Source: Lachnospiraceae bacterium (lineage in GTDB: Bacteria > Bacillota > Clostridia > Lachnospirales > Lachnospiraceae). From it: a stretch of 64,000 nt of DNA. The notes under the pieces are model-generated. The model was not told the origin of the DNA and ran no database searches. It saw nothing but the letters and a program-made list of their open reading frames with translations. Below are positions 1 through 64,000 of the stretch, piece after piece. The DNA lies in NCBI GenBank assembly GCA_015056735.1, contig SVFT01000001.1, positions 186,001 through 250,000 of the forward strand. Direction: 5' to 3'. Numbering within the stretch: the first letter of the stretch is position 1; each line of letters opens with the position of its first letter. The position numbers were made by a program, and so were the translations under genes.

Positions 1-29
1 TCTGCCGGATATTCTGGAGAGTGATATGA

Positions 30-1577
30 GTGGCTAATGAGAAAAACTTAAAACCATTCACGAAAGAGAACGCTGCTGAAATGGGACGCAGGGGCGGACC
101 GATTGCTGCAAAAGCCAAGCATCGAAACAAGAACCTGCGTGAGACAGCTGCTATGATTGCATCACTCCCGCTTAACAATGTGGGACAGCGGAAGATTAGC
201 AGGATGCTGTGTGATGTAGATCCGGATGATCGCGATATGATGACAGCGCTTGTGGCGGGTCAGTTCCAGGCGGCCATAAACGGAGACAGCAAAGCGGCGC
301 GTTTTGTTCAGGAACTTTGCGATGCCGCAGGAAAGTCTGACTCAAAGAAGTACGAGCTCCCGGCGCGAGTGATCGGCAAGGCGTTTGTCGATATCAACAG
401 ACATATCGAGCCGAACATCTCGTATGTCTTCGAGGGCGGTCGTGGTGGTCTGAAATCGTCATACATCGGTTTCAAGATCATCGAGCTATTAAAGAACCAT
501 CCGCTTATACATGCATGTGTCACAAGACAGGTTGCAGGCACGCTGAAGGATTCCGTATACGCACAGCTGAAGTGGTGTATCAACCAGCTGGGGCTCATGG
601 ATGAATTCGAATGCAAGGTATCACCGCTTGAGATTATCTACACGAAGACCAAGCAGACGATATACTTCCGCGGCCTTGACGATGAAACCAAGCTGAAGTC
701 CATCAAGCCTGAGTTTGGCTATATCGGGATCCTGTGGAAAGAAGAGAAGGACCAGATGAAAGGGGCGGCGCAGGAGCGTTCCGTCAATCAGTCGGTTCTT
801 CGTGGCGGTAATGAGGCGTATGACTTTAGCAGCTATAACCCGCCAAAGTCAAAATCGAACTGGGTAAACCGTGCGAAGCTTGAGCCGGATGATAAACGAG
901 TAATACATACGTCCTGCTATTTGGATGCACCGGCAGAATGGCTTGGGCAGAAGTTCATAAGTGATGCTGAACACTTGAAAGAGATCAATCCCGAAGCCTA
1001 TGAGCATGAGTATCTGGGCATACCGAATGGCGATGGCGGTAATGTTTTCGAATATGTGGAGGTACGTGAGATCCCTGATGATGAGCTCGCAACCTTCGAC
1101 CGGATCTACCAGGGCGTTGACTGGGGATGGTATCCGGACCCGTTTGCGTTTATTCGGAGTTATTACAACCACAACACTGAAACGATTTATCTGATCGATG
1201 AGTATGGCGCCAACAAAGAAAAGAACGCCCAGACAGGTCAGTGGATCCTGAATCGCGGATATGATGATTACAAGATTATCTGCGACAGTGCCGAGAAGAA
1301 ATCCGTCAATGACTACATCGATCTTGGTCTTCCGGCGCAGGGCGCGATCAAGGGTCCCGGCTCTGTAGAGTATGGTATGAAATGGTTGCAGGGCAAGCAT
1401 ATCGTGATCGATCCTGCCAGAACGCCGAAGGCGTACAAGGAGATCACGGAATACGAGTATGAACGCGACAAAGACGGCAATGTTATTTCCGGATATCCGG
1501 ATGAAAATAACCACTTTATTGACGCCCTGCGGTACAGCTATGAGCCGTTATGGAGCAGGAGAGGGAGCAGCGCATAA
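30..1577 (+). CDS. Phage terminase large subunit with an N-terminal small-terminase-like region
   Basis: Walker A-like FEGGRGGLKSS and nuclease-type D residues (GVDWGWYPDPFAF, NNHFIDALRY). N-terminal ~110 aa (MGRRGGPIAAKAKHRNKNLRETAAMIA...) resembles small-terminase proteins. GTG start. Confidence 0.88.
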   Translation: MANEKNLKPFTKENAAEMGRRGGPIAAKAKHRNKNLRETAAMIASLPLNNVGQRKISRMLCDVDPDDRDMMTALVAGQFQAAINGDSKAARFVQELCDAAGKSDSKKYELPARVIGKAFVDINRHIEPNISYVFEGGRGGLKSSYIGFKIIELLKNHPLIHACVTRQVAGTLKDSVYAQLKWCINQLGLMDEFECKVSPLEIIYTKTKQTIYFRGLDDETKLKSIKPEFGYIGILWKEEKDQMKGAAQERSVNQSVLRGGNEAYDFSSYNPPKSKSNWVNRAKLEPDDKRVIHTSCYLDAPAEWLGQKFISDAEHLKEINPEAYEHEYLGIPNGDGGNVFEYVEVREIPDDELATFDRIYQGVDWGWYPDPFAFIRSYYNHNTETIYLIDEYGANKEKNAQTGQWILNRGYDDYKIICDSAEKKSVNDYIDLGLPAQGAIKGPGSVEYGMKWLQGKHIVIDPARTPKAYKEITEYEYERDKDGNVISGYPDENNHFIDALRYSYEPLWSRRGSSA

Positions 1578-2971
1578 TGGGTATTGTTTCTTGGTTAAAA
1601 GGAGTGATAGGGAAAATGTTTGAGGGAGATGCTACGCGGGAATTTAATGCAACAGTGATCCATTCCGGGAAGATGGAAGCAGCGGTCAGAAGATGGGAAC
1701 AGATCTATGCAGGATCTCCCGACTGGCTTGACGAAGAAGATGGTGTGAAGACCATCAACTTCGCGAAGTCGATCACGGAAGAAACAGCCAGACTGACGAC
1801 GCTGGATATCGATGTGAACATCTCCGGATCTCCTCGTGCAGACTTCCTGCAGAAAGAACTTGACGCGCTGAAAGTGAAGTTCCGTGATTTTGTCGAACAG
1901 ATGACGATGGCCGGTACGATCGCGCTTAAACCGAATGGAATCGGTGTGGACTTTGTAACACCTGACAACTTTCTTATCACAGATATCGACGGCAATCGCA
2001 ACATAATCGGCGTGATCTTCTTTGACTACTATGACGCCGGAGATCGTCACTATACACGAATGGAGTGGCATCGCTTTGAAGGTGTTCAGTATCTGATCTC
2101 TAACAGGACGTATTGCAGTAAAACAGCTGGTGAGATTGGAAAGCCTGTTCCGATCGAGACAACACCGACTTGGTCCCAGCTTCTTCCCGAAGTGGCACTC
2201 ACCAAAGCAGATGGGACAAGACTTGATAAGCCGCTATTTGCAATTTGCAAGATGCCCGCGGCAAACAACATTGACAGATCCTCACCGCTTGGCATGTCGA
2301 TCTATGCGCAGGCGATTGAAGAGATGAAGGATCTCGATATCGCATACAGTCGAAACGCATATGAGCTTTTCAATTCGCAGGATATTGAGCTTCTGGATGA
2401 CAGACTACTCCGGGCACCCGGACAGAAGGTTGCCGGTCCGATGGATATCAAACTTCCGAAGCACGTGCTTAACGTAACAGGATCCAGCGACAAAGAATTC
2501 TATCAGGCGATCGACAGACCGCTTAAGACAGACATTCGGATCCAGGGCATCAATCATCTGCTTTCTATGATCGGCTACAAATGCGGATTTTCTGACGGGT
2601 ACTTTGTGCTTGATCAGAAGACCGGCATGGTAACTGCAACGCAGGTGGAAGCCGACGATCGCAGAACGATCCAGCTGATCAAGGATATCAGAGATCAGAT
2701 CAAAGCCGCGGTTGAACAGCTTGTGTATGCGTTGGATAAATACGCGGACCTGTATTCTGATGTACCCGCGGGAGAATATGAGCTTGATTTCTCCTTTGGG
2801 GACATCGTGTATAACTTCGAGGATGACAAAAACAGGCATTGGCAGTATGTCCAGTCAGGGAAGTTCCCGCTGTGGAGATACTTTGTGAAGTTTGAGGGGT
2901 ATTCGGAAGAAGAAGCGAAAGAGATTGCTGAAGAAGTAGCCGGAAGTACGCAGGAGGGGCTGTTTAAATGA
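1577..2971 (+). CDS. Phage portal protein
   Basis: Position after terminase; portal-like sequence (RWEQIYAGSPDWL...; QTGMVTATQVEADDRRT). ATG overlaps the terminase stop (TAATG). Confidence 0.85.
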   Translation: MGIVSWLKGVIGKMFEGDATREFNATVIHSGKMEAAVRRWEQIYAGSPDWLDEEDGVKTINFAKSITEETARLTTLDIDVNISGSPRADFLQKELDALKVKFRDFVEQMTMAGTIALKPNGIGVDFVTPDNFLITDIDGNRNIIGVIFFDYYDAGDRHYTRMEWHRFEGVQYLISNRTYCSKTAGEIGKPVPIETTPTWSQLLPEVALTKADGTRLDKPLFAICKMPAANNIDRSSPLGMSIYAQAIEEMKDLDIAYSRNAYELFNSQDIELLDDRLLRAPGQKVAGPMDIKLPKHVLNVTGSSDKEFYQAIDRPLKTDIRIQGINHLLSMIGYKCGFSDGYFVLDQKTGMVTATQVEADDRRTIQLIKDIRDQIKAAVEQLVYALDKYADLYSDVPAGEYELDFSFGDIVYNFEDDKNRHWQYVQSGKFPLWRYFVKFEGYSEEEAKEIAEEVAGSTQEGLFK

Positions 2972-3585
2972 TCAGGATTGATTTGACCGGGAAGCGCTTT
3001 GGCAATCTGCATGTTCTTTCGCTCGGAGAAGATGTACCCAGCAAAAAGAAAAAATGGCTTTGCGAGTGCAAATGCGGAAACCGTGTGCTTGTTGCTGGCA
3101 GCAACCTTAGGAGTGGTCATTCAACAATGTGTAAGCAGTGTGCTGTTGATTCGATGCACGCCGCCCAAGTAACGCATGGTGAAAGCAGATCGAAACTCTA
3201 CGGTGTGTGGCGAGCAATGCTTAATCGTTGTGAAAATCCAAAGAATAAGTCGTACAAAGATTACGGTGCAAGGAGCATTTGCGTGTGTGCTGAATGGCAT
3301 GATGCATCTAGCTTCTTTGATTGGGCAAAGGCAAATGGGTACAAGGAAGGTCTGGAGATTGACAGAATAAATGTCTCAGGAAACTATGAACCATTAAATT
3401 GCAGATGGATATCGAGGCTCCAAAACGCAAACAATAAAACAAATAACGTCTATTATCACCACAAAGGAAAACAAATGACTCTGGCTGAAATAGCACGTTG
3501 TGAAGAGCTGAATTACAAAGCATTGCATAAACAGCTCAAGCAGGGTCTTACGCTTGAAGCGGCGATAAAGAAGCTCAAAGGATGA
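2968..3585 (+). CDS. HNH/AP2-type phage DNA-binding or homing endonuclease-like protein
   Basis: N-terminal Cys-rich motif (CECKCGN...NLRSGHSTMCKQC) and the signature YGVWRAMLNRCENPKNKSYKDYGARSICVC...IDRINVSGNYEPLNCRWISRLQNANNKTNN. ATGA overlap with portal. Confidence 0.75.
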   Translation: MIRIDLTGKRFGNLHVLSLGEDVPSKKKKWLCECKCGNRVLVAGSNLRSGHSTMCKQCAVDSMHAAQVTHGESRSKLYGVWRAMLNRCENPKNKSYKDYGARSICVCAEWHDASSFFDWAKANGYKEGLEIDRINVSGNYEPLNCRWISRLQNANNKTNNVYYHHKGKQMTLAEIARCEELNYKALHKQLKQGLTLEAAIKKLKG

Positions 3586-3589
3586 TACT

Positions 3590-5302
3590 ATGCTCTCACC
3601 AGATTATCTCTACAATGTTTCCGACAGAGTCATAGAGCTCTACGAACAGCTGAATACATTCGTGATCAAAGACATCTGTAGACGTCTGGTGGGGGCTGAT
3701 TTTCAGCTTACCGGATCCGCAGACTGGCAGATTTATAAGCTCCAGCAATCCGGTATGCTGATGGATGATATCGTGACGCAGGTTGCGCAGCTGACAAAGA
3801 AGTCCCAGAACGAAGTCAAGGATATCTTCGAACAGGCGACCTACAAGAGCCAGGCATATGATAACTCCGTGTATAAAGCGGCAGGCCTTAAACCGATCGA
3901 TATCACGCAATCACCTGCGATGCTGCAGGTACTGCAGGCGATCTATAATCAGACAATGGGTAGCCTGTATAATTTTACCCAAACAATGGCAAACCAGACG
4001 CAGGCGGAATTCATCAGCACGATGGATGATATTTCGATGCGTGTCCTTTACGCCCAGCAATCATATACGTCTGCGATATCGCATGCGATCAGGGATTTGG
4101 CAAGCACCGGCATGAGGGTGTCATATCCGTCCGGCAGAACCTTGACTCTCGAGAACGCGGTCCGTACAGCTGTCATGACCGGAGTTGGACAGGCGACTGC
4201 GAAGCTTAGTATTGCAAACTGCGAGGAGCTGGATACCGATCTGGTAGTTGTTTCTTCTCATCCCGGTGCGCGGCCTTCGCATCAGGAGTGGCAGGGTAAG
4301 GTATATTCGATATCCGGAACGAATACGAAGTACCAGAAGCTTTCCGAAGCAACCGGCTACGGATCCGTGACAGGCTTATGTGGCGCAAACTGCCGTCACC
4401 ATTTCAGCCCGTTCATCGAAGGTGTCAGCACGAATCCTTACGAGGATTATAACGACGAAGAGAACAAAGAACGCTATGAGAACCAGCAAGAGCAGCGCCG
4501 GATGGAACGCGACATCCGGAACAATAAGCGCTATCTGGAAGCGCTTCAGGAATCGATTGTTACGACATCGGATGAAAAGCTGAAGTTTGCCCTCCAGCAA
4601 GACTATGATCGGGCATCAGCACAGCTGCAGGAACACCGTGCGGCTTATTTCGTGTACAGTGAAGAGCACGGCCTGCAATTACAGCAAGACCGTCTTCAGA
4701 CGGCAGGATGGGGCAGGAAAGAGGCTTCTCGGAGTACTGCCGCCGCGAAGAGATATTATGATTCTATCGGGGATGAATACTCGTATTTGGGCGCGGTTCC
4801 GTTAAAAGAAGACAATGAATTCTATGAATCGGTTTATCTGAAATCGTCTCCGAAAGTTCGGGATGTTATTGACAAATGCTATATCCAATTCGACGCCGAG
4901 CATAGTAGCCATCGGCAGGGGATAATCAGACTTCGAAAAGGCTTTTCGGTCGCTGAGGCACACCACGAAGTTGGTCATGCCATTGCAGAGCTGTTTGACC
5001 TAGACAAAATAGAAGAACTGAAGCGTAAATATGTCAAAGGTAAATCCATAGAGGACATCTATGAAAAGCGTGGCAAGCATGGTACAATTTATCTCGTAAG
5101 AAACGATAGTTTTATCAGGGATTACCAGGGACGAATTTATGCAAAGTCGAAACAGGATTGTCTTTTGCCGGATGGAAGCATAGATACATCAAAAATGCGT
5201 GAGTTTGTTTCTGTTCCTTACGAGGTCTTTATGACTAACCCAGAACAGTTGAAATTAAACCATTTTGATTTTTACGAGTTGATCCGGAAAGGAGTTGAGT
5301 AG
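3590..5302 (+). CDS. Phage minor capsid (minor head) protein with C-terminal HExxH metallopeptidase-like domain
   Basis: Minor capsid 2-like body (SSHPGARPSHQEWQGKVYSISG...GLCGANCRHHFSPF). C-terminal AHHEVGHAIAELF and EFVSVPYEVFMTNPEQL. Confidence 0.8.
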   Translation: MLSPDYLYNVSDRVIELYEQLNTFVIKDICRRLVGADFQLTGSADWQIYKLQQSGMLMDDIVTQVAQLTKKSQNEVKDIFEQATYKSQAYDNSVYKAAGLKPIDITQSPAMLQVLQAIYNQTMGSLYNFTQTMANQTQAEFISTMDDISMRVLYAQQSYTSAISHAIRDLASTGMRVSYPSGRTLTLENAVRTAVMTGVGQATAKLSIANCEELDTDLVVVSSHPGARPSHQEWQGKVYSISGTNTKYQKLSEATGYGSVTGLCGANCRHHFSPFIEGVSTNPYEDYNDEENKERYENQQEQRRMERDIRNNKRYLEALQESIVTTSDEKLKFALQQDYDRASAQLQEHRAAYFVYSEEHGLQLQQDRLQTAGWGRKEASRSTAAAKRYYDSIGDEYSYLGAVPLKEDNEFYESVYLKSSPKVRDVIDKCYIQFDAEHSSHRQGIIRLRKGFSVAEAHHEVGHAIAELFDLDKIEELKRKYVKGKSIEDIYEKRGKHGTIYLVRNDSFIRDYQGRIYAKSKQDCLLPDGSIDTSKMREFVSVPYEVFMTNPEQLKLNHFDFYELIRKGVE

Positions 5303-5305
5303 AGT

Positions 5306-5461
5306 ATGATACCGAACGGGGCTGTTTTTGATGATGTGGTTGTAGATGATGACAATCGAGACTTATTTGTTAACAGCTGGGAGAAGAAAAAGAAGCCTGA
5401 AGGATCAAATTCAAAGGAGAGTAGTTCGCCTGAAGACAAAATTGCCGCCAAAGAGTCGTGA
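5306..5461 (+). CDS. Small charged hypothetical protein (51 aa) directly after the minor capsid gene
   Basis: ATG at 5306 four bases after the upstream stop: MIPNGAVFDDVVVDDDNRDLFVNSWEKKKKPEGSNSKESSSPEDKIAAKES. Confidence 0.5.
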   Translation: MIPNGAVFDDVVVDDDNRDLFVNSWEKKKKPEGSNSKESSSPEDKIAAKES

Positions 5462-5487
5462 TTGATAGAGGCGAAAAGAGGTGTGGT

Positions 5488-5799
5488 ATGAATAATTTCA
5501 AAGCTGTTCATATTATTCTGTCAGCACTTGAAAAGGCAATGGACTGCCCGATCCTTGATACTGACGCGATTAGTGCAAAAGCCCTAGGTGTATCGGAGGA
5601 GCGCTGGGCGCGGTACATCGAGATGATGATTGATGCCGGATATGTTAAAGGCGCAAGCGTGCACACCGACATCACAGGCCGTACCGTGGTCGAGATCGAT
5701 GACATGCGGATCACTCTGAAGGGGCTGGAATACCTACAGGAGAACAGCCTGATGCGTAAGGCGTATAACGTCGCAAAAGGGATCCGAGAACTGGCCTGA
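5488..5799 (+). CDS. YjcQ-like phage protein
   Basis: MNNFKAVHIILSALEKAMDCPILDTDAISAKALGVSEERWARYIEMMIDAGYVKG...ITLKGLEYLQENSLMRKAY, typical of the YjcQ winged-helix family. Confidence 0.7.
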   Translation: MNNFKAVHIILSALEKAMDCPILDTDAISAKALGVSEERWARYIEMMIDAGYVKGASVHTDITGRTVVEIDDMRITLKGLEYLQENSLMRKAYNVAKGIRELA

Positions 5800-5808
5800 T
5801 TCATAGTG

Positions 5809-5838
5809 TTGACATAAGCCATAACGTAGGGTTATACT
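5809..5838 (+). promoter_or_regulatory. Promoter with a dyad in a long spacer, upstream of the KTR-like gene
   Basis: TTGACA (5809-5814), 18-bp spacer, TATACT (5833-5838). Spacer carries an ATAAC-gtagg-GTTAT inverted repeat. Confidence 0.6.
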
Positions 5839-5857
5839 AGATGTGGGGTGATCCCTA

Positions 5858-6075
5858 TGGAAAATTGGCACGAGTGCCCAATATGTGGCAACCCGCATCT
5901 TCTGAAGTATCGTGAAGACACGGTACTCATCAACTTCCCAGCTTACTGTAAGCTATGTAAGCACGAAGTGATCATTACAATAGAGCCTAAGAGCCGAATA
6001 GAAAGTACTTCAAAAAATTCGAAGTTATTTTCTAACGGCTTTTTTTATTTTCCGGAAGAACAAAAGTCCATTTGA
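5858..6075 (+). CDS. Cysteine-rich KTR-type small protein
   Basis: NWHECPICGNPHLLKYREDTVLINFPAYCKLCKHEVIITIE, two CxxC knuckles as in Firmicutes phage/ICE KTR proteins. Confidence 0.65.
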
Positions 6076-6089
6076 TGCCTCATTTACAG

Positions 6090-6133
6090 CCAACGTCCGG
6101 CGGCCGGACGGGTTCGAGCCCCGTCCCGTTGGA
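6090..6133 (+). ncRNA. Compact tRNA-like three-way-junction structure with canonical T-arm
   Basis: CCAACG/CGTTGG closing stem, TCCGG-CGG-CCGGA hairpin, and CGGG-TTCGAGC-CCCG T-arm-like hairpin in 43 nt. Confidence 0.45.
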
Positions 6134-6221
6134 TCCAGTCATGCGGACCTAAAACGCAAAAGCGCATCGGACATCGATGGCATGTCCTAAAACACATCTA
6201 AAAGCGAGAGGAGCGACGAAT

Positions 6222-6821
6222 ATGAAGACAGAAGATTTACAGGCACAGGGTCTTACCGAGGAGCAGATCAAGTTTGTATTTGCGGAAAACGGGAAAGACA
6301 TCAAGGACATGAAGGATCTGCAGAAAAAAGCAGACACACTTTCAGCTGATCTTGAGAACTGGAAGAAGCGTGCGGAAGATGCCGAGAATACCCTGAAGGG
6401 ATTCGACGGAAAAGATTTCGATGCGATCCAGAAGGAAAGAGATGAATGGAAGGCGAAGGCGGAAGCAGCTGAAAAGGAATACAAGCAGAAGATCTATGAC
6501 AGAGATTTTGCTGATGCTTTAAGCGGCGAAATGGAGAAGATCAAGTTCTCATCCGACTATGCGAAGCAGGCCGTCATGAATGAGATCAAGGGTGCCGGGC
6601 TGAAACTGATCGACGGCAAGATCATCGGACTCGGTGACATGCTGGAGACGATCAAAGCCAAGGACGCATCTGCCTTTGTTGACGAAGCTCAACAGCAACG
6701 TGATAAAAACAAAGCCACTTTTACCCAGCCGATGGGCGGCGGAACACAGGAAGTGATCACCGGCGATCCGGCTAAGATGGATACGGAAACGTACCTGAAG
6801 TGGCGTAAGCAGAACATGTAA
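6222..6821 (+). CDS. Phage scaffold protein (GP20-like)
   Basis: Coiled-coil acidic protein immediately before the coat gene. Confidence 0.8.
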   Translation: MKTEDLQAQGLTEEQIKFVFAENGKDIKDMKDLQKKADTLSADLENWKKRAEDAENTLKGFDGKDFDAIQKERDEWKAKAEAAEKEYKQKIYDRDFADALSGEMEKIKFSSDYAKQAVMNEIKGAGLKLIDGKIIGLGDMLETIKAKDASAFVDEAQQQRDKNKATFTQPMGGGTQEVITGDPAKMDTETYLKWRKQNM

Positions 6822-6832
6822 GGAGAGAAGAC

Positions 6833-7924
6833 ATGGGAAACACATTACTTACACCCAGCATTATCGCAAATGAAGCGCTGGCACAGTTACAGGCCAACCT
6901 TGTTATGGCTAATCTCGTACACCGCGACTACTCTAACGAGTTCGTCAAAGTAGGTGATACGGTCACAGTCAGAAAGCCCGCGAAATTCACGGCAAAGAAC
7001 TTTACCGGACAGGTATCCGCGCAGGATATCACAGAAGGCAGCGTAGCGGTTAAGATGGATCGTTTCCGCGACATCACCGTTAACGTAAGCTCCAAAGAGA
7101 TGACACTCGATATCAAAGACTTCAGTAAGCAGGTTATCGAGCCCTCCATGAAAGCGATCGCTTCTCAGGTGGATGAAGATCTGCTCGCAGTCGGTGTTGA
7201 GAAGGCAGCTAACACTGTAGCAATTTCCGGCACACCCGTGATCACAGATATCGCAGGTGTTGGCAAGGTACTCGACCAGAAGAAGGCTCCGAGATCCGAC
7301 AGACGTCTCGTAATGCCGCCTACGATTCTGTACAAGTACAACACACTCGACAACTTCGCAAAGCAGTGTTATGCCGGCGATTCCAAGGCTCTCCGGGAGG
7401 CTGAGATCGGTAAGGTCTACAGCTGCGAGTCCTTCATGGATCAGAACTGCCCTGAGAACGTGAGTGCGACACCGGGTACAGCTACGGCTTACAAGGTAGC
7501 AGGTACAAAAGGCGCTACGCAGATGACTGTATCTGCTGGTACGGCTCAGACAGGTACGATCAAAGAGGGCGACAAGCTCATCGTAAACGGTTATCTGTAC
7601 ACTGTTACAGAAGATCTCACACTTTCTTCCGGTGCAGGTACTCTGAAGGTTGACCAGGATATCCCGGCAACATTCACAGCTACAGATGCGTTCCTGATCA
7701 AGAAAGCGCATGCGCTTGGCTTCCACAGAAACGGTCTTGCACTTGTTACAAGAGCTCTGGAGCTTCCGTTGGGCAACTCCAACAGCTATGTAGCATCCGC
7801 AGACGGTCTCGCAGTTCGTGTTGTTTTCAGCTACGATCCGGATACAAAGAAGGATAAGATTTCCTTCGATGTCCTCTACGGTATCCAGGCGCTTGATGAA
7901 GATCTGCTTGTAGACTTCGCATAA
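6833..7924 (+). CDS. Major capsid protein, P22-coat-like family
   Basis: MGNTLLTPSIIANEALAQLQANLVMANLVHRDYSNEFVKVGDTVTVRKPAKFTAKNF...; position after scaffold. Confidence 0.85.
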   Translation: MGNTLLTPSIIANEALAQLQANLVMANLVHRDYSNEFVKVGDTVTVRKPAKFTAKNFTGQVSAQDITEGSVAVKMDRFRDITVNVSSKEMTLDIKDFSKQVIEPSMKAIASQVDEDLLAVGVEKAANTVAISGTPVITDIAGVGKVLDQKKAPRSDRRLVMPPTILYKYNTLDNFAKQCYAGDSKALREAEIGKVYSCESFMDQNCPENVSATPGTATAYKVAGTKGATQMTVSAGTAQTGTIKEGDKLIVNGYLYTVTEDLTLSSGAGTLKVDQDIPATFTATDAFLIKKAHALGFHRNGLALVTRALELPLGNSNSYVASADGLAVRVVFSYDPDTKKDKISFDVLYGIQALDEDLLVDFA

Positions 7925-7938
7925 GGAGGAGATTTGGG

Positions 7939-8337
7939 ATGAGTGCGATTGTTGATTACGCTTATTACAGCGGGACATATCTCGGCAACATCATCCCGGA
8001 GGAATCCTTTCCGCGATCAGAAGCGAGAGCCGAGGAAGATCTCGACAGGCTGACTCTTGGACGGCTTGCCGAGATCGAAGGCTCTGTTGATTATACGACG
8101 GCGATCAAAAAAGCGATCTGTGCTATTGCTGAGATCAACTACCAGATCGACGCATATGCATCCGGAGATAAGAAGGCAGTCAAGACGGAGTCCGCAGGTG
8201 GTGAAAGTATCACTTACTTTGAAGCATCCGGCACAGTGGCTGCAGCTCTCGGAAGCGTAAAGGCACAGGATGAGCTGAAGTTTGAAGCCGCGCGGAAGTA
8301 CCTCTACAATACAGGTCTTCTGTATTGGGGGTTATGA
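7939..8337 (+). CDS. Head-tail connector (gp6-like)
   Basis: Small acidic helical protein after the coat gene. Confidence 0.6.
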   Translation: MSAIVDYAYYSGTYLGNIIPEESFPRSEARAEEDLDRLTLGRLAEIEGSVDYTTAIKKAICAIAEINYQIDAYASGDKKAVKTESAGGESITYFEASGTVAAALGSVKAQDELKFEAARKYLYNTGLLYWGL

Positions 8338-8741
8338 TGAGCGGAGTATTTTATACAGATACCGTAACCGTATACAACCGGCAGGAAGCCGATTATGAAG
8401 AGACGTGGTATCCGACAGTTCTGACGAAGGTTGCGCTCTTCCCAAGGCAGTCATCGAGGTTCAACTCGACAGGCGTACAGGAAGCGATCAATGCAAAGCT
8501 GTATGTGCACCACATCGGTAGCGGATACGTTCCGCCGAAAGCATGGCGAGCACTTGCAGACAAGTCCGAGAAATTCACCTTTGATGAAGGCGACTTCTTC
8601 GTAAAAGGCGATACATCCAGTGAGGATCATACACGGGATAACTTCGCGGAGTACATGCGCGGCAAGTACGATTACTGCTACACCGTGGCCGGTGTCGATG
8701 AGTTCGACATCATTCCGCATCTGGAAGTGAGTGGTAAATAA
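8334..8741 (+). CDS. Phage head closure / minor structural protein
   Basis: ATGA overlap with upstream gene; MMSGVFYTDTVTVYNRQEADYEETWYPTVL. Confidence 0.55.
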   Translation: MMSGVFYTDTVTVYNRQEADYEETWYPTVLTKVALFPRQSSRFNSTGVQEAINAKLYVHHIGSGYVPPKAWRALADKSEKFTFDEGDFFVKGDTSSEDHTRDNFAEYMRGKYDYCYTVAGVDEFDIIPHLEVSGK

Positions 8742-9142
8742 TGGCAAGCAACGATTTTCGCAAGGTCCATATGACGAATGGCGGTGTTGTATTTGATCTC
8801 GATCCTAACCGCTTTCCAGGGCAATATGATCGGGCGCAGAAGTGGCTTGATAATCAGGTGATCGTTGACAGCGATCGGCATGTGCCATTCAGAAACGGTG
8901 TCCTCCGAAAGTCAGCGAGGCTCGGAACGAAGCTCGGATCCGGTGAGGTGGTGTGGTCATCACCATATGCGAGGTATCTGTATTACGGCAAGGTTATGGT
9001 AGGACCTGCGCCGAAAAAACTTACAGACATTGATTTAACTTACCACACGCCCGGGACAGGCGCTTATTGGTTTGAAAAAGCCAAAGGCATCTGTAAAAAA
9101 ACCTGGACCGCAGGCGTTAGAAAATTGGCAGGAGGCGGATGA
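8741..9142 (+). CDS. Minor capsid / neck protein
   Basis: LDNQVIVDSDRHVPFRNGVLRKSARLGTKLGSGEVVWSSPYARYLYYGKVM, typical of the phage minor capsid family at this position. Confidence 0.65.
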   Translation: MASNDFRKVHMTNGGVVFDLDPNRFPGQYDRAQKWLDNQVIVDSDRHVPFRNGVLRKSARLGTKLGSGEVVWSSPYARYLYYGKVMVGPAPKKLTDIDLTYHTPGTGAYWFEKAKGICKKTWTAGVRKLAGGG

Positions 9143-9597
9143 TGGAAGACAATCTGACGGCATTATCAATCGCAGAACAGAACCTGATATCTAAAGCTAT
9201 CCTGCTATTGATCAACCAGTATCCCGAACTGCCATCCGGTGTGAAAGCATCATGGCAGTATGTAGACGATAAGAATCCTTTGGCAGTGTTTTCCCAGCAG
9301 GGAGCTGTCAAGCTGGTCGAATATCTTTGCATGCCGGGAGAAGATGTTTTTGATGGTCAGTTTCCATTCTTCATCCTGTACAGGTGCAAGCCGACAAGCG
9401 TCGCACAGCGCATGTCAAAGCAGAACATTCTGGACGGACTCGGGGAGTGGATTGAGCATCAGGAATATCCGGCTCTTACTGGTGGCCGTACGATTACTGC
9501 GATCGAAAGGACAACGACAAGCTCCCTTGTGGGGCGTCTGGAAGATGGCAGCGAAGAGTACCAGTGTAACTTTAATCTCACTTACGAAAAGAGGTAA
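9139..9597 (+). CDS. Tail terminator-like minor capsid protein
   Basis: Synteny, and FPFFILYRCKPTSVAQRMSKQNILDGLGEWIE. Confidence 0.6.
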   Translation: MMEDNLTALSIAEQNLISKAILLLINQYPELPSGVKASWQYVDDKNPLAVFSQQGAVKLVEYLCMPGEDVFDGQFPFFILYRCKPTSVAQRMSKQNILDGLGEWIEHQEYPALTGGRTITAIERTTTSSLVGRLEDGSEEYQCNFNLTYEKR

Positions 9598-9603
9598 ACA
9601 ACT

Positions 9604-10071
9604 ATGAAAAGATCATTATTTATGACATTCATGGACACCACTCCGGGCGAATCTACCGCGACATATGCGTTGATCGGTCATGGCGCTACGGAACTGCAGA
9701 TTGCGTACAATCCGCAGACAAAGACAGAGCAGTTCATCAATCAGGACAGCGCTGATACACAGATTACCGGCTATCAGCCGAATGCAGCGGTAACGCTCCA
9801 GGCTAAGAAGGGCGAAGATATCTTCGAGTTCATCAACAACCTGAGAAAGTCTCGCGCGATCGGCGAGGATGCCGAGACAACTATCGTGAACGTGGATGCA
9901 TGGGAAGAAGCATCATCCGGCGCATATCCGGCTGAGAAGCAGAATGTATCCATCCAGATCGATAACTTCGGTGGTCCTGCATCTGATCCTGTTTCCATTG
10001 GATTCACGATCAACTTCAAGGGTGATCCGGTTACCGGAACATTTAACCCGTCCACGAAGGTGTTCACCTAA
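9604..10071 (+). CDS. Major tail tube protein
   Basis: Synteny; beta-rich sequence ending VSIGFTINFKGDPVTGTFNPSTKVFT. Confidence 0.7.
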   Translation: MKRSLFMTFMDTTPGESTATYALIGHGATELQIAYNPQTKTEQFINQDSADTQITGYQPNAAVTLQAKKGEDIFEFINNLRKSRAIGEDAETTIVNVDAWEEASSGAYPAEKQNVSIQIDNFGGPASDPVSIGFTINFKGDPVTGTFNPSTKVFT

Positions 10072-10162
10072 ATATCAGCTGCAAGTCAGATGATATAAAC
10101 ATGCATGGGGAGGTGGCCGCTTCCTTTCTCGGCTGCCTCCTTTTTCAGAAAGGAGCTTACAC

Positions 10163-10570
10163 ATGGAAAGATTAAATCTTAACCGAAAAGTAATTCGAAT
10201 TGAAGTAAATGACGACGGCGATTATATTGAATTGAACTTCGGCGATGCAGATCTGCCGAACAGATTCATGCAGCTGTACAGCAATTTACAGACCAGACTT
10301 GAGAAGTTGAAAGAAGACGCCGCCGCACTTGAGGGCGACGATAAGATAAAAGAGCAGCTGGAGTACTATAGCACAGCGCATAGGGAGATTATGGCTGATA
10401 TCGATAACCTGCTTGGCGAAGGAACCTGTAAGAAAGTGTTTGGTGATATCGTGCCGGATGTTGATCTGGTAAGGGAATTATTTGAACAGCTTATCCCTAT
10501 TATCAATAAATACAGCGCGAAGTTTTCTCCGGTGCAGAAGTATAGCGCACAGAGACAGGGCGCGAAATGA
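10163..10570 (+). CDS. Tail assembly chaperone-like protein
   Basis: Acidic helical protein between tail tube and Gp15/tape measure. Confidence 0.6.
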   Translation: MERLNLNRKVIRIEVNDDGDYIELNFGDADLPNRFMQLYSNLQTRLEKLKEDAAALEGDDKIKEQLEYYSTAHREIMADIDNLLGEGTCKKVFGDIVPDVDLVRELFEQLIPIINKYSAKFSPVQKYSAQRQGAK

Positions 10571-11163
10571 TCAATGCTATGCTGGACGGATACCCGTCAG
10601 ATTTTGAAGGGTACTTGATCCGGACAGACTTTCGGATCGGCATCCAGATAAGCCAGTGCCTCCGAGATGATGAGTATGAAGAGCACGAAAGGGTAGCTAT
10701 CGCGCTGAAGCTACTATATGGCTGTGGGATTCCGGATGATATTGAACAAGCCATGCGCGGTCTTGGTTGGTTCCTTGCCGCCGGAGATCCGAAAGAACCA
10801 GACCCGAAGATGAAGCCGATCGAAGAAGCCGATTCCGATGATGAAGAGGATGATGCGATCTTTGACTTCGATGTTGATTCCGGGAGAATCATTTCAGCGT
10901 TTAGACGGTTCTATAACATCGATCTGACGCATGCCAAAATGCACTGGTTTGAGTTCCTGGGGCTTATGGGTGATCTTGGGGAGTGTGCGTTCAGTAAGAT
11001 CGTAGGGTATCGGAATATGAACCTGTCTGATATTCCGCAAACGCAAAGACAGACATATGCGGAACTGAAAAAGAAATATTCGCTTAGAAAGCAGGAATAC
11101 ACGGAGGAAGAGCAGGAGCGTATCAACGCATTTCTTGCCGAGCTACAAGGGAATACCACTTGA
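10567..11163 (+). CDS. Bacteriophage Gp15-like protein
   Basis: ATGA overlap; INAMLDGYPSDFEGYLIRTDFRIGIQISQCLRDDEY...MHWFEFLGLMGDLGE resembles the Gp15 family. Confidence 0.7.
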   Translation: MINAMLDGYPSDFEGYLIRTDFRIGIQISQCLRDDEYEEHERVAIALKLLYGCGIPDDIEQAMRGLGWFLAAGDPKEPDPKMKPIEEADSDDEEDDAIFDFDVDSGRIISAFRRFYNIDLTHAKMHWFEFLGLMGDLGECAFSKIVGYRNMNLSDIPQTQRQTYAELKKKYSLRKQEYTEEEQERINAFLAELQGNTT

Positions 11164-11200
11164 TATAATCATTCCCATAGGTTATAATAATTTCGAAAAG

Positions 11201-11250
11201 AGAGCCTTGAGCCGGATAGATGAGTACTTACTTATCTGCCGGCTCTTTTT
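11201..11250 (+). terminator. Intrinsic terminator upstream of the tape measure gene with duplicated 5' arm
   Basis: AGAGCCTTGAGCCGGATAGA...TATCTGCCGGCTCTTTTT. Confidence 0.65.
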
Positions 11251-11308
11251 GTTTGGTTACGACAGAGCCAGAGCCTTGAGCCAGAGCCGTATCCATAGGG
11301 AGTAGAGC

Positions 11309-14300
11309 ATGGTCGGATACGATGGATCCATAAGGATCGATACCAAAGTAAATTCACAGGGATTTAACAGGGGCGTTGCATCGATGGAGAAAGGCGTCAA
11401 GGGCCTTACTGCATCTGTTGGGAAGCTTGGGGCGGCTCTCGGTCTTGTGGTCGGCATTGCGGCTCTTGTTAAGATCGGCAAGGAAGCGATCGAACTGGCA
11501 TCCGATCTGACAGAGGTCGATAACGTCGTAAGCAAAGCCTTTGGCAATATGCGCGGTGAAATGGATTCGCTTGCCAACACTGCGATCGAGACTCTCGGTA
11601 TGAGCCGTCTGACGGCATATCAGACTGGCTCCACCTTTATGTCTATGGGCAGGTCCATGCTTGATTCTGCAGAAGACGCGAAGGTCATGGCACTCGAGCT
11701 GACAAAGCTGACGGGTAATATGGCCAGCTTTTACAATAAGAGCCAAGATCTTGTAAGCCTCGCGCTTAAATCGGTCTATACGGGTGAAACAGAGACGCTG
11801 AAGCAATACGGCGTTGTTATGACCGAGGTCAACCTGAAGCAGTTCGCGGCGGAGCAGGGCATTAAGAAGCAGTACTCCGCGATGAGTCAGTCCGAAAAGG
11901 TAATGCTCCGGTACAAGTATGTCATGAACCAGCTTGCGTTTATCGGTGATGACTTCATCGATACACAGGATTCATGGGCGAACCAGACAAGGATCTTATC
12001 AGAACGCTGGAAGGAGCTACTCATTGTTTTGGGTAGCGGTCTTACCAGCATCTTCAGTCCTGTCGTTAAATATCTGAATGATATCATTTCATCCCTTATT
12101 ACGGCAGCGAATACGATCCAAGCGGTGATCAGTCAGCTGTTTGGTGTTGACATGTCCGGCATTTCCCTTTCCGGTACAGCGGATGAGTATGACGGCATTG
12201 CCTCTGGGGCGGAAGCTGCCGCGGATGCTACAGATGACTACGGAAAAGCCGTTGAGAAAGCCGGCAAGAAAGCGAAAGGTGCTCTTGCATCCTTCGATGA
12301 TATTAAGACGCTCCAGCAAGGCTCCGGTGGATCCGGTTCCGCAGGTGGGAGCGGTGCCGGTGCTAATCTCTCCTTTGAACCTATGACAGGCAGTGCGACT
12401 GCGTTCGACGGTATGCGTGATAAGATCGCCAAGCTTGCGAAAGCACTTGAACCGCTTATCAATTCGCTTAAGCGTCTCTGGGATGAGGGCCTTGCTAAGC
12501 TTAAGGACTTCACCTTCGGCACTTTGAGAGATTTTTATAATGATTTCCTTGTTCCGGTCGGCAAGTGGATGCTTGGAACGGGGCTTCCTCGACTTGTAGA
12601 TATTACGAACGATCTGCTTAACGGTATCAACTGGGGTATCCTGCGGGATCGTTTGGATAAGTTCTATAAACTTCTTAAGAATCTGGCGATCCTTACCTTT
12701 GATGCGCTTCTCGACTTCTATGAATATTTCTTGAAGCCTGTTGCGCAGTGGGTGATGAATCGTGCACTTGTGACACTTCTTGAGATTCTTACCGATTTTG
12801 GCAATAAGATTAACTGGAATGCTATCAATAAGGGGCTTGAGGCGTTGTGGAAGGTCTTGAGCAAATTTGTCATTGGTATCGGAGAAGGGCTAATTGGATT
12901 CTTCAAAACTATGTATACCTTCTTAAGCCCTGCGATCGCGGGAATAATCAATACCATCGCGGAGGCATTTAAAGCATTGTTTGAGGCTCTTGATAGTCTT
13001 CCTGTAGGTGTTATCGAGGCTGTTGGCGGTGCCCTTGGCGGAATGCTAGGAGTATTTATCACGTATGAAGCGGCAGGCGCGATTATGACGGTATTATCTT
13101 CCGCATGGAGCACTCTTGCTGCAGCTCTTAACGCAGGTCTTACTGCGTTGTCTGCGCACCCTATGCTTGCGATTGCAGCTGGCATCGGGGCGATCATAGG
13201 CGCGGTTAGCGCATACTCTGAAGCCGTTCACGAAGCTTCACCGATCGGGATCCTTGAGAAGGAAGTATCCGAGGCAGCTGCCACATTAAGTAATGCCTGC
13301 AGGGACATAAACAATGTGTTGAGTGATAATTCATGGGCAACAGCCGGGGAGGCTGATGCGAAATATATCAGTGATCTGGCAGACAAGTACTTTGAGCTCA
13401 AAGAGAAAAAGAATAAGAGCAATGAAGAGACTGCACGAATGAAACAGCTTGGAAACGAGCTTGTACAGTCTTTGCCGGAGCTCCAGAGTTTTTATGATTC
13501 TGAGACGGGGCTTATCAATACGACACGTCAGGCAGTTACTGACTTAATCAATGAAAGACTTCGCGAAGCAAAAATGTCCGCGGCTGAGGGTGAATATAAA
13601 AAGGTATACCAGGAACAGATCGAGCTGATCCAGAACAACAAAGATGCCCTCGCAAAATTCAATAAATTGAAAGAGGAAGAAGCACCTCTTGCTGATGAAG
13701 CGGCGGCTGCGACAGCTCGATATAACAAAGCACGTGACGAATACAACAAGAAGATCGCAGAAGGCGCAGATGACTATCTGATTTATCTGTCTAATATGCG
13801 TGACGCAAAGGTCGAGATGGATGAAGCGAACAGAGCGCTTTCCGAGATGCATAACACAGACGCCTGGAAAGACATGCAGAGTTCGCTTGAGGATTATACG
13901 TCATCGATGGACGCCTGCGGAGACAAACTGAAAACTCTGAAAGACTTCATGGGCGATGTTCAGAAATCAACTTCTGAACTTCCCGGATATGCGAAGGAAG
14001 TTGAGAAAGCATATGAACTTGCCGGATCATCCGCGGAAGAAGCAACGAAGAAGGCTAAAGCCGCGCTTGATATTGCACAGGAGGACGCGGCTCAATCCGG
14101 ACAGGCATACGGCGAGAAGTTCGGCGGAGGTATCAACAGCGAAGCTGCTTCGGCAAAGATCACGAGCAGTGCTTCTGATGCTGCCAATAAGGCGACGGCA
14201 GCTCTTTCCGATGAATCAGTTAAAACAGCAGCAGCTGACGGTGGAAAAGCAGTTCTTGATTCTTTCACAACAGGCCTGTCGGATCCGGCGAAGATCGAAG

Positions 14301-14995
14301 AGAGCCAGGGCGCACTTGATGGCTGGATTGAACTGGTACGGGAGAAGTTTTCTGAAGATACCTGGGGCGAAATCTTTGCCGGCATGACAACATCCATGTC
14401 AGACGCGATCACGGAGATGCTGGAAGACTGGGAGACACGTGTCGGCGATTGGTTTGACAACACAGTAAGCCTCAAGATGTTCGGTGAACAGACGTGGACT
14501 ACATTCGGACAGAATATGCGTACCGGAATGGTCACCGGCTTTAAGGCCATTGTGTCTGAGATCGGCGGGATTATCAATAAAGTGATCGATATCTTCAATA
14601 AGGCGCTTGCGAATATCGAGGACTCGATCAATGATCTGGTGAAGCAGTTCAATAAGATCGCTAGAGAGCTTGGAGCCAGCACGCTTGATCCGGTTCACGC
14701 AAAGCCTATCAGCGGCGTTTCGATCCCGAAGCTGGCGAAGGGTGCGATCCTTGAAGCTAATCATCCGTTCCTTGCAATCCTAGGCGATCAGACGCAGGGC
14801 CGCAACGTAGAAGCACCTGCGGATCTGATCAAGCAGATGGTCAAGGAAGGGCTTTCCGAGATGAATCGTTCTTCTCAGATGCCGACAAGCATTAACCTGT
14901 ATCTTGATAGTGAGAAGGTCGCGGAAATGACGCTTCCCGGACTTTTATCCGAGATGAACCGGCAGGGCTTTGATCTTGAGCCGATAGGAGGCTGA
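11309..14995 (+). CDS. Tail tape measure protein (1228 aa)
   Basis: Longest phage ORF; TMP-like N-terminus, hydrophobic segments, Gly/Ser linker GGSGSAGGSGAG. Confidence 0.9.
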   Translation: MVGYDGSIRIDTKVNSQGFNRGVASMEKGVKGLTASVGKLGAALGLVVGIAALVKIGKEAIELASDLTEVDNVVSKAFGNMRGEMDSLANTAIETLGMSRLTAYQTGSTFMSMGRSMLDSAEDAKVMALELTKLTGNMASFYNKSQDLVSLALKSVYTGETETLKQYGVVMTEVNLKQFAAEQGIKKQYSAMSQSEKVMLRYKYVMNQLAFIGDDFIDTQDSWANQTRILSERWKELLIVLGSGLTSIFSPVVKYLNDIISSLITAANTIQAVISQLFGVDMSGISLSGTADEYDGIASGAEAAADATDDYGKAVEKAGKKAKGALASFDDIKTLQQGSGGSGSAGGSGAGANLSFEPMTGSATAFDGMRDKIAKLAKALEPLINSLKRLWDEGLAKLKDFTFGTLRDFYNDFLVPVGKWMLGTGLPRLVDITNDLLNGINWGILRDRLDKFYKLLKNLAILTFDALLDFYEYFLKPVAQWVMNRALVTLLEILTDFGNKINWNAINKGLEALWKVLSKFVIGIGEGLIGFFKTMYTFLSPAIAGIINTIAEAFKALFEALDSLPVGVIEAVGGALGGMLGVFITYEAAGAIMTVLSSAWSTLAAALNAGLTALSAHPMLAIAAGIGAIIGAVSAYSEAVHEASPIGILEKEVSEAAATLSNACRDINNVLSDNSWATAGEADAKYISDLADKYFELKEKKNKSNEETARMKQLGNELVQSLPELQSFYDSETGLINTTRQAVTDLINERLREAKMSAAEGEYKKVYQEQIELIQNNKDALAKFNKLKEEEAPLADEAAAATARYNKARDEYNKKIAEGADDYLIYLSNMRDAKVEMDEANRALSEMHNTDAWKDMQSSLEDYTSSMDACGDKLKTLKDFMGDVQKSTSELPGYAKEVEKAYELAGSSAEEATKKAKAALDIAQEDAAQSGQAYGEKFGGGINSEAASAKITSSASDAANKATAALSDESVKTAAADGGKAVLDSFTTGLSDPAKIEESQGALDGWIELVREKFSEDTWGEIFAGMTTSMSDAITEMLEDWETRVGDWFDNTVSLKMFGEQTWTTFGQNMRTGMVTGFKAIVSEIGGIINKVIDIFNKALANIEDSINDLVKQFNKIARELGASTLDPVHAKPISGVSIPKLAKGAILEANHPFLAILGDQTQGRNVEAPADLIKQMVKEGLSEMNRSSQMPTSINLYLDSEKVAEMTLPGLLSEMNRQGFDLEPIGG

Positions 14996-14996
14996 T

Positions 14997-15392
14997 ATGA
15001 CAGGTGTATATAACCAGGGCATTTATATTGATGGCGAGTTCTTTAATGTGCCGATCGTATCCATTCAGCGCACGGCAGAACTGCTCGATAAAGTTGCAAA
15101 ACGATCCGAGAAAGGTGATTTGTATCGTGAACTGATCGGAACATATTACAACTATCAGATGGCATTCGGGACCATCAATGATGTGGCCGCATACAAGCGT
15201 CTCTGGGATAAGCTTACCGAGCCGAAAGAGTTCCATGAGATTAAACTTCCGGAGAATGATGGCATGACAGAGTTTACCGGATACATTTCAAGTGTATCTG
15301 ATACGGTACAACGGATTTTTCCTAACCGTGTAACATATACAGGGCTTACTTGTAAGATGACGGCAAAGGAGCCGAACAGAAGACCCAGCTAG
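14997..15392 (+). CDS. Phage tail structural protein
   Basis: Synteny between tape measure and tail/baseplate genes. Confidence 0.55.
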   Translation: MTGVYNQGIYIDGEFFNVPIVSIQRTAELLDKVAKRSEKGDLYRELIGTYYNYQMAFGTINDVAAYKRLWDKLTEPKEFHEIKLPENDGMTEFTGYISSVSDTVQRIFPNRVTYTGLTCKMTAKEPNRRPS

Positions 15393-15400
15393 GAGAGCAT

Positions 15401-17125
15401 ATGCGTACAGAGTTTAGAGCAGAATACGATCTGATCGATATAACCGCCGCGACGGATGCTGATGAGAGCACCTCAAGCAATCAGAGCTTCGGGGATATTT
15501 CTGCTCTTTCCGAAGGTATTACTTCCGGTGATTACGGGACGCTTGAGACGGACTATTTTCTTCTGGATGGATCCTATCCGGAACTTCCGGATGCTCCGGC
15601 TGATCAGGTGTTTTTCTCTTCAGTGCAATCCGGATCAACAGGAGCCTTTGTAACAGATCCGCAGATCATGATCGAATTTGACAATAATCATACCAGCGCC
15701 GGATTGACCTTCCATTTTATCGGGGACCATCCGCTTGAGATGACGATCATCTGGTATACACTCGATAACATTCCGATCGCAACGAAGTCCTTCGAGATTG
15801 ACAGCAATGATTACTTCGCGAGCAACCAGGTTGAGAACTATGGCAAGATCGTGATCACCTTTACAAAAGCTGAGCCGTACCGAAATGTTAAGCTCAGATA
15901 TCTTGAATATGGTCTCCACCTGATCATCGGTGAAAGCGGCCTGCAGGTAAGCTCGGCAAGCCTCGTAGAAGAAGCTAACCCGATATCTGATAAGATCGCC
16001 ATTAATAAGCTTGATATGAGCGTACTGGACGAGCAGGACACGTTTAACGTCGGAAATATCGCCGGACTCCACAAAGTCCTTCAGAGCGGGCAGAAATGCG
16101 CCGCGTATGAGACTGTGGACGGCACAGATCAGCTCCTTGGCAAGTTTTATCTGAACACGTATAAGACTGATGATAATGTCACGAAAATGACGTGCCAGGA
16201 TATCAAGGGTCTTCTTGATAACTTCACCTTCAGACAGGGCGCAGTATATGACGGCACGACAACAGCCGGAGTGGTACTTGATCAGGTGATGACGGCAGCG
16301 GGTATTACGAATTATTCGGTGGCCGCGGATGTAAGGTCAATCCCTTTATTTGGCTGGCTGAAAAACCAGTCCTGCAGAAAGGTTCTCCGAGAGATCCTGT
16401 TTGCCTGCGGAGCTGTAGCGGACACATCCAGAGACGATAAGATCAACATCTTCCTTCCGGATAGAATCATCCGGAGTAATGTGAAGCGCTCGCGGAAGTT
16501 TTCTACAAGCGTATCAACAAATGAATATATCTCGGATGTGACGATTAAGTACAGCAATTATAATCTCGCATCAGCTGCCTCGCAGATTCTGAAGGGAGAG
16601 TATCAGCCCGGAACGTACACGGTGGATCTGCAAAGTCCTGCATCAGATATGACAGCTACTGGTGCGACGATTACGGCGCAGACGAACAACTACGTGACGT
16701 TTACTGTAGCAACAGCCGGTGAAGTTGTGATATCCGGGAAGAAATACACGAAGGAGGATGTCAGTGTTACAGCTTCCATCGAACACATCGCCGGAGGAGC
16801 CGTACGAAAGACCAAGTCGTTCACATGTACGTGCCTGGATGGTGAGAGAGCACTACAAAGGGCGCAGGCGATCCTTGACTATTATCAGCTGCAGCTTGGC
16901 TTAAAGATCTCCTGTCTTAACGAAGGAGAGGCACCGACCAAGTGGGCGCTCGTGGATAACACGGACCAGGAATATGTCAATTACGTTGCCGGAGCTGAGA
17001 AGGTGTCAACGGATTTAACGGGCGGATTTGTAAGTAATGTTGAAATGCGAGGCTACTACGATGTGAATGCGGCATATGATTACATGCCGGAGATCTATGG
17101 TAATGACGGAATAGGAGATCTGTAA
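15401..17125 (+). CDS. Phage tail / baseplate protein
   Basis: 574 aa; DGTTTAGVVLDQVMTAAGI...SCRKVLREILFACGAVADTSRDDKINIF resembles siphovirus tail-associated structural proteins. Confidence 0.65.
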   Translation: MRTEFRAEYDLIDITAATDADESTSSNQSFGDISALSEGITSGDYGTLETDYFLLDGSYPELPDAPADQVFFSSVQSGSTGAFVTDPQIMIEFDNNHTSAGLTFHFIGDHPLEMTIIWYTLDNIPIATKSFEIDSNDYFASNQVENYGKIVITFTKAEPYRNVKLRYLEYGLHLIIGESGLQVSSASLVEEANPISDKIAINKLDMSVLDEQDTFNVGNIAGLHKVLQSGQKCAAYETVDGTDQLLGKFYLNTYKTDDNVTKMTCQDIKGLLDNFTFRQGAVYDGTTTAGVVLDQVMTAAGITNYSVAADVRSIPLFGWLKNQSCRKVLREILFACGAVADTSRDDKINIFLPDRIIRSNVKRSRKFSTSVSTNEYISDVTIKYSNYNLASAASQILKGEYQPGTYTVDLQSPASDMTATGATITAQTNNYVTFTVATAGEVVISGKKYTKEDVSVTASIEHIAGGAVRKTKSFTCTCLDGERALQRAQAILDYYQLQLGLKISCLNEGEAPTKWALVDNTDQEYVNYVAGAEKVSTDLTGGFVSNVEMRGYYDVNAAYDYMPEIYGNDGIGDL

Positions 17126-17517
17126 TGGATTTTGTATATGACAGAACACAGGCTGATATCGATAACCGAACTGCAAAGGGCTTCCTGAATGCAGTAGACC
17201 TTAACCGTGTGGAGAATAATATTGACGTGATATCCGGGAAGCTGGCACTTCCGTTTACCAAGAAGATTTGGGCACGAACAGGGTTGCCGCGGGTGGCAGA
17301 CTTTACGAGAATCCGAAACGGTGTGAATGCGATCAGAGAAGGATATGGGCACTACAGTGACACTCCTGCGACGCCTTCGCAGCCGCTGAACACTTATCAG
17401 AAGTGGAACGACGTGGAGAGGATCCTCCATGATGTAAATGAAGTATACGACAGATCCATGGGAGCGTTAAATTATTGCGGTGAAGTACTCGCCGGGGAAG
17501 GAATAGGTACATTATAA
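17125..17517 (+). CDS. Tail fibre-associated protein
   Basis: TAATG coupling on both sides; MDFVYDRTQADIDNRTAKGFLNAVDLNRVENNI. Confidence 0.5.
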   Translation: MDFVYDRTQADIDNRTAKGFLNAVDLNRVENNIDVISGKLALPFTKKIWARTGLPRVADFTRIRNGVNAIREGYGHYSDTPATPSQPLNTYQKWNDVERILHDVNEVYDRSMGALNYCGEVLAGEGIGTL

Positions 17518-18062
17518 TGGCTTTTATCACGAAGGAATGGAAAGACAGGATCGTAGAATACGCAGGGCGCAGGAAGCTGGTCAATGTATCCGATCAGAGC
17601 GAGATGATCGTAGATGTAACCAGGAACGAGGGCACCGTATCGCAGGCCGGTGATGCATTCAGTGCGGCCAACATGAACGATCTGGAGCAGAGAGTGGCAG
17701 ATGAGTTTAGCACGATTTCTGAAAATTTAAACGTCATCCAAGGTGATATAGATGCAATCGTTCCTACCTTTTACAACGAAGTCTCTGTATCATCTGTTTT
17801 TCCTTTTACGGCACCTCACACGGGCGTAATTTGCGTTACAATATATCCACAATCCGACGCTACTCTGTATTTAAACCTTGCGTTGTACGATGCAAATAAT
17901 ACAGTTGTTTTAGGAGAAGCGTTAGATATTTGGGGAGGAAATGGAGGCGCACAAAATACGGCTTCTTGTGTTGTTCCTAAAGGCTATACATTAAAAATCA
18001 TAAGAGGGCCTTCTAACATAGCACACATCTGTGCGTCTTTTACTCCGCTAAAGAACGATTAA
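17517..18062 (+). CDS. Tail fibre / receptor-binding protein, expressed orientation (variant A C-terminus)
   Basis: Conserved N-terminal part (AFSAANMNDLEQRVADEFSTISENLN) followed by a beta-rich C-terminal domain. Confidence 0.65.
   Translation: MAFITKEWKDRIVEYAGRRKLVNVSDQSEMIVDVTRNEGTVSQAGDAFSAANMNDLEQRVADEFSTISENLNVIQGDIDAIVPTFYNEVSVSSVFPFTAPHTGVICVTIYPQSDATLYLNLALYDANNTVVLGEALDIWGGNGGAQNTASCVVPKGYTLKIIRGPSNIAHICASFTPLKND
17717..17731 (+). repeat. 15-bp inverted repeat, left copy (TTCTGAAAATTTAAA)
   Basis: Exact reverse complement at 18483-18497; encodes SENLN/K in the same reading frame in both cassettes. Confidence 0.75.
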
Positions 18063-18544
18063 ACAGTATCTCTATACCCAACAACCCAAAGATTTGTTGT
18101 ATTTGAAGCAGAATAACAAGTTATAGTGCTTCCACTTCTACAATTTTTAACGTATAAGCATTGATTATTTGACGGGTTAGACGATTCTGTGTTGTTTGCA
18201 ATCCAAACATTGGGATTCGATGATGTTAATAAAACCGAACTGTCAGCATCAATATTTGATGCGTCTGTGATTGACAAATCCGAATTTCCCGTAAAAATAA
18301 GCAATTCTTTTGCTACGGGTAAATTGCGGACAAGCCCGCTTCCTCTTGATTGGTATATTAACGTGCCACATATCCAAGTATGTTTCGACGGGTCGAAACC
18401 ACTAAAAAAATCGTGCCATTCGCTTCCTCCGTCGAGTGAATATTGGGCTATTCCTTGCGAGTTTTCACGGAACGAAAAGCCATTTAAATTTTCAGAAGCC
18501 GGTCTTAAAATAATTGCCCGCCCGGCACGGGTATTGTATAATCA
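18059..18544 (-). pseudogene. Silent receptor-binding C-terminal cassette (variant B) without a plausible own start
   Basis: Minus-strand open frame from 18541 to 18059, bounded upstream by a stop at 18542-18544: ...RPASENLNGFSFRENSQGIAQYSLDGGSEWHDFFSG...NTTNLWVVGYRDTV. Stop codon overlaps the variant A stop within TTAA. Confidence 0.7.
18483..18497 (-). repeat. 15-bp inverted repeat, right copy
   Basis: TTTAAATTTTCAGAA on the plus strand, reverse complement of 17717-17731. Confidence 0.75.
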
Positions 18545-18555
18545 GAAGTGAAAAC

Positions 18556-18617
18556 AGAGCCTTTGAGCCAATAAAGAGAAATGGATTTAACGTCCTTTCC
18601 TTTATTGGCTCTTTTTT
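18556..18617 (+). terminator. Intrinsic terminator after the tail-fibre region with duplicated 5' arm
   Basis: AGAGCCTTTGAGCC; 12-bp stem GAGCCAATAAAG/CTTTATTGGCTC followed by TTTTTT. Confidence 0.75.
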
Positions 18618-18653
18618 ATTACAAAAAAATTATTACCTGAAGGGAGAATGCTT

Positions 18654-18968
18654 ATGGAAGCAATCATATCAGCCGGCATCGCAGCGGCCGCAGCTATCAT
18701 TGTCGGATTGTTGAACACACGATCAATGACCAACAAAACGATGCAAATGAACAAGGAAACCATCACGGAGATCCTGCATCAACAGGAGCTTCACCAGCAA
18801 GAGGTCAATGCGGCGCATCAGCAAACGATTGCTCTCATTGAATATAAGATCGACGCACTCACAAAGGAAGTCCGTGAGCACAACAATTTTGCCAGACGGA
18901 TGCCGATTGTTGAGGAGCGGATCGAAGTTATTAACCACAGGATCGAAGATCTGGAAAAAGCAGAATAG
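18654..18968 (+). CDS. Holin-associated / hemolysin XhlA-like protein
   Basis: N-terminal TM segment and a coiled coil, located in the lysis module. Confidence 0.5.
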   Translation: MEAIISAGIAAAAAIIVGLLNTRSMTNKTMQMNKETITEILHQQELHQQEVNAAHQQTIALIEYKIDALTKEVREHNNFARRMPIVEERIEVINHRIEDLEKAE

Positions 18969-18977
18969 GAGGGAAAC

Positions 18978-19400
18978 ATGAAAAAGATAAGACTCGTAGA
19001 TCAGACCGAGCTTGAGGTCTACAACCTTGAGGAGAACCAGGGCACTCTGAAGATTCAGATGCTGGATGCCGATCTGAATGAAATGCAGGAGACCTTCCGC
19101 GATGCGGAGAACCTCGCGGTCATCCAGTACTATGTCGGGACAGAACTCATGAAGGCGTTTGCCGGATATGATCGTCTTGCGTCAATCCTCGCCGAAGAGA
19201 ATTATCTCGTAAGTATTAACTACGAGGAAACAGATCCGGATACCAAGAGCGGCTTTGAAGAAGAGCATGCATGCCTTGTAACGATCAAGATCGAGAAGCC
19301 GGCAGCGATTGAACTGGTAGCAGATCAGACAGAGCAGAATACTGCAGACATCGATTATCTCATGATGAAGCAGGATGAAGAAGAGAATGTGGAGGGATAA
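18978..19400 (+). CDS. Hypothetical phage protein
   Basis: Good RBS; synteny before XkdX. Confidence 0.5.
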   Translation: MKKIRLVDQTELEVYNLEENQGTLKIQMLDADLNEMQETFRDAENLAVIQYYVGTELMKAFAGYDRLASILAEENYLVSINYEETDPDTKSGFEEEHACLVTIKIEKPAAIELVADQTEQNTADIDYLMMKQDEEENVEG

Positions 19401-19403
19401 AAC

Positions 19404-19562
19404 ATGGCAAAAGTAGAACACTCCCCAAATTTTGAAAAGGTAAAACGATACTACAAGAAGGGCCTGTGGTCTATTGATCGCGTATGGGAAGCTGTAGGCG
19501 TGTGGATCACAGAGGCTGAGTATTTCGAGATTACCGGGTTTATTTATCCGGCGAAAGAGTAG
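19404..19562 (+). CDS. XkdX-family small phage protein
   Basis: MAKVEHSPNFEKVKRYYKKGLWSIDRVWEAVGVWITEAEYFEITGFIYPAKE. Confidence 0.75.
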   Translation: MAKVEHSPNFEKVKRYYKKGLWSIDRVWEAVGVWITEAEYFEITGFIYPAKE

Positions 19563-19573
19563 GAGGTATCAAC

Positions 19574-19759
19574 ATGAACGATACGAATGATGTTATCAAA
19601 AGGAGATTCGGTTCTATCAAGAGTGTTGTAACGCTTATCTTGACTATCGTATTCGCGTTCTTATCATGCACAGGTATTATCGACGGTGAAAAGTATATGA
19701 CAGTATATACAGTCGTGATTGCTTTTTACTTTGGTACACAGGCAACAAAGGAAAAATAA
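19574..19759 (+). CDS. Putative holin
   Basis: 61 aa with two hydrophobic segments immediately upstream of the endolysin. Confidence 0.6.
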   Translation: MNDTNDVIKRRFGSIKSVVTLILTIVFAFLSCTGIIDGEKYMTVYTVVIAFYFGTQATKEK

Positions 19760-19760
19760 T

Positions 19761-21083
19761 ATGAGGATCATGGGAAAAGCCGAATGTTCGGCAAGACAGA
19801 TGGCACGATACTTGATCAGTAAGAATCCGGCCGCAGTAAGCTTCGCATTGGAATATGCAAAGCTTTATCTGGAAGAAGGTGAAGCCGAGGGTGTGCGCGG
19901 CGATGGGGCGTGGATCCAATCGATGAAAGAGACGGGAAATTTCACATTCTCAGGTGGAACAGCGGTAACCTTCGACCAGAACAACTTTTGCGGTATGGGC
20001 GTAAGAAAGAAGGGTATGAAAGGGGAATCATTTGATACACCACGTCTCGGAATCAGGGCGCAGATTCAGCACCTGAAAGGCTATGCAACGGCAGACGCAC
20101 TCGTGAACTCTTGCATCGACCCGAGATATGGTTATATCAGTCCGAAAGGAAAAGCTCCAACATTCGAGGAGCTTGCCGGGAAATGGGCGATTCCTGGATA
20201 TGACACCACGAAAGCATCAAGCCTTGAAGATGCGATGGCAAAGGGGATCGGTTACGGATTTGACATCGTAAATGGTGTCGAGGCTATGAAGATGATCACC
20301 GAGGGGGTGAACGATATGGAAATCAATAGATCATATCCCGCCAAGTATGTATCATACGGCGGTAAGAGAGCTGCATCCGCAATCAAGTATATCGTAGTTC
20401 ATTATACCGGCAATAAGACAGATAAGGCTGTGAGCAATGCGAAATACTTCTCATCGGCCGGCAGCAATACCAGAGCCGCAGGAGCGAATTACTTCGTGGA
20501 TGATACAAGCGTATACCAGAGCGTAGACGATCTTTGCGTAGCTTACGCTGTTGGCGGCGCTAAGTACGGCAACGTGGCGCAAACAGGTGGGGCCAAGATG
20601 TTTGGCGTGATCACCAATGCGAACAGTTTATCTGTCGAAATGTGCTCAACGAACGGCGAAATTAGTTCCAGAACGATCGAAAATGCTGTTTCGCTTGTAA
20701 AAATGCTGATGTCGAAGTATGGAATTCCGGCGGAGAATGTGTACCGGCACTTCGATGTGAACGGAAAGAACTGCCCCGGATGGACCGGCTGGAATGGTAA
20801 CACGAACAGCTCCCTTTGGGAGAAATTCAAAGCGTCTCTTATAGGAGAAGCTTCGCGGCAGACTCCTGTTCCGGAAAAGAAAGAGACCGACACACCGTTC
20901 CTGGTTCAGCTTCTTGATGATCTGAACATCCGAAACACACCGAACGGAACCATTGTAAAGAAGAACGGATGCAAGAAGGGCGTCAAGTATACCATCGTGG
21001 AAGTATCCGGGAATTGGGGCAAGCTTAAGAGTGGTGCCGGATGGATCTCCATCAATCCGAAGTATGTGAAGCGAGTGGGATAA
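19761..21083 (+). CDS. Modular endolysin: glucosaminidase-like, N-acetylmuramoyl-L-alanine amidase (Amidase_2), SH3-like
   Basis: N-terminal GDGAWIQSMKETGNFTFSGGTAVTFDQNNFCGMGV; central YIVVHYTGNKTDKAVSNAKYF...VYRHFDVNGKNCPG; C-terminal NIRNTPNGTIVKKNGCKKGVKYTIVEVSGNWGKLKSGAGWIS. Confidence 0.88.
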   Translation: MRIMGKAECSARQMARYLISKNPAAVSFALEYAKLYLEEGEAEGVRGDGAWIQSMKETGNFTFSGGTAVTFDQNNFCGMGVRKKGMKGESFDTPRLGIRAQIQHLKGYATADALVNSCIDPRYGYISPKGKAPTFEELAGKWAIPGYDTTKASSLEDAMAKGIGYGFDIVNGVEAMKMITEGVNDMEINRSYPAKYVSYGGKRAASAIKYIVVHYTGNKTDKAVSNAKYFSSAGSNTRAAGANYFVDDTSVYQSVDDLCVAYAVGGAKYGNVAQTGGAKMFGVITNANSLSVEMCSTNGEISSRTIENAVSLVKMLMSKYGIPAENVYRHFDVNGKNCPGWTGWNGNTNSSLWEKFKASLIGEASRQTPVPEKKETDTPFLVQLLDDLNIRNTPNGTIVKKNGCKKGVKYTIVEVSGNWGKLKSGAGWISINPKYVKRVG

Positions 21084-21143
21084 ATAATGGGATAAAAATT
21101 TCATAAATGGGATAAATTTTGATAGATTCTCTCTTTTGAAATG

Positions 21144-21201
21144 ATGCCCAAAAAGGGCATAAAAAATCCCGTAAAATCAATACTTTGCTTGATTTACGGG
21201 C
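21144..21201. terminator. Two hairpins at the prophage/chromosome boundary
   Basis: TGCCC-AAAAA-GGGCATAAAAAA, and CCCGTAAAATCAA...TTGATTTACGGG. Confidence 0.65.
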
Positions 21202-21214
21202 TTCCTTAAAATGA

Positions 21215-21287
21215 TGGAGCATAGGGGGATCGAACCCCTGACCTCCAGATTGCGAACCTGGCGCTCTCCCAGCTGAGCTAATACCCC
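21215..21287 (-). tRNA. tRNA-Ala (anticodon CGC)
   Basis: Reverse complement GGGGTATTAGCTCAGCTGGGAGAGCGCCAGGTTCGCAATCTGGAGGTCAGGGGTTCGATCCCCCTATGCTCCA folds as a full cloverleaf; anticodon loop TTCGCAA. Confidence 0.95.
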
Positions 21288-21422
21288 AAAATGGTTATGT
21301 GGTTTACAAACCTTTTGTATTATAGCAAATCCAGCTGTAATATGAAAGCAAATCTTTAAATTTTTTTCCTTCTTGCATACGGAAAGGTTTTACATTAAGA
21401 TAATATATAGGAGGGCTATGTA

Positions 21423-22598
21423 GTGGATAATTTTACGTTTTATTCTCCGACATTCTTTGCATTCGGCAAGGACACCGAAAATGACGCAGGCAAGTATGTG
21501 AAGCGTTTCGGCGGTTCAAAGATCCTGATCCATTACGGCGGCGGCAGCGTCGTTCGTTCCGGGCTCCTTGACAGAGTGAAGAAGTCTCTTGATGCCGCAG
21601 GTATCGCTTATGTTGAGCTTGGCGGCGTGAAGCCCAATCCGAGGAGCGGACTTGTTTACGAAGGTATCGACCTTTGCCGTAAAGAGAAGGTTGATTTCAT
21701 CCTTGCAGTCGGCGGAGGCAGCACGATCGATTCTTCCAAGGCGATCGCGGCAGGCGTTGTATACGACGGCGATTTCTGGGATTTTTACAGCGGCAAGCCG
21801 ATCAGGGAAGCGCTCCCCATCGGTACGATCTTAACGATCGCGGCGGCCGGCAGTGAAGGAAGCCCGGATTCCGTTATCACAAAAGAAGAAGGCATGTTCA
21901 AGCGCGGCGCGTCCGGCAATGCGATCAGACCGAAATTCAGTATCCTGAATCCGGCGCTGACAGAGACACTTCCCGCATTCCAGACAGCGGCGGGCATTAC
22001 CGATATCATGGCGCATCTGCATGAGCGCTACCTGACCAATACAAAAGACGTGGAAGTGACGGACAGGCTGATCGAGGCCCTGCTTCTGACGATGATCGCA
22101 GAAGGCCCCAAGGTGATCGCGGATCCGCATAACTACGAGGCAAGAGCGAACATCATGTGGGCAGGTATGATGGCACACAACAATTCCGTCGGCGTAGGCC
22201 GTTCGCAGGATTGGAACAGCCATCAGATCGAGCATGAACTTTCCGCAACGTATGACTGTGCACACGGTGCAGGTCTTGCGGTTACGATGCCTGCAGTTTT
22301 CAAATATGTCATGAAACACGACGTAAATCGTTTTGCACAGCTTGCAGTTCGCGTTTGGGGCTGCCAGATGGATTTCGATCATCCGGAGATCACCGCGATG
22401 AACGGGATCAAAGCGTTGCAGAACTTCTTACATTCCATCGGAATGCCGAGCAACTTTGCGGAGCTTGGCGCGAAGAAGGAAGACATCCCGCAGATGGTAC
22501 AGACCCTTTGCCACGGAAACGGCAGACCGGGTTATATTCAGGGCTTTGTCAAGCTCGACGAGAACGATTGTACCAGGATCTACGAGATGATGATCTAA
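21423..22598 (+). CDS. Iron-containing alcohol dehydrogenase (BDH/YqhD-like)
   Basis: MDNFTFYSPTFFAFGKDTE...ILAVGGGSTIDSSKAIAAG; H-rich metal site NSHQIEHELSATYDCAHGAGLAV. Confidence 0.9.
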   Translation: MDNFTFYSPTFFAFGKDTENDAGKYVKRFGGSKILIHYGGGSVVRSGLLDRVKKSLDAAGIAYVELGGVKPNPRSGLVYEGIDLCRKEKVDFILAVGGGSTIDSSKAIAAGVVYDGDFWDFYSGKPIREALPIGTILTIAAAGSEGSPDSVITKEEGMFKRGASGNAIRPKFSILNPALTETLPAFQTAAGITDIMAHLHERYLTNTKDVEVTDRLIEALLLTMIAEGPKVIADPHNYEARANIMWAGMMAHNNSVGVGRSQDWNSHQIEHELSATYDCAHGAGLAVTMPAVFKYVMKHDVNRFAQLAVRVWGCQMDFDHPEITAMNGIKALQNFLHSIGMPSNFAELGAKKEDIPQMVQTLCHGNGRPGYIQGFVKLDENDCTRIYEMMI

Positions 22599-22636
22599 TT
22601 TGCATTTCTCTAACTCACACATTGCAATACATCAGG

Positions 22637-22678
22637 GAACGGGCAGGCGCCGAAAGGTACCTGCCCGTTCTCTTTTTG
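22637..22678 (+). terminator. Intrinsic terminator
   Basis: GAACGGGCAGG / CCTGCCCGTTC stem followed by a T-rich tract. Confidence 0.85.
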
Positions 22679-22693
22679 TATGGTGTTGTGCAG

Positions 22694-24016
22694 TTAGAAT
22701 ACGCGTTTTCCGTTTATGTATGTCTGTGTGACATGGCGTTCACGGATCTTCTCGACCGGTGTATCAAAGAGACAATCATCAAAAACGACGAGGTCCGCTT
22801 TCTTGCCCGCTTCGATCGAACCGAGCTCTTTTTCTAGTCCGAGGTTATATGCGCCGCCGTATGTCCAGGCTTTCAAAAGCTCCGATATCTTTAACATGTT
22901 GTCTTTGTTGAACGGCTCGCCGCCTTCGGGGAAGAACCCTCCGACCGCATGGTAGATCGATTCGGGGATATTGTCATACAGAAGCGGCAGATCCGTGCCG
23001 CAGCTGATGGTCACGCCGCTGTCAGCCATCTTTCGTCTGTTCCAGTAGAAGCGTCCGCGCTCCGCACCAATCTTTTCATCGATCATAGCCAGTTTATCTT
23101 TTCTGTTTGCAATGGACTGGATCTGCGGATAGATCTCTGCGATCGCGCCGATTCTTCCCATTCTTTCAAGGTCGGCAGGGTCGCTGAATTCCAGGTCTGT
23201 GATACTGTGGCGGTTCATGAGTCTGCCGTCTGCATCTTTCCTGCATGTATCATAGATATCCAGTACCTTTGCGATCGCCGCATCGCCCTGCGCATGGAGA
23301 GAGAAGCGGAAACCTTCCGCATCGGCATTTCGCGTATCGTTTCCCAGTTTTTCCCAATCGATCTCCATTGCGCATGTTGTATCCGCGCACAGGTACGGTT
23401 TTTTCAAGTCGGCGCACAGCTCGCTCACCGAACCGTCCGTCATCCGGTTGTATCCGGAGAAGCGGACGAATTCACCGGTCAGGCGCTCGCGCATTTTTCT
23501 CCCGAAATCAAGAGACATCGGCTTCCCGACGGGCTGGCTCATAAAGTGTACGCGCAGCGTCATCGCCTGTTCTTTCTCGAGCTCTTCCAACAGCTCCGGA
23601 AAGCCGGAAAAGTCGTCGAATCCCATTTCTTTTACGCAGGTAACGCCTGCGCGGTTCATCATTTCCATATACTGTTTAAAAAGCGGAATGATAAAATCGC
23701 GGTCACCCAGAAGGTTCGGAAGCAGTTCGACATTCTGCTCCGGATCACAGTTTGTTTCATTGAAACCGCATCTTTTTTCCTTAGCGGCGATGCTGATGGC
23801 ATGCCCTGTAAAGAAGCAGTGTACGTCCGTAAAGCCGGCCGTGACGGTCTTGCTGCCAAGATCTTGGAATGCGGCTTCTTTTTTCAGCTCTTCCGGCACG
23901 GGGCCTTTTTCCACAGCTGCGATGCGTCCGTCCGATACGATGATGTATCCGGCAAACGGTTTGTCTTCCGTTGATGTGAAAATGGATCTTGATGCCAGGA
24001 TCAGATCTGTTTTCAT
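22694..24016 (-). CDS. Amidohydrolase family 3 (YtcJ-like)
   Basis: MKTDLILASRSIFTSTEDKPFAGYIIVSDGRIAAVEKG...GFTDVHCFFTGHA...SCGTDLPLLYDNIPESIYHAVGG; RBS GGAGGAGAAC. Confidence 0.85.
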   Translation of the reverse strand: MKTDLILASRSIFTSTEDKPFAGYIIVSDGRIAAVEKGPVPEELKKEAAFQDLGSKTVTAGFTDVHCFFTGHAISIAAKEKRCGFNETNCDPEQNVELLPNLLGDRDFIIPLFKQYMEMMNRAGVTCVKEMGFDDFSGFPELLEELEKEQAMTLRVHFMSQPVGKPMSLDFGRKMRERLTGEFVRFSGYNRMTDGSVSELCADLKKPYLCADTTCAMEIDWEKLGNDTRNADAEGFRFSLHAQGDAAIAKVLDIYDTCRKDADGRLMNRHSITDLEFSDPADLERMGRIGAIAEIYPQIQSIANRKDKLAMIDEKIGAERGRFYWNRRKMADSGVTISCGTDLPLLYDNIPESIYHAVGGFFPEGGEPFNKDNMLKISELLKAWTYGGAYNLGLEKELGSIEAGKKADLVVFDDCLFDTPVEKIRERHVTQTYINGKRVF

Positions 24017-24525
24017 GGTTTGTTCTCCTCCTTGTTCGTGAGATTGAAAAAGACCGGAACAGGGGTGTCCGGTCTTGATGCCAGGCAGAAGAAAGTGCCC
24101 ATGCGTGACGGCACTTTCCTCCAGTGGTTCATCTTGGAAAGGAATTGAAGCATCGGGGAAAGGTTTGCACACATCTTCCTCCCAACACATGTAAAGTACC
24201 ATGATGTGTGCTCCTTGCCTATTGGGAGCTTGACCAAAAGAACGGTCCCGGAATCGGTGAATAGGGCGGAAGAGGATCGCGAACAGCAAAGGCGCGCAGG
24301 ACGGTTTCGTCAAAGTGGTAAAAACAGCGCTTGCCCAACATGCCTGAAATCGGTAAAAACGACCGAAGTGGTCTGTTTTTCCTTTTCTTTCCGTAACACT
24401 TTCGGAAGAAGAAATAAAAAAGGCAATTCAATTTCAGCGTGTCTGCAAATGGAACGGAAAAAAGGGTAGCCCTATACTTTACGGTAGAGATTACGATCTG
24501 CGCGATGCGCAGAAAGGGGGTAAAA

Positions 24526-25341
24526 ATGAAAGCTGCTATGATCGGTGATAATTGCATCGATGAATATGTCCGCGTCGACGGGCAAGTCGTTCACAGGCGC
24601 TATCCGACCGGAAACTGTGTCGATACAGGCGTCAATCTGCAGAAAATGGGGATTCAGACATCTGTGATCAGTACGACCGGAAATGATGCGGACGGCAAAT
24701 GGATGATCGAGTCCCTGACGAGGGAAGGACTCGATCTGTCACACTTCAAGATCGGCAACGGCAAAACGGCCATTACGTATATGGACCTGAACGGGAACGA
24801 TCGCGTGCATGGGGAATATATCGAAGGGGTGCTCGAACATATCGTGTTTGATGAGGATGATATCGCGTTTGCGTCCTCGCATGATATCGTGCATACCGCA
24901 CTTTGGGGCAAGGCGGAAAACGTGCTTCCGAAGATCAGAAAAAGCGGATGCCGCATCAGCTTTGATTATGCCGACCGGCTGGATCATCCGCTTGTGGAGA
25001 GCACGCTGCCGTATGTGGATTACGGATTCTATTCCTATCATAAAGAGCGTGATCCGTTTATCGAGGCTTTTTTAAAAGATAAAACGGATCGAGGCATGAA
25101 GATCGCTGTGGCGACTTTCGGGGACAAAGGAAGCCTCGCATATGACGGCACTTCATTTACGGAGTGCGGTGTGCGCAAGGTCGACCATGTGGTCAATACG
25201 GTCGGCGCCGGTGACAGCTATATCGCAGGTTTTTTGTGCGGACTTCTGAAAGGTGAATCGGTAGCACAGTGTATGGAGCGCGGCGCGAAGATCTCTGCAG
25301 AGGTCATTCAGGTTTTTGAGCCATGGGTTGTGGCAAGGTAG
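24526..25341 (+). CDS. PfkB-family carbohydrate kinase, FrlD-like paralogue 1
   Basis: MKAAMIGDNCIDEYV...NDRVHGEYIEGV...DIVHTALWGKAE...VNTVGAGDSYIAGFLCGLL, resembling E. coli FrlD. Confidence 0.8.
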   Translation: MKAAMIGDNCIDEYVRVDGQVVHRRYPTGNCVDTGVNLQKMGIQTSVISTTGNDADGKWMIESLTREGLDLSHFKIGNGKTAITYMDLNGNDRVHGEYIEGVLEHIVFDEDDIAFASSHDIVHTALWGKAENVLPKIRKSGCRISFDYADRLDHPLVESTLPYVDYGFYSYHKERDPFIEAFLKDKTDRGMKIAVATFGDKGSLAYDGTSFTECGVRKVDHVVNTVGAGDSYIAGFLCGLLKGESVAQCMERGAKISAEVIQVFEPWVVAR

Positions 25342-25350
25342 GAGGTACAT

Positions 25351-26202
25351 ATGTTTATAGACATGCGGGTCAGTCCCGCTTTTTACGAACCGATCAACGA
25401 GGATCCGCTGGCGGAGAAAATGCGCCATGCGATTCTGGATATTCACAAAAACGGCACGGCGCCGCTGACACATATTTATAATCAGATGCGATGCGCCGGA
25501 CTTGACCGGCTGGTACTCCAGCCGATCGACTATTCGTCCGTGATCGGATGTCCGGTCGTGACGAATGAGGAGGTCGCGAAGCTGGTCACAATGGGCGAAG
25601 GGCGGTTTATCGGCTTCGCGAGCGTCGATCCTTTAAAAGAAGGGGCAGCGGATAAGCTCGAGCATGCTTTTGCAGATCTGAAACTCAAAGGACTCTGTCT
25701 GCATCCCGGCAGGTGCAGATTTGCCCCGGACGATGTCCGCTTAGAGCCCCTGTATGCGATCTGTGAAAAGTACGACCGTCCCGTTGTATTCCACTGCGGC
25801 CTGTCCTGGGAACCGGATACGTTAACAAAATACACGGTTCCGCTTGTGTATGAGCCCGTTGCATACAAGCACCCGAAAATGCGGATCTGTCTGACACAGT
25901 TTGGCTGGCCGTACGTGCGGGAGACCGCCATGCTGATGCTGAAGTACCCCAATGTCTATACGGATACGGGCGCGCTGTATATGGATAATGCGACGGAATT
26001 CTATACGCAGATGCTGACGAGGGACATCCCGGTCACATGGATCGACAGAAGTCTGCGCCATCAGGTCGTCTTCGGATCAGGAAATCCGCGATTCGAACAG
26101 ATCCGTATGGCAGAGGCAATCGGAAAGATGGGACTGCGCGAGAGTACACTGGATCTGATCAAAGGGCAGAATGCGCTCGAGCTGATCGGAAGTGCGAAGT
26201 AA
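25351..26202 (+). CDS. Amidohydrolase-2-type TIM-barrel hydrolase
   Basis: VVFHCGLSWEPD...YPNVYTDTGALYM...HQVVFGSGNPRFEQIRMAEAI. Confidence 0.75.
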   Translation: MFIDMRVSPAFYEPINEDPLAEKMRHAILDIHKNGTAPLTHIYNQMRCAGLDRLVLQPIDYSSVIGCPVVTNEEVAKLVTMGEGRFIGFASVDPLKEGAADKLEHAFADLKLKGLCLHPGRCRFAPDDVRLEPLYAICEKYDRPVVFHCGLSWEPDTLTKYTVPLVYEPVAYKHPKMRICLTQFGWPYVRETAMLMLKYPNVYTDTGALYMDNATEFYTQMLTRDIPVTWIDRSLRHQVVFGSGNPRFEQIRMAEAIGKMGLRESTLDLIKGQNALELIGSAK

Positions 26203-26215
26203 AGGAGCGAATAGC

Positions 26216-26641
26216 ATGTATACAAAAACGATTGAGATCCTGACAACATCCTATAATCAAATGGAAGTGATCACGGATGCTGTCCTGCAGGCTGTCAGCG
26301 AGAGCGGCGTGAAGAATGGGATGGTCACGGTAATGACCAAACATACGACGACGGGCATTACCGTCAACGAGGCACTGGAATGCCTGGAGAGTGATATCGC
26401 GAATGCACTGGCACTTTTTGCGCCGGAAGACCGTCCGTATGCGCATGCGAGAATGCTGCGCGACTACGGCTCGACGGCGGGCAATCCGACGGGACACCTG
26501 AAAGCGATGCTGGTCGGAAATCATTGCCATTTTCCGATCGCGAACGGAGAGCTTGTTCGCGGCGGAGCGCAGGATATCTATTTCTGTGAATTTGACGGGC
26601 CGGCAAGGCGCAGCATCATGATCCTTGTGTCAGAGGCTTAA
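26216..26641 (+). CDS. YjbQ / UPF0047 family protein
   Basis: GMVTVMTKHTTTGITVNEALE...NPTGHLKAMLVGNHCHFPIANGELVRGGAQDIYFCEFDGPARRSIMI. Confidence 0.9.
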   Translation: MYTKTIEILTTSYNQMEVITDAVLQAVSESGVKNGMVTVMTKHTTTGITVNEALECLESDIANALALFAPEDRPYAHARMLRDYGSTAGNPTGHLKAMLVGNHCHFPIANGELVRGGAQDIYFCEFDGPARRSIMILVSEA

Positions 26642-26692
26642 GTTTGTTCAATACAGCCAAAAATGCAAGGCTGATATTGTATAGTTTCACAG

Positions 26693-26749
26693 AATTGGTC
26701 TGGAATTACCAATTCAATGTGAGCGCTTTCGGGAGAAGAAATAAAAAAG
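26693..26749 (+). promoter_or_regulatory. Candidate regulatory region of the permease operon (dyad plus cre-like site)
   Basis: AATTGGT-N8-ACCAATT (26693-26714), cre-like TGTGAGCGCTTTCG (26718-26731), and a 24-bp motif shared with 24399-24422. Confidence 0.5.
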
Positions 26750-26838
26750 CGTTTCGATTTTCGTGCCAATCGCGAATAGATGTCTCGCTATCTATCCCGT
26801 ACAATCAAATCGGAAAGTGAATCAGAAGCCTTTCATAA

Positions 26839-28266
<1,428 letters not shown>

Positions 28267-28302
28267 ACTGCCGGGACAACTGCTGTATGAAAGAGGGAAA
28301 GC

Positions 28303-29034
28303 ATGGAACGGATCAAAAAGATTCCGCCGCATGATCGTGCCACCGAGCAGATCATCTGGTTTATCGAAGAGAATAATCTGCAGCCTCACGCAAAGCTTCC
28401 GGGTGAGCGTGAACTGTGCGAGATGTGGAATCTGAACCGTTCCACGCTGCACCAGGCCATACAGCAGCTGATCGAAGAAAAAAGACTCTACAGTGAAAAA
28501 GGTGCGGGCACTTTCGTGGCGCCCCCTCTCCTTGAACGGAACCTGCAGGATGGGAAGTCCACGTCCGAATCGATGAGAAAAATGGGGTATTTCCTATGGA
28601 CGGAAGTGCTCGTTTCACGGGTAGAGGATAGTAATGAAGATGTATCACGCAAACTAAAGATCCCTGTGGGCAGCAAGGTGTTTCATTTAGAGAGGCTCAG
28701 GCTTCGCAACAACACACCGCTGATGATCGAGACAAGCTACATCGATTACGCCCGCTGCAAGGGGATCGAAGAACATGATTTGTCCGAGGAGTCCCTGTAT
28801 CGTCTGCTTGAGCGTTACGGCAATCAGCTCAAAGCAGGTGAAGAATGGATCAGCACGACAACGGCAACGGAAGAGGAAGCGATGCACCTAAAAGTTGAGC
28901 CGGGGCAGTGCATGTATTATCTGACCGGTCATATATGCGATGCAAATGATATTCCGGCCGAATACTTCAAGATCGTGGCAAGACCGGATCAGGTGCGCTT
29001 TACGACCGGGCTTGTCAGGGATGACGCGGAATAG
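28303..29034 (+). CDS. GntR/UTRA-family regulator, FrlR-like
   Basis: N-terminal wHTH (LPGERELCEMWNLNRSTLHQAIQQLIEEKRLYSEKGAGTFV) and C-terminal UTRA. Confidence 0.88.
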   Translation: MERIKKIPPHDRATEQIIWFIEENNLQPHAKLPGERELCEMWNLNRSTLHQAIQQLIEEKRLYSEKGAGTFVAPPLLERNLQDGKSTSESMRKMGYFLWTEVLVSRVEDSNEDVSRKLKIPVGSKVFHLERLRLRNNTPLMIETSYIDYARCKGIEEHDLSEESLYRLLERYGNQLKAGEEWISTTTATEEEAMHLKVEPGQCMYYLTGHICDANDIPAEYFKIVARPDQVRFTTGLVRDDAE

Positions 29035-29049
29035 AGGAGTTTTATCAGT

Positions 29050-29844
29050 ATGAAACTGGCGGCAGTAGGAAGCAATTGTGTGGACTACTACAAAAATATA
29101 GAAAGCGGAAAGGCATATCCGGGCGGAGGCCCTGTGAACATGGCTGTTTACACCGTCAGACTCGGTGGAGAGGCATCCTACATCGGTCCTGTCGGAAACG
29201 ATGATTTCGGACGGATCATGATCGATGCGATCAGGGAAAAAGGTGTCGATGTTTCACACATCACCGTCCGTGAAGGCAACACGGCCGTAACACAAGTGGA
29301 ACTGATCGACGGTGAGCGGATCCTCGGTGATTATGATGAAGGTGTTCTCGCTGACTATGTTCTGACGGACGAAGAGATGGACTATATCAAAGGATTTGAT
29401 GTGGTTGTATGCGATCTGTGGGGCAAGGTGGAAGGACAGTTCAAGGACCTTAAGGTGCGTGGGATCACGACGGCATTTGACTGCGCGACAAGACCGGACG
29501 ATCCGGAGAGCCTGACGGCGATCCCGTATGCGGACTATGTGTTCTTTTCCGTTGAAGACGGGGATACACCCGATAACAGAGCGAAGATGGAAGAGATCCG
29601 TAAAAAGGGTCCGAAACTCGTGATCTGTATGATGGGTGTCCATGGAAGCATGTGTTACGATGGTGAGTCGTATCATCATTTCGGCATTGTGCCCTGCGAC
29701 AAGATCGTAGACAGTATGGGTGCCGGAGACAGTTATATAGCCGGGTTCCTTAAGGGGATCACGGAAGGCGCATCGATCGAAGAAGCGATGCGCGAAGGTG
29801 CGGCCAACGCAACGGAGACATTAAAGTACTTCGGCGGCTGGTGA
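29050..29844 (+). CDS. frlD: Fructoselysine 6-kinase-like PfkB kinase, FrlD-like paralogue 2
   Basis: MKLAAVGSNCVDYY...GERILGDYDEGVLADY...DSMGAGDSYIAGFLKGI...ATETLKYFGGW, closely FrlD-like including the C-terminus. Confidence 0.82.
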   Translation: MKLAAVGSNCVDYYKNIESGKAYPGGGPVNMAVYTVRLGGEASYIGPVGNDDFGRIMIDAIREKGVDVSHITVREGNTAVTQVELIDGERILGDYDEGVLADYVLTDEEMDYIKGFDVVVCDLWGKVEGQFKDLKVRGITTAFDCATRPDDPESLTAIPYADYVFFSVEDGDTPDNRAKMEEIRKKGPKLVICMMGVHGSMCYDGESYHHFGIVPCDKIVDSMGAGDSYIAGFLKGITEGASIEEAMREGAANATETLKYFGGW

Positions 29845-29860
29845 TATTGGGAGCATTGAG

Positions 29861-30376
29861 ATGGACGAGCGATACGAAAAACGAATTGAACGCAATCTGG
29901 ATGAGCTGGAGGGGTTCACACAAACGATGCGTGGCATCAACATGGAACCTTCCTTTAGGATCTTGTCCAAAAATCTGCGCATTGCCGGAAATCGTTACGC
30001 GAAACTTTTCGGGATCAAACCTGAGGAAAAGATCGTAGCGATCAAACGCGTATGCCTTGCGGACGGCGAACCGGTATCGCTTGAGCAGACCTATATTCCT
30101 TACGATCTTGTTCCCAAGATCGAGGGGATCGATCTGAACATTTTTTCCATATATGAGGTGTATCGGATGTTTGGTGTCCGCCTTGCGAATGCAAAGCAGA
30201 CGCTTGATCTGGTAAGACCTTCCGCGGCAGACGCAAGGGTACTTGGGATCGATCCGGATACACCGACGATGCTTTTCCAATGCGTGACCTATGATGTAGA
30301 GGGAAGAGTGGTGGAGTTTAACAAAAACTATACCAGGGGGGACAAATGCAGTTTTAGAGTCCACTTTACAAGATAG
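29861..30376 (+). CDS. Stand-alone UTRA-domain protein lacking the GntR wHTH
   Basis: 171 aa aligning by eye with the UTRA part of the 41031-41765 GntR protein (GFTQTM...DLVPKIEGIDLNIFSIYEVY...QTLDLVRPSAADARVLGI...NYTRGDKCSFRVHF). Confidence 0.8.
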   Translation: MDERYEKRIERNLDELEGFTQTMRGINMEPSFRILSKNLRIAGNRYAKLFGIKPEEKIVAIKRVCLADGEPVSLEQTYIPYDLVPKIEGIDLNIFSIYEVYRMFGVRLANAKQTLDLVRPSAADARVLGIDPDTPTMLFQCVTYDVEGRVVEFNKNYTRGDKCSFRVHFTR

Positions 30377-30395
30377 AAGAAAGCAGGAAGAGAGT

Positions 30396-31460
30396 ATGAA
30401 ATATGAAGCAAAAGCCTGGCAGGAGGCGGAAGGAGCATCCCTTCGCAATTTCAACGAACAGGCACAGATAGACAGCGTGAACGGCGCACTTGCGTTGAGA
30501 CCGCAGATCGAGAAGATCATTGATAAGATCTGGGAGGACGGTTTTGACGGGATCTACTTCGTCGGGATCGGCGGCACCTATGCATCGAGCATGCAGGTGG
30601 AAGTGTACATGCGAGGCAGATCCAAACTGCCCGTTTACGTAGAAAACGCGGCAGAGTTCCTGACAACGGGGAATAAGCGTTTTACGGACAGGTCGGTTGT
30701 GATCTATTCGTCCGTATCGGGTACAACAAAAGAGATGATCCGCCTTGTAGACAAGGTACATGAGATCGGTGGCAGAGTGTTTGCATTTATCGACACACCG
30801 GGCACACCGCTCACGCAGCCCGACAAGCAGGATTACTTGATCACCTATAAGCAGAACGAGCAGCTGAAATTCTACATGACGGCGAATTACCTGATGTACA
30901 AAAACGGTGAGTTCGACGATTACGATGCATATAACAAAGAGATGGAGCAGCATCTGGCTCTTGCACTTGCACAGGTTGAGAAGGACTCCGACGAGTGGGC
31001 ATATGAGTATGCAAAGCGTAAAGTCGCTTTCTTGAATGAGCACCGTGATCTGCCGCACTATTTTATCGGATCCGGCAACCAGTACGGCGCTACATACTCC
31101 TATGCAATGTGCTACTGGGAAGAGCAGATGTGGATCAGGACCAAGTCGATCAGCTGCCAGGAATTCTTCCACGGCATGCAGGAGATCGTCGTTGCGGATA
31201 CGCCGATCACGCTCTTTATGGGTGAAGACGAGCAGCGTCCGCTTGCGGAGAGAGTAGCGAAGTTCCTTCCGAAGGTCAATGCCAACTATACGATCATTGA
31301 TACAAAAGAGCATGAGCTTGCCGGGATCAGTGAGAAGTACAGAGGTACGATCTCACATCTTGTTATGCACGGTGTGAACAATCGCGTGGATGCGTATATG
31401 GAGCTGTTCCTGCGTCATCCGCTTTCGATCAGACGCTACTATAACCAGATGGAGTATTGA
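30396..31460 (+). CDS. frlB: SIS-domain deglycase, FrlB-like (fructoselysine-6-phosphate deglycase)
   Basis: VGIGGTYASSMQ...VIYSSVSGTTKEMI...SISCQEFFHGMQEIV; gene neighbourhood. Confidence 0.8.
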   Translation: MKYEAKAWQEAEGASLRNFNEQAQIDSVNGALALRPQIEKIIDKIWEDGFDGIYFVGIGGTYASSMQVEVYMRGRSKLPVYVENAAEFLTTGNKRFTDRSVVIYSSVSGTTKEMIRLVDKVHEIGGRVFAFIDTPGTPLTQPDKQDYLITYKQNEQLKFYMTANYLMYKNGEFDDYDAYNKEMEQHLALALAQVEKDSDEWAYEYAKRKVAFLNEHRDLPHYFIGSGNQYGATYSYAMCYWEEQMWIRTKSISCQEFFHGMQEIVVADTPITLFMGEDEQRPLAERVAKFLPKVNANYTIIDTKEHELAGISEKYRGTISHLVMHGVNNRVDAYMELFLRHPLSIRRYYNQMEY

Positions 31461-31489
31461 TCCGGAACAGACATGATTTGATGTAAAAC

Positions 31490-31522
31490 AAAGCACGATA
31501 TGCGATCATATCGTGCTTTTTG
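31490..31522 (+). terminator. Intrinsic terminator after frlB-like gene
   Basis: AAAGCACGATATG-CGAT-CATATCGTGCTTTTT. Confidence 0.85.
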
Positions 31523-31564
31523 CATGTTCGTTATATGTTCTTGGATGTCCGGCGAAGTGCGTTT

Positions 31565-32896
31565 TCAGACTGCTTTCTTTTTCCAGTCACCGCGGCGGTA
31601 GCGGATCACGGAGACGGCACATGCGACGAGCCAGGCGGGGATGGAACTTAAGTAGATCGAACGGAATCCGATAAACGTCGGTGCCATGATCGCGGTAAAG
31701 GACAGGCGCAGGATCAGATCGGTGAAGGTGGACAATACGGGGATGTTGACATCGCCGGCACCCTGCAGGGCGCCGTTTACGATCTGCTGCACGGTGTAAA
31801 CAGGCAGCAGGATACACATGATGCGAAGATGCTCACTGCCACGCAGGAGCGCATCTCCCGATATGTTATAGATCCGCAGGATCGGCTCGGCAAAGACGAA
31901 CATAAGAAAACCGATCACAAAGGAGATCAGTACCGTAAACCGCAGGGAGAACCGGATCCCGTTCTCGGCGCGCCGATGCTCGCCGGCCCCCATATTCTGC
32001 CCGACAAAAGAGGCGATGGCGCTGGCAACGCTGAGCGCCGGAATATGGATGAAGCATTCCGTTTTGTCCATCGTGGCAAATCCCTCGATGCTGGCGGGCC
32101 CGAATGAGTTGACCATTCGCTGCAGAAAGAGGTATCCGGATGCCTGTACCATCAGTTGCCCGGAAATGGGAAGGGAAAACCTGAGAAAAGGGATCAGTTC
32201 ACGCGGATACAGGAAGGGCTCTCCCGTATCGGGAAATGCGGATGTGAAATTCCGCTTCAGATAGAGGAACGCCGAGATGCATGCGGCAACCTGTGAAGCA
32301 ACGGATGCATAGGCTGCGCCGCAGACGCCCATTCCCATTCCGGGGACCAGGATCAGATCAAGGAGCAGATTCATGACAGCCGCCACGATCAGGAAGATCA
32401 GAGAACCGTTTGCATCACCGAACGAGCGGCAGGCACCGTAAAAGATCTGAAAGAGGATCTGGAAGACGATCCCGAAGGAATAGATGACAAGATAGTTTCT
32501 TGCATCTTCGTACATTTCGCCCGGAACGTCCAAAACAAGTGTCAGCACTTCTCTGTTCGTCCACAGGATCAGAGCGATAAAGGCAAAACTGATGAGAAAC
32601 GAGAACGCAACGATCGAGACCAGCGCCTGACGGATCTTTTCTTCTTTCTTTGCGCCGAAATACTGTGCCAAAAGGATGTTGGTACCTGTGCCAAGTCCCA
32701 TGGCGGCCGCAGAAGCGATCCATATGATAGGGCCTGATACACTGACTGCACCGAGTGCGGAAGGACCGACATAATTGCCCACAATGATGGAATCCGCCAT
32801 TGTGTAGGACACCTGCAGGATCTGCGAGAGAATGATCGGCAGGGAAAAAGACAGTATCAGTCTGCGTTCGGAACCTTTTGTCAAATCAGCCTTCAT
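31565..32896 (-). CDS. MATE-family efflux transporter
   Basis: MKADLTKGSERRLILSFSLPIILSQILQVSYTMADSIIVGNYVG; 12 TM-like segments. Confidence 0.9.
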   Translation of the reverse strand: MKADLTKGSERRLILSFSLPIILSQILQVSYTMADSIIVGNYVGPSALGAVSVSGPIIWIASAAAMGLGTGTNILLAQYFGAKKEEKIRQALVSIVAFSFLISFAFIALILWTNREVLTLVLDVPGEMYEDARNYLVIYSFGIVFQILFQIFYGACRSFGDANGSLIFLIVAAVMNLLLDLILVPGMGMGVCGAAYASVASQVAACISAFLYLKRNFTSAFPDTGEPFLYPRELIPFLRFSLPISGQLMVQASGYLFLQRMVNSFGPASIEGFATMDKTECFIHIPALSVASAIASFVGQNMGAGEHRRAENGIRFSLRFTVLISFVIGFLMFVFAEPILRIYNISGDALLRGSEHLRIMCILLPVYTVQQIVNGALQGAGDVNIPVLSTFTDLILRLSFTAIMAPTFIGFRSIYLSSIPAWLVACAVSVIRYRRGDWKKKAV

Positions 32897-33178
32897 TTCA
32901 CCAACCCCACATACAAGTGAATGATAGTAGTATACCAATTAAGGAGAGAATATCACGACAGGGAGACGAATGTCAATGAAATGCACGCATGAAAACAGGA
33001 AATAAGATGCAAATTTATCAACCAAGGCATATTTTGCAGAAAGAGTGGTATAGAATAGTTGACAGCTTATATAGATAAGTATTATATTATTTTTAACTTG
33101 GAGACAACTTTTGGATCGAGAAACAAAGGTATTTCCGAGAGGGTAGCACAAAAAACAACTATGATGGAGGAAAGACCA

Positions 33179-34846
33179 ATGAAAGGTTGGAAAAAACTGA
33201 TTCCTATCCTGACAGCACTCAGCCTTGTCCTGAGCGGCTGCGGAAGCGCCGATCCGTCGGCAAAGGAACAAGCTCCCGGCGAAGCGACCGCAGACAGCGG
33301 TAAAGTACTTCGGGTGGGTCGTATGACAGAACTGTTTGACATGAACTCGGTGATCGCAACGGAGGCGGATTGCCTCGAGATCGTATCCGCGATCATTGAG
33401 CCGCTCTTCATTACATCGGAAGACGGTACACCCGCAAATGCGCTGTGTGAATCTTACGAAGTATCCGAAGACGGCACGGAATATACGTTCCACATTCGTA
33501 AGGAAGCGAACTGGATGGGGGGAACACCTGTAACGGCACATGATTTTGTCTTTGCATGGCAGAAACTGGTGTCACCGGATGTTGCATCTGAGTACAGCTT
33601 CATGATGGAAGTGGCTGCGGTTAAGAACGCAAGCCCGATCATCGCAGGTGAGATGGATCCCAAGGAACTCGGCGTATCCGCGAAGGATGATAAGACGCTT
33701 GTTGTAGAGCTCGATCATGCTGTTCCGTTCTTTTTGAATCTGATGACGTTCCCGAGCTTTTGCCCGATCAACCAGGCATATTACGAGGAGAAGGGAACGG
33801 ATTATTCTTTAGGTGCTGAGAACCTGCTTTGCTGCGGCCCGTTCTATATGTCCGAATGGGAAGTCGGCGGCAATACCTATCAGCTTAAGAAGAATCCGGA
33901 GTACTGGGATGCGGACAACGTAAAGGTCGATCAGATCGATTTCCAGATCATCAAAGATCCGCAGCAGACCATGCTCGCATATGAGAACGGCGATCTTGAC
34001 TATGTAAGACTTTCCGGTGAGCAGATCAGCAAGTACGAGGGTCAGCCCGGCTTCACACGCATCGAAGAGGGTTACCTGTGGTATTTAAGCCCGAACCTCA
34101 ATCCCAAGAGCCCTGAGTACTCCTGCGGCCTTGAGAATGAGAATCTGAGAAAAGCGCTCGCGCTTTCATACGACAAGGATGCGATCTGCTTTGATATCCT
34201 GAAAGACGGTTCCATTCCGGCGGACTTTGCGATTCCGAACAGACTGGCGATCGGTCCTGACGGTAAGGACTTCAGAGAGACAGCAGGCACTTATCTGAAG
34301 ACGGATAAAGAGAAAGCCAAGGAATACTGGGAGACAGCCAAGAAAGAGCTTGGTGTGAACGAAGTAACGATCGAACTGCTTTATGACGATTCGGATTCCA
34401 CACCGCTGATCGCACAGTTTTTGCAGAGTGAGATGGAAGGAACGCTTCCGGGTCTTCACATCGAACTGAAGGCGCAGCCCAAGAAGAGCAGAACGCAGCT
34501 GATGCAGGATCGTGAATACCAGCTCGGTCTTACACGCTGGGGTCCCGACTATGCGGATCCGATGACATATCTTGATATGTGGACGACCGGTTCCGTATAT
34601 AACTACGGCGAGTGGAGCAATGCCGATTACGATGCGCTGATCGAGGCTGCAAACGGTGAGCTTGCAACAGATCCCGCAACCAGATGGGAGAAGCTCAAAG
34701 AAGCAGAAAAACTTGTAATGGATCATGCGGTTATCCTTCCGGTATATCAGAAGGGTACGGCTGCAATGGTACGTGAGAATGTAAGTGGCTTGTATTTCTT
34801 CCCGGTCGGAGTAGGCACACTTTATAAATTCGTAGAAGTGAAGTAA
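33179..34846 (+). CDS. Oligopeptide ABC transporter substrate-binding lipoprotein (OppA-like)
   Basis: Lipobox LSLVLSGCG; SBP_bac_5-like sequence (EPLFITSEDGTPANALCESYEVSEDGTEYTFHIR...). Confidence 0.9.
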   Translation: MKGWKKLIPILTALSLVLSGCGSADPSAKEQAPGEATADSGKVLRVGRMTELFDMNSVIATEADCLEIVSAIIEPLFITSEDGTPANALCESYEVSEDGTEYTFHIRKEANWMGGTPVTAHDFVFAWQKLVSPDVASEYSFMMEVAAVKNASPIIAGEMDPKELGVSAKDDKTLVVELDHAVPFFLNLMTFPSFCPINQAYYEEKGTDYSLGAENLLCCGPFYMSEWEVGGNTYQLKKNPEYWDADNVKVDQIDFQIIKDPQQTMLAYENGDLDYVRLSGEQISKYEGQPGFTRIEEGYLWYLSPNLNPKSPEYSCGLENENLRKALALSYDKDAICFDILKDGSIPADFAIPNRLAIGPDGKDFRETAGTYLKTDKEKAKEYWETAKKELGVNEVTIELLYDDSDSTPLIAQFLQSEMEGTLPGLHIELKAQPKKSRTQLMQDREYQLGLTRWGPDYADPMTYLDMWTTGSVYNYGEWSNADYDALIEAANGELATDPATRWEKLKEAEKLVMDHAVILPVYQKGTAAMVRENVSGLYFFPVGVGTLYKFVEVK

Positions 34847-34907
34847 GTAATAAAAAAAGAGCCGGGGCTGACAGCCCCGGCTTTATTAACAGAATTGGAG
34901 TAATCGT

Positions 34908-35843
34908 ATGCTGAAGTACATTGAAAAAAGACTGTTGATCTCGGTCATAACGGTCTTTATCATACTGGGGCTCTTGTTTCTGATGCTGCACAATATGCCG
35001 GGGAGCCCCTTTAACGATGAGAAGATCACTGCGGTGCAAAGGGCGGCACTCAATGCAAAATACGGACTAGATCAGCCTTTGCATGTGCAGTTTATCAACT
35101 ATATAAAGGCAATGCTGAAGGGAGACTTCGGCGTTTCCTATGTTATCCAGAAAAACATGCAGATCTCCGAATTGTTAAAAGCGAGGATCGGTGTATCTGT
35201 CAGGATCGGTCTGCAGGCCGTAGGGCTTGGTACACTGATCGGCATCGTTGCCGGTGTTCTGGCGGCGTTAAAGCGCAATTCCTGGATCGATACGTTTGCA
35301 ACGGTCATCTCGGTCGTCGGCGTATCGTTCCCGTCTTATGTGTTCGCGCTTGCGATGAGCTATTATATTGGCTTTAAGATGAACTGGCTGCCGCTTCTTT
35401 ATACGGAAAGCGATGCATTCCTTTCGTCGATCATGCCAACGATCTCGCTTTGCATGTTTTCTATGGCGACGGTGGCACGTTTTACGAGAACGGAGATGGT
35501 AGAGATCATGGGGAGCGATTATATGCTTCTGGCAGATTCCAAGGGTATCGGTGTTCTGAGACTCTTCGGTATCCACGGCCTTCGTAACGCGATGATCCCC
35601 ATCATTACGGTTCTGGCACCGCTGACGGTGGAGCTTATGACAGGAAGCCTTGTGGTGGAGCAGATCTTTGCTATTCCGGGTATCGGAAGCCTGCTTGTTA
35701 CGGCTATACAGTTCAATGATTACAATGTGGTGCTGGCTGTTGTCTTTGTATACAGCGTTCTGTTCATTCTGGTCATGCTGATCGTGGATGTGCTGTATTG
35801 CATAATTGACCCTCGCATCCGTCTGGCTAAGGAGAGTCGCTGA
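34908..35843 (+). CDS. Oligopeptide ABC transporter permease (OppB-like)
   Basis: MLKYIEKRLLISVITVFIILGLLFLMLHNMPGSPF; EAA-loop region; operon context. Confidence 0.9.
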   Translation: MLKYIEKRLLISVITVFIILGLLFLMLHNMPGSPFNDEKITAVQRAALNAKYGLDQPLHVQFINYIKAMLKGDFGVSYVIQKNMQISELLKARIGVSVRIGLQAVGLGTLIGIVAGVLAALKRNSWIDTFATVISVVGVSFPSYVFALAMSYYIGFKMNWLPLLYTESDAFLSSIMPTISLCMFSMATVARFTRTEMVEIMGSDYMLLADSKGIGVLRLFGIHGLRNAMIPIITVLAPLTVELMTGSLVVEQIFAIPGIGSLLVTAIQFNDYNVVLAVVFVYSVLFILVMLIVDVLYCIIDPRIRLAKESR

Positions 35844-35844
35844 T

Positions 35845-36882
35845 ATGGAGAATATGGAAAAAAGAATGCTGACGGCCGAAGACTTCACGCCGGCAAAGCA
35901 GAATGAAATAGAGATCGAGAAAGCATATGCTTCCCAAAGTTTCTGGAAGGATGTGGTTTCCCGTTTTATCAAGAATAAAGGAGCAGTCTTCGGGCTGCTT
36001 ATGATCCTGTTGATCGTCTTGATGTCCTTTGTGGGCCCGTCGATCAGCGGATATGATTATCGCACGCAGGATATGGACCAGCGCAATCTCCCGCCGCATA
36101 TCGCCGGTATGGAGTATATCCCGTTCTTCTCCGGGGAGGAGACGGTCTATGTCGGTTCCAAGGCTTATGTGACCAATGTCTATGAAGATAAGGGGATCAT
36201 GGATGTGACGCATATCTTCGGCACGGATTCGCTCGGAAGAGACCAGTTTGCAAGAGTCTGGACCGGCACACGCGTATCGCTTTATGTTGCACTTGTGGCG
36301 ATCCTGATCGATACCTTTGTGGGCATGAGCTACGGCCTTGTTTCGGGATACCTTGGAGGGAAAACAGACTTTTTCCTGCAAAGGATCGTGGAGGTGCTCT
36401 CGACCATCCCGACGACGGTCATCGTAACGCTCCTTATCGTTGTGTTAAAACCGGGGCTTCTGAGTATTACGATCGCGCTGATGATCACCGAATGGATCGG
36501 CATGAGCAGGATCGCGAGAGCGCAGACGCTGCGCTATAAGGAAAGAGAGTTTGTGCTCGCATCGAGGACGCTTGGCGAGAGGACGCTTCCCATCATCTTC
36601 CGGGAGATCTTGCCCAATATTTTCGGACAGGTCATCGTCATGTGTATGATGACGATCCCGAATGCGATCTTTACGGAGGCTTTTCTGGCATTTATCGGTC
36701 TCGGTATTCCGGCGCCGCTCGCTTCGCTTGGATCTCTTATCAGTGACGGATTTAAGAATATGACCATGTATCCGTTCATGGTTGCCTGCCCGGTTGTCGT
36801 ACTGGCGCTTTTGATGCTTTGCTTCAACCTGATGGCTGACGGACTGCGCGATGCATTTGATCCGAGAATGAAGGAGGCGTAG
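35845..36882 (+). CDS. Oligopeptide ABC transporter permease (OppC-like)
   Basis: THIFGTDSLGRDQFARVWTGTRVSLYVAL...; operon context. Confidence 0.9.
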   Translation: MENMEKRMLTAEDFTPAKQNEIEIEKAYASQSFWKDVVSRFIKNKGAVFGLLMILLIVLMSFVGPSISGYDYRTQDMDQRNLPPHIAGMEYIPFFSGEETVYVGSKAYVTNVYEDKGIMDVTHIFGTDSLGRDQFARVWTGTRVSLYVALVAILIDTFVGMSYGLVSGYLGGKTDFFLQRIVEVLSTIPTTVIVTLLIVVLKPGLLSITIALMITEWIGMSRIARAQTLRYKEREFVLASRTLGERTLPIIFREILPNIFGQVIVMCMMTIPNAIFTEAFLAFIGLGIPAPLASLGSLISDGFKNMTMYPFMVACPVVVLALLMLCFNLMADGLRDAFDPRMKEA

Positions 36883-36884
36883 CA

Positions 36885-37952
36885 ATGAGACAGAAATGTT
36901 TGGAGATCAGAGATCTGCAGATCTCTTTCGAAACGAGTGCCGGGATGGTACGCGCTGTCCGTGGCATTGACCTCGATCTTTACAAGGGAGAAGCGCTTGC
37001 GATCGTCGGTGAGTCCGGCTCGGGCAAAAGCGTGACGGTCAAAGCGATCATGGGCATCGCAAGCTCCAACCAGAAAACGGAGGCAGGTACGATCCTCTAT
37101 ACCTACGAACAGGACGGACAGAGCGTGACAAAAGATCTTCTCAAAATGTCTCCTGCGGAGATGCGCAGCAGGATCAAAGGTACGAAGATCGCAATGGTCT
37201 TCCAGGATCCCATGACATCGCTTGATCCTACCATGACGATCGGGATGCAGCTGATGGAAGGCATGATCCGCCATCTGAAACTGGATAAAAAGGCGGCAAA
37301 GAAGAGGGCAATCGAGCTTCTTGAGATGGTCGGCATTACGGATGCGGCCAAGCGCATCAAAAACTACCCGCACCAGCTTTCCGGCGGTATGCGACAGCGT
37401 GTTGTCATTGCGATCGCGCTTTCATGTAATCCCGAGATCCTGATCTGTGACGAGCCGACAACGGCACTTGATGTAACGATCCAGGCCAAGATCCTGGAAC
37501 TGATCGCGGACATTCAGAAGCGACTTGGCATTGCCATTATCTATATTACCCATGACCTTGGCGTGGTCGCAAAGGTGGCGGATCACGTGGCGGTCATGTA
37601 TGCGGGCCGCATCGTGGAAAAAGGAACAGCGGAAGAAGTCTTCCTGGATCCGCGTCATCCGTATACCTGGGGCCTTATGGAGAGCGTGCCGGATATCACG
37701 GCGGAGAAAACAAAGCGGCTTTATACGATCCCGGGTACACCGCCCAATATGATCGATCTTCCGGACGGAGATCCTTTTGCGGTGCGGAACCGTTATGCGT
37801 TGAAGGCAGATTTTATCGAAGAGCCGCCCATGTTCCCGATCAGCGGGACGCATGCGGCCGCGACCTGGCTTTTGGATCCGCGAACGCCACAGGATGTCGT
37901 GGAGCAGATGAATCCTTCAAATGGTACGAGGGGAGGAAACAGGGATGAGTGA
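36885..37952 (+). CDS. Oligopeptide ABC transporter ATPase (OppD-like)
   Basis: [45 protein letters not shown]. Confidence 0.92.
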
Positions 37953-38883
37953 GCCGCTTTTGGTTGTAGAGAATTTAAAACAGTATTTTAAGATCAGTAA
38001 GAACTACACGGTAAAGGCCGTTGACGGCGTTTCGTTCCATATCGATCCGGGCGAGACATACGGCCTTGTGGGCGAGTCCGGCTCCGGAAAGTCTACGATC
38101 GGACGATCGATCATCCGCCTTTATGACCCGACGGAGGGGACGATCCGTTTTGACGGGAGAGATATCTCCGGCAGGCTCGATCCCGAGAGCCGTTCGTATC
38201 TTCGTACGAAGATGCAGATGATCTTCCAGGACCCCATGGCGTGTCTGAATCCACGTAAGAAAGTTTCGGACATCATCGGGCAGGGACTGGATATCCATCA
38301 TCTGTACAAAACCCGTGAAGAGCGGACGGAGAAGATCGAGCGGATCATGCGCAAGATCGGCCTTGCCAAAGAGCATGCAAACCGCTATCCGCATCAGTTT
38401 TCCGGCGGACAGAGACAGAGGATCGGGATTGCGCGTGCGCTTATCATGCAGCCCAAGCTCGTGATCGCGGATGAGCCGATCTCCGCACTGGATGTTTCCA
38501 TCCAGGCACAGGTAGTCAACCTGATGAAGGATCTGCAGGAAGAACTTGGTGTAGCGTATCTCTTCATCGCGCACGACCTTTCAATGGTCAAGTACATCTC
38601 GGATCGCATCGGGGTCCTTCACCTGGGGCATCTGGTGGAGTCGGGCACAACGGAAGAGATCTTTGACAATCCGATCCATCCGTATACGATCAGCCTTCTT
38701 TCGGCGATTCCTGTTCCGAATCCTGCTATTGAGAAGAACAGAAAAGCGATCGAATACCACTATGAGACATCCGGGATCGATTATACGAAGGGGGAGCCGC
38801 GTACCGTATCCGGAACACATCGCGTGCTGGCGACCGAGGAGGAGTTCAAAGAGTGGACTTCAAAGAACGTATCATGGCGATAG
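37945..38883 (+). CDS. Oligopeptide ABC transporter ATPase (OppF-like)
   Basis: [42 protein letters not shown]; overlaps OppD. Confidence 0.92.
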
Positions 38884-40238
38884 AAGAGGCAGTATTTGCA
38901 TATCTTGACGGCGATGAGGCAAGAGATAAGCTGATCGATATGGTTTGCAGGCTTGTGGGGATCGAGAGCGTTCGAAGCGATCCCAAACCCGGAAGACCGT
39001 TTGGAGACGGGCCTGCACATGCGCTTGCAGAAGCGCTGCGTCTTGCAGAAGAAAGCGGCTTTCAAACGACGGATTACGACCATGTGATCGGTGTGATCCG
39101 TTATAACGAGGAAGCGCCGCTCCTGGACATCCTTTGCCATGCGGATGTGGTTTCGGGAGGAGAAGGATGGACGGTGACTGACCCGTTTGCCCCGAAAGAG
39201 TCGGATGGGAAGATCTACGGAAGGGGCAGCGCGGATGACAAGGGGCCTTTTGCTGCGGCGCTCCTTGCGCTGATCGCGCTGAAGAAACAGGGCGTGAGGC
39301 TTCCCTTTGGCGTTCGGATCATCGTTGGGACGGATGAAGAGTGCGGCAGTGAAGACCTTGCGTATTTTCTGAAGCACGACCGTTTTGCACCGCACGTTTT
39401 CTCACCGGATGCGGAGTTTCCCGTGATCACGACGGAGAAGGGCATGTACCGCCCGCACTTTGAGAAAAGGGTGCCTGCAGGGAGCGCCGGCCTTCGCCTT
39501 GTATCCTTAAAGGGCGGAAGCAGTGTGAACGTGGTCCCTGCGCGCTGTGAGTGCGTGCTGGCGGAAGGAGCGAATGAGATCCGTCTCCGGACGGAAGGGA
39601 AGGAAGCGCATGCGTCATCACCCCATCACGGTGTCAATGCGATCACGGCCATGCTTCTGAATCTAAAGAAGATCGCGGAAGAAAAGCCTGCCCTTCGGGA
39701 GGATGAGGCGTTCTGTTCTTTGATGGATCTGTATGCACTGATGCCGCATGGGGACTATAAAGGAGAGGCGCTTGGGATCGCGGCGCATGACGATGTATCC
39801 GGTGATCTGACACTGGCTTTTTCCATGCTCTCTTATGACGGCAGTGTGATCAAAGGCCGCTTTGACAGCCGCCTGCCGCTTGGCACAGACAAAGAACGGT
39901 GTGCGGGGACGGTGCGGGAGCGATTCGATGCGATCGGGTTTTCTGTTCGGGGGACGGTGCATCCGCCGCATCACGTAAGCCCCGAGAGTCCTTTTGTCAG
40001 GACTTTATTACATGCTTATGAGACCTGTACGGGACTGGAGGGCAAGTGCTTATCAAGCGGTGGCGCGACCTATGTACATGATATAGAAGGAGGCGTTGCT
40101 TTTGGCTGTGAGATGCCCGGAAGAACAACGAATATGCATGGCCCCGACGAATGTGTGTGGACGGAAGATCTGATCCGATCCGCCATGATCTTTTCAAAGG
40201 TAATCCTAGACATTGAAAGTCAGAATAAATATAATTGA
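38853..40238 (+). CDS. M20 family dipeptidase (PepV-like)
   Basis: LDILCHADVV, GRGSADDKGPFAAAL, IVGTDEECGSED, TTEKGMYRPHFEKRV. Confidence 0.88.
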   Translation: MDFKERIMAIEEAVFAYLDGDEARDKLIDMVCRLVGIESVRSDPKPGRPFGDGPAHALAEALRLAEESGFQTTDYDHVIGVIRYNEEAPLLDILCHADVVSGGEGWTVTDPFAPKESDGKIYGRGSADDKGPFAAALLALIALKKQGVRLPFGVRIIVGTDEECGSEDLAYFLKHDRFAPHVFSPDAEFPVITTEKGMYRPHFEKRVPAGSAGLRLVSLKGGSSVNVVPARCECVLAEGANEIRLRTEGKEAHASSPHHGVNAITAMLLNLKKIAEEKPALREDEAFCSLMDLYALMPHGDYKGEALGIAAHDDVSGDLTLAFSMLSYDGSVIKGRFDSRLPLGTDKERCAGTVRERFDAIGFSVRGTVHPPHHVSPESPFVRTLLHAYETCTGLEGKCLSSGGATYVHDIEGGVAFGCEMPGRTTNMHGPDECVWTEDLIRSAMIFSKVILDIESQNKYN

Positions 40239-40282
40239 GTTGATTCGATTTCGTGCGAAAACGATTTTTGAAAGGACAGCAA

Positions 40283-41005
40283 ATGGACTTTGATGGACTC
40301 AGGCCTCGCGGAGCAGTGATCGAGAACATCGAGAATTATATCGTAAGAATGGGTTTAAAACCCGGTGACAGGCTTCCGTCCGAGAGGGCGATGTGTGAGA
40401 TGTGGCATGTGAACCGCATGACGCTCAGGAGCGGTATCGCACAGCTTTCGGAGGAAGGCGTCGTAATGCAAAAAGGCGGCTCCGGCACATACGTTGCGAT
40501 CCCGAAGCTGGTTCGTAACCTGCAGGATAACCGCGGCTTTCATCATGCTGCCGTTGCGGCCGGACGCAAAGTGGAAAGCAGGGTGCTTACCTTTGAACGG
40601 GCCGAGGCGGATAAGAAGCTTGGCCGTCTGATGAAGAAGGCACTGGGGCATAAACTCTGGCATCTCGTGCGCCTGCGGCTGATGGACGGCATTCCGGTGT
40701 CGCTTTCCGGCATCTATCTGGATGCGGCACTTTTCCCCGGATTGGATGAAAAAGAGATCGGGAATGACTCTCTTTATGAGATCATCCGTAAGGAATACGG
40801 AGTTGAGCCGTACAGCGGTGAAGAGACTCTCAGCATCGCTTACTGTACACCTGAAGAGGCGTCGCTTCTGGAGACATCTGAGAACGCTGCCGTGATCCTG
40901 CAGAGCGGGACGACGCTGGATGAGGATAAGATGATCTTTGAGTTCTTTAAGGAGATCACGCTTCCCAAGTACATCAGTTTTTCCAGCCGGCTGATCCGCC
41001 GATGA
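40283..41005 (+). CDS. GntR/UTRA-family regulator
   Basis: LPSERAMCEMWHVNRMTLRSGIAQLSEEGVVMQKGGSGTYVA plus UTRA. Confidence 0.85.
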   Translation: MDFDGLRPRGAVIENIENYIVRMGLKPGDRLPSERAMCEMWHVNRMTLRSGIAQLSEEGVVMQKGGSGTYVAIPKLVRNLQDNRGFHHAAVAAGRKVESRVLTFERAEADKKLGRLMKKALGHKLWHLVRLRLMDGIPVSLSGIYLDAALFPGLDEKEIGNDSLYEIIRKEYGVEPYSGEETLSIAYCTPEEASLLETSENAAVILQSGTTLDEDKMIFEFFKEITLPKYISFSSRLIRR

Positions 41006-41030
41006 TCTTTCGGGATAAAGGAGAGAAGCA

Positions 41031-41765
41031 TTGCAAAAACAGAAAAAGGTGGATTACAATTCCCCCATGTATCTGCAGCTTCGTGAGCTGATCAGATCCA
41101 AGATCGAGGATGAAGAATATGCATCCGGGACTGCAATCCCATCTGAAAACATCCTGGCGGCGACGTATGGCGTAAACCGCCTGACTGTGCGCAGTGCAGT
41201 GGATGCGCTTGTACAGGAAGGGATCTTAAAGCGCGTGCAGGGCAAGGGCGTCTATGTGACCACGGTATATGAGCGCGATCTGGAAGTACTCGGCGGCTTC
41301 ACGCAGACCATGAACGAGCGCGAGATATCCGCAAAAAAGAAGATCCTGCAAAGAGGTGAGCGCCCTGCAGGGGACAAGATCGCATCGATCCTCAATCTGC
41401 AGCCGGATGATCCGGTATATTATGTGCGCAGGCTCGACTATGCGGATGATGAACCGATCGGCATACAGGAGATCTACATTCCGCTCAATCTGGTTCCGAA
41501 CATCGAGAAGGTCGACCTGACCATTTTCAGCATGTTTGAGATCTACCAGTTTTATGGGATCCAGCCTTCTTATGCGGACCAGACGCTTGATCTTGTCAGA
41601 CTGATCGCATCGGATGCACGCCTTTTGGGGATCCCCAAGGAGCAGAGCGTGTTCCGCTTCTGCGATATCACTTATACGGAAGACGGCCGTGCCATCGAGT
41701 ACTGTAAAGCGTACACGCGCGGGGACCGAAGCAACTTCCATGTACATTTTCAGAAAGAAGCATAA
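41031..41765 (+). CDS. GntR/UTRA-family regulator
   Basis: YLQLRELIRSKIEDEEYASGTAIPSENILAATYGVNRLTVRSAVDALVQEGILKRVQGKGVYV plus UTRA. Confidence 0.9.
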   Translation: MQKQKKVDYNSPMYLQLRELIRSKIEDEEYASGTAIPSENILAATYGVNRLTVRSAVDALVQEGILKRVQGKGVYVTTVYERDLEVLGGFTQTMNEREISAKKKILQRGERPAGDKIASILNLQPDDPVYYVRRLDYADDEPIGIQEIYIPLNLVPNIEKVDLTIFSMFEIYQFYGIQPSYADQTLDLVRLIASDARLLGIPKEQSVFRFCDITYTEDGRAIEYCKAYTRGDRSNFHVHFQKEA

Positions 41766-41780
41766 AGAACGGGCGACTCG

Positions 41781-41984
41781 TTATGAGCCGCCCTTATCAT
41801 TTGGAGGATAAAGTTCTGCAAATCTACGCATAAATTCTATAAGCACGGATGCCTGCGATCTGCCGGAAGAATGACATGCTTCTGCAAAGGAAATGGTCAA
41901 TGATTTGGGCAATTTGTATGATTTACTGATCATGTCGTTTTTTTCACACCAGCGTTCTTGCGGTGTCTTTATTTTTTCATCCAT
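41781..41984 (-). CDS. Small Arc/CopG-like hypothetical protein
   Basis: MDEKIKTPQERWCEKNDMISKSYKLPKSLTISFAEACHSSGRSQASVLIEFMRRFAEL, RHH-like pattern. Confidence 0.5.
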   Translation of the reverse strand: MDEKIKTPQERWCEKNDMISKSYKLPKSLTISFAEACHSSGRSQASVLIEFMRRFAELYPPNDKGGS

Positions 41985-42063
41985 CTCAATCGTCCTTATG
42001 TATTGCGTCACATGCCAGACTATGATACAGTAAAGCCAAGGGAGCCGAAACTCCCCTGCCTTA

Positions 42064-42198
42064 CTATTGAAACAGTTTTATCAGGATTAAAATCCAACCA
42101 ACAAGAGACACAATCTTGATGGTGAGCTTCTCAACTTCGGCGAAAAGTTTGAGAAGCTCTTTTACTGTTTCCGTAAGGGCTTGGATCTTATTCTTCAC
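42064..42198 (-). CDS. Small hydrophobic peptide (44 aa)
   Basis: AAGGAGG RBS, GTG start: (V)KNKIQALTETVKELLKLFAEVEKLTIKIVSLVGWILILIKLFQ. Confidence 0.45.
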   Translation of the reverse strand: MKNKIQALTETVKELLKLFAEVEKLTIKIVSLVGWILILIKLFQ

Positions 42199-42229
42199 AA
42201 GTCCATCCTCCTTACAAGAGTATGATGAC

Positions 42230-42243
42230 ATAGGTGCACCTAT
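42230..42243. promoter_or_regulatory. Perfect 14-bp palindrome ATAGGTGCACCTAT in the promoter region of the minus-strand small peptide gene
   Basis: Direct reading; minus-strand TTGACC lies immediately upstream. Confidence 0.5.
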
Positions 42244-42267
42244 CGGTCAATACACTTTTTATCGATT

Positions 42268-42317
42268 ATCAAACTCCTTCCCACACATGCACATACCTGC
42301 AAGGGAAGGAGTTTTTA
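42268..42317 (+). terminator. Plus-oriented intrinsic terminator
   Basis: AAACTCCTTCCC ... GGGAAGGAGTTTTT. Confidence 0.75.
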
Positions 42318-42422
42318 ATGGACCACGCACCCCGTCCCCATGGCTCATATTTATTTGCCAGATCATGTCCGTATGACGTAAAATGGTCTATGGAAAACGA
42401 AAAGAAATACGGATCGGAGGTT

Positions 42423-43811
42423 ATGATGAGCTGTATAAATAAGAAACTTTTGGGGCTTACGGCAGCAGTTGCGCTGTTTGCGGCAAATGCGCTTCCTGCA
42501 TCGGCGGCGCCGGCTTCCAACATGATCATGATGAACAACGTGACGCCTTCCATGCTGAGCGCCGACTATTGGCTGGGTGATTCGGGAGATAAGATCCTTC
42601 TTGGTTCTGAGGGGATCGATGCGGCAAATAACGCGAATTACAATACACCGGAGACGTGTATGGTAAGGCTTGCTGCAGAGCCTGATACATACGATGGGAT
42701 CGCACTTCGGGATTCTCTTGCATCGTTTGAGGATCCGAAGGGACTCTTCCTTCATGCAAAGCCTGTGACGGCTGCATATTATGAAACGATCAGGAAGAAC
42801 ATCGCGGGCACCAAGGCTCAAAGTGACATGCATGTCGGGTACGGTATCATGTCATCGCGCGATGTGATGAAGAATCTGCCGACCATGGACGATCTTTCCG
42901 ATGATGTGACTGATCCTGAATGGGACAATACCGCGCTCTCGGCTATCATGATCGGAGAACCGGTTCTTACCTATGTGCAGACGGCTGATGGCATGTTCAC
43001 CTATGTGAAGGGAACGATCTGTTCAGGGTGGGTCCGCACGGACAGCGTTGCGCTCTGCAAGGACAAGGCAGAGTGGCTTGACCTGCAGCAGCCGGATGAT
43101 TTTGTCATTGTGACAGGTGAAGATGTCCACCTGGAAGAAAGCCGGGCGTGCCCTGCGGTATCGGAGCTGTCGCTCGAGATGGGAACGAAGCTTCGTCTCT
43201 CCGATAAAACGGGCGGCGTGAACAACCGCATGTCCTGGTATAACTATGTGGTGGATATGCCGGTACGCGCGAGTGACGGAAGCCTTACGATCGTGCCCGT
43301 TATGATCCCCGCAAACCGCGATGTACACGTTGGGTATCTACCCTTTACGCAGAAGAACCTGCTTACGCAGGCGATGAAGGCGCTTGGCAACCGGTACGGA
43401 TGGGGCGGAAGCCTGCATGCGCAGGACTGCTCCGGGTATGTCCGCCAGGTGTATCTGTGCTTTGGCATGGAGCTGGCGCGCAATACGACCTGGCAGGCAG
43501 CGATGCCGGTTCGCAGGATCGACCTTGCCGGGTTGTCATCCGAAGCAAAAAGTGCCATCCTAAGGGAAGTACCTGCGGGTGCGATCCTGCAGTTCCCGGG
43601 GCATGAAATGCTGTATCTGGGTGCTGAGGGAGATGATTTCTATACGATCAACGATGTCAGCTCCCTTGCAATGATCAATGATGAGACCGGAAAGCTTACG
43701 AAGATGCGTGGCCGCTGCGTTGTGATCAACGGACTGAAAGATACAAAGCGCACGAATGGAAAGAGCTGGTTTGATCAGCTCACGCGAGTGATCATCCCGT
43801 GGGAGAAATAA
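42423..43811 (+). CDS. Secreted NlpC/P60 cell-wall hydrolase with SH3-like domains
   Basis: Signal peptide LLGLTAAVALFAANALPASAAP; NRYGWGGSLHAQDCSGYVRQVYLCFGMELARNTTWQ. Confidence 0.85.
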   Translation: MMSCINKKLLGLTAAVALFAANALPASAAPASNMIMMNNVTPSMLSADYWLGDSGDKILLGSEGIDAANNANYNTPETCMVRLAAEPDTYDGIALRDSLASFEDPKGLFLHAKPVTAAYYETIRKNIAGTKAQSDMHVGYGIMSSRDVMKNLPTMDDLSDDVTDPEWDNTALSAIMIGEPVLTYVQTADGMFTYVKGTICSGWVRTDSVALCKDKAEWLDLQQPDDFVIVTGEDVHLEESRACPAVSELSLEMGTKLRLSDKTGGVNNRMSWYNYVVDMPVRASDGSLTIVPVMIPANRDVHVGYLPFTQKNLLTQAMKALGNRYGWGGSLHAQDCSGYVRQVYLCFGMELARNTTWQAAMPVRRIDLAGLSSEAKSAILREVPAGAILQFPGHEMLYLGAEGDDFYTINDVSSLAMINDETGKLTKMRGRCVVINGLKDTKRTNGKSWFDQLTRVIIPWEK

Positions 43812-43857
43812 TAGATTCGGAAAAGAAAAGCATTTGCCGGCATAGGAGGAGTAGAAT

Positions 43858-44847
43858 ATGGGCTTTTTTCCCAAGAAGGTAAAGGCAGAGGTGGTTGGCG
43901 AGCAGCCGTCCAAGGCAGCCAAAGTGATACGCGCCGTTACGGCGGTGGTCATCGCTTTGATTGTGGTCGGTGTACTTTTCAGTTGCTTCTATACGATCGA
44001 TGAGCAGAGTAACGGTGTCATCACACAGTTCGGCGAAGTCATCAAAGTGGAGACGGCGGGTTTTCACTTTAAAGCACCGTGGCAGGATCTTGCCGAGGTT
44101 GACATGACAACGCACGGCACGGGACTTGGATATACGGTGTCCGAAGACGGTCAGAATATCACGGATGAGGACAACGGTATCATGATCACGTCTGACTTTA
44201 ATCTTTTGAATATCGATTTCTATTTGGAATACCGCGTATCGGACCCGGTAGCGTATCTTTTCAATTCGCTTGAGCCGGAGTCGATCCTGCAGAATATCGC
44301 GCTTGCCAATATCCGTACGGTCGTATCAAACTATACAGTTGATGAAGCGATGACGACCAAGAAAGGTCAGATTCAGGCGGATGTGAAGGAAGCGATCTTA
44401 AAAGAGCTAGCGGAATGCAATATCGGTCTGACCGTTGTGAACATCACCGTGCAGGATTCCGCACCGCCGACAGAAGAGATCGTGGCTGCGTTCAAGGCCG
44501 TAGAGACGGCAAAACAGGGCGCTGATACAGCGCGCAATAACGCGTACCAGTATCAGAATGAGAAGATCCCGAAAGCCGAGGCGGACGCCGATGCGATCAT
44601 CCAGCAGGCGAATGCAACGAAAGAAGCAAGGATCGCGGAAGCGGAAGGCCAGGTATCCCGTTTTAACGAGATGTACAATGAATATCAGAAGTATCCTTTC
44701 ATTACGAAGCGTCGTATGTTCTACGAGAAGATGGAGTCGATCCTGCCTAAGATCAAGGTTGTGATCTCGGACGGAAAGACGCAGACCATGTATCCCATTG
44801 ATTCGTTCTCGAGCATGCAGGTGGCGCCGGCGGAAGCGGCAGAGTAG
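43858..44847 (+). CDS. SPFH/prohibitin-domain membrane protein (HflK-like)
   Basis: N-terminal TM; NGVITQFGEVIKVETAGFHFKAPWQ. Confidence 0.85.
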   Translation: MGFFPKKVKAEVVGEQPSKAAKVIRAVTAVVIALIVVGVLFSCFYTIDEQSNGVITQFGEVIKVETAGFHFKAPWQDLAEVDMTTHGTGLGYTVSEDGQNITDEDNGIMITSDFNLLNIDFYLEYRVSDPVAYLFNSLEPESILQNIALANIRTVVSNYTVDEAMTTKKGQIQADVKEAILKELAECNIGLTVVNITVQDSAPPTEEIVAAFKAVETAKQGADTARNNAYQYQNEKIPKAEADADAIIQQANATKEARIAEAEGQVSRFNEMYNEYQKYPFITKRRMFYEKMESILPKIKVVISDGKTQTMYPIDSFSSMQVAPAEAAE

Positions 44848-44866
44848 GAAAGGAGGCTGATCTGTT

Positions 44867-45739
44867 ATGAAAAAAATATTGAAATCAGCGATCATTCCCG
44901 TTGTACTGGTGCTGGGGATCATCCTGTTTGGTATGGTCGCTTACACCGTAGAACCGAACGAAGCAGCGATCATTTTAAATCTCGGCAAGATCAAGTCCGT
45001 AGAGACGGCACAGGGGATCCATTTCCACCTGCCGTTTGTTGAGAATGCGACATTTATCTATACCGGAGACATGCTGTATGATATTCCGGCATCGGATGTT
45101 ATCACTTCGGACAAAAAATCCATGATCGCCGATAACTATGTCATCTGGTCCGTACAGGATCCGACCAAGTATTACCAGACGCTCGGCGGGCTTGCTCCCA
45201 GAGCGGAAGAGCGTATCGGCGCGGCTGTTTACAATGCAACAAAGAACACGATCTCTTCGATGACGCAGGAGGAGATCATCGCGGCTAGAGGAAGCACCCT
45301 GACCGATATGATCACCAGGGAAGCAAACTCGGATATCACGCAGTATGGGATCCTGATCGATCTTTCCGAGATCAAGGCACTTGACCTGCCGGAAGACAAT
45401 AAGCAGGCGGTTTACGACCGTATGATCTCCGAGCGTAATAACATTGCGGCGGGTTACGCCGCAAAGGGTGAAGCAGAGGCGCAGAAGATCCGTAACGAAA
45501 CGGACAGGCAGACCAGTATCAAGACCGCGAACGCAAAGAGCCAGGCTGAGAAGCTCAAGGCGGAAGGCGAAGCAAGATATATGCAGATCCTGTCTGATGC
45601 GTATAATAATGAAGACAAGGCGGAATTCTACAATTTCACAAGAGGTCTTGATTCACTCGATGCGCTTGTGGGATCGGATAAAACGCTGATCCTCGATAAG
45701 GATTCCGAATATGCAAGGCTTCTTTACGGGAAGCAATAG
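44867..45739 (+). CDS. SPFH/prohibitin-domain membrane protein (HflC-like)
   Basis: NEAAIILNLGKIKSVETAQGIHFHLPFV. Confidence 0.87.
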   Translation: MKKILKSAIIPVVLVLGIILFGMVAYTVEPNEAAIILNLGKIKSVETAQGIHFHLPFVENATFIYTGDMLYDIPASDVITSDKKSMIADNYVIWSVQDPTKYYQTLGGLAPRAEERIGAAVYNATKNTISSMTQEEIIAARGSTLTDMITREANSDITQYGILIDLSEIKALDLPEDNKQAVYDRMISERNNIAAGYAAKGEAEAQKIRNETDRQTSIKTANAKSQAEKLKAEGEARYMQILSDAYNNEDKAEFYNFTRGLDSLDALVGSDKTLILDKDSEYARLLYGKQ

Positions 45740-45795
45740 AATGAGGGCTTGCGTGCCATACAAGGCACGGAAGTACAGAGGGATGAGGAGATATT

Positions 45796-47280
45796 ATGTC
45801 AACTGATAATAAGAAAAAGCAGGCCGCAGTCGGACTTATCCTCGGACTTGTGGGCGGTGCAGTGATCCTGGCGATCGCTGCCGCTGCATACTTTTTTATC
45901 TGGCCGAAGTTTAAGGGCGGGGAACAAAAGGAGACAGAACAGGTCGCAGAGACGGCAAGTGAGGCTTCTGAAAAGGAAGAGACTGAAGCCGAAAGCATGA
46001 CCGCGGAAGAATACGTGGATTCGATCAAATATCTGAAGGACGGCTCGTGGGTCGGATATCTTGAAAAGAGCGGTAAGGAAGAGTGGGAGATGAGTTATCG
46101 CATCGACGGTCTCCAGGATGTGGATTGTTACCTTGCTGCTTTTCCGTATGACTTTGACGGTGATGGGGTGGAAGAGGTACTCCTTGTTGACAGAGATGAA
46201 AACCGTCAGCTGAAGCTTGCGATGATGACCTTCCCGGATGGGAAGCCGACGGAAGCAGGCACCTTTTTCACAGGGCTGACGATTAGCGATTGCTTAAGTA
46301 ACGGAGATGCATGTGACGTGCAGGATGTATATCTGTTCACAGACGGCGAAGGCAAGACGAGGATCGGGCTGGAGACATCCGGATGCGAAGGCTTTCGCGC
46401 GGACGGAACACGCATCGGTTTTGAGGCGCTCTCCTTTGAGGACGGAAAATTTGTATCGCTCGGGACTGCATCCTATGAGGGCTCTGACGGCGAGAATACC
46501 GGCGTGACAGACAAGATCGAGGAGCTCATCGGCGTACCGGTGAACTGGACGGAGCTTTTTACGCGGCGCCACAGAGTGTATGATTATGTCGCGGATTACC
46601 GGGATATTTTCAGCGTGATCACGGACTGCACGATCAAGACGGACGGTGACCGTGAAGAGTACTGGGCCTGGAGCGAATCAGGACAAGAGCCATTTGAGAT
46701 TTCAAACATTCATGCAGGCCCGCAGGGAGCAAAGGAGCAGATCAAGGCATCCGACTATGATTTCGGCGGGGCGTATATCGACTATATCAAGGAAGCGGAG
46801 AAGGGGGATGAATACGGTAAGCCAGATGGCTACGACATTTTCTACGTATCCTTTGATGCGGCGCCTCTTCTCTATGTGCGCGGGAATTCGACTGCAGCGG
46901 GTGACAGGCTCGTTTCCTTTAAGGACGGTAAGTTGACGGAGCTTTATTGCTACAACTATGGCGTGTCCTATGATCCGGTGGGCGGCGTTTTTGCGGACCG
47001 CGGCGGTCATATGGACGAGTATTACGATGATATCTACACCCTGGAGGACGGTGCGTTCAAGAAGATCGCGTCCGGTACATACGGCGCGGAAGATAACGCA
47101 AATGTGCAGTTTGATGAGGCGGGCGAGCCAATCTACCAATACTTCTGGGAAGAAAAGCCCGTAACCAAAGAAGAGTATGAAGCAGCGCTTCAAAAGGTTT
47201 ACAATACGGAGATGGCATGTGAGCCGACCGTTCAGAGTGCGGACGATGTGATCGAAGTGATCGAACAGTACTATAGATGA
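45796..47280 (+). CDS. Membrane-anchored extracytoplasmic hypothetical protein
   Basis: Single N-terminal TM followed by an acidic linker; YDFDGDGVEEVLLVDRDENRQL. Confidence 0.6.
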   Translation: MSTDNKKKQAAVGLILGLVGGAVILAIAAAAYFFIWPKFKGGEQKETEQVAETASEASEKEETEAESMTAEEYVDSIKYLKDGSWVGYLEKSGKEEWEMSYRIDGLQDVDCYLAAFPYDFDGDGVEEVLLVDRDENRQLKLAMMTFPDGKPTEAGTFFTGLTISDCLSNGDACDVQDVYLFTDGEGKTRIGLETSGCEGFRADGTRIGFEALSFEDGKFVSLGTASYEGSDGENTGVTDKIEELIGVPVNWTELFTRRHRVYDYVADYRDIFSVITDCTIKTDGDREEYWAWSESGQEPFEISNIHAGPQGAKEQIKASDYDFGGAYIDYIKEAEKGDEYGKPDGYDIFYVSFDAAPLLYVRGNSTAAGDRLVSFKDGKLTELYCYNYGVSYDPVGGVFADRGGHMDEYYDDIYTLEDGAFKKIASGTYGAEDNANVQFDEAGEPIYQYFWEEKPVTKEEYEAALQKVYNTEMACEPTVQSADDVIEVIEQYYR

Positions 47281-47505
47281 GCCAGGGGGACGGGGTTCCC
47301 GGCTCAAAATCAGAACAGACCGTATCCGAAAGGAGCGGTCTGTTTTTGCATGTCGCGGTTAGTCCGCTTTTGACGGAAGAAACAAATGGGAAAGCCCCAT
47401 TTTATGCGGGTATACAAAGATCGCGACGCCGTATTGAATGCCCATTTTGCCTGTGTTATCGTCTGCTTGTGAGAACGAATTCTCACAAACAACAGGAGGG
47501 TTAAT

Positions 47506-48384
47506 ATGGGAACTGAAAGAAAGATCGGAATGCAGGATATCGCGGTTATGAGCGTGCAGTACGCTCAGTATTCATTTGACTATTTTTTGAAGTCAATGGA
47601 AACATGTGGTGTAAAAAATGTCGACATGTGGGGCGGCGCACCGCACTATTGCAGACTGGATTACAATACGTCCGGAGAGGCGGCAAAAGCGATCCGCGAG
47701 CTGAAAGACCGCATGGCTGCACGTGGAATGAAGACCGTTATGTACACACCGGAGACACTGGCTTATCCGTACAGCTACAGCACTTCCAATGATGCGCTTC
47801 GTTTAAGAACGATCGAATATATGAAGCATGCCATGGAGGATGCATTGGAGTTCGGAACGCATTATTTGTTTATGAATACGGGCTGCCACAGCCGCGATAT
47901 GGACAGAGAAGAAGGAATGAAGCGTACGATCGAGAGCTATGCGGTTTTGTGCGAATATGCAAAACGTTACGGCGTAGAGCTTGTGTTTGAACAGCTTCAG
48001 CCCTATGAGAGCGATCTTTGCATCAATATCGACGATATGAAGAGAATCGTGAAAGAGGTGAACTCGGATGCGCTGAAGATCTGCATCGATATTACGGCGA
48101 TGAATGTTGCCGGTGAGACGCTGCAGCAGTATTTTGATGAATTTGGCAAGAAACTTTACTGGGTACACTATTCTGACAGTCATCACTTGGCTTTGGGAGA
48201 AGGCGATTACGGCAGAGAAAAGCTTGCCGACATGATCCACACTCTGGAGAGGAACGGATACGAAGGGCTTCTGGATCTGGAGATCAACGATTCCGTCTAT
48301 CTGGAGGATCCGCATGCCGCGATCGCCAAGTCCGTGGATTACCTGAAAACGCTCCTTGTTGCAAAAGCTTTTAGTTGGGGCTAA
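47506..48384 (+). CDS. TIM-barrel sugar phosphate isomerase/epimerase, FrlC-like (fructoselysine 3-epimerase candidate)
   Basis: VDMWGGAPHYCRLD, YTPETLAYPYSYSTSND, EQLQPYESDLCINIDDM parallel E. coli FrlC motifs as I recall them (IWGGRPH, YTPETNGYPY, EPLTPYESNVV). Confidence 0.75.
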   Translation: MGTERKIGMQDIAVMSVQYAQYSFDYFLKSMETCGVKNVDMWGGAPHYCRLDYNTSGEAAKAIRELKDRMAARGMKTVMYTPETLAYPYSYSTSNDALRLRTIEYMKHAMEDALEFGTHYLFMNTGCHSRDMDREEGMKRTIESYAVLCEYAKRYGVELVFEQLQPYESDLCINIDDMKRIVKEVNSDALKICIDITAMNVAGETLQQYFDEFGKKLYWVHYSDSHHLALGEGDYGREKLADMIHTLERNGYEGLLDLEINDSVYLEDPHAAIAKSVDYLKTLLVAKAFSWG

Positions 48385-48408
48385 AGAAAATCGGGGAAAA
48401 GCCGATAC
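48382..48408 (+). promoter_or_regulatory. Sigma-D (sigma-28)-like promoter upstream of 48529 gene
   Basis: TAAA-N15-GCCGATAC; the -35 TAAA overlaps the preceding stop codon. Confidence 0.55.
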
Positions 48409-48421
48409 ATATTATGCATGG

Positions 48422-48466
48422 ATGGTACTGCGTTTCAAAGGATTGAGATGCAGTACCTTTTTTACC
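48422..48466 (+). terminator. Intrinsic terminator after the FrlC-like gene
   Basis: GGTACTGC ... GCAGTACC followed by TTTTTT. Confidence 0.75.
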
Positions 48467-48528
48467 GCCGGACCTTTTCGGGGGCGGTGCAGTCTTGACT
48501 GACGGAGTGACTGCGGAAAGGAGAAAAC

Positions 48529-49326
48529 ATGTCGATCGGAGGAGTAGGTGCTTTCGGTAGCGCCATGCAATTTGAAGAAGCAATAAAAAGCAGAAAGAAG
48601 CGGGACGGAGCGGCTTATGCGGCAGACTTTACTGATGCGGAAGAACTGAGCTTTGCAGAGCTTGTCGGCAAGACAAGGAACCGGTTCGAAGAGTTTGAGA
48701 AGATTGAAGAGAACAAAATGACAGATGGTCAAAAAGACGATCTCAGCCTTGCAGACCTTATCGAGCAGCTCGAGGGACAGCAGAATCTTACCGCACAGGA
48801 GCTTCGGAAAAAGGAAGACTGGCGCACCATGTCTGCCGAAGACTGGGATGGTCTGATGAAGGATGTTGACGATTATATAGAAGCATGGCGTGAGCGACTC
48901 AAAGAGATGAAAGAAGTGCAGGAAGAGGCTGCGCAGAAAGCCGCATCACAGGCTGCGCCCGATCAGAAAACGCTTGCAGCATCGACAGCAGCACTTCACG
49001 CAGCAGCATCCGGCTTTGCGGGGGAAGCACCGACTGATGATAATGATGGCGATAATCCTGATGCCGAGCAGGTGCCGGCACAGGAAATGCACGGCAAGCC
49101 GGGCCACAGTAAGAACTGGACCAGGAATCTGGAAACCGACGACCAGTCGATCCTTCGAGAGGCAAAAGCGGCACAGAAATCAGAGAAAATGGCGCTCTCC
49201 AAAATGCAGGAGATCCGGCTGACCGAAAGCAGGATCATAGGGGATTCCCGCGCCGAAAGCGCGGCAGAAAGCGTCCTCAAGAAAAAAGATAAAGAGGAAG
49301 AATTCAATCAGTTTAAGGTTTTGTAA
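48529..49326 (+). CDS. Hypothetical coiled-coil protein, candidate sigma-D regulon member
   Basis: GGAGAAAAC RBS; highly charged helical sequence with an Ala-rich linker; no signal peptide. Confidence 0.6.
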   Translation: MSIGGVGAFGSAMQFEEAIKSRKKRDGAAYAADFTDAEELSFAELVGKTRNRFEEFEKIEENKMTDGQKDDLSLADLIEQLEGQQNLTAQELRKKEDWRTMSAEDWDGLMKDVDDYIEAWRERLKEMKEVQEEAAQKAASQAAPDQKTLAASTAALHAAASGFAGEAPTDDNDGDNPDAEQVPAQEMHGKPGHSKNWTRNLETDDQSILREAKAAQKSEKMALSKMQEIRLTESRIIGDSRAESAAESVLKKKDKEEEFNQFKVL

Positions 49327-49384
49327 ATGAAATCCAAATAGACTGGAAAGTATGCTATGATAAAAGTGCAGGGAGGTGAAGCCA

Positions 49385-49657
49385 ATGATGTATCCGTTTA
49401 TGACGTTGGATAATGATACAGAAGTAGTTCATTCTGAAAGGCAGGGTGACGGCCGGGTAAAAGTGTATATTGAGACACCGGATGAGAAAGACGGCTTTCA
49501 TCATGCTGTTTGCTGGCTTCCTGAGTACACTTGGGAAGATATAAGCGGTTACGAAGATTCCGAGCTTTCCCGATACAAGAAATTTGTGGTTGATAACGCC
49601 CATTTGATCATGGAATTTGCCGATAAAGGAGGATTTCTTAATGCCTCAAATCTTTAA
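49385..49657 (+). CDS. Hypothetical protein, possible partner of the DUF4160-like protein
   Basis: Overlaps the next ORF by 17 nt; GGAGGTG RBS. Confidence 0.6.
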   Translation: MMYPFMTLDNDTEVVHSERQGDGRVKVYIETPDEKDGFHHAVCWLPEYTWEDISGYEDSELSRYKKFVVDNAHLIMEFADKGGFLNASNL

Positions 49658-49919
49658 GATCGGCTCATATTGGATATACTTTTGGGCGAATGAAAACAAG
49701 CCTCTGGAACCGATTCATGTGCATGTTGCAGAAGGTAAGCCGGTAGAGAACTCTACGAAAATCTGGATCACCCAAAGCGGGAAGTGTCTGTTATGTGATA
49801 ACTCTTCCTATATACCGGAGAAAAAGCTAAAACTGATCATTCGTATGATCGAAGCAAACAGTGATGAGATCATTGATAAATGGAAACGTTTTTTTGGAGA
49901 AGTGCGATATTATTGTTGA
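49641..49919 (+). CDS. DUF4160-like protein
   Basis: MPQIFKIGSYWIYFWANENKPLEPIHVHVAEGKP, the characteristic DUF4160 N-terminus. Confidence 0.75.
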   Translation: MPQIFKIGSYWIYFWANENKPLEPIHVHVAEGKPVENSTKIWITQSGKCLLCDNSSYIPEKKLKLIIRMIEANSDEIIDKWKRFFGEVRYYC

Positions 49920-50116
49920 GAGTAGTGTAAAAGCAAGCAGGTTTGTCTGCGGTCTAAGGCCTCGGCTGATTAGCCGAGGCCTTTTCTTCTAAAAATTGGC
50001 ATACATCCGCTTTCTTTATTCGAGAAATGATTGAGACAAGAATATAGAGTATGATATGATTTATATGTAATCAGTTGGTTATGCAGATGCCTATTTTAGG
50101 GCAGGACGGAGGAAAT

Positions 50117-50407
50117 ATGCCAACGATTGAATTGATCCGTGACAGGCTTACACCTGTGTTTAATGCTCATCATGTAAAGCAGGCGGTTCTTTTTGGTTCA
50201 TACGCCAAGGGAAGCGCCAGTGAGACCAGTGATATTGATATATTTGTGGATAGTGGACTGCGTGGCCTGCGATTTTACGGATTGTTAGAGGACGTGGTCA
50301 ATGCATTTGATTGTCCGGTAGACTTGATTGATTCATCTCAAGTCAAAAAAGGATCGAAAGTGATGCAGGAGATTGAAAGAACAGGTGTAAAGATTTATGG
50401 GGAGTAA
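50117..50407 (+). CDS. MNT-type minimal nucleotidyltransferase
   Basis: QAVLFGSYAKGSASETSDIDIFVDSGLRGLRFYGLLEDVVNAFDCPVDLID. Confidence 0.88.
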   Translation: MPTIELIRDRLTPVFNAHHVKQAVLFGSYAKGSASETSDIDIFVDSGLRGLRFYGLLEDVVNAFDCPVDLIDSSQVKKGSKVMQEIERTGVKIYGE

Positions 50408-50597
50408 AGATAAAGAGATTCTTCTTAAAATAATGTCTCATCGCATCGTACATGGGTATGAGGGTGTTGATTTACGAATCGTATGGGATACGGTTAAAGA
50501 GGATTTGCCTTCTTTGGAAAAAGGCCTTAAAGGAGATTGTTTAGCAAAAAGGACATCCGTATGGATGTCCTTTTATATCGTGCAGGAAAAGGGGTGA
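50397..50597 (+). pseudogene. Truncated HEPN (DUF86-like) remnant
   Basis: MGSKDKEILLKI joined to MSHRIVHGYEGVDLRIVWDTVKEDLPSLEKGL; the central HEPN region is missing. Confidence 0.7.
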
Positions 50598-50752
50598 GGC
50601 GGATCAAGAAAAAGGTCCGGTGGACCTTTTTCCCGCCGAACCGACCGAGCAAGCCGTCCCGCCGGCTTGGGAGACAGAACCCGCTTGCGAAGCAAGCGGA
50701 TTCAAGTCCGTTCCTGCGCAAAAAAGGACATCCGAGTGGATGTCCTTCTTCG

Positions 50753-50837
50753 TGCAGGAAAAGGGACTTGAACCCTCATGAGCGCAATGCTCACACGGAC
50801 CTGAACCGTGCGCGTCTGCCAATTCCGCCATTCCTGC
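50753..50837 (-). tRNA. tRNA-Leu (anticodon CAG)
   Basis: GCAGGAATGGCGGAATTGGCAGACGCGCACGGTTCAGGTCCGTGTGAGCATTGCGCTCATGAGGGTTCAAGTCCCTTTCCTGCA; long variable arm. Confidence 0.95.
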
Positions 50838-51006
50838 ATGTATGTATTGTGCTATCACCGACGTTTATCTATCGGCGACTGTTATAATATAGCAAACTTA
50901 CAAACAATTTGCAAGTACTGATTTCGGACGATTGCATTTATCTTAAAATCAAAATAAGATACAAGAGAGAATATGTGTGAGATCCTATGCGGGAAGGAGA
51001 ATAACA

Positions 51007-52929
51007 GTGAAAAAGAAATGTGTGATATACCCGGTCATTGCAACGATCACACTGGCAGCTGCGACTGTTTTATCAGGCTGCGGCAGCAAGGAAGAGGAGC
51101 AGGCGGCACCGCCCGCAGTAAAAGAAGAGACCGCTAAGGAGACGGAAACCGCGCCGCAGGCGCAGGAGCCCGCCAAAGAGATCGAACCGGGCGATCATGT
51201 CCTTTTATCACCCGGAGCAGACATCGTTTATATCGTGGACGGCTCCGGCAGGAAAATTCGTGAATACGACCTGGAAGAGATCCGGAAATACCCGAATCTG
51301 GAGTCGTTTTATGTAAACTCATATTCGTTCGTCGGTGAGAAAGACGGTGTTCTTATTTTCTACGAGTCCAATCAGTATCCGTGGCGCGATGAATACGGCT
51401 GTGAGGTCTATGCCGTCGATACAAAGGAGCAGACGGTGACGATCCTTGATTCCGACGAGGGCGAAGGGATCGATATCAACCGGGCATCGCTCTATAAAGA
51501 TGCCGTCTATACGCTCCGGACAGAGGGCGGATCCTATCACGAGAATATGATCGAGGGCACGCCGGCATCAGGGCTTAAGGTCGGACGATCCCCATATGAT
51601 AAAGTCCTTTCGAAGATCTCGCGCGATCAATATGATCTCATCATGTCCGAGTTTGCCTATGAGAGAGGCAGCGTGACACAGAGCTTTACGGAAGCGGGCT
51701 ATCTCCTTGTATTTGACCAGTCCGGAGAGCAATACCTGAAACTCACATCCGATGGAAAGATGACGCCGCTCTCTTCCATGCCAAAGCGCAATGAAGTCGT
51801 CTGCCATTATGATGCATACGGGATCGTTTACGAGCACTATCAGGCAGAGGGTGAGCCGGATGCGAGCGGGATCTACTATCTGGATCTGCAGACGGATCAA
51901 AAGAAAAAACTGTTGGAATATGCTGCAGATCAGGCATATACCAATGTACTGACTTATCACGGCGGCCTTGTATACGTGGTGCAGGAAGATCAGTCCGAGT
52001 ACGGTCATTCCGGGTACCTTGTGGTGGCGATCGATCCGCAAACAGGGACGCGCACAGATCTTTTCACAGAAGAGGATACGCCTGGGATCGGCTATGAGGT
52101 TCGAGGCGGAGATGTCCGCAACGGGCTTCGGATCATCAGCGGCGATCTCTACTATCCTGCCATAGTCGGCAGCGACTTAAAATGGGTCCGCGTCGGAGAA
52201 AACGGTGAGGGGCGCGAAGACATCGGCTGCCCGATCCAGGAATTACCTTCACTCAAACTGGGGCAGATCACTTATGAGAGCGATGAGATCAAGTGTCCAT
52301 ATTGCGGGACGACTCTGTACCGGTTCTATGCCGAGTGCTTTAGAGTGAATGATGATGTATCGCCTGAATCCGCAAAGATCAATGCGGATCTGAAGGATGC
52401 GTTCTTAAAGTTCCCCGAGCAGGATCTGGAGTATCAGAAGACGCTGGAGCGTGACGACAGCGAATGCGAAGAGCATAAGGAATATCCGGATCAGTACGGC
52501 GAGACATACGAATCCAGAGTCGGCGAAGTAAAGATCATGAGGGATCGTTATCTGGTGGTCTATGAGAGCAGCTACTGGTACGGCGGCGGTGCGCACGGAC
52601 AGCCGGGCTTTGGCCAGTTTATGTATGACCTGAATACGGGCAGGCGTATGACGATACAGGACTTCTTCGATGGCAGCGAAGAAGATTTCAAGAAGCTCTG
52701 CGCGGAGAAGACCGTGGAAAATATGCAAAGCTACGGCGCAGAGGAGAGCCCGTATTTTGAGACGGATCCGGACATTGTATATCAGAGTGCATACGAGCAG
52801 AACGGATTCCTGTCACAGGTGGACTTCATGGAGGACGGCGTGTATCTGGTATATCCGCCTTATGAAATGGGACCGTTTGCGTCCGGTTTTATCGAAGTAA
52901 AGCTTCTGGATGATTCCGTTTACGATTAA
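51007..52929 (+). CDS. Lipoprotein with C-terminal RsiV/DUF3298-like domain
   Basis: Lipobox ATVLSGCG; C-terminal YESSYWYGGGAHGQPGFGQFMYDLNTGRRMTIQDFFDG. Confidence 0.75.
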   Translation: MKKKCVIYPVIATITLAAATVLSGCGSKEEEQAAPPAVKEETAKETETAPQAQEPAKEIEPGDHVLLSPGADIVYIVDGSGRKIREYDLEEIRKYPNLESFYVNSYSFVGEKDGVLIFYESNQYPWRDEYGCEVYAVDTKEQTVTILDSDEGEGIDINRASLYKDAVYTLRTEGGSYHENMIEGTPASGLKVGRSPYDKVLSKISRDQYDLIMSEFAYERGSVTQSFTEAGYLLVFDQSGEQYLKLTSDGKMTPLSSMPKRNEVVCHYDAYGIVYEHYQAEGEPDASGIYYLDLQTDQKKKLLEYAADQAYTNVLTYHGGLVYVVQEDQSEYGHSGYLVVAIDPQTGTRTDLFTEEDTPGIGYEVRGGDVRNGLRIISGDLYYPAIVGSDLKWVRVGENGEGREDIGCPIQELPSLKLGQITYESDEIKCPYCGTTLYRFYAECFRVNDDVSPESAKINADLKDAFLKFPEQDLEYQKTLERDDSECEEHKEYPDQYGETYESRVGEVKIMRDRYLVVYESSYWYGGGAHGQPGFGQFMYDLNTGRRMTIQDFFDGSEEDFKKLCAEKTVENMQSYGAEESPYFETDPDIVYQSAYEQNGFLSQVDFMEDGVYLVYPPYEMGPFASGFIEVKLLDDSVYD

Positions 52930-52956
52930 AGATAATTGATATATTCATGAAAAAGT

Positions 52957-52992
52957 GAAAGACTTCCGGCCGAAGTCTTTCATTTTTTTTGT
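52957..52992 (+). terminator. Intrinsic terminator
   Basis: GAAAGACTTCGGCC-type stem with a T tract (GTGAAAGACTTCCGGCCGAAGTCTTTCATTTTTTTT). Confidence 0.85.
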
Positions 52993-53071
52993 ATAAGTAT
53001 TGATTTTCAACAAAAAGATAGGAATAATGAAAGAAAACGCTTTAATACGATAAAGACAAGAGGGGAATACC

Positions 53072-53878
53072 ATGTGGCAGAAAAATTGTTACAGGATCGT
53101 CGTAAAGGTCGGTACCTCCACGCTCACGCATGACTCGGGTGCGGCAAATCTGCACAGCATCGAGCGTCTGGTGCGTGTGCTCGCGGATCTGGAGGGCTAC
53201 GGTCATGAAGTGATCCTGGTATCGTCCGGCGCGATCGCGATCGGCAAGTCCAAACTGAATCTGCAAAAGCGTCCGACGGAGCTTCGCATGAAGCAGGCAA
53301 CGGCAGCGGTCGGACAGTGCAGACTGATGCATCTGTATGATCAGTTTTTCGGAGAATACAACAGGGGTGTCGCACAGATCCTGCTGACGGATGAGGATGT
53401 GGCGGATCCTGTCAGGAGAGAACATTTAAGCGGTACGTTTGCGGCGCTTCTTGAACTGGGCGTGATCCCGATCGTCAACGAGAATGACTCGGTCTCCTCG
53501 GCCGAGATTGAGACGGGTGCCCAGAAAGTACTCGGTGATAACGATACGCTGTCCGCGATCGTGGCAAAACTGTGCAACGCGGACATACTGATCCTCTTAT
53601 CGGATATTGATGGGCTCTATGATGCGGATCCGCATACCGATCCAGATGCAAAGATGATCCATACCGTCAACGATATCGCGAAAGTGGAAGGTCTCGCAGG
53701 CGGCGTCGGCACCTGGAGAGGTACCGGCGGCATGATCACGAAGATCCAGGCTGCAAAGATTGCAACGCAGGCAGGCTGCGATATGGTCATTTCCAATGGC
53801 TCCAAGCCTGATCTGATCTATGATATCGTGGCTGGAAAAGAAGTCGGCACAAGATTTCTGGCACAGAAGGATGTGTAA
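53072..53878 (+). CDS. proB: Glutamate 5-kinase
   Basis: RIVVKVGTSTLTHDSG...LSDIDGLYDADPHTDPDAKMIHTV...GVGTWRGTGGMITKIQAAKIAT. Confidence 0.95.
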   Translation: MWQKNCYRIVVKVGTSTLTHDSGAANLHSIERLVRVLADLEGYGHEVILVSSGAIAIGKSKLNLQKRPTELRMKQATAAVGQCRLMHLYDQFFGEYNRGVAQILLTDEDVADPVRREHLSGTFAALLELGVIPIVNENDSVSSAEIETGAQKVLGDNDTLSAIVAKLCNADILILLSDIDGLYDADPHTDPDAKMIHTVNDIAKVEGLAGGVGTWRGTGGMITKIQAAKIATQAGCDMVISNGSKPDLIYDIVAGKEVGTRFLAQKDV

Positions 53879-53912
53879 GACGGCGAAAATGCTTTGAGAT
53901 GGGGAGAAAACG

Positions 53913-55163
53913 ATGACAGTACTGGAGCAACAGGGCGAGCAGGCGCGCGTGGCTGCAAAGAGACTTGCCACTGCGTCAACAAGGCGCAAAAACAAAGCGC
54001 TTCTTAGCATGGCGGAAGCAATCGGCTTACGAAGAAAAGAATGGCTGGCGGCCAATGAAGTTGACATAACAAAGGCGAGAGAAGACGGTATGAGTGAACC
54101 GATGCTTGATCGCCTGAAGCTGACGGATGCGCGTATTGACGGGATCATCCGGGGGATCCGCGAAGTCGTGGAGTTGCCGGATCCGATCGGCTGTGAATAC
54201 GATGAAGTGATCCGTCCGAATGGCCTCAAGATCGTAAAAAGGAGTGTGCCGCTCGGCGTGATCGCCATCATCTATGAAGCACGTCCGAATGTCACGGTAG
54301 ATGCCGCGGCGCTGACGCTGAAGTCCGGCAACGCCGTGATCCTAAGAGGCGGCAAAGAAGCGATCGAATCAAACAAAGCCGTCATAAAGATCATGCGCGC
54401 TGCGATCGAAGCGGCCGGTCTTCCTGCCGACTGCGTTCAGCTCGTTGCAAGCACGGACCGTGAGAGTGCAAATGAACTGATGCATCTTAATCAGTACGTG
54501 GATGTACTGATCCCGCGAGGCGGACGGGGACTAATCAGGAGCGTGGTGGCAAACGCAGGGGTTCCGGTCATTCGGACGGGAGAGGGTGTATGCCATGTCT
54601 ATATTGACGAAGATGCCGATCTTGAGATGGGAGCGAAAATCCTTTATAACGCCAAGTGTCAGCGCCCGAGCGTATGTAACGCGGCAGAATGCGTGATCGT
54701 GCATGAGAGCGTTCTGGAGGCTTTTTTCAAGGAGGCACTGCCGCTTCTTGATGAGAAAAAGACGATCCTTCGATGTGACGAGCGCGCCCTTGCGGTCCTT
54801 GGCGACAGGGCTGTTCCTGCGACGGAAGAAGACTGGGATACGGAATACGGTAACTATACATTGGCTGTTAAGACGGTCGACAGTCTTGAGGAGGCAATCG
54901 CTTTTATCGATGCCCATACGACAGGACACTCCGAGGCGATCGTGACAGAAAACGATGAGCATGCGGCAGAGTTTTTGAACCGCATTGACGCGGCGGCAGT
55001 CTATGTGAATGCTTCGACGAGGTTTACAGACGGAGGAGAATTCGGTCTGGGCGCGGAGATCGGCATCTCAACGCAGAAGATGCATGCCCGCGGACCGATG
55101 GGACTGAAAGAACTGACGTCTTACAAATATGTTGTTGTCGGCGCAGGACAGGTCAGAGAATGA
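53913..55163 (+). CDS. proA: Gamma-glutamyl phosphate reductase
   Basis: VPLGVIAIIYEARPNVTVDAAALTLKSGNAVILRGGKEA...HARGPMGLKELTSYKYVV. Confidence 0.96.
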   Translation: MTVLEQQGEQARVAAKRLATASTRRKNKALLSMAEAIGLRRKEWLAANEVDITKAREDGMSEPMLDRLKLTDARIDGIIRGIREVVELPDPIGCEYDEVIRPNGLKIVKRSVPLGVIAIIYEARPNVTVDAAALTLKSGNAVILRGGKEAIESNKAVIKIMRAAIEAAGLPADCVQLVASTDRESANELMHLNQYVDVLIPRGGRGLIRSVVANAGVPVIRTGEGVCHVYIDEDADLEMGAKILYNAKCQRPSVCNAAECVIVHESVLEAFFKEALPLLDEKKTILRCDERALAVLGDRAVPATEEDWDTEYGNYTLAVKTVDSLEEAIAFIDAHTTGHSEAIVTENDEHAAEFLNRIDAAAVYVNASTRFTDGGEFGLGAEIGISTQKMHARGPMGLKELTSYKYVVVGAGQVRE

Positions 55164-55228
55164 AGAGGTTTACATAACGCCATTAAACCACAAGCAGACA
55201 CACTGTTTACATAAAACTACAGGAGAAT

Positions 55229-56041
55229 ATGAAAATGACTACATACGGGTTTATCGGATGCGGCAATATGGGCGGTGCGCTCGCGCGCGCGGTCTGCCGC
55301 AGGACCGATCCGAAAGATGTGTATCTTGCAAACAGGAGCCGAGAGAAGGCGGAAACACTGGCAAAGGAGCTTGGCGCGAATGTCTCTTCTAATGAGACGA
55401 TCGCGCGGGAGTGTGACTATATCTTTCTTGGCGTGAAGCCGCAGATGATGGAGGAGATGCTGTGCGGCATTCGCTCTTTTCTCAAGGAAAGGAAGACTGT
55501 GCCGGTCCTTGTGACGATGGCGGCGGCGCTTGCAATCGGGGATATCAGGCGGATGGCGGATACGGATTGTCACATCATCCGGATCATGCCCAATACGCCC
55601 GTTTCCGTGGGAGAAGGCGTGATCCTTTATACATGTGATGAGGCTGTTACGGATGATGAGAAAAGGAGCCTGCTCGATGTCCTTTCCGATGCCGGAATGT
55701 GCGTCGAGATGCCGGAGAAGCTGATCGATGCGGGAAGTGCTCTTTCGGGGTGCGGGCCGGCGTTTGCGCAGATGTTTATCGAAGGCCTTGCGGACGGTGC
55801 CGTTGCCTGCGGCGTTCCGAGAGCCGATGCGACAAGACTTGCGGCGCAGATGCTTCTAGGCAGCGCGAAGCTTACGATCGAATCAGGCAAGAGCCCCGGA
55901 ACACTCAAAGAAGAAGTCTGCTCGCCTGGCGGGACCACGATTCAAGGCGTACGCGTTCTGGAAGAGCGTGCTTTCGGCGGCGCGGCAATGGATGCCGTGA
56001 TCGCTGCGTATGAGAAGACGATTCGGCTGAAAGCGAAATAG
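55229..56041 (+). CDS. proC: Pyrroline-5-carboxylate reductase
   Basis: GFIGCGNMGGALARAV...IIRIMPNTPVSVGEG...SGCGPAFAQMFIEGLADGAVACGV...SPGGTTIQGVRVLEE. Confidence 0.95.
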   Translation: MKMTTYGFIGCGNMGGALARAVCRRTDPKDVYLANRSREKAETLAKELGANVSSNETIARECDYIFLGVKPQMMEEMLCGIRSFLKERKTVPVLVTMAAALAIGDIRRMADTDCHIIRIMPNTPVSVGEGVILYTCDEAVTDDEKRSLLDVLSDAGMCVEMPEKLIDAGSALSGCGPAFAQMFIEGLADGAVACGVPRADATRLAAQMLLGSAKLTIESGKSPGTLKEEVCSPGGTTIQGVRVLEERAFGGAAMDAVIAAYEKTIRLKAK

Positions 56042-56123
56042 ACACATGATACAAGCTAGTTGACATAACATGGAGGACGAAATATAGGACAGTTGGCATA
56101 ACGTAGAATCAAGGAGGGTATAT

Positions 56124-57251
56124 ATGGGCGAAAGATCCAAAGTTTACTTTACAGATTTCAGAACCATGATCGGAACGCCGCTTACGGCAAAACTGCAGAA
56201 ACTGATCAGAAAGGCAGGTATCGGCGAGATCGACATGGATGGCAAGTTCGTTGCGATCAAGATGCATTTCGGAGAGCTGGGCAACCTCGCGTACATCCGC
56301 CCGAACTATGCAAAGGCGGTCGCGGATGTGGTGAAGGAACTCGGCGGGCAGCCTTTTCTCACAGACTGTAATACACTCTATCCGGGCAGCCGTAAAAATG
56401 CGCTCGATCATATGACCTGCGCGGAACTGAACGGGTTTAACTCCATCACGACGGGATGCCATGTGATCATCGGAGACGGCCTTCGCGGCACGGACGAGAT
56501 CGAAGTGCCCATTGAAGGTGGTGAGATCTTCAAGACCGCACTCATCGGACGAGCGGTCATGGATGCGGATGTCTTCATCTCGCTTACACACTTTAAAGGG
56601 CATGAAGAAGCGGGCTTTGGCGGTACGATCAAGAACATCGGCATGGGCTGCGGAAGCCGTGCAGGCAAGATGCAGCAGCACATGGACGGAAAGCCGCATG
56701 TGATCGAATCGAAATGTCGCAAGTGCGGACGCTGCGCAAAGGAGTGCGGCTCCGATGCAATCGATTACAAGAACGGCACCGCGCATATCGACCAGGACAT
56801 CTGCAAAGGATGCGGGCGTTGTATCGGCGCCTGTGCGTTTGATGCGATCGAGAACAACAACTGGGATGCGGCGGAGAATCTGGGCCGAAGAATGGCAGAG
56901 TATACGAAGGCCGTTGTTGACGGCAGGCCCTGTTTTCACATATCACTCGTACAGGACATCTCGCCTAACTGCGACTGCCATGGAGAAAATGATGCGCCCA
57001 TCCTGCCTGATGTCGGTATGCTGGCATCGTTTGACCCCGTTGCGCTTGATCAGGCATGCGTCGACCTTTGCGAGAAGCAGGAGCCGATCCGCAACTCGCA
57101 GCTTGGCGATCACTTGGCGCGCCCTGACTGGCACCATCACCACGAACACTTTAAGGACAACAACCCGAATGTAGCCTGGAAAGAGACACTTGAACACTCG
57201 GAAAAGATTGGTATCGGAACGCGCGAGTATGATCTGATTGTGGTAAAATAA
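56124..57251 (+). CDS. DUF362-like protein with two 4Fe-4S ferredoxin motifs
   Basis: CRKCGRCAKECGSDAI and CKGCGRCIGACAFDAI; N-terminal DUF362-like KMHFGELGNLAYIRP. Confidence 0.88.
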   Translation: MGERSKVYFTDFRTMIGTPLTAKLQKLIRKAGIGEIDMDGKFVAIKMHFGELGNLAYIRPNYAKAVADVVKELGGQPFLTDCNTLYPGSRKNALDHMTCAELNGFNSITTGCHVIIGDGLRGTDEIEVPIEGGEIFKTALIGRAVMDADVFISLTHFKGHEEAGFGGTIKNIGMGCGSRAGKMQQHMDGKPHVIESKCRKCGRCAKECGSDAIDYKNGTAHIDQDICKGCGRCIGACAFDAIENNNWDAAENLGRRMAEYTKAVVDGRPCFHISLVQDISPNCDCHGENDAPILPDVGMLASFDPVALDQACVDLCEKQEPIRNSQLGDHLARPDWHHHHEHFKDNNPNVAWKETLEHSEKIGIGTREYDLIVVK

Positions 57252-57291
57252 AAACAAGAGTAATACTTCGTTTGAAGGAGCATGGCCGCTT

Positions 57292-59298
57292 ATGGACAAA
57301 CCGCTTTTTTCCGAAGAGATCAAAAGTGTATATGAGCATTCGGCGATCCCGCTTGCCGTGTATTATGTGGAAGGGGGACGTTTTCAGACCTATCTTGTTT
57401 CCGACGGCTTTTGCAGGGCCTATGAGACAACAAGAGAAGATTTGGTCATGCGTTTGAACGGAGCCGATCCGTTCGTTAACATCCTCGAGAAGCAGGAGAT
57501 GGCCGAGGCCGTACGCGACTTTTCGGATTATGATGCCGAGTATAACATCGTCTTCCATGAGTATGTCGGCCCGAACAGGCGGCTGATCACGGTGCATGCC
57601 ATCGGTAATCACGAGTATACGCCGGATGGCAGGCGATACAGTGTCATTCGTTATCACGAGCTGTCGGATATCGCGCAGCGCAAATTGTTCCGTAATGAAG
57701 AGGAGCAGCTGCACATGGCACTCGACGGCCTTTCGCGAGATTTTGACGTAATCTGGCTGATTGACTGTAATGACCATACGATCACGCTTCTGCAGAGCAA
57801 GCAGGGTGTCGGTGTCGTGCAGGGCGCAGTTGAGGATGCAAGGAAGCTGGGTGTCTATGAGAATGCCGTGGCAGGCCTTATCAAAACAAGGATCGTGGAA
57901 GAAGATCGTGAACGCCTTTCGAAGCAGCTTTCGTTTGAGGAGCTTGAGAAAAATGTTCCGGAGACCGGCGTTTATTCCTGTAATTACAGGCAGCACGACG
58001 AGAAAGGCGGCTACCGCTATCTTCAGATGTGCTTTGCAAAAGCGGAGTGGAACGGTGTTCGTAACTTTATCGTCGGCATCCGTAACGTTGAGAGCATGAT
58101 CAGGCAGCAGCTTGAGAACCAGCGTAAACTGGAAGAAGCGCTTGAACGGGCGGAAGCGGCAACAAAGGCAAAGTCAGCTTTTCTCTTTAATATGAGCCAT
58201 GATATTCGAACGCCGCTCAATGCGATCCTCGGCTTTGTCAAGCTTGCACGCGAGAAGAAAGATTCCGACGGCAAGCTTGAAGACTATCTGGACAAGATCA
58301 GTATTTCCGGTGAGCATCTTTTAAGCATCTTAAATGAAGTGCTTGAGATGGCGAGGATTGAGAACAACCGTCTGGTGATTACTACGGATCTCTACAGTAT
58401 GGACCTCTTTCTGTCCGATTGTAAGATGATGATGGAAGGGGAGATGAAGAAAAAGAATCTCACGCTTGTGACCGAGCGTGATCTTCCCTACCCGTATCTG
58501 TATTTCGACCGTGAGCATATGCTGGAGGTCTGCATAAACATTCTTTCCAATGCCGTGAAGTATACACCGCCCGGCGGAACGATCCGCGTCAGCACGGTGG
58601 AACTTCCCGGCGATACGCTGAATGAGCGGATCGTGGAATTCGTCATAGAAGATACCGGATGCGGCATGAGCGAAGATTTTGTCGAGCATGCATTTGACGC
58701 TTTCGAACGCGAGCGCACCCAGCATGGGTCGGGGGTACCGGGTACCGGCCTGGGTCTTGCCATTGTAAAGCGACTGGTTGATCTGATGGGCGGTACGATC
58801 AGGATCGAGAGTAAGCTTGGTGTCGGAACGAAGGTCATCATGCGTCTGCCGATGAAGATCGGTCTGGAGTCCGAAAAGAAGGCGGAACAGACAGGCGTTG
58901 ATATCTCTGTGATCCCGGCGGGAATGAAGATCCTTCTTGCGGAGGATAATGAACTGAATGCGGAGATTGCGATCGAACTTCTGAGTGATCGCGGATTTCA
59001 GGTCGATCTTGCCGAGAACGGCGCGGTCTGCCTTGAAAAGTATGCTTCCGCACCGGTTGGCACGTATGATGTAATCCTCATGGATGTGCAGATGCCGGTC
59101 ATGGACGGCTATACCGCAACGAAGCAGATCAGGCAGTTGGATGCACGCCGTGCCATGATCCCCATTATCGCGATGACAGCGAATGCGTTTAAAGAGGATG
59201 TGGAGAAGGCGATGGCGGCCGGAATGGATCGTCATGTGGCGAAACCGATCGATGTTACGAAGCTGGAAGAGGCGCTGGTTTCGGTGCTGAAAAGATAG
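57292..59298 (+). CDS. Hybrid histidine kinase with receiver domain
   Basis: H-box FLFNMSHDIRTPLNAILGF; HATPase motifs; C-terminal REC DVILMDVQMPVMDGYTATKQIR. No obvious TM. Confidence 0.92.
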   Translation: MDKPLFSEEIKSVYEHSAIPLAVYYVEGGRFQTYLVSDGFCRAYETTREDLVMRLNGADPFVNILEKQEMAEAVRDFSDYDAEYNIVFHEYVGPNRRLITVHAIGNHEYTPDGRRYSVIRYHELSDIAQRKLFRNEEEQLHMALDGLSRDFDVIWLIDCNDHTITLLQSKQGVGVVQGAVEDARKLGVYENAVAGLIKTRIVEEDRERLSKQLSFEELEKNVPETGVYSCNYRQHDEKGGYRYLQMCFAKAEWNGVRNFIVGIRNVESMIRQQLENQRKLEEALERAEAATKAKSAFLFNMSHDIRTPLNAILGFVKLAREKKDSDGKLEDYLDKISISGEHLLSILNEVLEMARIENNRLVITTDLYSMDLFLSDCKMMMEGEMKKKNLTLVTERDLPYPYLYFDREHMLEVCINILSNAVKYTPPGGTIRVSTVELPGDTLNERIVEFVIEDTGCGMSEDFVEHAFDAFERERTQHGSGVPGTGLGLAIVKRLVDLMGGTIRIESKLGVGTKVIMRLPMKIGLESEKKAEQTGVDISVIPAGMKILLAEDNELNAEIAIELLSDRGFQVDLAENGAVCLEKYASAPVGTYDVILMDVQMPVMDGYTATKQIRQLDARRAMIPIIAMTANAFKEDVEKAMAAGMDRHVAKPIDVTKLEEALVSVLKR

Positions 59299-59376
59299 AA
59301 TAAAATTTTTCGATTTATAGGTTGACTTTCAACAATTCGGATGCTAATATATTACTTGCGTCACGAATATGTGAAT

Positions 59377-59460
59377 GCGGAAGTGTCGGAATTGGCAGAC
59401 GAGCAAGACTAAGGATCTTGTGACGGTTACGTCGTGTGGGTTCAAGTCCCATCTTCCGCA
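59377..59460 (+). tRNA. tRNA-Leu (anticodon AAG)
   Basis: GCGGAAGTGTCGGAATTGGCAGACGAGCAAGACTAAGGATCTTGTGACGGTTACGTCGTGTGGGTTCAAGTCCCATCTTCCGCA. Confidence 0.94.
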
Positions 59461-59473
59461 GGTGAAAAGAAAA

Positions 59474-59505
59474 AGCACGGGAAAGTATCCCGTGCTTTTT
59501 TCTTT
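59474..59505 (+). terminator. Intrinsic terminator after tRNA-Leu
   Basis: AAAAAGCACGGGA-AAGTA-TCCCGTGCTTTTTT. Confidence 0.85.
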
Positions 59506-59557
59506 TGACCGAAGGAAGCGGGATTTGAACCCAGTGGGTTCATCTCCGCTTCGCTCC

Positions 59558-59749
59558 GGTCGGCGCAAAGCCGTTCTACGTTCCACTTCGGTCGGTGCTA
59601 AACACTCGTCCCCCGGACGAGTAGCACCCCCCGGACCTCGAGCGCCCCATCTTCCGCAGGTCGGCGCAAAACCGTTCTACGTTCCACTTCGGTCGGTGCT
59701 AAACACTCGTCCCCCGGACGAGTAGCACCCCCCGGACCTCGTGCGCCCC
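59558..59749 (+). repeat. Tandem ~90-bp direct repeat downstream of tRNA-Leu, offset 101 bp
   Basis: GGTCGGCGCAAA(G/A)CCGTTCTACGTTCCACTTCGGTCGGTGCTAAACACTCGTCCCCCGGACGAGTAGCACCCCCCGGACCTCG(A/T)GCGCCC, two copies. Confidence 0.85.
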
Positions 59750-59957
59750 CGCCTTTATCTCATACAGATTCTTATCAGCGTTCTTGCGAATTTTTTTGAT
59801 CAAGATTACAATTTAAAGCAGAGGAGGGGAAATTTTGTCTGCTATAACAACCAGAGGAAGAACGATGATGAGGATTAGGATTAGGAAACGACTCGTGATA
59901 ACGGCCATGATGCCGATCATAGCGGCGGCGCTGGTAGGGTTTTCGGGAGAAAAGAAA

Positions 59958-61634
59958 ATGGATGATAACCTGAAATGGTGGCAGAAAACCAACGTGTATG
60001 AGATTTATGTAAACAGCTTTCAGGATTCGGACGGAGACGGATACGGTGATCTGAATGGAATCACTTCGCGGCTGGACTATCTGAAGGAGCTGAAGGTCGG
60101 CGCGATCTGGCTGACGCCCGTCTATGAATCGCCGATGGTCGATAACGGGTATGACGTGGCGGATTATAAGAAGATCAATCCACGCTACGGCACGATGCAG
60201 GATATGGAGCATTTGATCTTCGAGGCGAAGAAGCGCGGGATCAGAGTCGTGATGGATCTTGTGTACAATCACACCTCCGATCAGAACAAGTGGTTTATCG
60301 AATCCGCAAAGAGCAGGACGGGCAAGTACAGTGATTGGTATATCTGGCGGGATCCCGCGCCGGATGGTGGGGAGCCGAACAACTGGAGAGGGATCTTCGG
60401 CGGCTCGGCCTGGACATGGTGTGAAGCAAGGGGACAGTATTACCTGCATACTTTTGCCGCACAGCAGCCGGATCTAAACTGGGAGAATCCGGAAGTGCGG
60501 AAGGCGTTATACGATATCGCGAGGTTCTGGATCGGAAAAGGAGCCGGCGGTTTCCGGATGGATGCGATCCCCTATATTGAGAAACCGGTGTCCTTTGCCG
60601 ATGGTCCGGTGGATGATACGGAAGGCCGTGCGAGCATCCATGATATGACGGTCAATACGCCGGGAATTCTGGATTTCCTGCATGAGTTCAAGAATCAGGT
60701 CATCAAAGGGCATGATGTTTTTACTGTAGGCGAGGCGAACGGCATCTCTGCGGATCAGCTGGACGACTGGGTCGGAGAGAATGGCGTCTTCGATATGCTG
60801 TTTGAATTCAGCCACAGCACGCTTGCATTTAAGGGCGCCGAGACATGGTGCAAGCCGGACGAATGGACCTTAAAAGACCTGAAAAAAGCGCTGCGGGACA
60901 GCCAGGCGGCTACCGCAGATAACGGGTGGTACCCAATCTATTTTGAAAATCATGACAGGCCGCGCTCGATTGATTTCTACTTTGGCGCGCATGCGGACCG
61001 GGCACTTGCAGGTAAAGCGCTCGGAACGGTTCTTCTGACCCTTCGGGGGACACCTTTTCTCTATCAGGGGGAGGAGCTTGGCATGACCAATGTGCATTGG
61101 GATCAGCTGGATACCTATGATGATCTCAATACAAGGAGTCAGTATGAGATCGCGCTGAAGGAGGGCTTCTCGCCGGATGAGGCGATGCGTTTCGTCCACC
61201 GTTTCAGCCGGGATAATGCAAGAACACCCATGCAGTGGGATGGATCAGAGCATGCCGGATTCACGAACGGCGTGCCCTGGCTTCCGGTCAATGAAAACTA
61301 CACGGCGGTCAATGCTGAACTGCAGAGTGCGCAGCCGGATTCGGTTCTGAACTGGTACCGCGGACTGGCTGCTTTCCGATGCGAGCATCCTGTGCTGACT
61401 GACGGCAGGTTCGAGGAGCGGATGACGGAGAGCGATCAGATCTACGCCTTTACAAGAACGGACGGGAGCGAGAAGCTTCTGATCGTTGTGAACTTCAGCG
61501 GCGAGGATGCGGTATTCTCGTATGATGCACTGGGGATCGGAGGGGCGCCGCAGGTACTCCTTAGCAGTTACGGGTTTGTTCCGGCCGTTCCCGATACACT
61601 TCGCCCGTATGAAGCGATGGTCGTTTCGTATTAG
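59958..61634 (+). CDS. GH13 alpha-glucosidase / oligo-1,6-glucosidase-like
   Basis: WWQKTNVYEIYVNSFQDSDGDGYGDLNGI, GFRMDAIPYI, ENHDRPRS. Confidence 0.93.
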   Translation: MDDNLKWWQKTNVYEIYVNSFQDSDGDGYGDLNGITSRLDYLKELKVGAIWLTPVYESPMVDNGYDVADYKKINPRYGTMQDMEHLIFEAKKRGIRVVMDLVYNHTSDQNKWFIESAKSRTGKYSDWYIWRDPAPDGGEPNNWRGIFGGSAWTWCEARGQYYLHTFAAQQPDLNWENPEVRKALYDIARFWIGKGAGGFRMDAIPYIEKPVSFADGPVDDTEGRASIHDMTVNTPGILDFLHEFKNQVIKGHDVFTVGEANGISADQLDDWVGENGVFDMLFEFSHSTLAFKGAETWCKPDEWTLKDLKKALRDSQAATADNGWYPIYFENHDRPRSIDFYFGAHADRALAGKALGTVLLTLRGTPFLYQGEELGMTNVHWDQLDTYDDLNTRSQYEIALKEGFSPDEAMRFVHRFSRDNARTPMQWDGSEHAGFTNGVPWLPVNENYTAVNAELQSAQPDSVLNWYRGLAAFRCEHPVLTDGRFEERMTESDQIYAFTRTDGSEKLLIVVNFSGEDAVFSYDALGIGGAPQVLLSSYGFVPAVPDTLRPYEAMVVSY

Positions 61635-61702
61635 TCACCGTCGGTTTTTCACATGTGGCCAAATTGTTTCCGCAGTTTTATATGCGTTTGAACGATCTCA
61701 TC

Positions 61703-61730
61703 TAAAGTATTTCGGGATTCAAGCCGATAT
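61703..61730 (+). promoter_or_regulatory. Sigma-D (sigma-28)-like promoter
   Basis: TAAA-N16-GCCGATAT, matching the Bacillus SigD consensus as I recall it. Confidence 0.65.
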
Positions 61731-61779
61731 AAATCAAAATGGAGTTTGCCCTTACGGGCTTTTGGCACAGGAGGTGCGT

Positions 61780-62514
61780 ATGGCAGGAATTGATTTTAAT
61801 TCGTTTTTTGGTACATCTTCATCGGATGGCAGTGCGTCCGGCGCTTCATGGCTGACAGAATATGCCAGCATTCAGAACGGCTCTTACGGGAAGCTTGCGA
61901 AGGCATATTATGCAAAGAAGAGCGGAACGGATGAGAAGGCTGCCAAGGCGGAGCAGGAAAAGCAGCAGCAGACGGATAATCGCATCGCGACCACTGCCGA
62001 TACGTTAAAAGATGCATCCGCAGCCTTGACAGGTGTGGCATCGCTTTTTGAAAAGAAAGAGATGACCGTAAGCAAGGAAGACGGCACAACCGAAAAGAAT
62101 ACGGACTATGACCGTGATGCAATCTACAAAGCGGTAAAGAAGTTTGCGGATGCTTATAACGAGATGCTGACGCAGGGCGAGAAGTCCGACAAGACCGGCG
62201 TTCTGTCTCCGACAGCGCATATGGTTAGTGCGACTTTAAGAAATTCCAAGCTTCTTACAGAGGCAGGTATTACAGTCAATAAGGATAATTCCTTATCGGT
62301 AGATGAAGAGAAGTTCAAGAACACAAAGATCACAACACTGAAAGCGCTGTTTTACGGAAAGAATTCATATGCGGATCAGATCGCTTCCAAGGCAGGTCTT
62401 ATCAGCACTGCAGCAAAGAATTCCGCCAATGCAAAGAAGAATTATACGAGCAAGGGGTCGCTTGATTCCAATGAATCCAATTCTTCGGGCAGCATGATCG
62501 ACAGCATCCTGTAG
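61780..62514 (+). CDS. FliD C-terminal-like orphan protein (hypothetical)
   Basis: YDRDAIYKAVKKFADAYNEMLTQG...LTEAGITVNKDNSLSVDEEKFKNTKITTLKALFYGKNSYADQIA resembles the FliD C-terminal domain; AGGAGG RBS. Confidence 0.55.
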   Translation: MAGIDFNSFFGTSSSDGSASGASWLTEYASIQNGSYGKLAKAYYAKKSGTDEKAAKAEQEKQQQTDNRIATTADTLKDASAALTGVASLFEKKEMTVSKEDGTTEKNTDYDRDAIYKAVKKFADAYNEMLTQGEKSDKTGVLSPTAHMVSATLRNSKLLTEAGITVNKDNSLSVDEEKFKNTKITTLKALFYGKNSYADQIASKAGLISTAAKNSANAKKNYTSKGSLDSNESNSSGSMIDSIL

Positions 62515-62540
62515 ATCCGGTATCATATGTGATTACATTG

Positions 62541-62571
62541 TAGCCTCTGCGGTTCTTACCGCAGAGGTTTT
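62541..62571 (+). terminator. Intrinsic terminator
   Basis: CCTCTGCGG-TTCTTA-CCGCAGAGGTTTTT. Confidence 0.88.
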
Positions 62572-62738
62572 TGCGCGCAAGAGGTGTCCATACCCGATAT
62601 GGAGTGAGCAGCACATGGAAACGAATTAACTCTGCCCACATCAAGAATGAAAGATTTTCATTTTAAAAAGAAAAACAGTTCACAAGACAAAATTTGCGAT
62701 ATACTAACGGTTGTAATACATATGTGGAGGAGTTAATC

Positions 62739-63668
62739 ATGAAAAAAGTAAGCGAATTTGTTGGAAAGTTTATGGCGGTCATCGTTCTGGTGGTTGCTGC
62801 ACTGGCACTGTTTGTACCCGGCACATGTCTGTGGGTTGAGACATCCTGGATCAATTATCTTCTGATGGTAGTTATGTTCGGTATGGGTCTTACCCTCAAG
62901 TTCGGCGACTTTGCCATTGTGTTCAAGCGCCCGAAGGATATTCTGATCGGCTGCGTTGCACAGTTTACGATCATGCCGCTTCTTGCATTCGGTCTCGGCA
63001 AGGCGTTCGGTCTGGATCCGGCACTTCTTGCGGGTGTGATCTTGGTCGGTACATGCCCCGGCGGTACGGCAAGTAACGTTATGACATATCTTAGCAAAGG
63101 TGATGTTGCGCTCTCTGTCGGCATGACAAGCGTGAATACCCTTTTGGCGCCGTTCCTTACACCGGCGATCACATACCTGCTCCTGAAGACGACCGTTACG
63201 GTAGATGTGATGAGCATGTTCCTTTCGATCATCAAGGTTGTCATCGTTCCGATCGCGCTTGGTTTTATCATCAACAAGCTGTGGGGCAAGTTTACGGAAA
63301 AAGTTGCGGATGTGTTGCCGCTTATCTCCGTTGCGGCAATCACGCTGATCGTAGCTGCCGTTGTATCACACAATGCAGAGAGAATCTTAGAGACAGGCGC
63401 GATCGTATTCGTGATCGTTATCCTGCACAATGTGCTCGGCTATGTGGTCGGATACTTACTCGGCCGTGTACTCAAGATGACAATGCCTCGTAAGAAGGCG
63501 CTCGCAATCGAGATAGGCATGCAGAACTCCGGTCTTGCAACATCCCTTGCAGGTACGGCATTCCCCGATCTTGCAATGGCAACGGTACCGGGTGCGATCT
63601 TCTCTGTATGGCACAACATCTCCGGTGCACTGCTCGCAAATGTATTCAGAAGAATGGGTGAAGAATAA
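62739..63668 (+). CDS. BASS-family (bile acid:sodium symporter-like) transporter
   Basis: GMGLTLKFGDFAIVFKRPKDILIG...GTCPGGTASNVMTYLSKGDVALSVGMTSVNTLLAPFLTP. Confidence 0.9.
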   Translation: MKKVSEFVGKFMAVIVLVVAALALFVPGTCLWVETSWINYLLMVVMFGMGLTLKFGDFAIVFKRPKDILIGCVAQFTIMPLLAFGLGKAFGLDPALLAGVILVGTCPGGTASNVMTYLSKGDVALSVGMTSVNTLLAPFLTPAITYLLLKTTVTVDVMSMFLSIIKVVIVPIALGFIINKLWGKFTEKVADVLPLISVAAITLIVAAVVSHNAERILETGAIVFVIVILHNVLGYVVGYLLGRVLKMTMPRKKALAIEIGMQNSGLATSLAGTAFPDLAMATVPGAIFSVWHNISGALLANVFRRMGEE

Positions 63669-63861
63669 AAACCTTATCAATTCTTACGAATTTGTATTAT
63701 GTACGAAGGAAGCCTTATGTTAGGCTTCCTTTTTAATTTAAATGAAAAGGATAGATAGATTTAATATATTTTTTACAAAATAATCTCAAAACGCATATTA
63801 TAATAGAAGTGATTGCAAACCGGATACAGACAGTCAAGGTCCGGCATGAAAGGAGAACGGT

Positions 63862-64000
63862 TTGAGGAAAACGATACTTCTGCTTATAATGGGGTGTATA
63901 TTTGTTATGACGGGTTGTGCGTCCGGAAAGGTCTCGAACGGCTTCATGTCGATCATGATGCCGGCGAGATTAAACGGCACCTACAGCGTGATCACGGATG
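63862..64000 (+). CDS. Lipoprotein (partial, runs off the window)
   Basis: TTG start after AAAGGAG: (M)RKTILLLIMGCIFVMTGCASGKVSNGFMSIMMPARLNGTYSVITD...; lipobox. Confidence 0.55.
   Translation, partial: MRKTILLLIMGCIFVMTGCASGKVSNGFMSIMMPARLNGTYSVITD

Follow-up and report, generated by a model that had tools for sequence, protein, structure and literature searches.

A prophage in a Lachnospiraceae bacterium very probably carries, where its tail module ends, a switch that sets the receptor-binding tip of the tail fibre to one of two states by DNA inversion. Read from its sequence, the locus comprises a fibre gene with a constant head, a second tip stored headless and antisense directly behind it, and a 15-bp repeat, inverted and in frame, where head and tip would be exchanged. 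The locus lies within a stretch of 64,000 nucleotides, hereafter the window, which spans positions 186001-250000 of contig C22 in a genome of 2.73 Mb (23 contigs, 99% complete). A first-pass annotation of the window, made from the letters alone, had proposed an invertible fibre switch here, and we followed up that proposal by comparing the locus with related prophages and with known inversion systems.

The locus closes the tail module of a prophage

The ends of the prophage are marked by a 20-bp direct repeat, found at L009:3372 and at window position 21215, and its length is therefore ~37.9 kb. The attR core, TGGAGCATAGGGGGATCGAA (21215..21234), is the window copy of this repeat and lies in the 3' end of a tRNA-Ala(cgc) gene (21213-21288); the integrase gene is at L009:3471-4460. 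Ahead of the locus, a tape measure gene is followed by two tail genes, the second of which (15401..17125, + strand) encodes a tail protein of phrog_13879 (375 bits), and then by a small tail gene of phrog_18725 (17125..17517, +) immediately ahead of the fibre gene, the small gene and the fibre gene having this order in the related phages L038 and L134 too. Two small genes come after the switch locus, and then an amidase-type endolysin (19719-21083, +) with a glucosaminidase-like and an amidase_2 domain. In the prophage early region, L009:11594-14143 encodes a protein of 849 aa that resembles, on inspection by eye, a helicase fused to a DNA methyltransferase, and cytosine methyltransferase-like frames follow it.

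A fibre gene and a headless cassette lie tail-to-tail

The fibre gene (17517-18062, +; 181 aa) opens with a constant N-terminal head of ~67 codons (17517..17716, +; G+C 51.5%) and ends in tip A (17732..18062, +; G+C 40.6%), the tip expressed in the sequenced orientation. On the opposite strand, open frame B runs from 18541 to 18059 (-), and the stop codons of the two overlap in one TTAA. Most of this frame is tip B (18059..18482, -; G+C 39.3%), a silent cassette with no stops in 160 codons, and ahead of the tip is a short open stretch (18498..18541, -) that has no start codon. Frame B, for which the first-pass annotation had seen no convincing start, is headless: neither ATG, GTG nor TTG occurs in the 15 codons preceding the repeat, and the first in-frame start falls at about residue 79. 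The window locus combines a constant fibre N-terminus with potentially exchangeable headless C-terminal cassettes, and tips A and B have no mutual similarity.

Base composition changes close to the joint. A change-point fit of G+C placed the left edge of the A+T-rich block at 17699, which is 18 bp short of the repeat, while the right edge (18669) is not sharply resolved because the intergenic DNA past it is also A+T-rich. Behind the switch is a probable terminator (18565..18611, +), in which a run of T comes after a perfect inverted repeat of 12 bp. A terminator-like hairpin also stands on the minus strand just before tip B (18531-18517), in a scan that did not rise above shuffled expectation; it might insulate the silent tip from transcription. 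AlphaFold models of A and B made without an alignment had mean pLDDT of 36 and 34 and were not usable.

Residues 10-81 of frame B, a stretch that spans the crossover point, resemble the C-terminal (KTG-region) part of penicillin-binding protein (PBP) transpeptidases, with a score of 24.5 bits against a profile built from 20 PBPs, where shuffles reached at most 4.0 (n=2000). The KTG and catalytic motifs are missing from this stretch, and it has no Pfam, NCBIfam or PDB support. The resemblance may reflect distant common ancestry of a beta-sheet segment, or it may be coincidental, and it is the main loose end on the origin of tip B.

An exact inverted repeat joins the head to either tip in frame

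The sequence TTCTGAAAATTTAAA occurs at 17717-17731 (+), where it encodes SENLN in frame, and again in inverted orientation at 18483-18497 (-), also in frame. On rechecking the sequence we found the 15-mer to be exact and in frame (SENLN) on both sides, and the coordinates that the first-pass annotation had given for the fibre gene, frame B and the two repeats were all correct. Inversion of the 781-bp segment stays in frame, as had been calculated, and the resulting head-B frame is open for 212 aa up to its stop codon. The A-state junction consists of head, repeat and CGTCATCC, and the B-state junction of head, repeat and TGGCTTTT.

The two copies are the sole exact pair of TTCTGAAAATTTAAA in the 2.7-Mb genome, with one further site at 1 mismatch, and among inverted repeats of the window that span 200-1500 bp they form the longest. 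The locus thus has short inverted repeats, at the joint and at its silent cassette, that hardly recur in the rest of the genome. When the two open reading frames were replaced by dinucleotide-shuffled versions, a match of at least 15 bp arose in 9 of 20,000 trials (p ~4.5e-4), in a test that imposed neither frame nor position on the match; the earlier judgement that such a repeat is unlikely by chance agrees with this frequency.

Related prophages carry such tips beside a tyrosine recombinase

At the DNA level there were no relatives of the window locus in 60 related genomes, IMG/VR or INPHARED, and no inverted copy of it. Fibre A and tip B, searched against IMG/VR and INPHARED, had no relatives there or matched in the head only, an exact head-plus-repeat search of IMG/VR, able to match either orientation, returned none, tip B had no clear homologue among phage tips, and a PDB sequence search also returned none. 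Related prophages were found at the protein level by way of the tail gene at 15401, our marker for such phages (40-46% identity), and IMG/VR added L124-L130 to the set.

Several of these relatives (L079/L117, L082 and L124-L127) combine a layout like that of the window with an XerD-like tyrosine recombinase. In L079 (G079:C1:2173500-2185000), a tail-to-tail tip pair is followed by a 339-aa tyrosine recombinase and then by one more tip, each joint carrying ATAGTGATTTAG. L082 (G255:C2:42000-55000) has four tips and repeats of CACAAAATTCTAAGATT, and the tyrosine recombinase gene between its tips encodes a protein 35% identical to the L079 enzyme. These two recombinases, the ones tested, are XerA/XerC/XerD-like by NCBIfam, below equivalog cut-offs, and together with the IMG/VR recombinases they form one clade, which we call the shufflon clade.

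Two comparisons among the relatives bear on whether such repeats recombine. Genome G079 holds two related prophages, L079 and L117 (G079:C1:1228500-1241500), in which a 563-bp segment bounded by 20-bp repeats lies in opposite orientation (L079:6656-7216 versus L117:8320-7761) at 98.8% identity, with collinear flanks of 97.5% and 84.9% identity. In L126 and L127, both from IMG/VR, the flanks are 99% identical and the tips between the crossover sites are completely different. The inversion and the tip exchange therefore show that the repeats are used in these relatives, as distinct from the window. The first-pass annotation had proposed comparing related prophages for the opposite orientation; the window locus itself offered no DNA-level relative to compare, and the inverted cassette turned up between L079 and L117.

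Two relatives have a two-tip switch and no adjacent recombinase

L134, an uncultured Lachnospiraceae MAG, is the nearest relative having the head domain of the window, the window head being 63% identical to that of L134, 57% to that of L038 and 49% to that of L039. Directly behind the L134 fibre gene, and tail-to-tail with it, is a headless antisense frame carrying the motif GGADTVFPF, of tail-fibre type; a similar motif, GGADTVIPF, occurs in the L038 fibre. In the L134 switch (L134:10267-11437), a 13/14-bp inverted repeat sits at the point of the head that the left repeat occupies in the window (VNNKL/LNNNL versus SENLN). In L091 (G237:C23:22000-32500) the head differs, a 14-bp exact in-frame repeat, CTAAATAGCAATTT, is present, and the two tips are homologous to one another; G+C is 39-40% inside this switch and 48-49% outside it. 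An IMG/VR copy of L091, L131, is identical to it over 7.6 kb and is therefore uninformative on inversion. No recombinase is adjacent to the tip switch of L091 or of L134, and neither genome has a close homologue of the L079 enzyme, the best match in each being 28% identical.

The crossover sites of L091 and L134 are close to CTAAAT-N4-ATTTAG, the site of the relatives. In codon register, the crossover reads CTA AAT AGT GAT TTA in L079, CTA AAT AGC AAT TTG in L091, CTA AAT AAT AAT TTA in L134, and GCT TCT GAA AAT TTA in the window. The window repeat agrees with the relatives' site in its right half (AATTTA) and in position, whereas the left half, CTAAAT, differs, and to judge from these letters the window site may need a recombinase of other specificity.

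Candidate enzymes in the prophage and the host

The first-pass annotation had reported no invertase in the window and had suggested that the rest of the prophage and the host be searched for a serine or tyrosine enzyme. No recombinase lies beside the switch, where a dedicated armless XerD-like tyrosine recombinase is absent, and the prophage, searched whole, encodes its integrase as sole recombinase. The search of the host did yield recombinases, six of the tyrosine and two of the serine family genome-wide; none of them, nor any other in the genome, belongs to the shufflon clade. The host tyrosine recombinase closest to that clade is probably a housekeeping enzyme, because it groups with XerD-like genes present in other genomes. 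Serine recombinases (PF00239) occur only on contigs C13 and C1, and no IS110/Piv-type enzyme was found in the host by PF02371.

We propose that a site-specific recombinase, most likely of the tyrosine type, would exchange DNA within the 15-bp repeats. The 781-bp segment would then invert, so that tip B replaced tip A on an unchanged head, and whichever tip was silent would be stored without promoter or start. Since neither the neighbourhood of the locus nor the rest of the prophage encodes such an enzyme, it would be supplied in trans, by another element or by the host, or else the switch would at present be locked. The window prophage would either have lost the flipping enzyme beside the switch or never have had one.

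Alternative explanations

That two unrelated convergent genes happen to share a 15-mer, frame B being a decayed gene fragment, strikes us as improbable. A repeat of 15 bp is only moderately long for A+T-rich DNA, and a tail homologue is not recognisable for B, whose first half instead resembles the C-terminal region of PBP transpeptidases; but the shuffled frames reached such a match rarely even before frame and position are counted, and L134, with its matching head position, and L091 repeat the anatomy with different sequences. Flipping by a serine invertase of the Gin/Cin family, the mechanism implied when the first-pass annotation assigned the locus to the Mu/P1 type, would follow the same tail-to-tail logic, and the host does have one small serine recombinase of 213 aa (C13:107567). 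That enzyme is encoded in an ordinary chromosomal context that lacks such a repeat, however, the prophage has no serine recombinase by PF00239, the locus has no Gin/Cin-type 26-bp gix/cix-like site at up to 3 mismatches from the consensus, and the relatives use tyrosine recombinases, all of which makes this mechanism very improbable. The layout in the relatives and the L079/L117 inversion therefore point to a tail-tip inversion switch rather than one of the Mu/P1 kind, so that the tail-to-tail tip inversion of the original proposal gained the backing of related phages and its type assignment was dropped. The integrase was also tried as the invertase, being the only recombinase of the prophage, and was rejected: its att core in tRNA-Ala is unlike TTCTGAAAATTTAAA, it is distant from the shufflon clade, and we give scarcely any credence to its flipping the segment.

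A different kind of alternative keeps the anatomy of the preferred explanation, of which it is a sub-case, and denies the activity. The locus would once have belonged to a switch or shufflon that encoded a recombinase, and the enzyme gene would have been deleted, leaving the switch locked with tip A and B as a silent remnant, and we regard this as a real possibility at somewhat under an even chance. It is favoured by the prophage having only an integrase and no recombinase beside the locus, by relatives that carry the enzyme directly behind the cassettes, and by a host genome with no cognate enzyme. Against it, frame B has stayed open for 160 codons and all 15 bp of the repeat match, so decay has not begun; moreover, L091 and L134 keep the structure with no recombinase, which suggests a stable way of life and not a recent accident. 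Returning to the inversion switch as preferred here, we would tentatively suggest, with rather more doubt than confidence, that the window, L134 and L091 represent a recurrent class of switches reduced to two tips and their crossover repeats and served in trans by a tyrosine recombinase, which the host or another resident element would supply.

These data indicate that prophages of Lachnospiraceae also have tip switches and shufflons of the tyrosine-recombinase type, two of the relatives coming from MAGs named Lachnospiraceae, and that at least three prophages have stripped-down switches with no enzyme of their own. Should the enzyme act in trans, elements resident in a cell could govern each other's host range, and a tail gene that an assembly annotates as a single allele would represent only one of two states. 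Were the class served by a trans-acting recombinase real, viral host-range switching would be governed by co-resident elements in the cell.

Comparison with known systems

Host-range switching by DNA inversion is classically a property of enterobacterial phages with serine invertases. In the Mu G-segment (Gin) and the P1 C-segment (Cin), the serine invertase is encoded next to the segment and acts at 26-bp gix/cix sites. The window resembles these systems in that inversion would swap fibre C-termini on a constant N-terminus, and differs from them in having neither an adjacent serine invertase nor 26-bp gix/cix sites. A literature search of open-licence papers found no report of such a switch for this bacterial family. 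Closer at hand are the tip shufflons of L079/L117, L082 and L124-L128, which like the window have tail-to-tail headless tips and an in-frame crossover at the head-tip joint, with repeats of 12-20 bp; the tail genes of L079 and L082 are related to those of the window (phrog_13879). Unlike the window, these shufflons encode a tyrosine recombinase of 330-340 aa next to their cassettes, and they usually have three or four tips.

A 2018 paper described the Rin shufflon of bifidophages, with 11-bp sites, as the first invertase system of the tyrosine family to be encoded by a phage (PMC6109161), and Eggerthella prophages also have Rin, with 8-bp sites (PMC8778435). Rin and the window share a constant N-terminus of the receptor-binding protein, headless C-terminal cassettes of low mutual similarity and short crossover repeats (8-11 bp in Rin), but a Rin locus includes several cassettes plus an XerD-like tyrosine recombinase, whereas there are two tips in the window and the enzyme is absent (PMC6109161, PMC8778435). 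Bifidophages have a second tail locus in which ~500 bp is inverted at an 8-bp repeat with no recombinase nearby, and for which an enzyme acting in trans was proposed (PMC6109161). This locus, in 689b-1/Bb423phi2, belongs to other phages of another host phylum, its genes have no recognised function, its repeat is 8 bp rather than 15 bp, and its inversion was observed between two phages, whereas the window locus is known from one orientation (PMC6109161). Like the window, it has a segment in structural genes that is bounded by short repeats, there ~500 bp with a small gene plus the 3' end of the gene next to it, as well as dissimilar gene segments and no adjacent recombinase (PMC6109161). By analogy, then, it is the tyrosine-recombinase Rin shufflon that the window locus resembles, and especially the second, recombinase-less inverted locus of the bifidophages.
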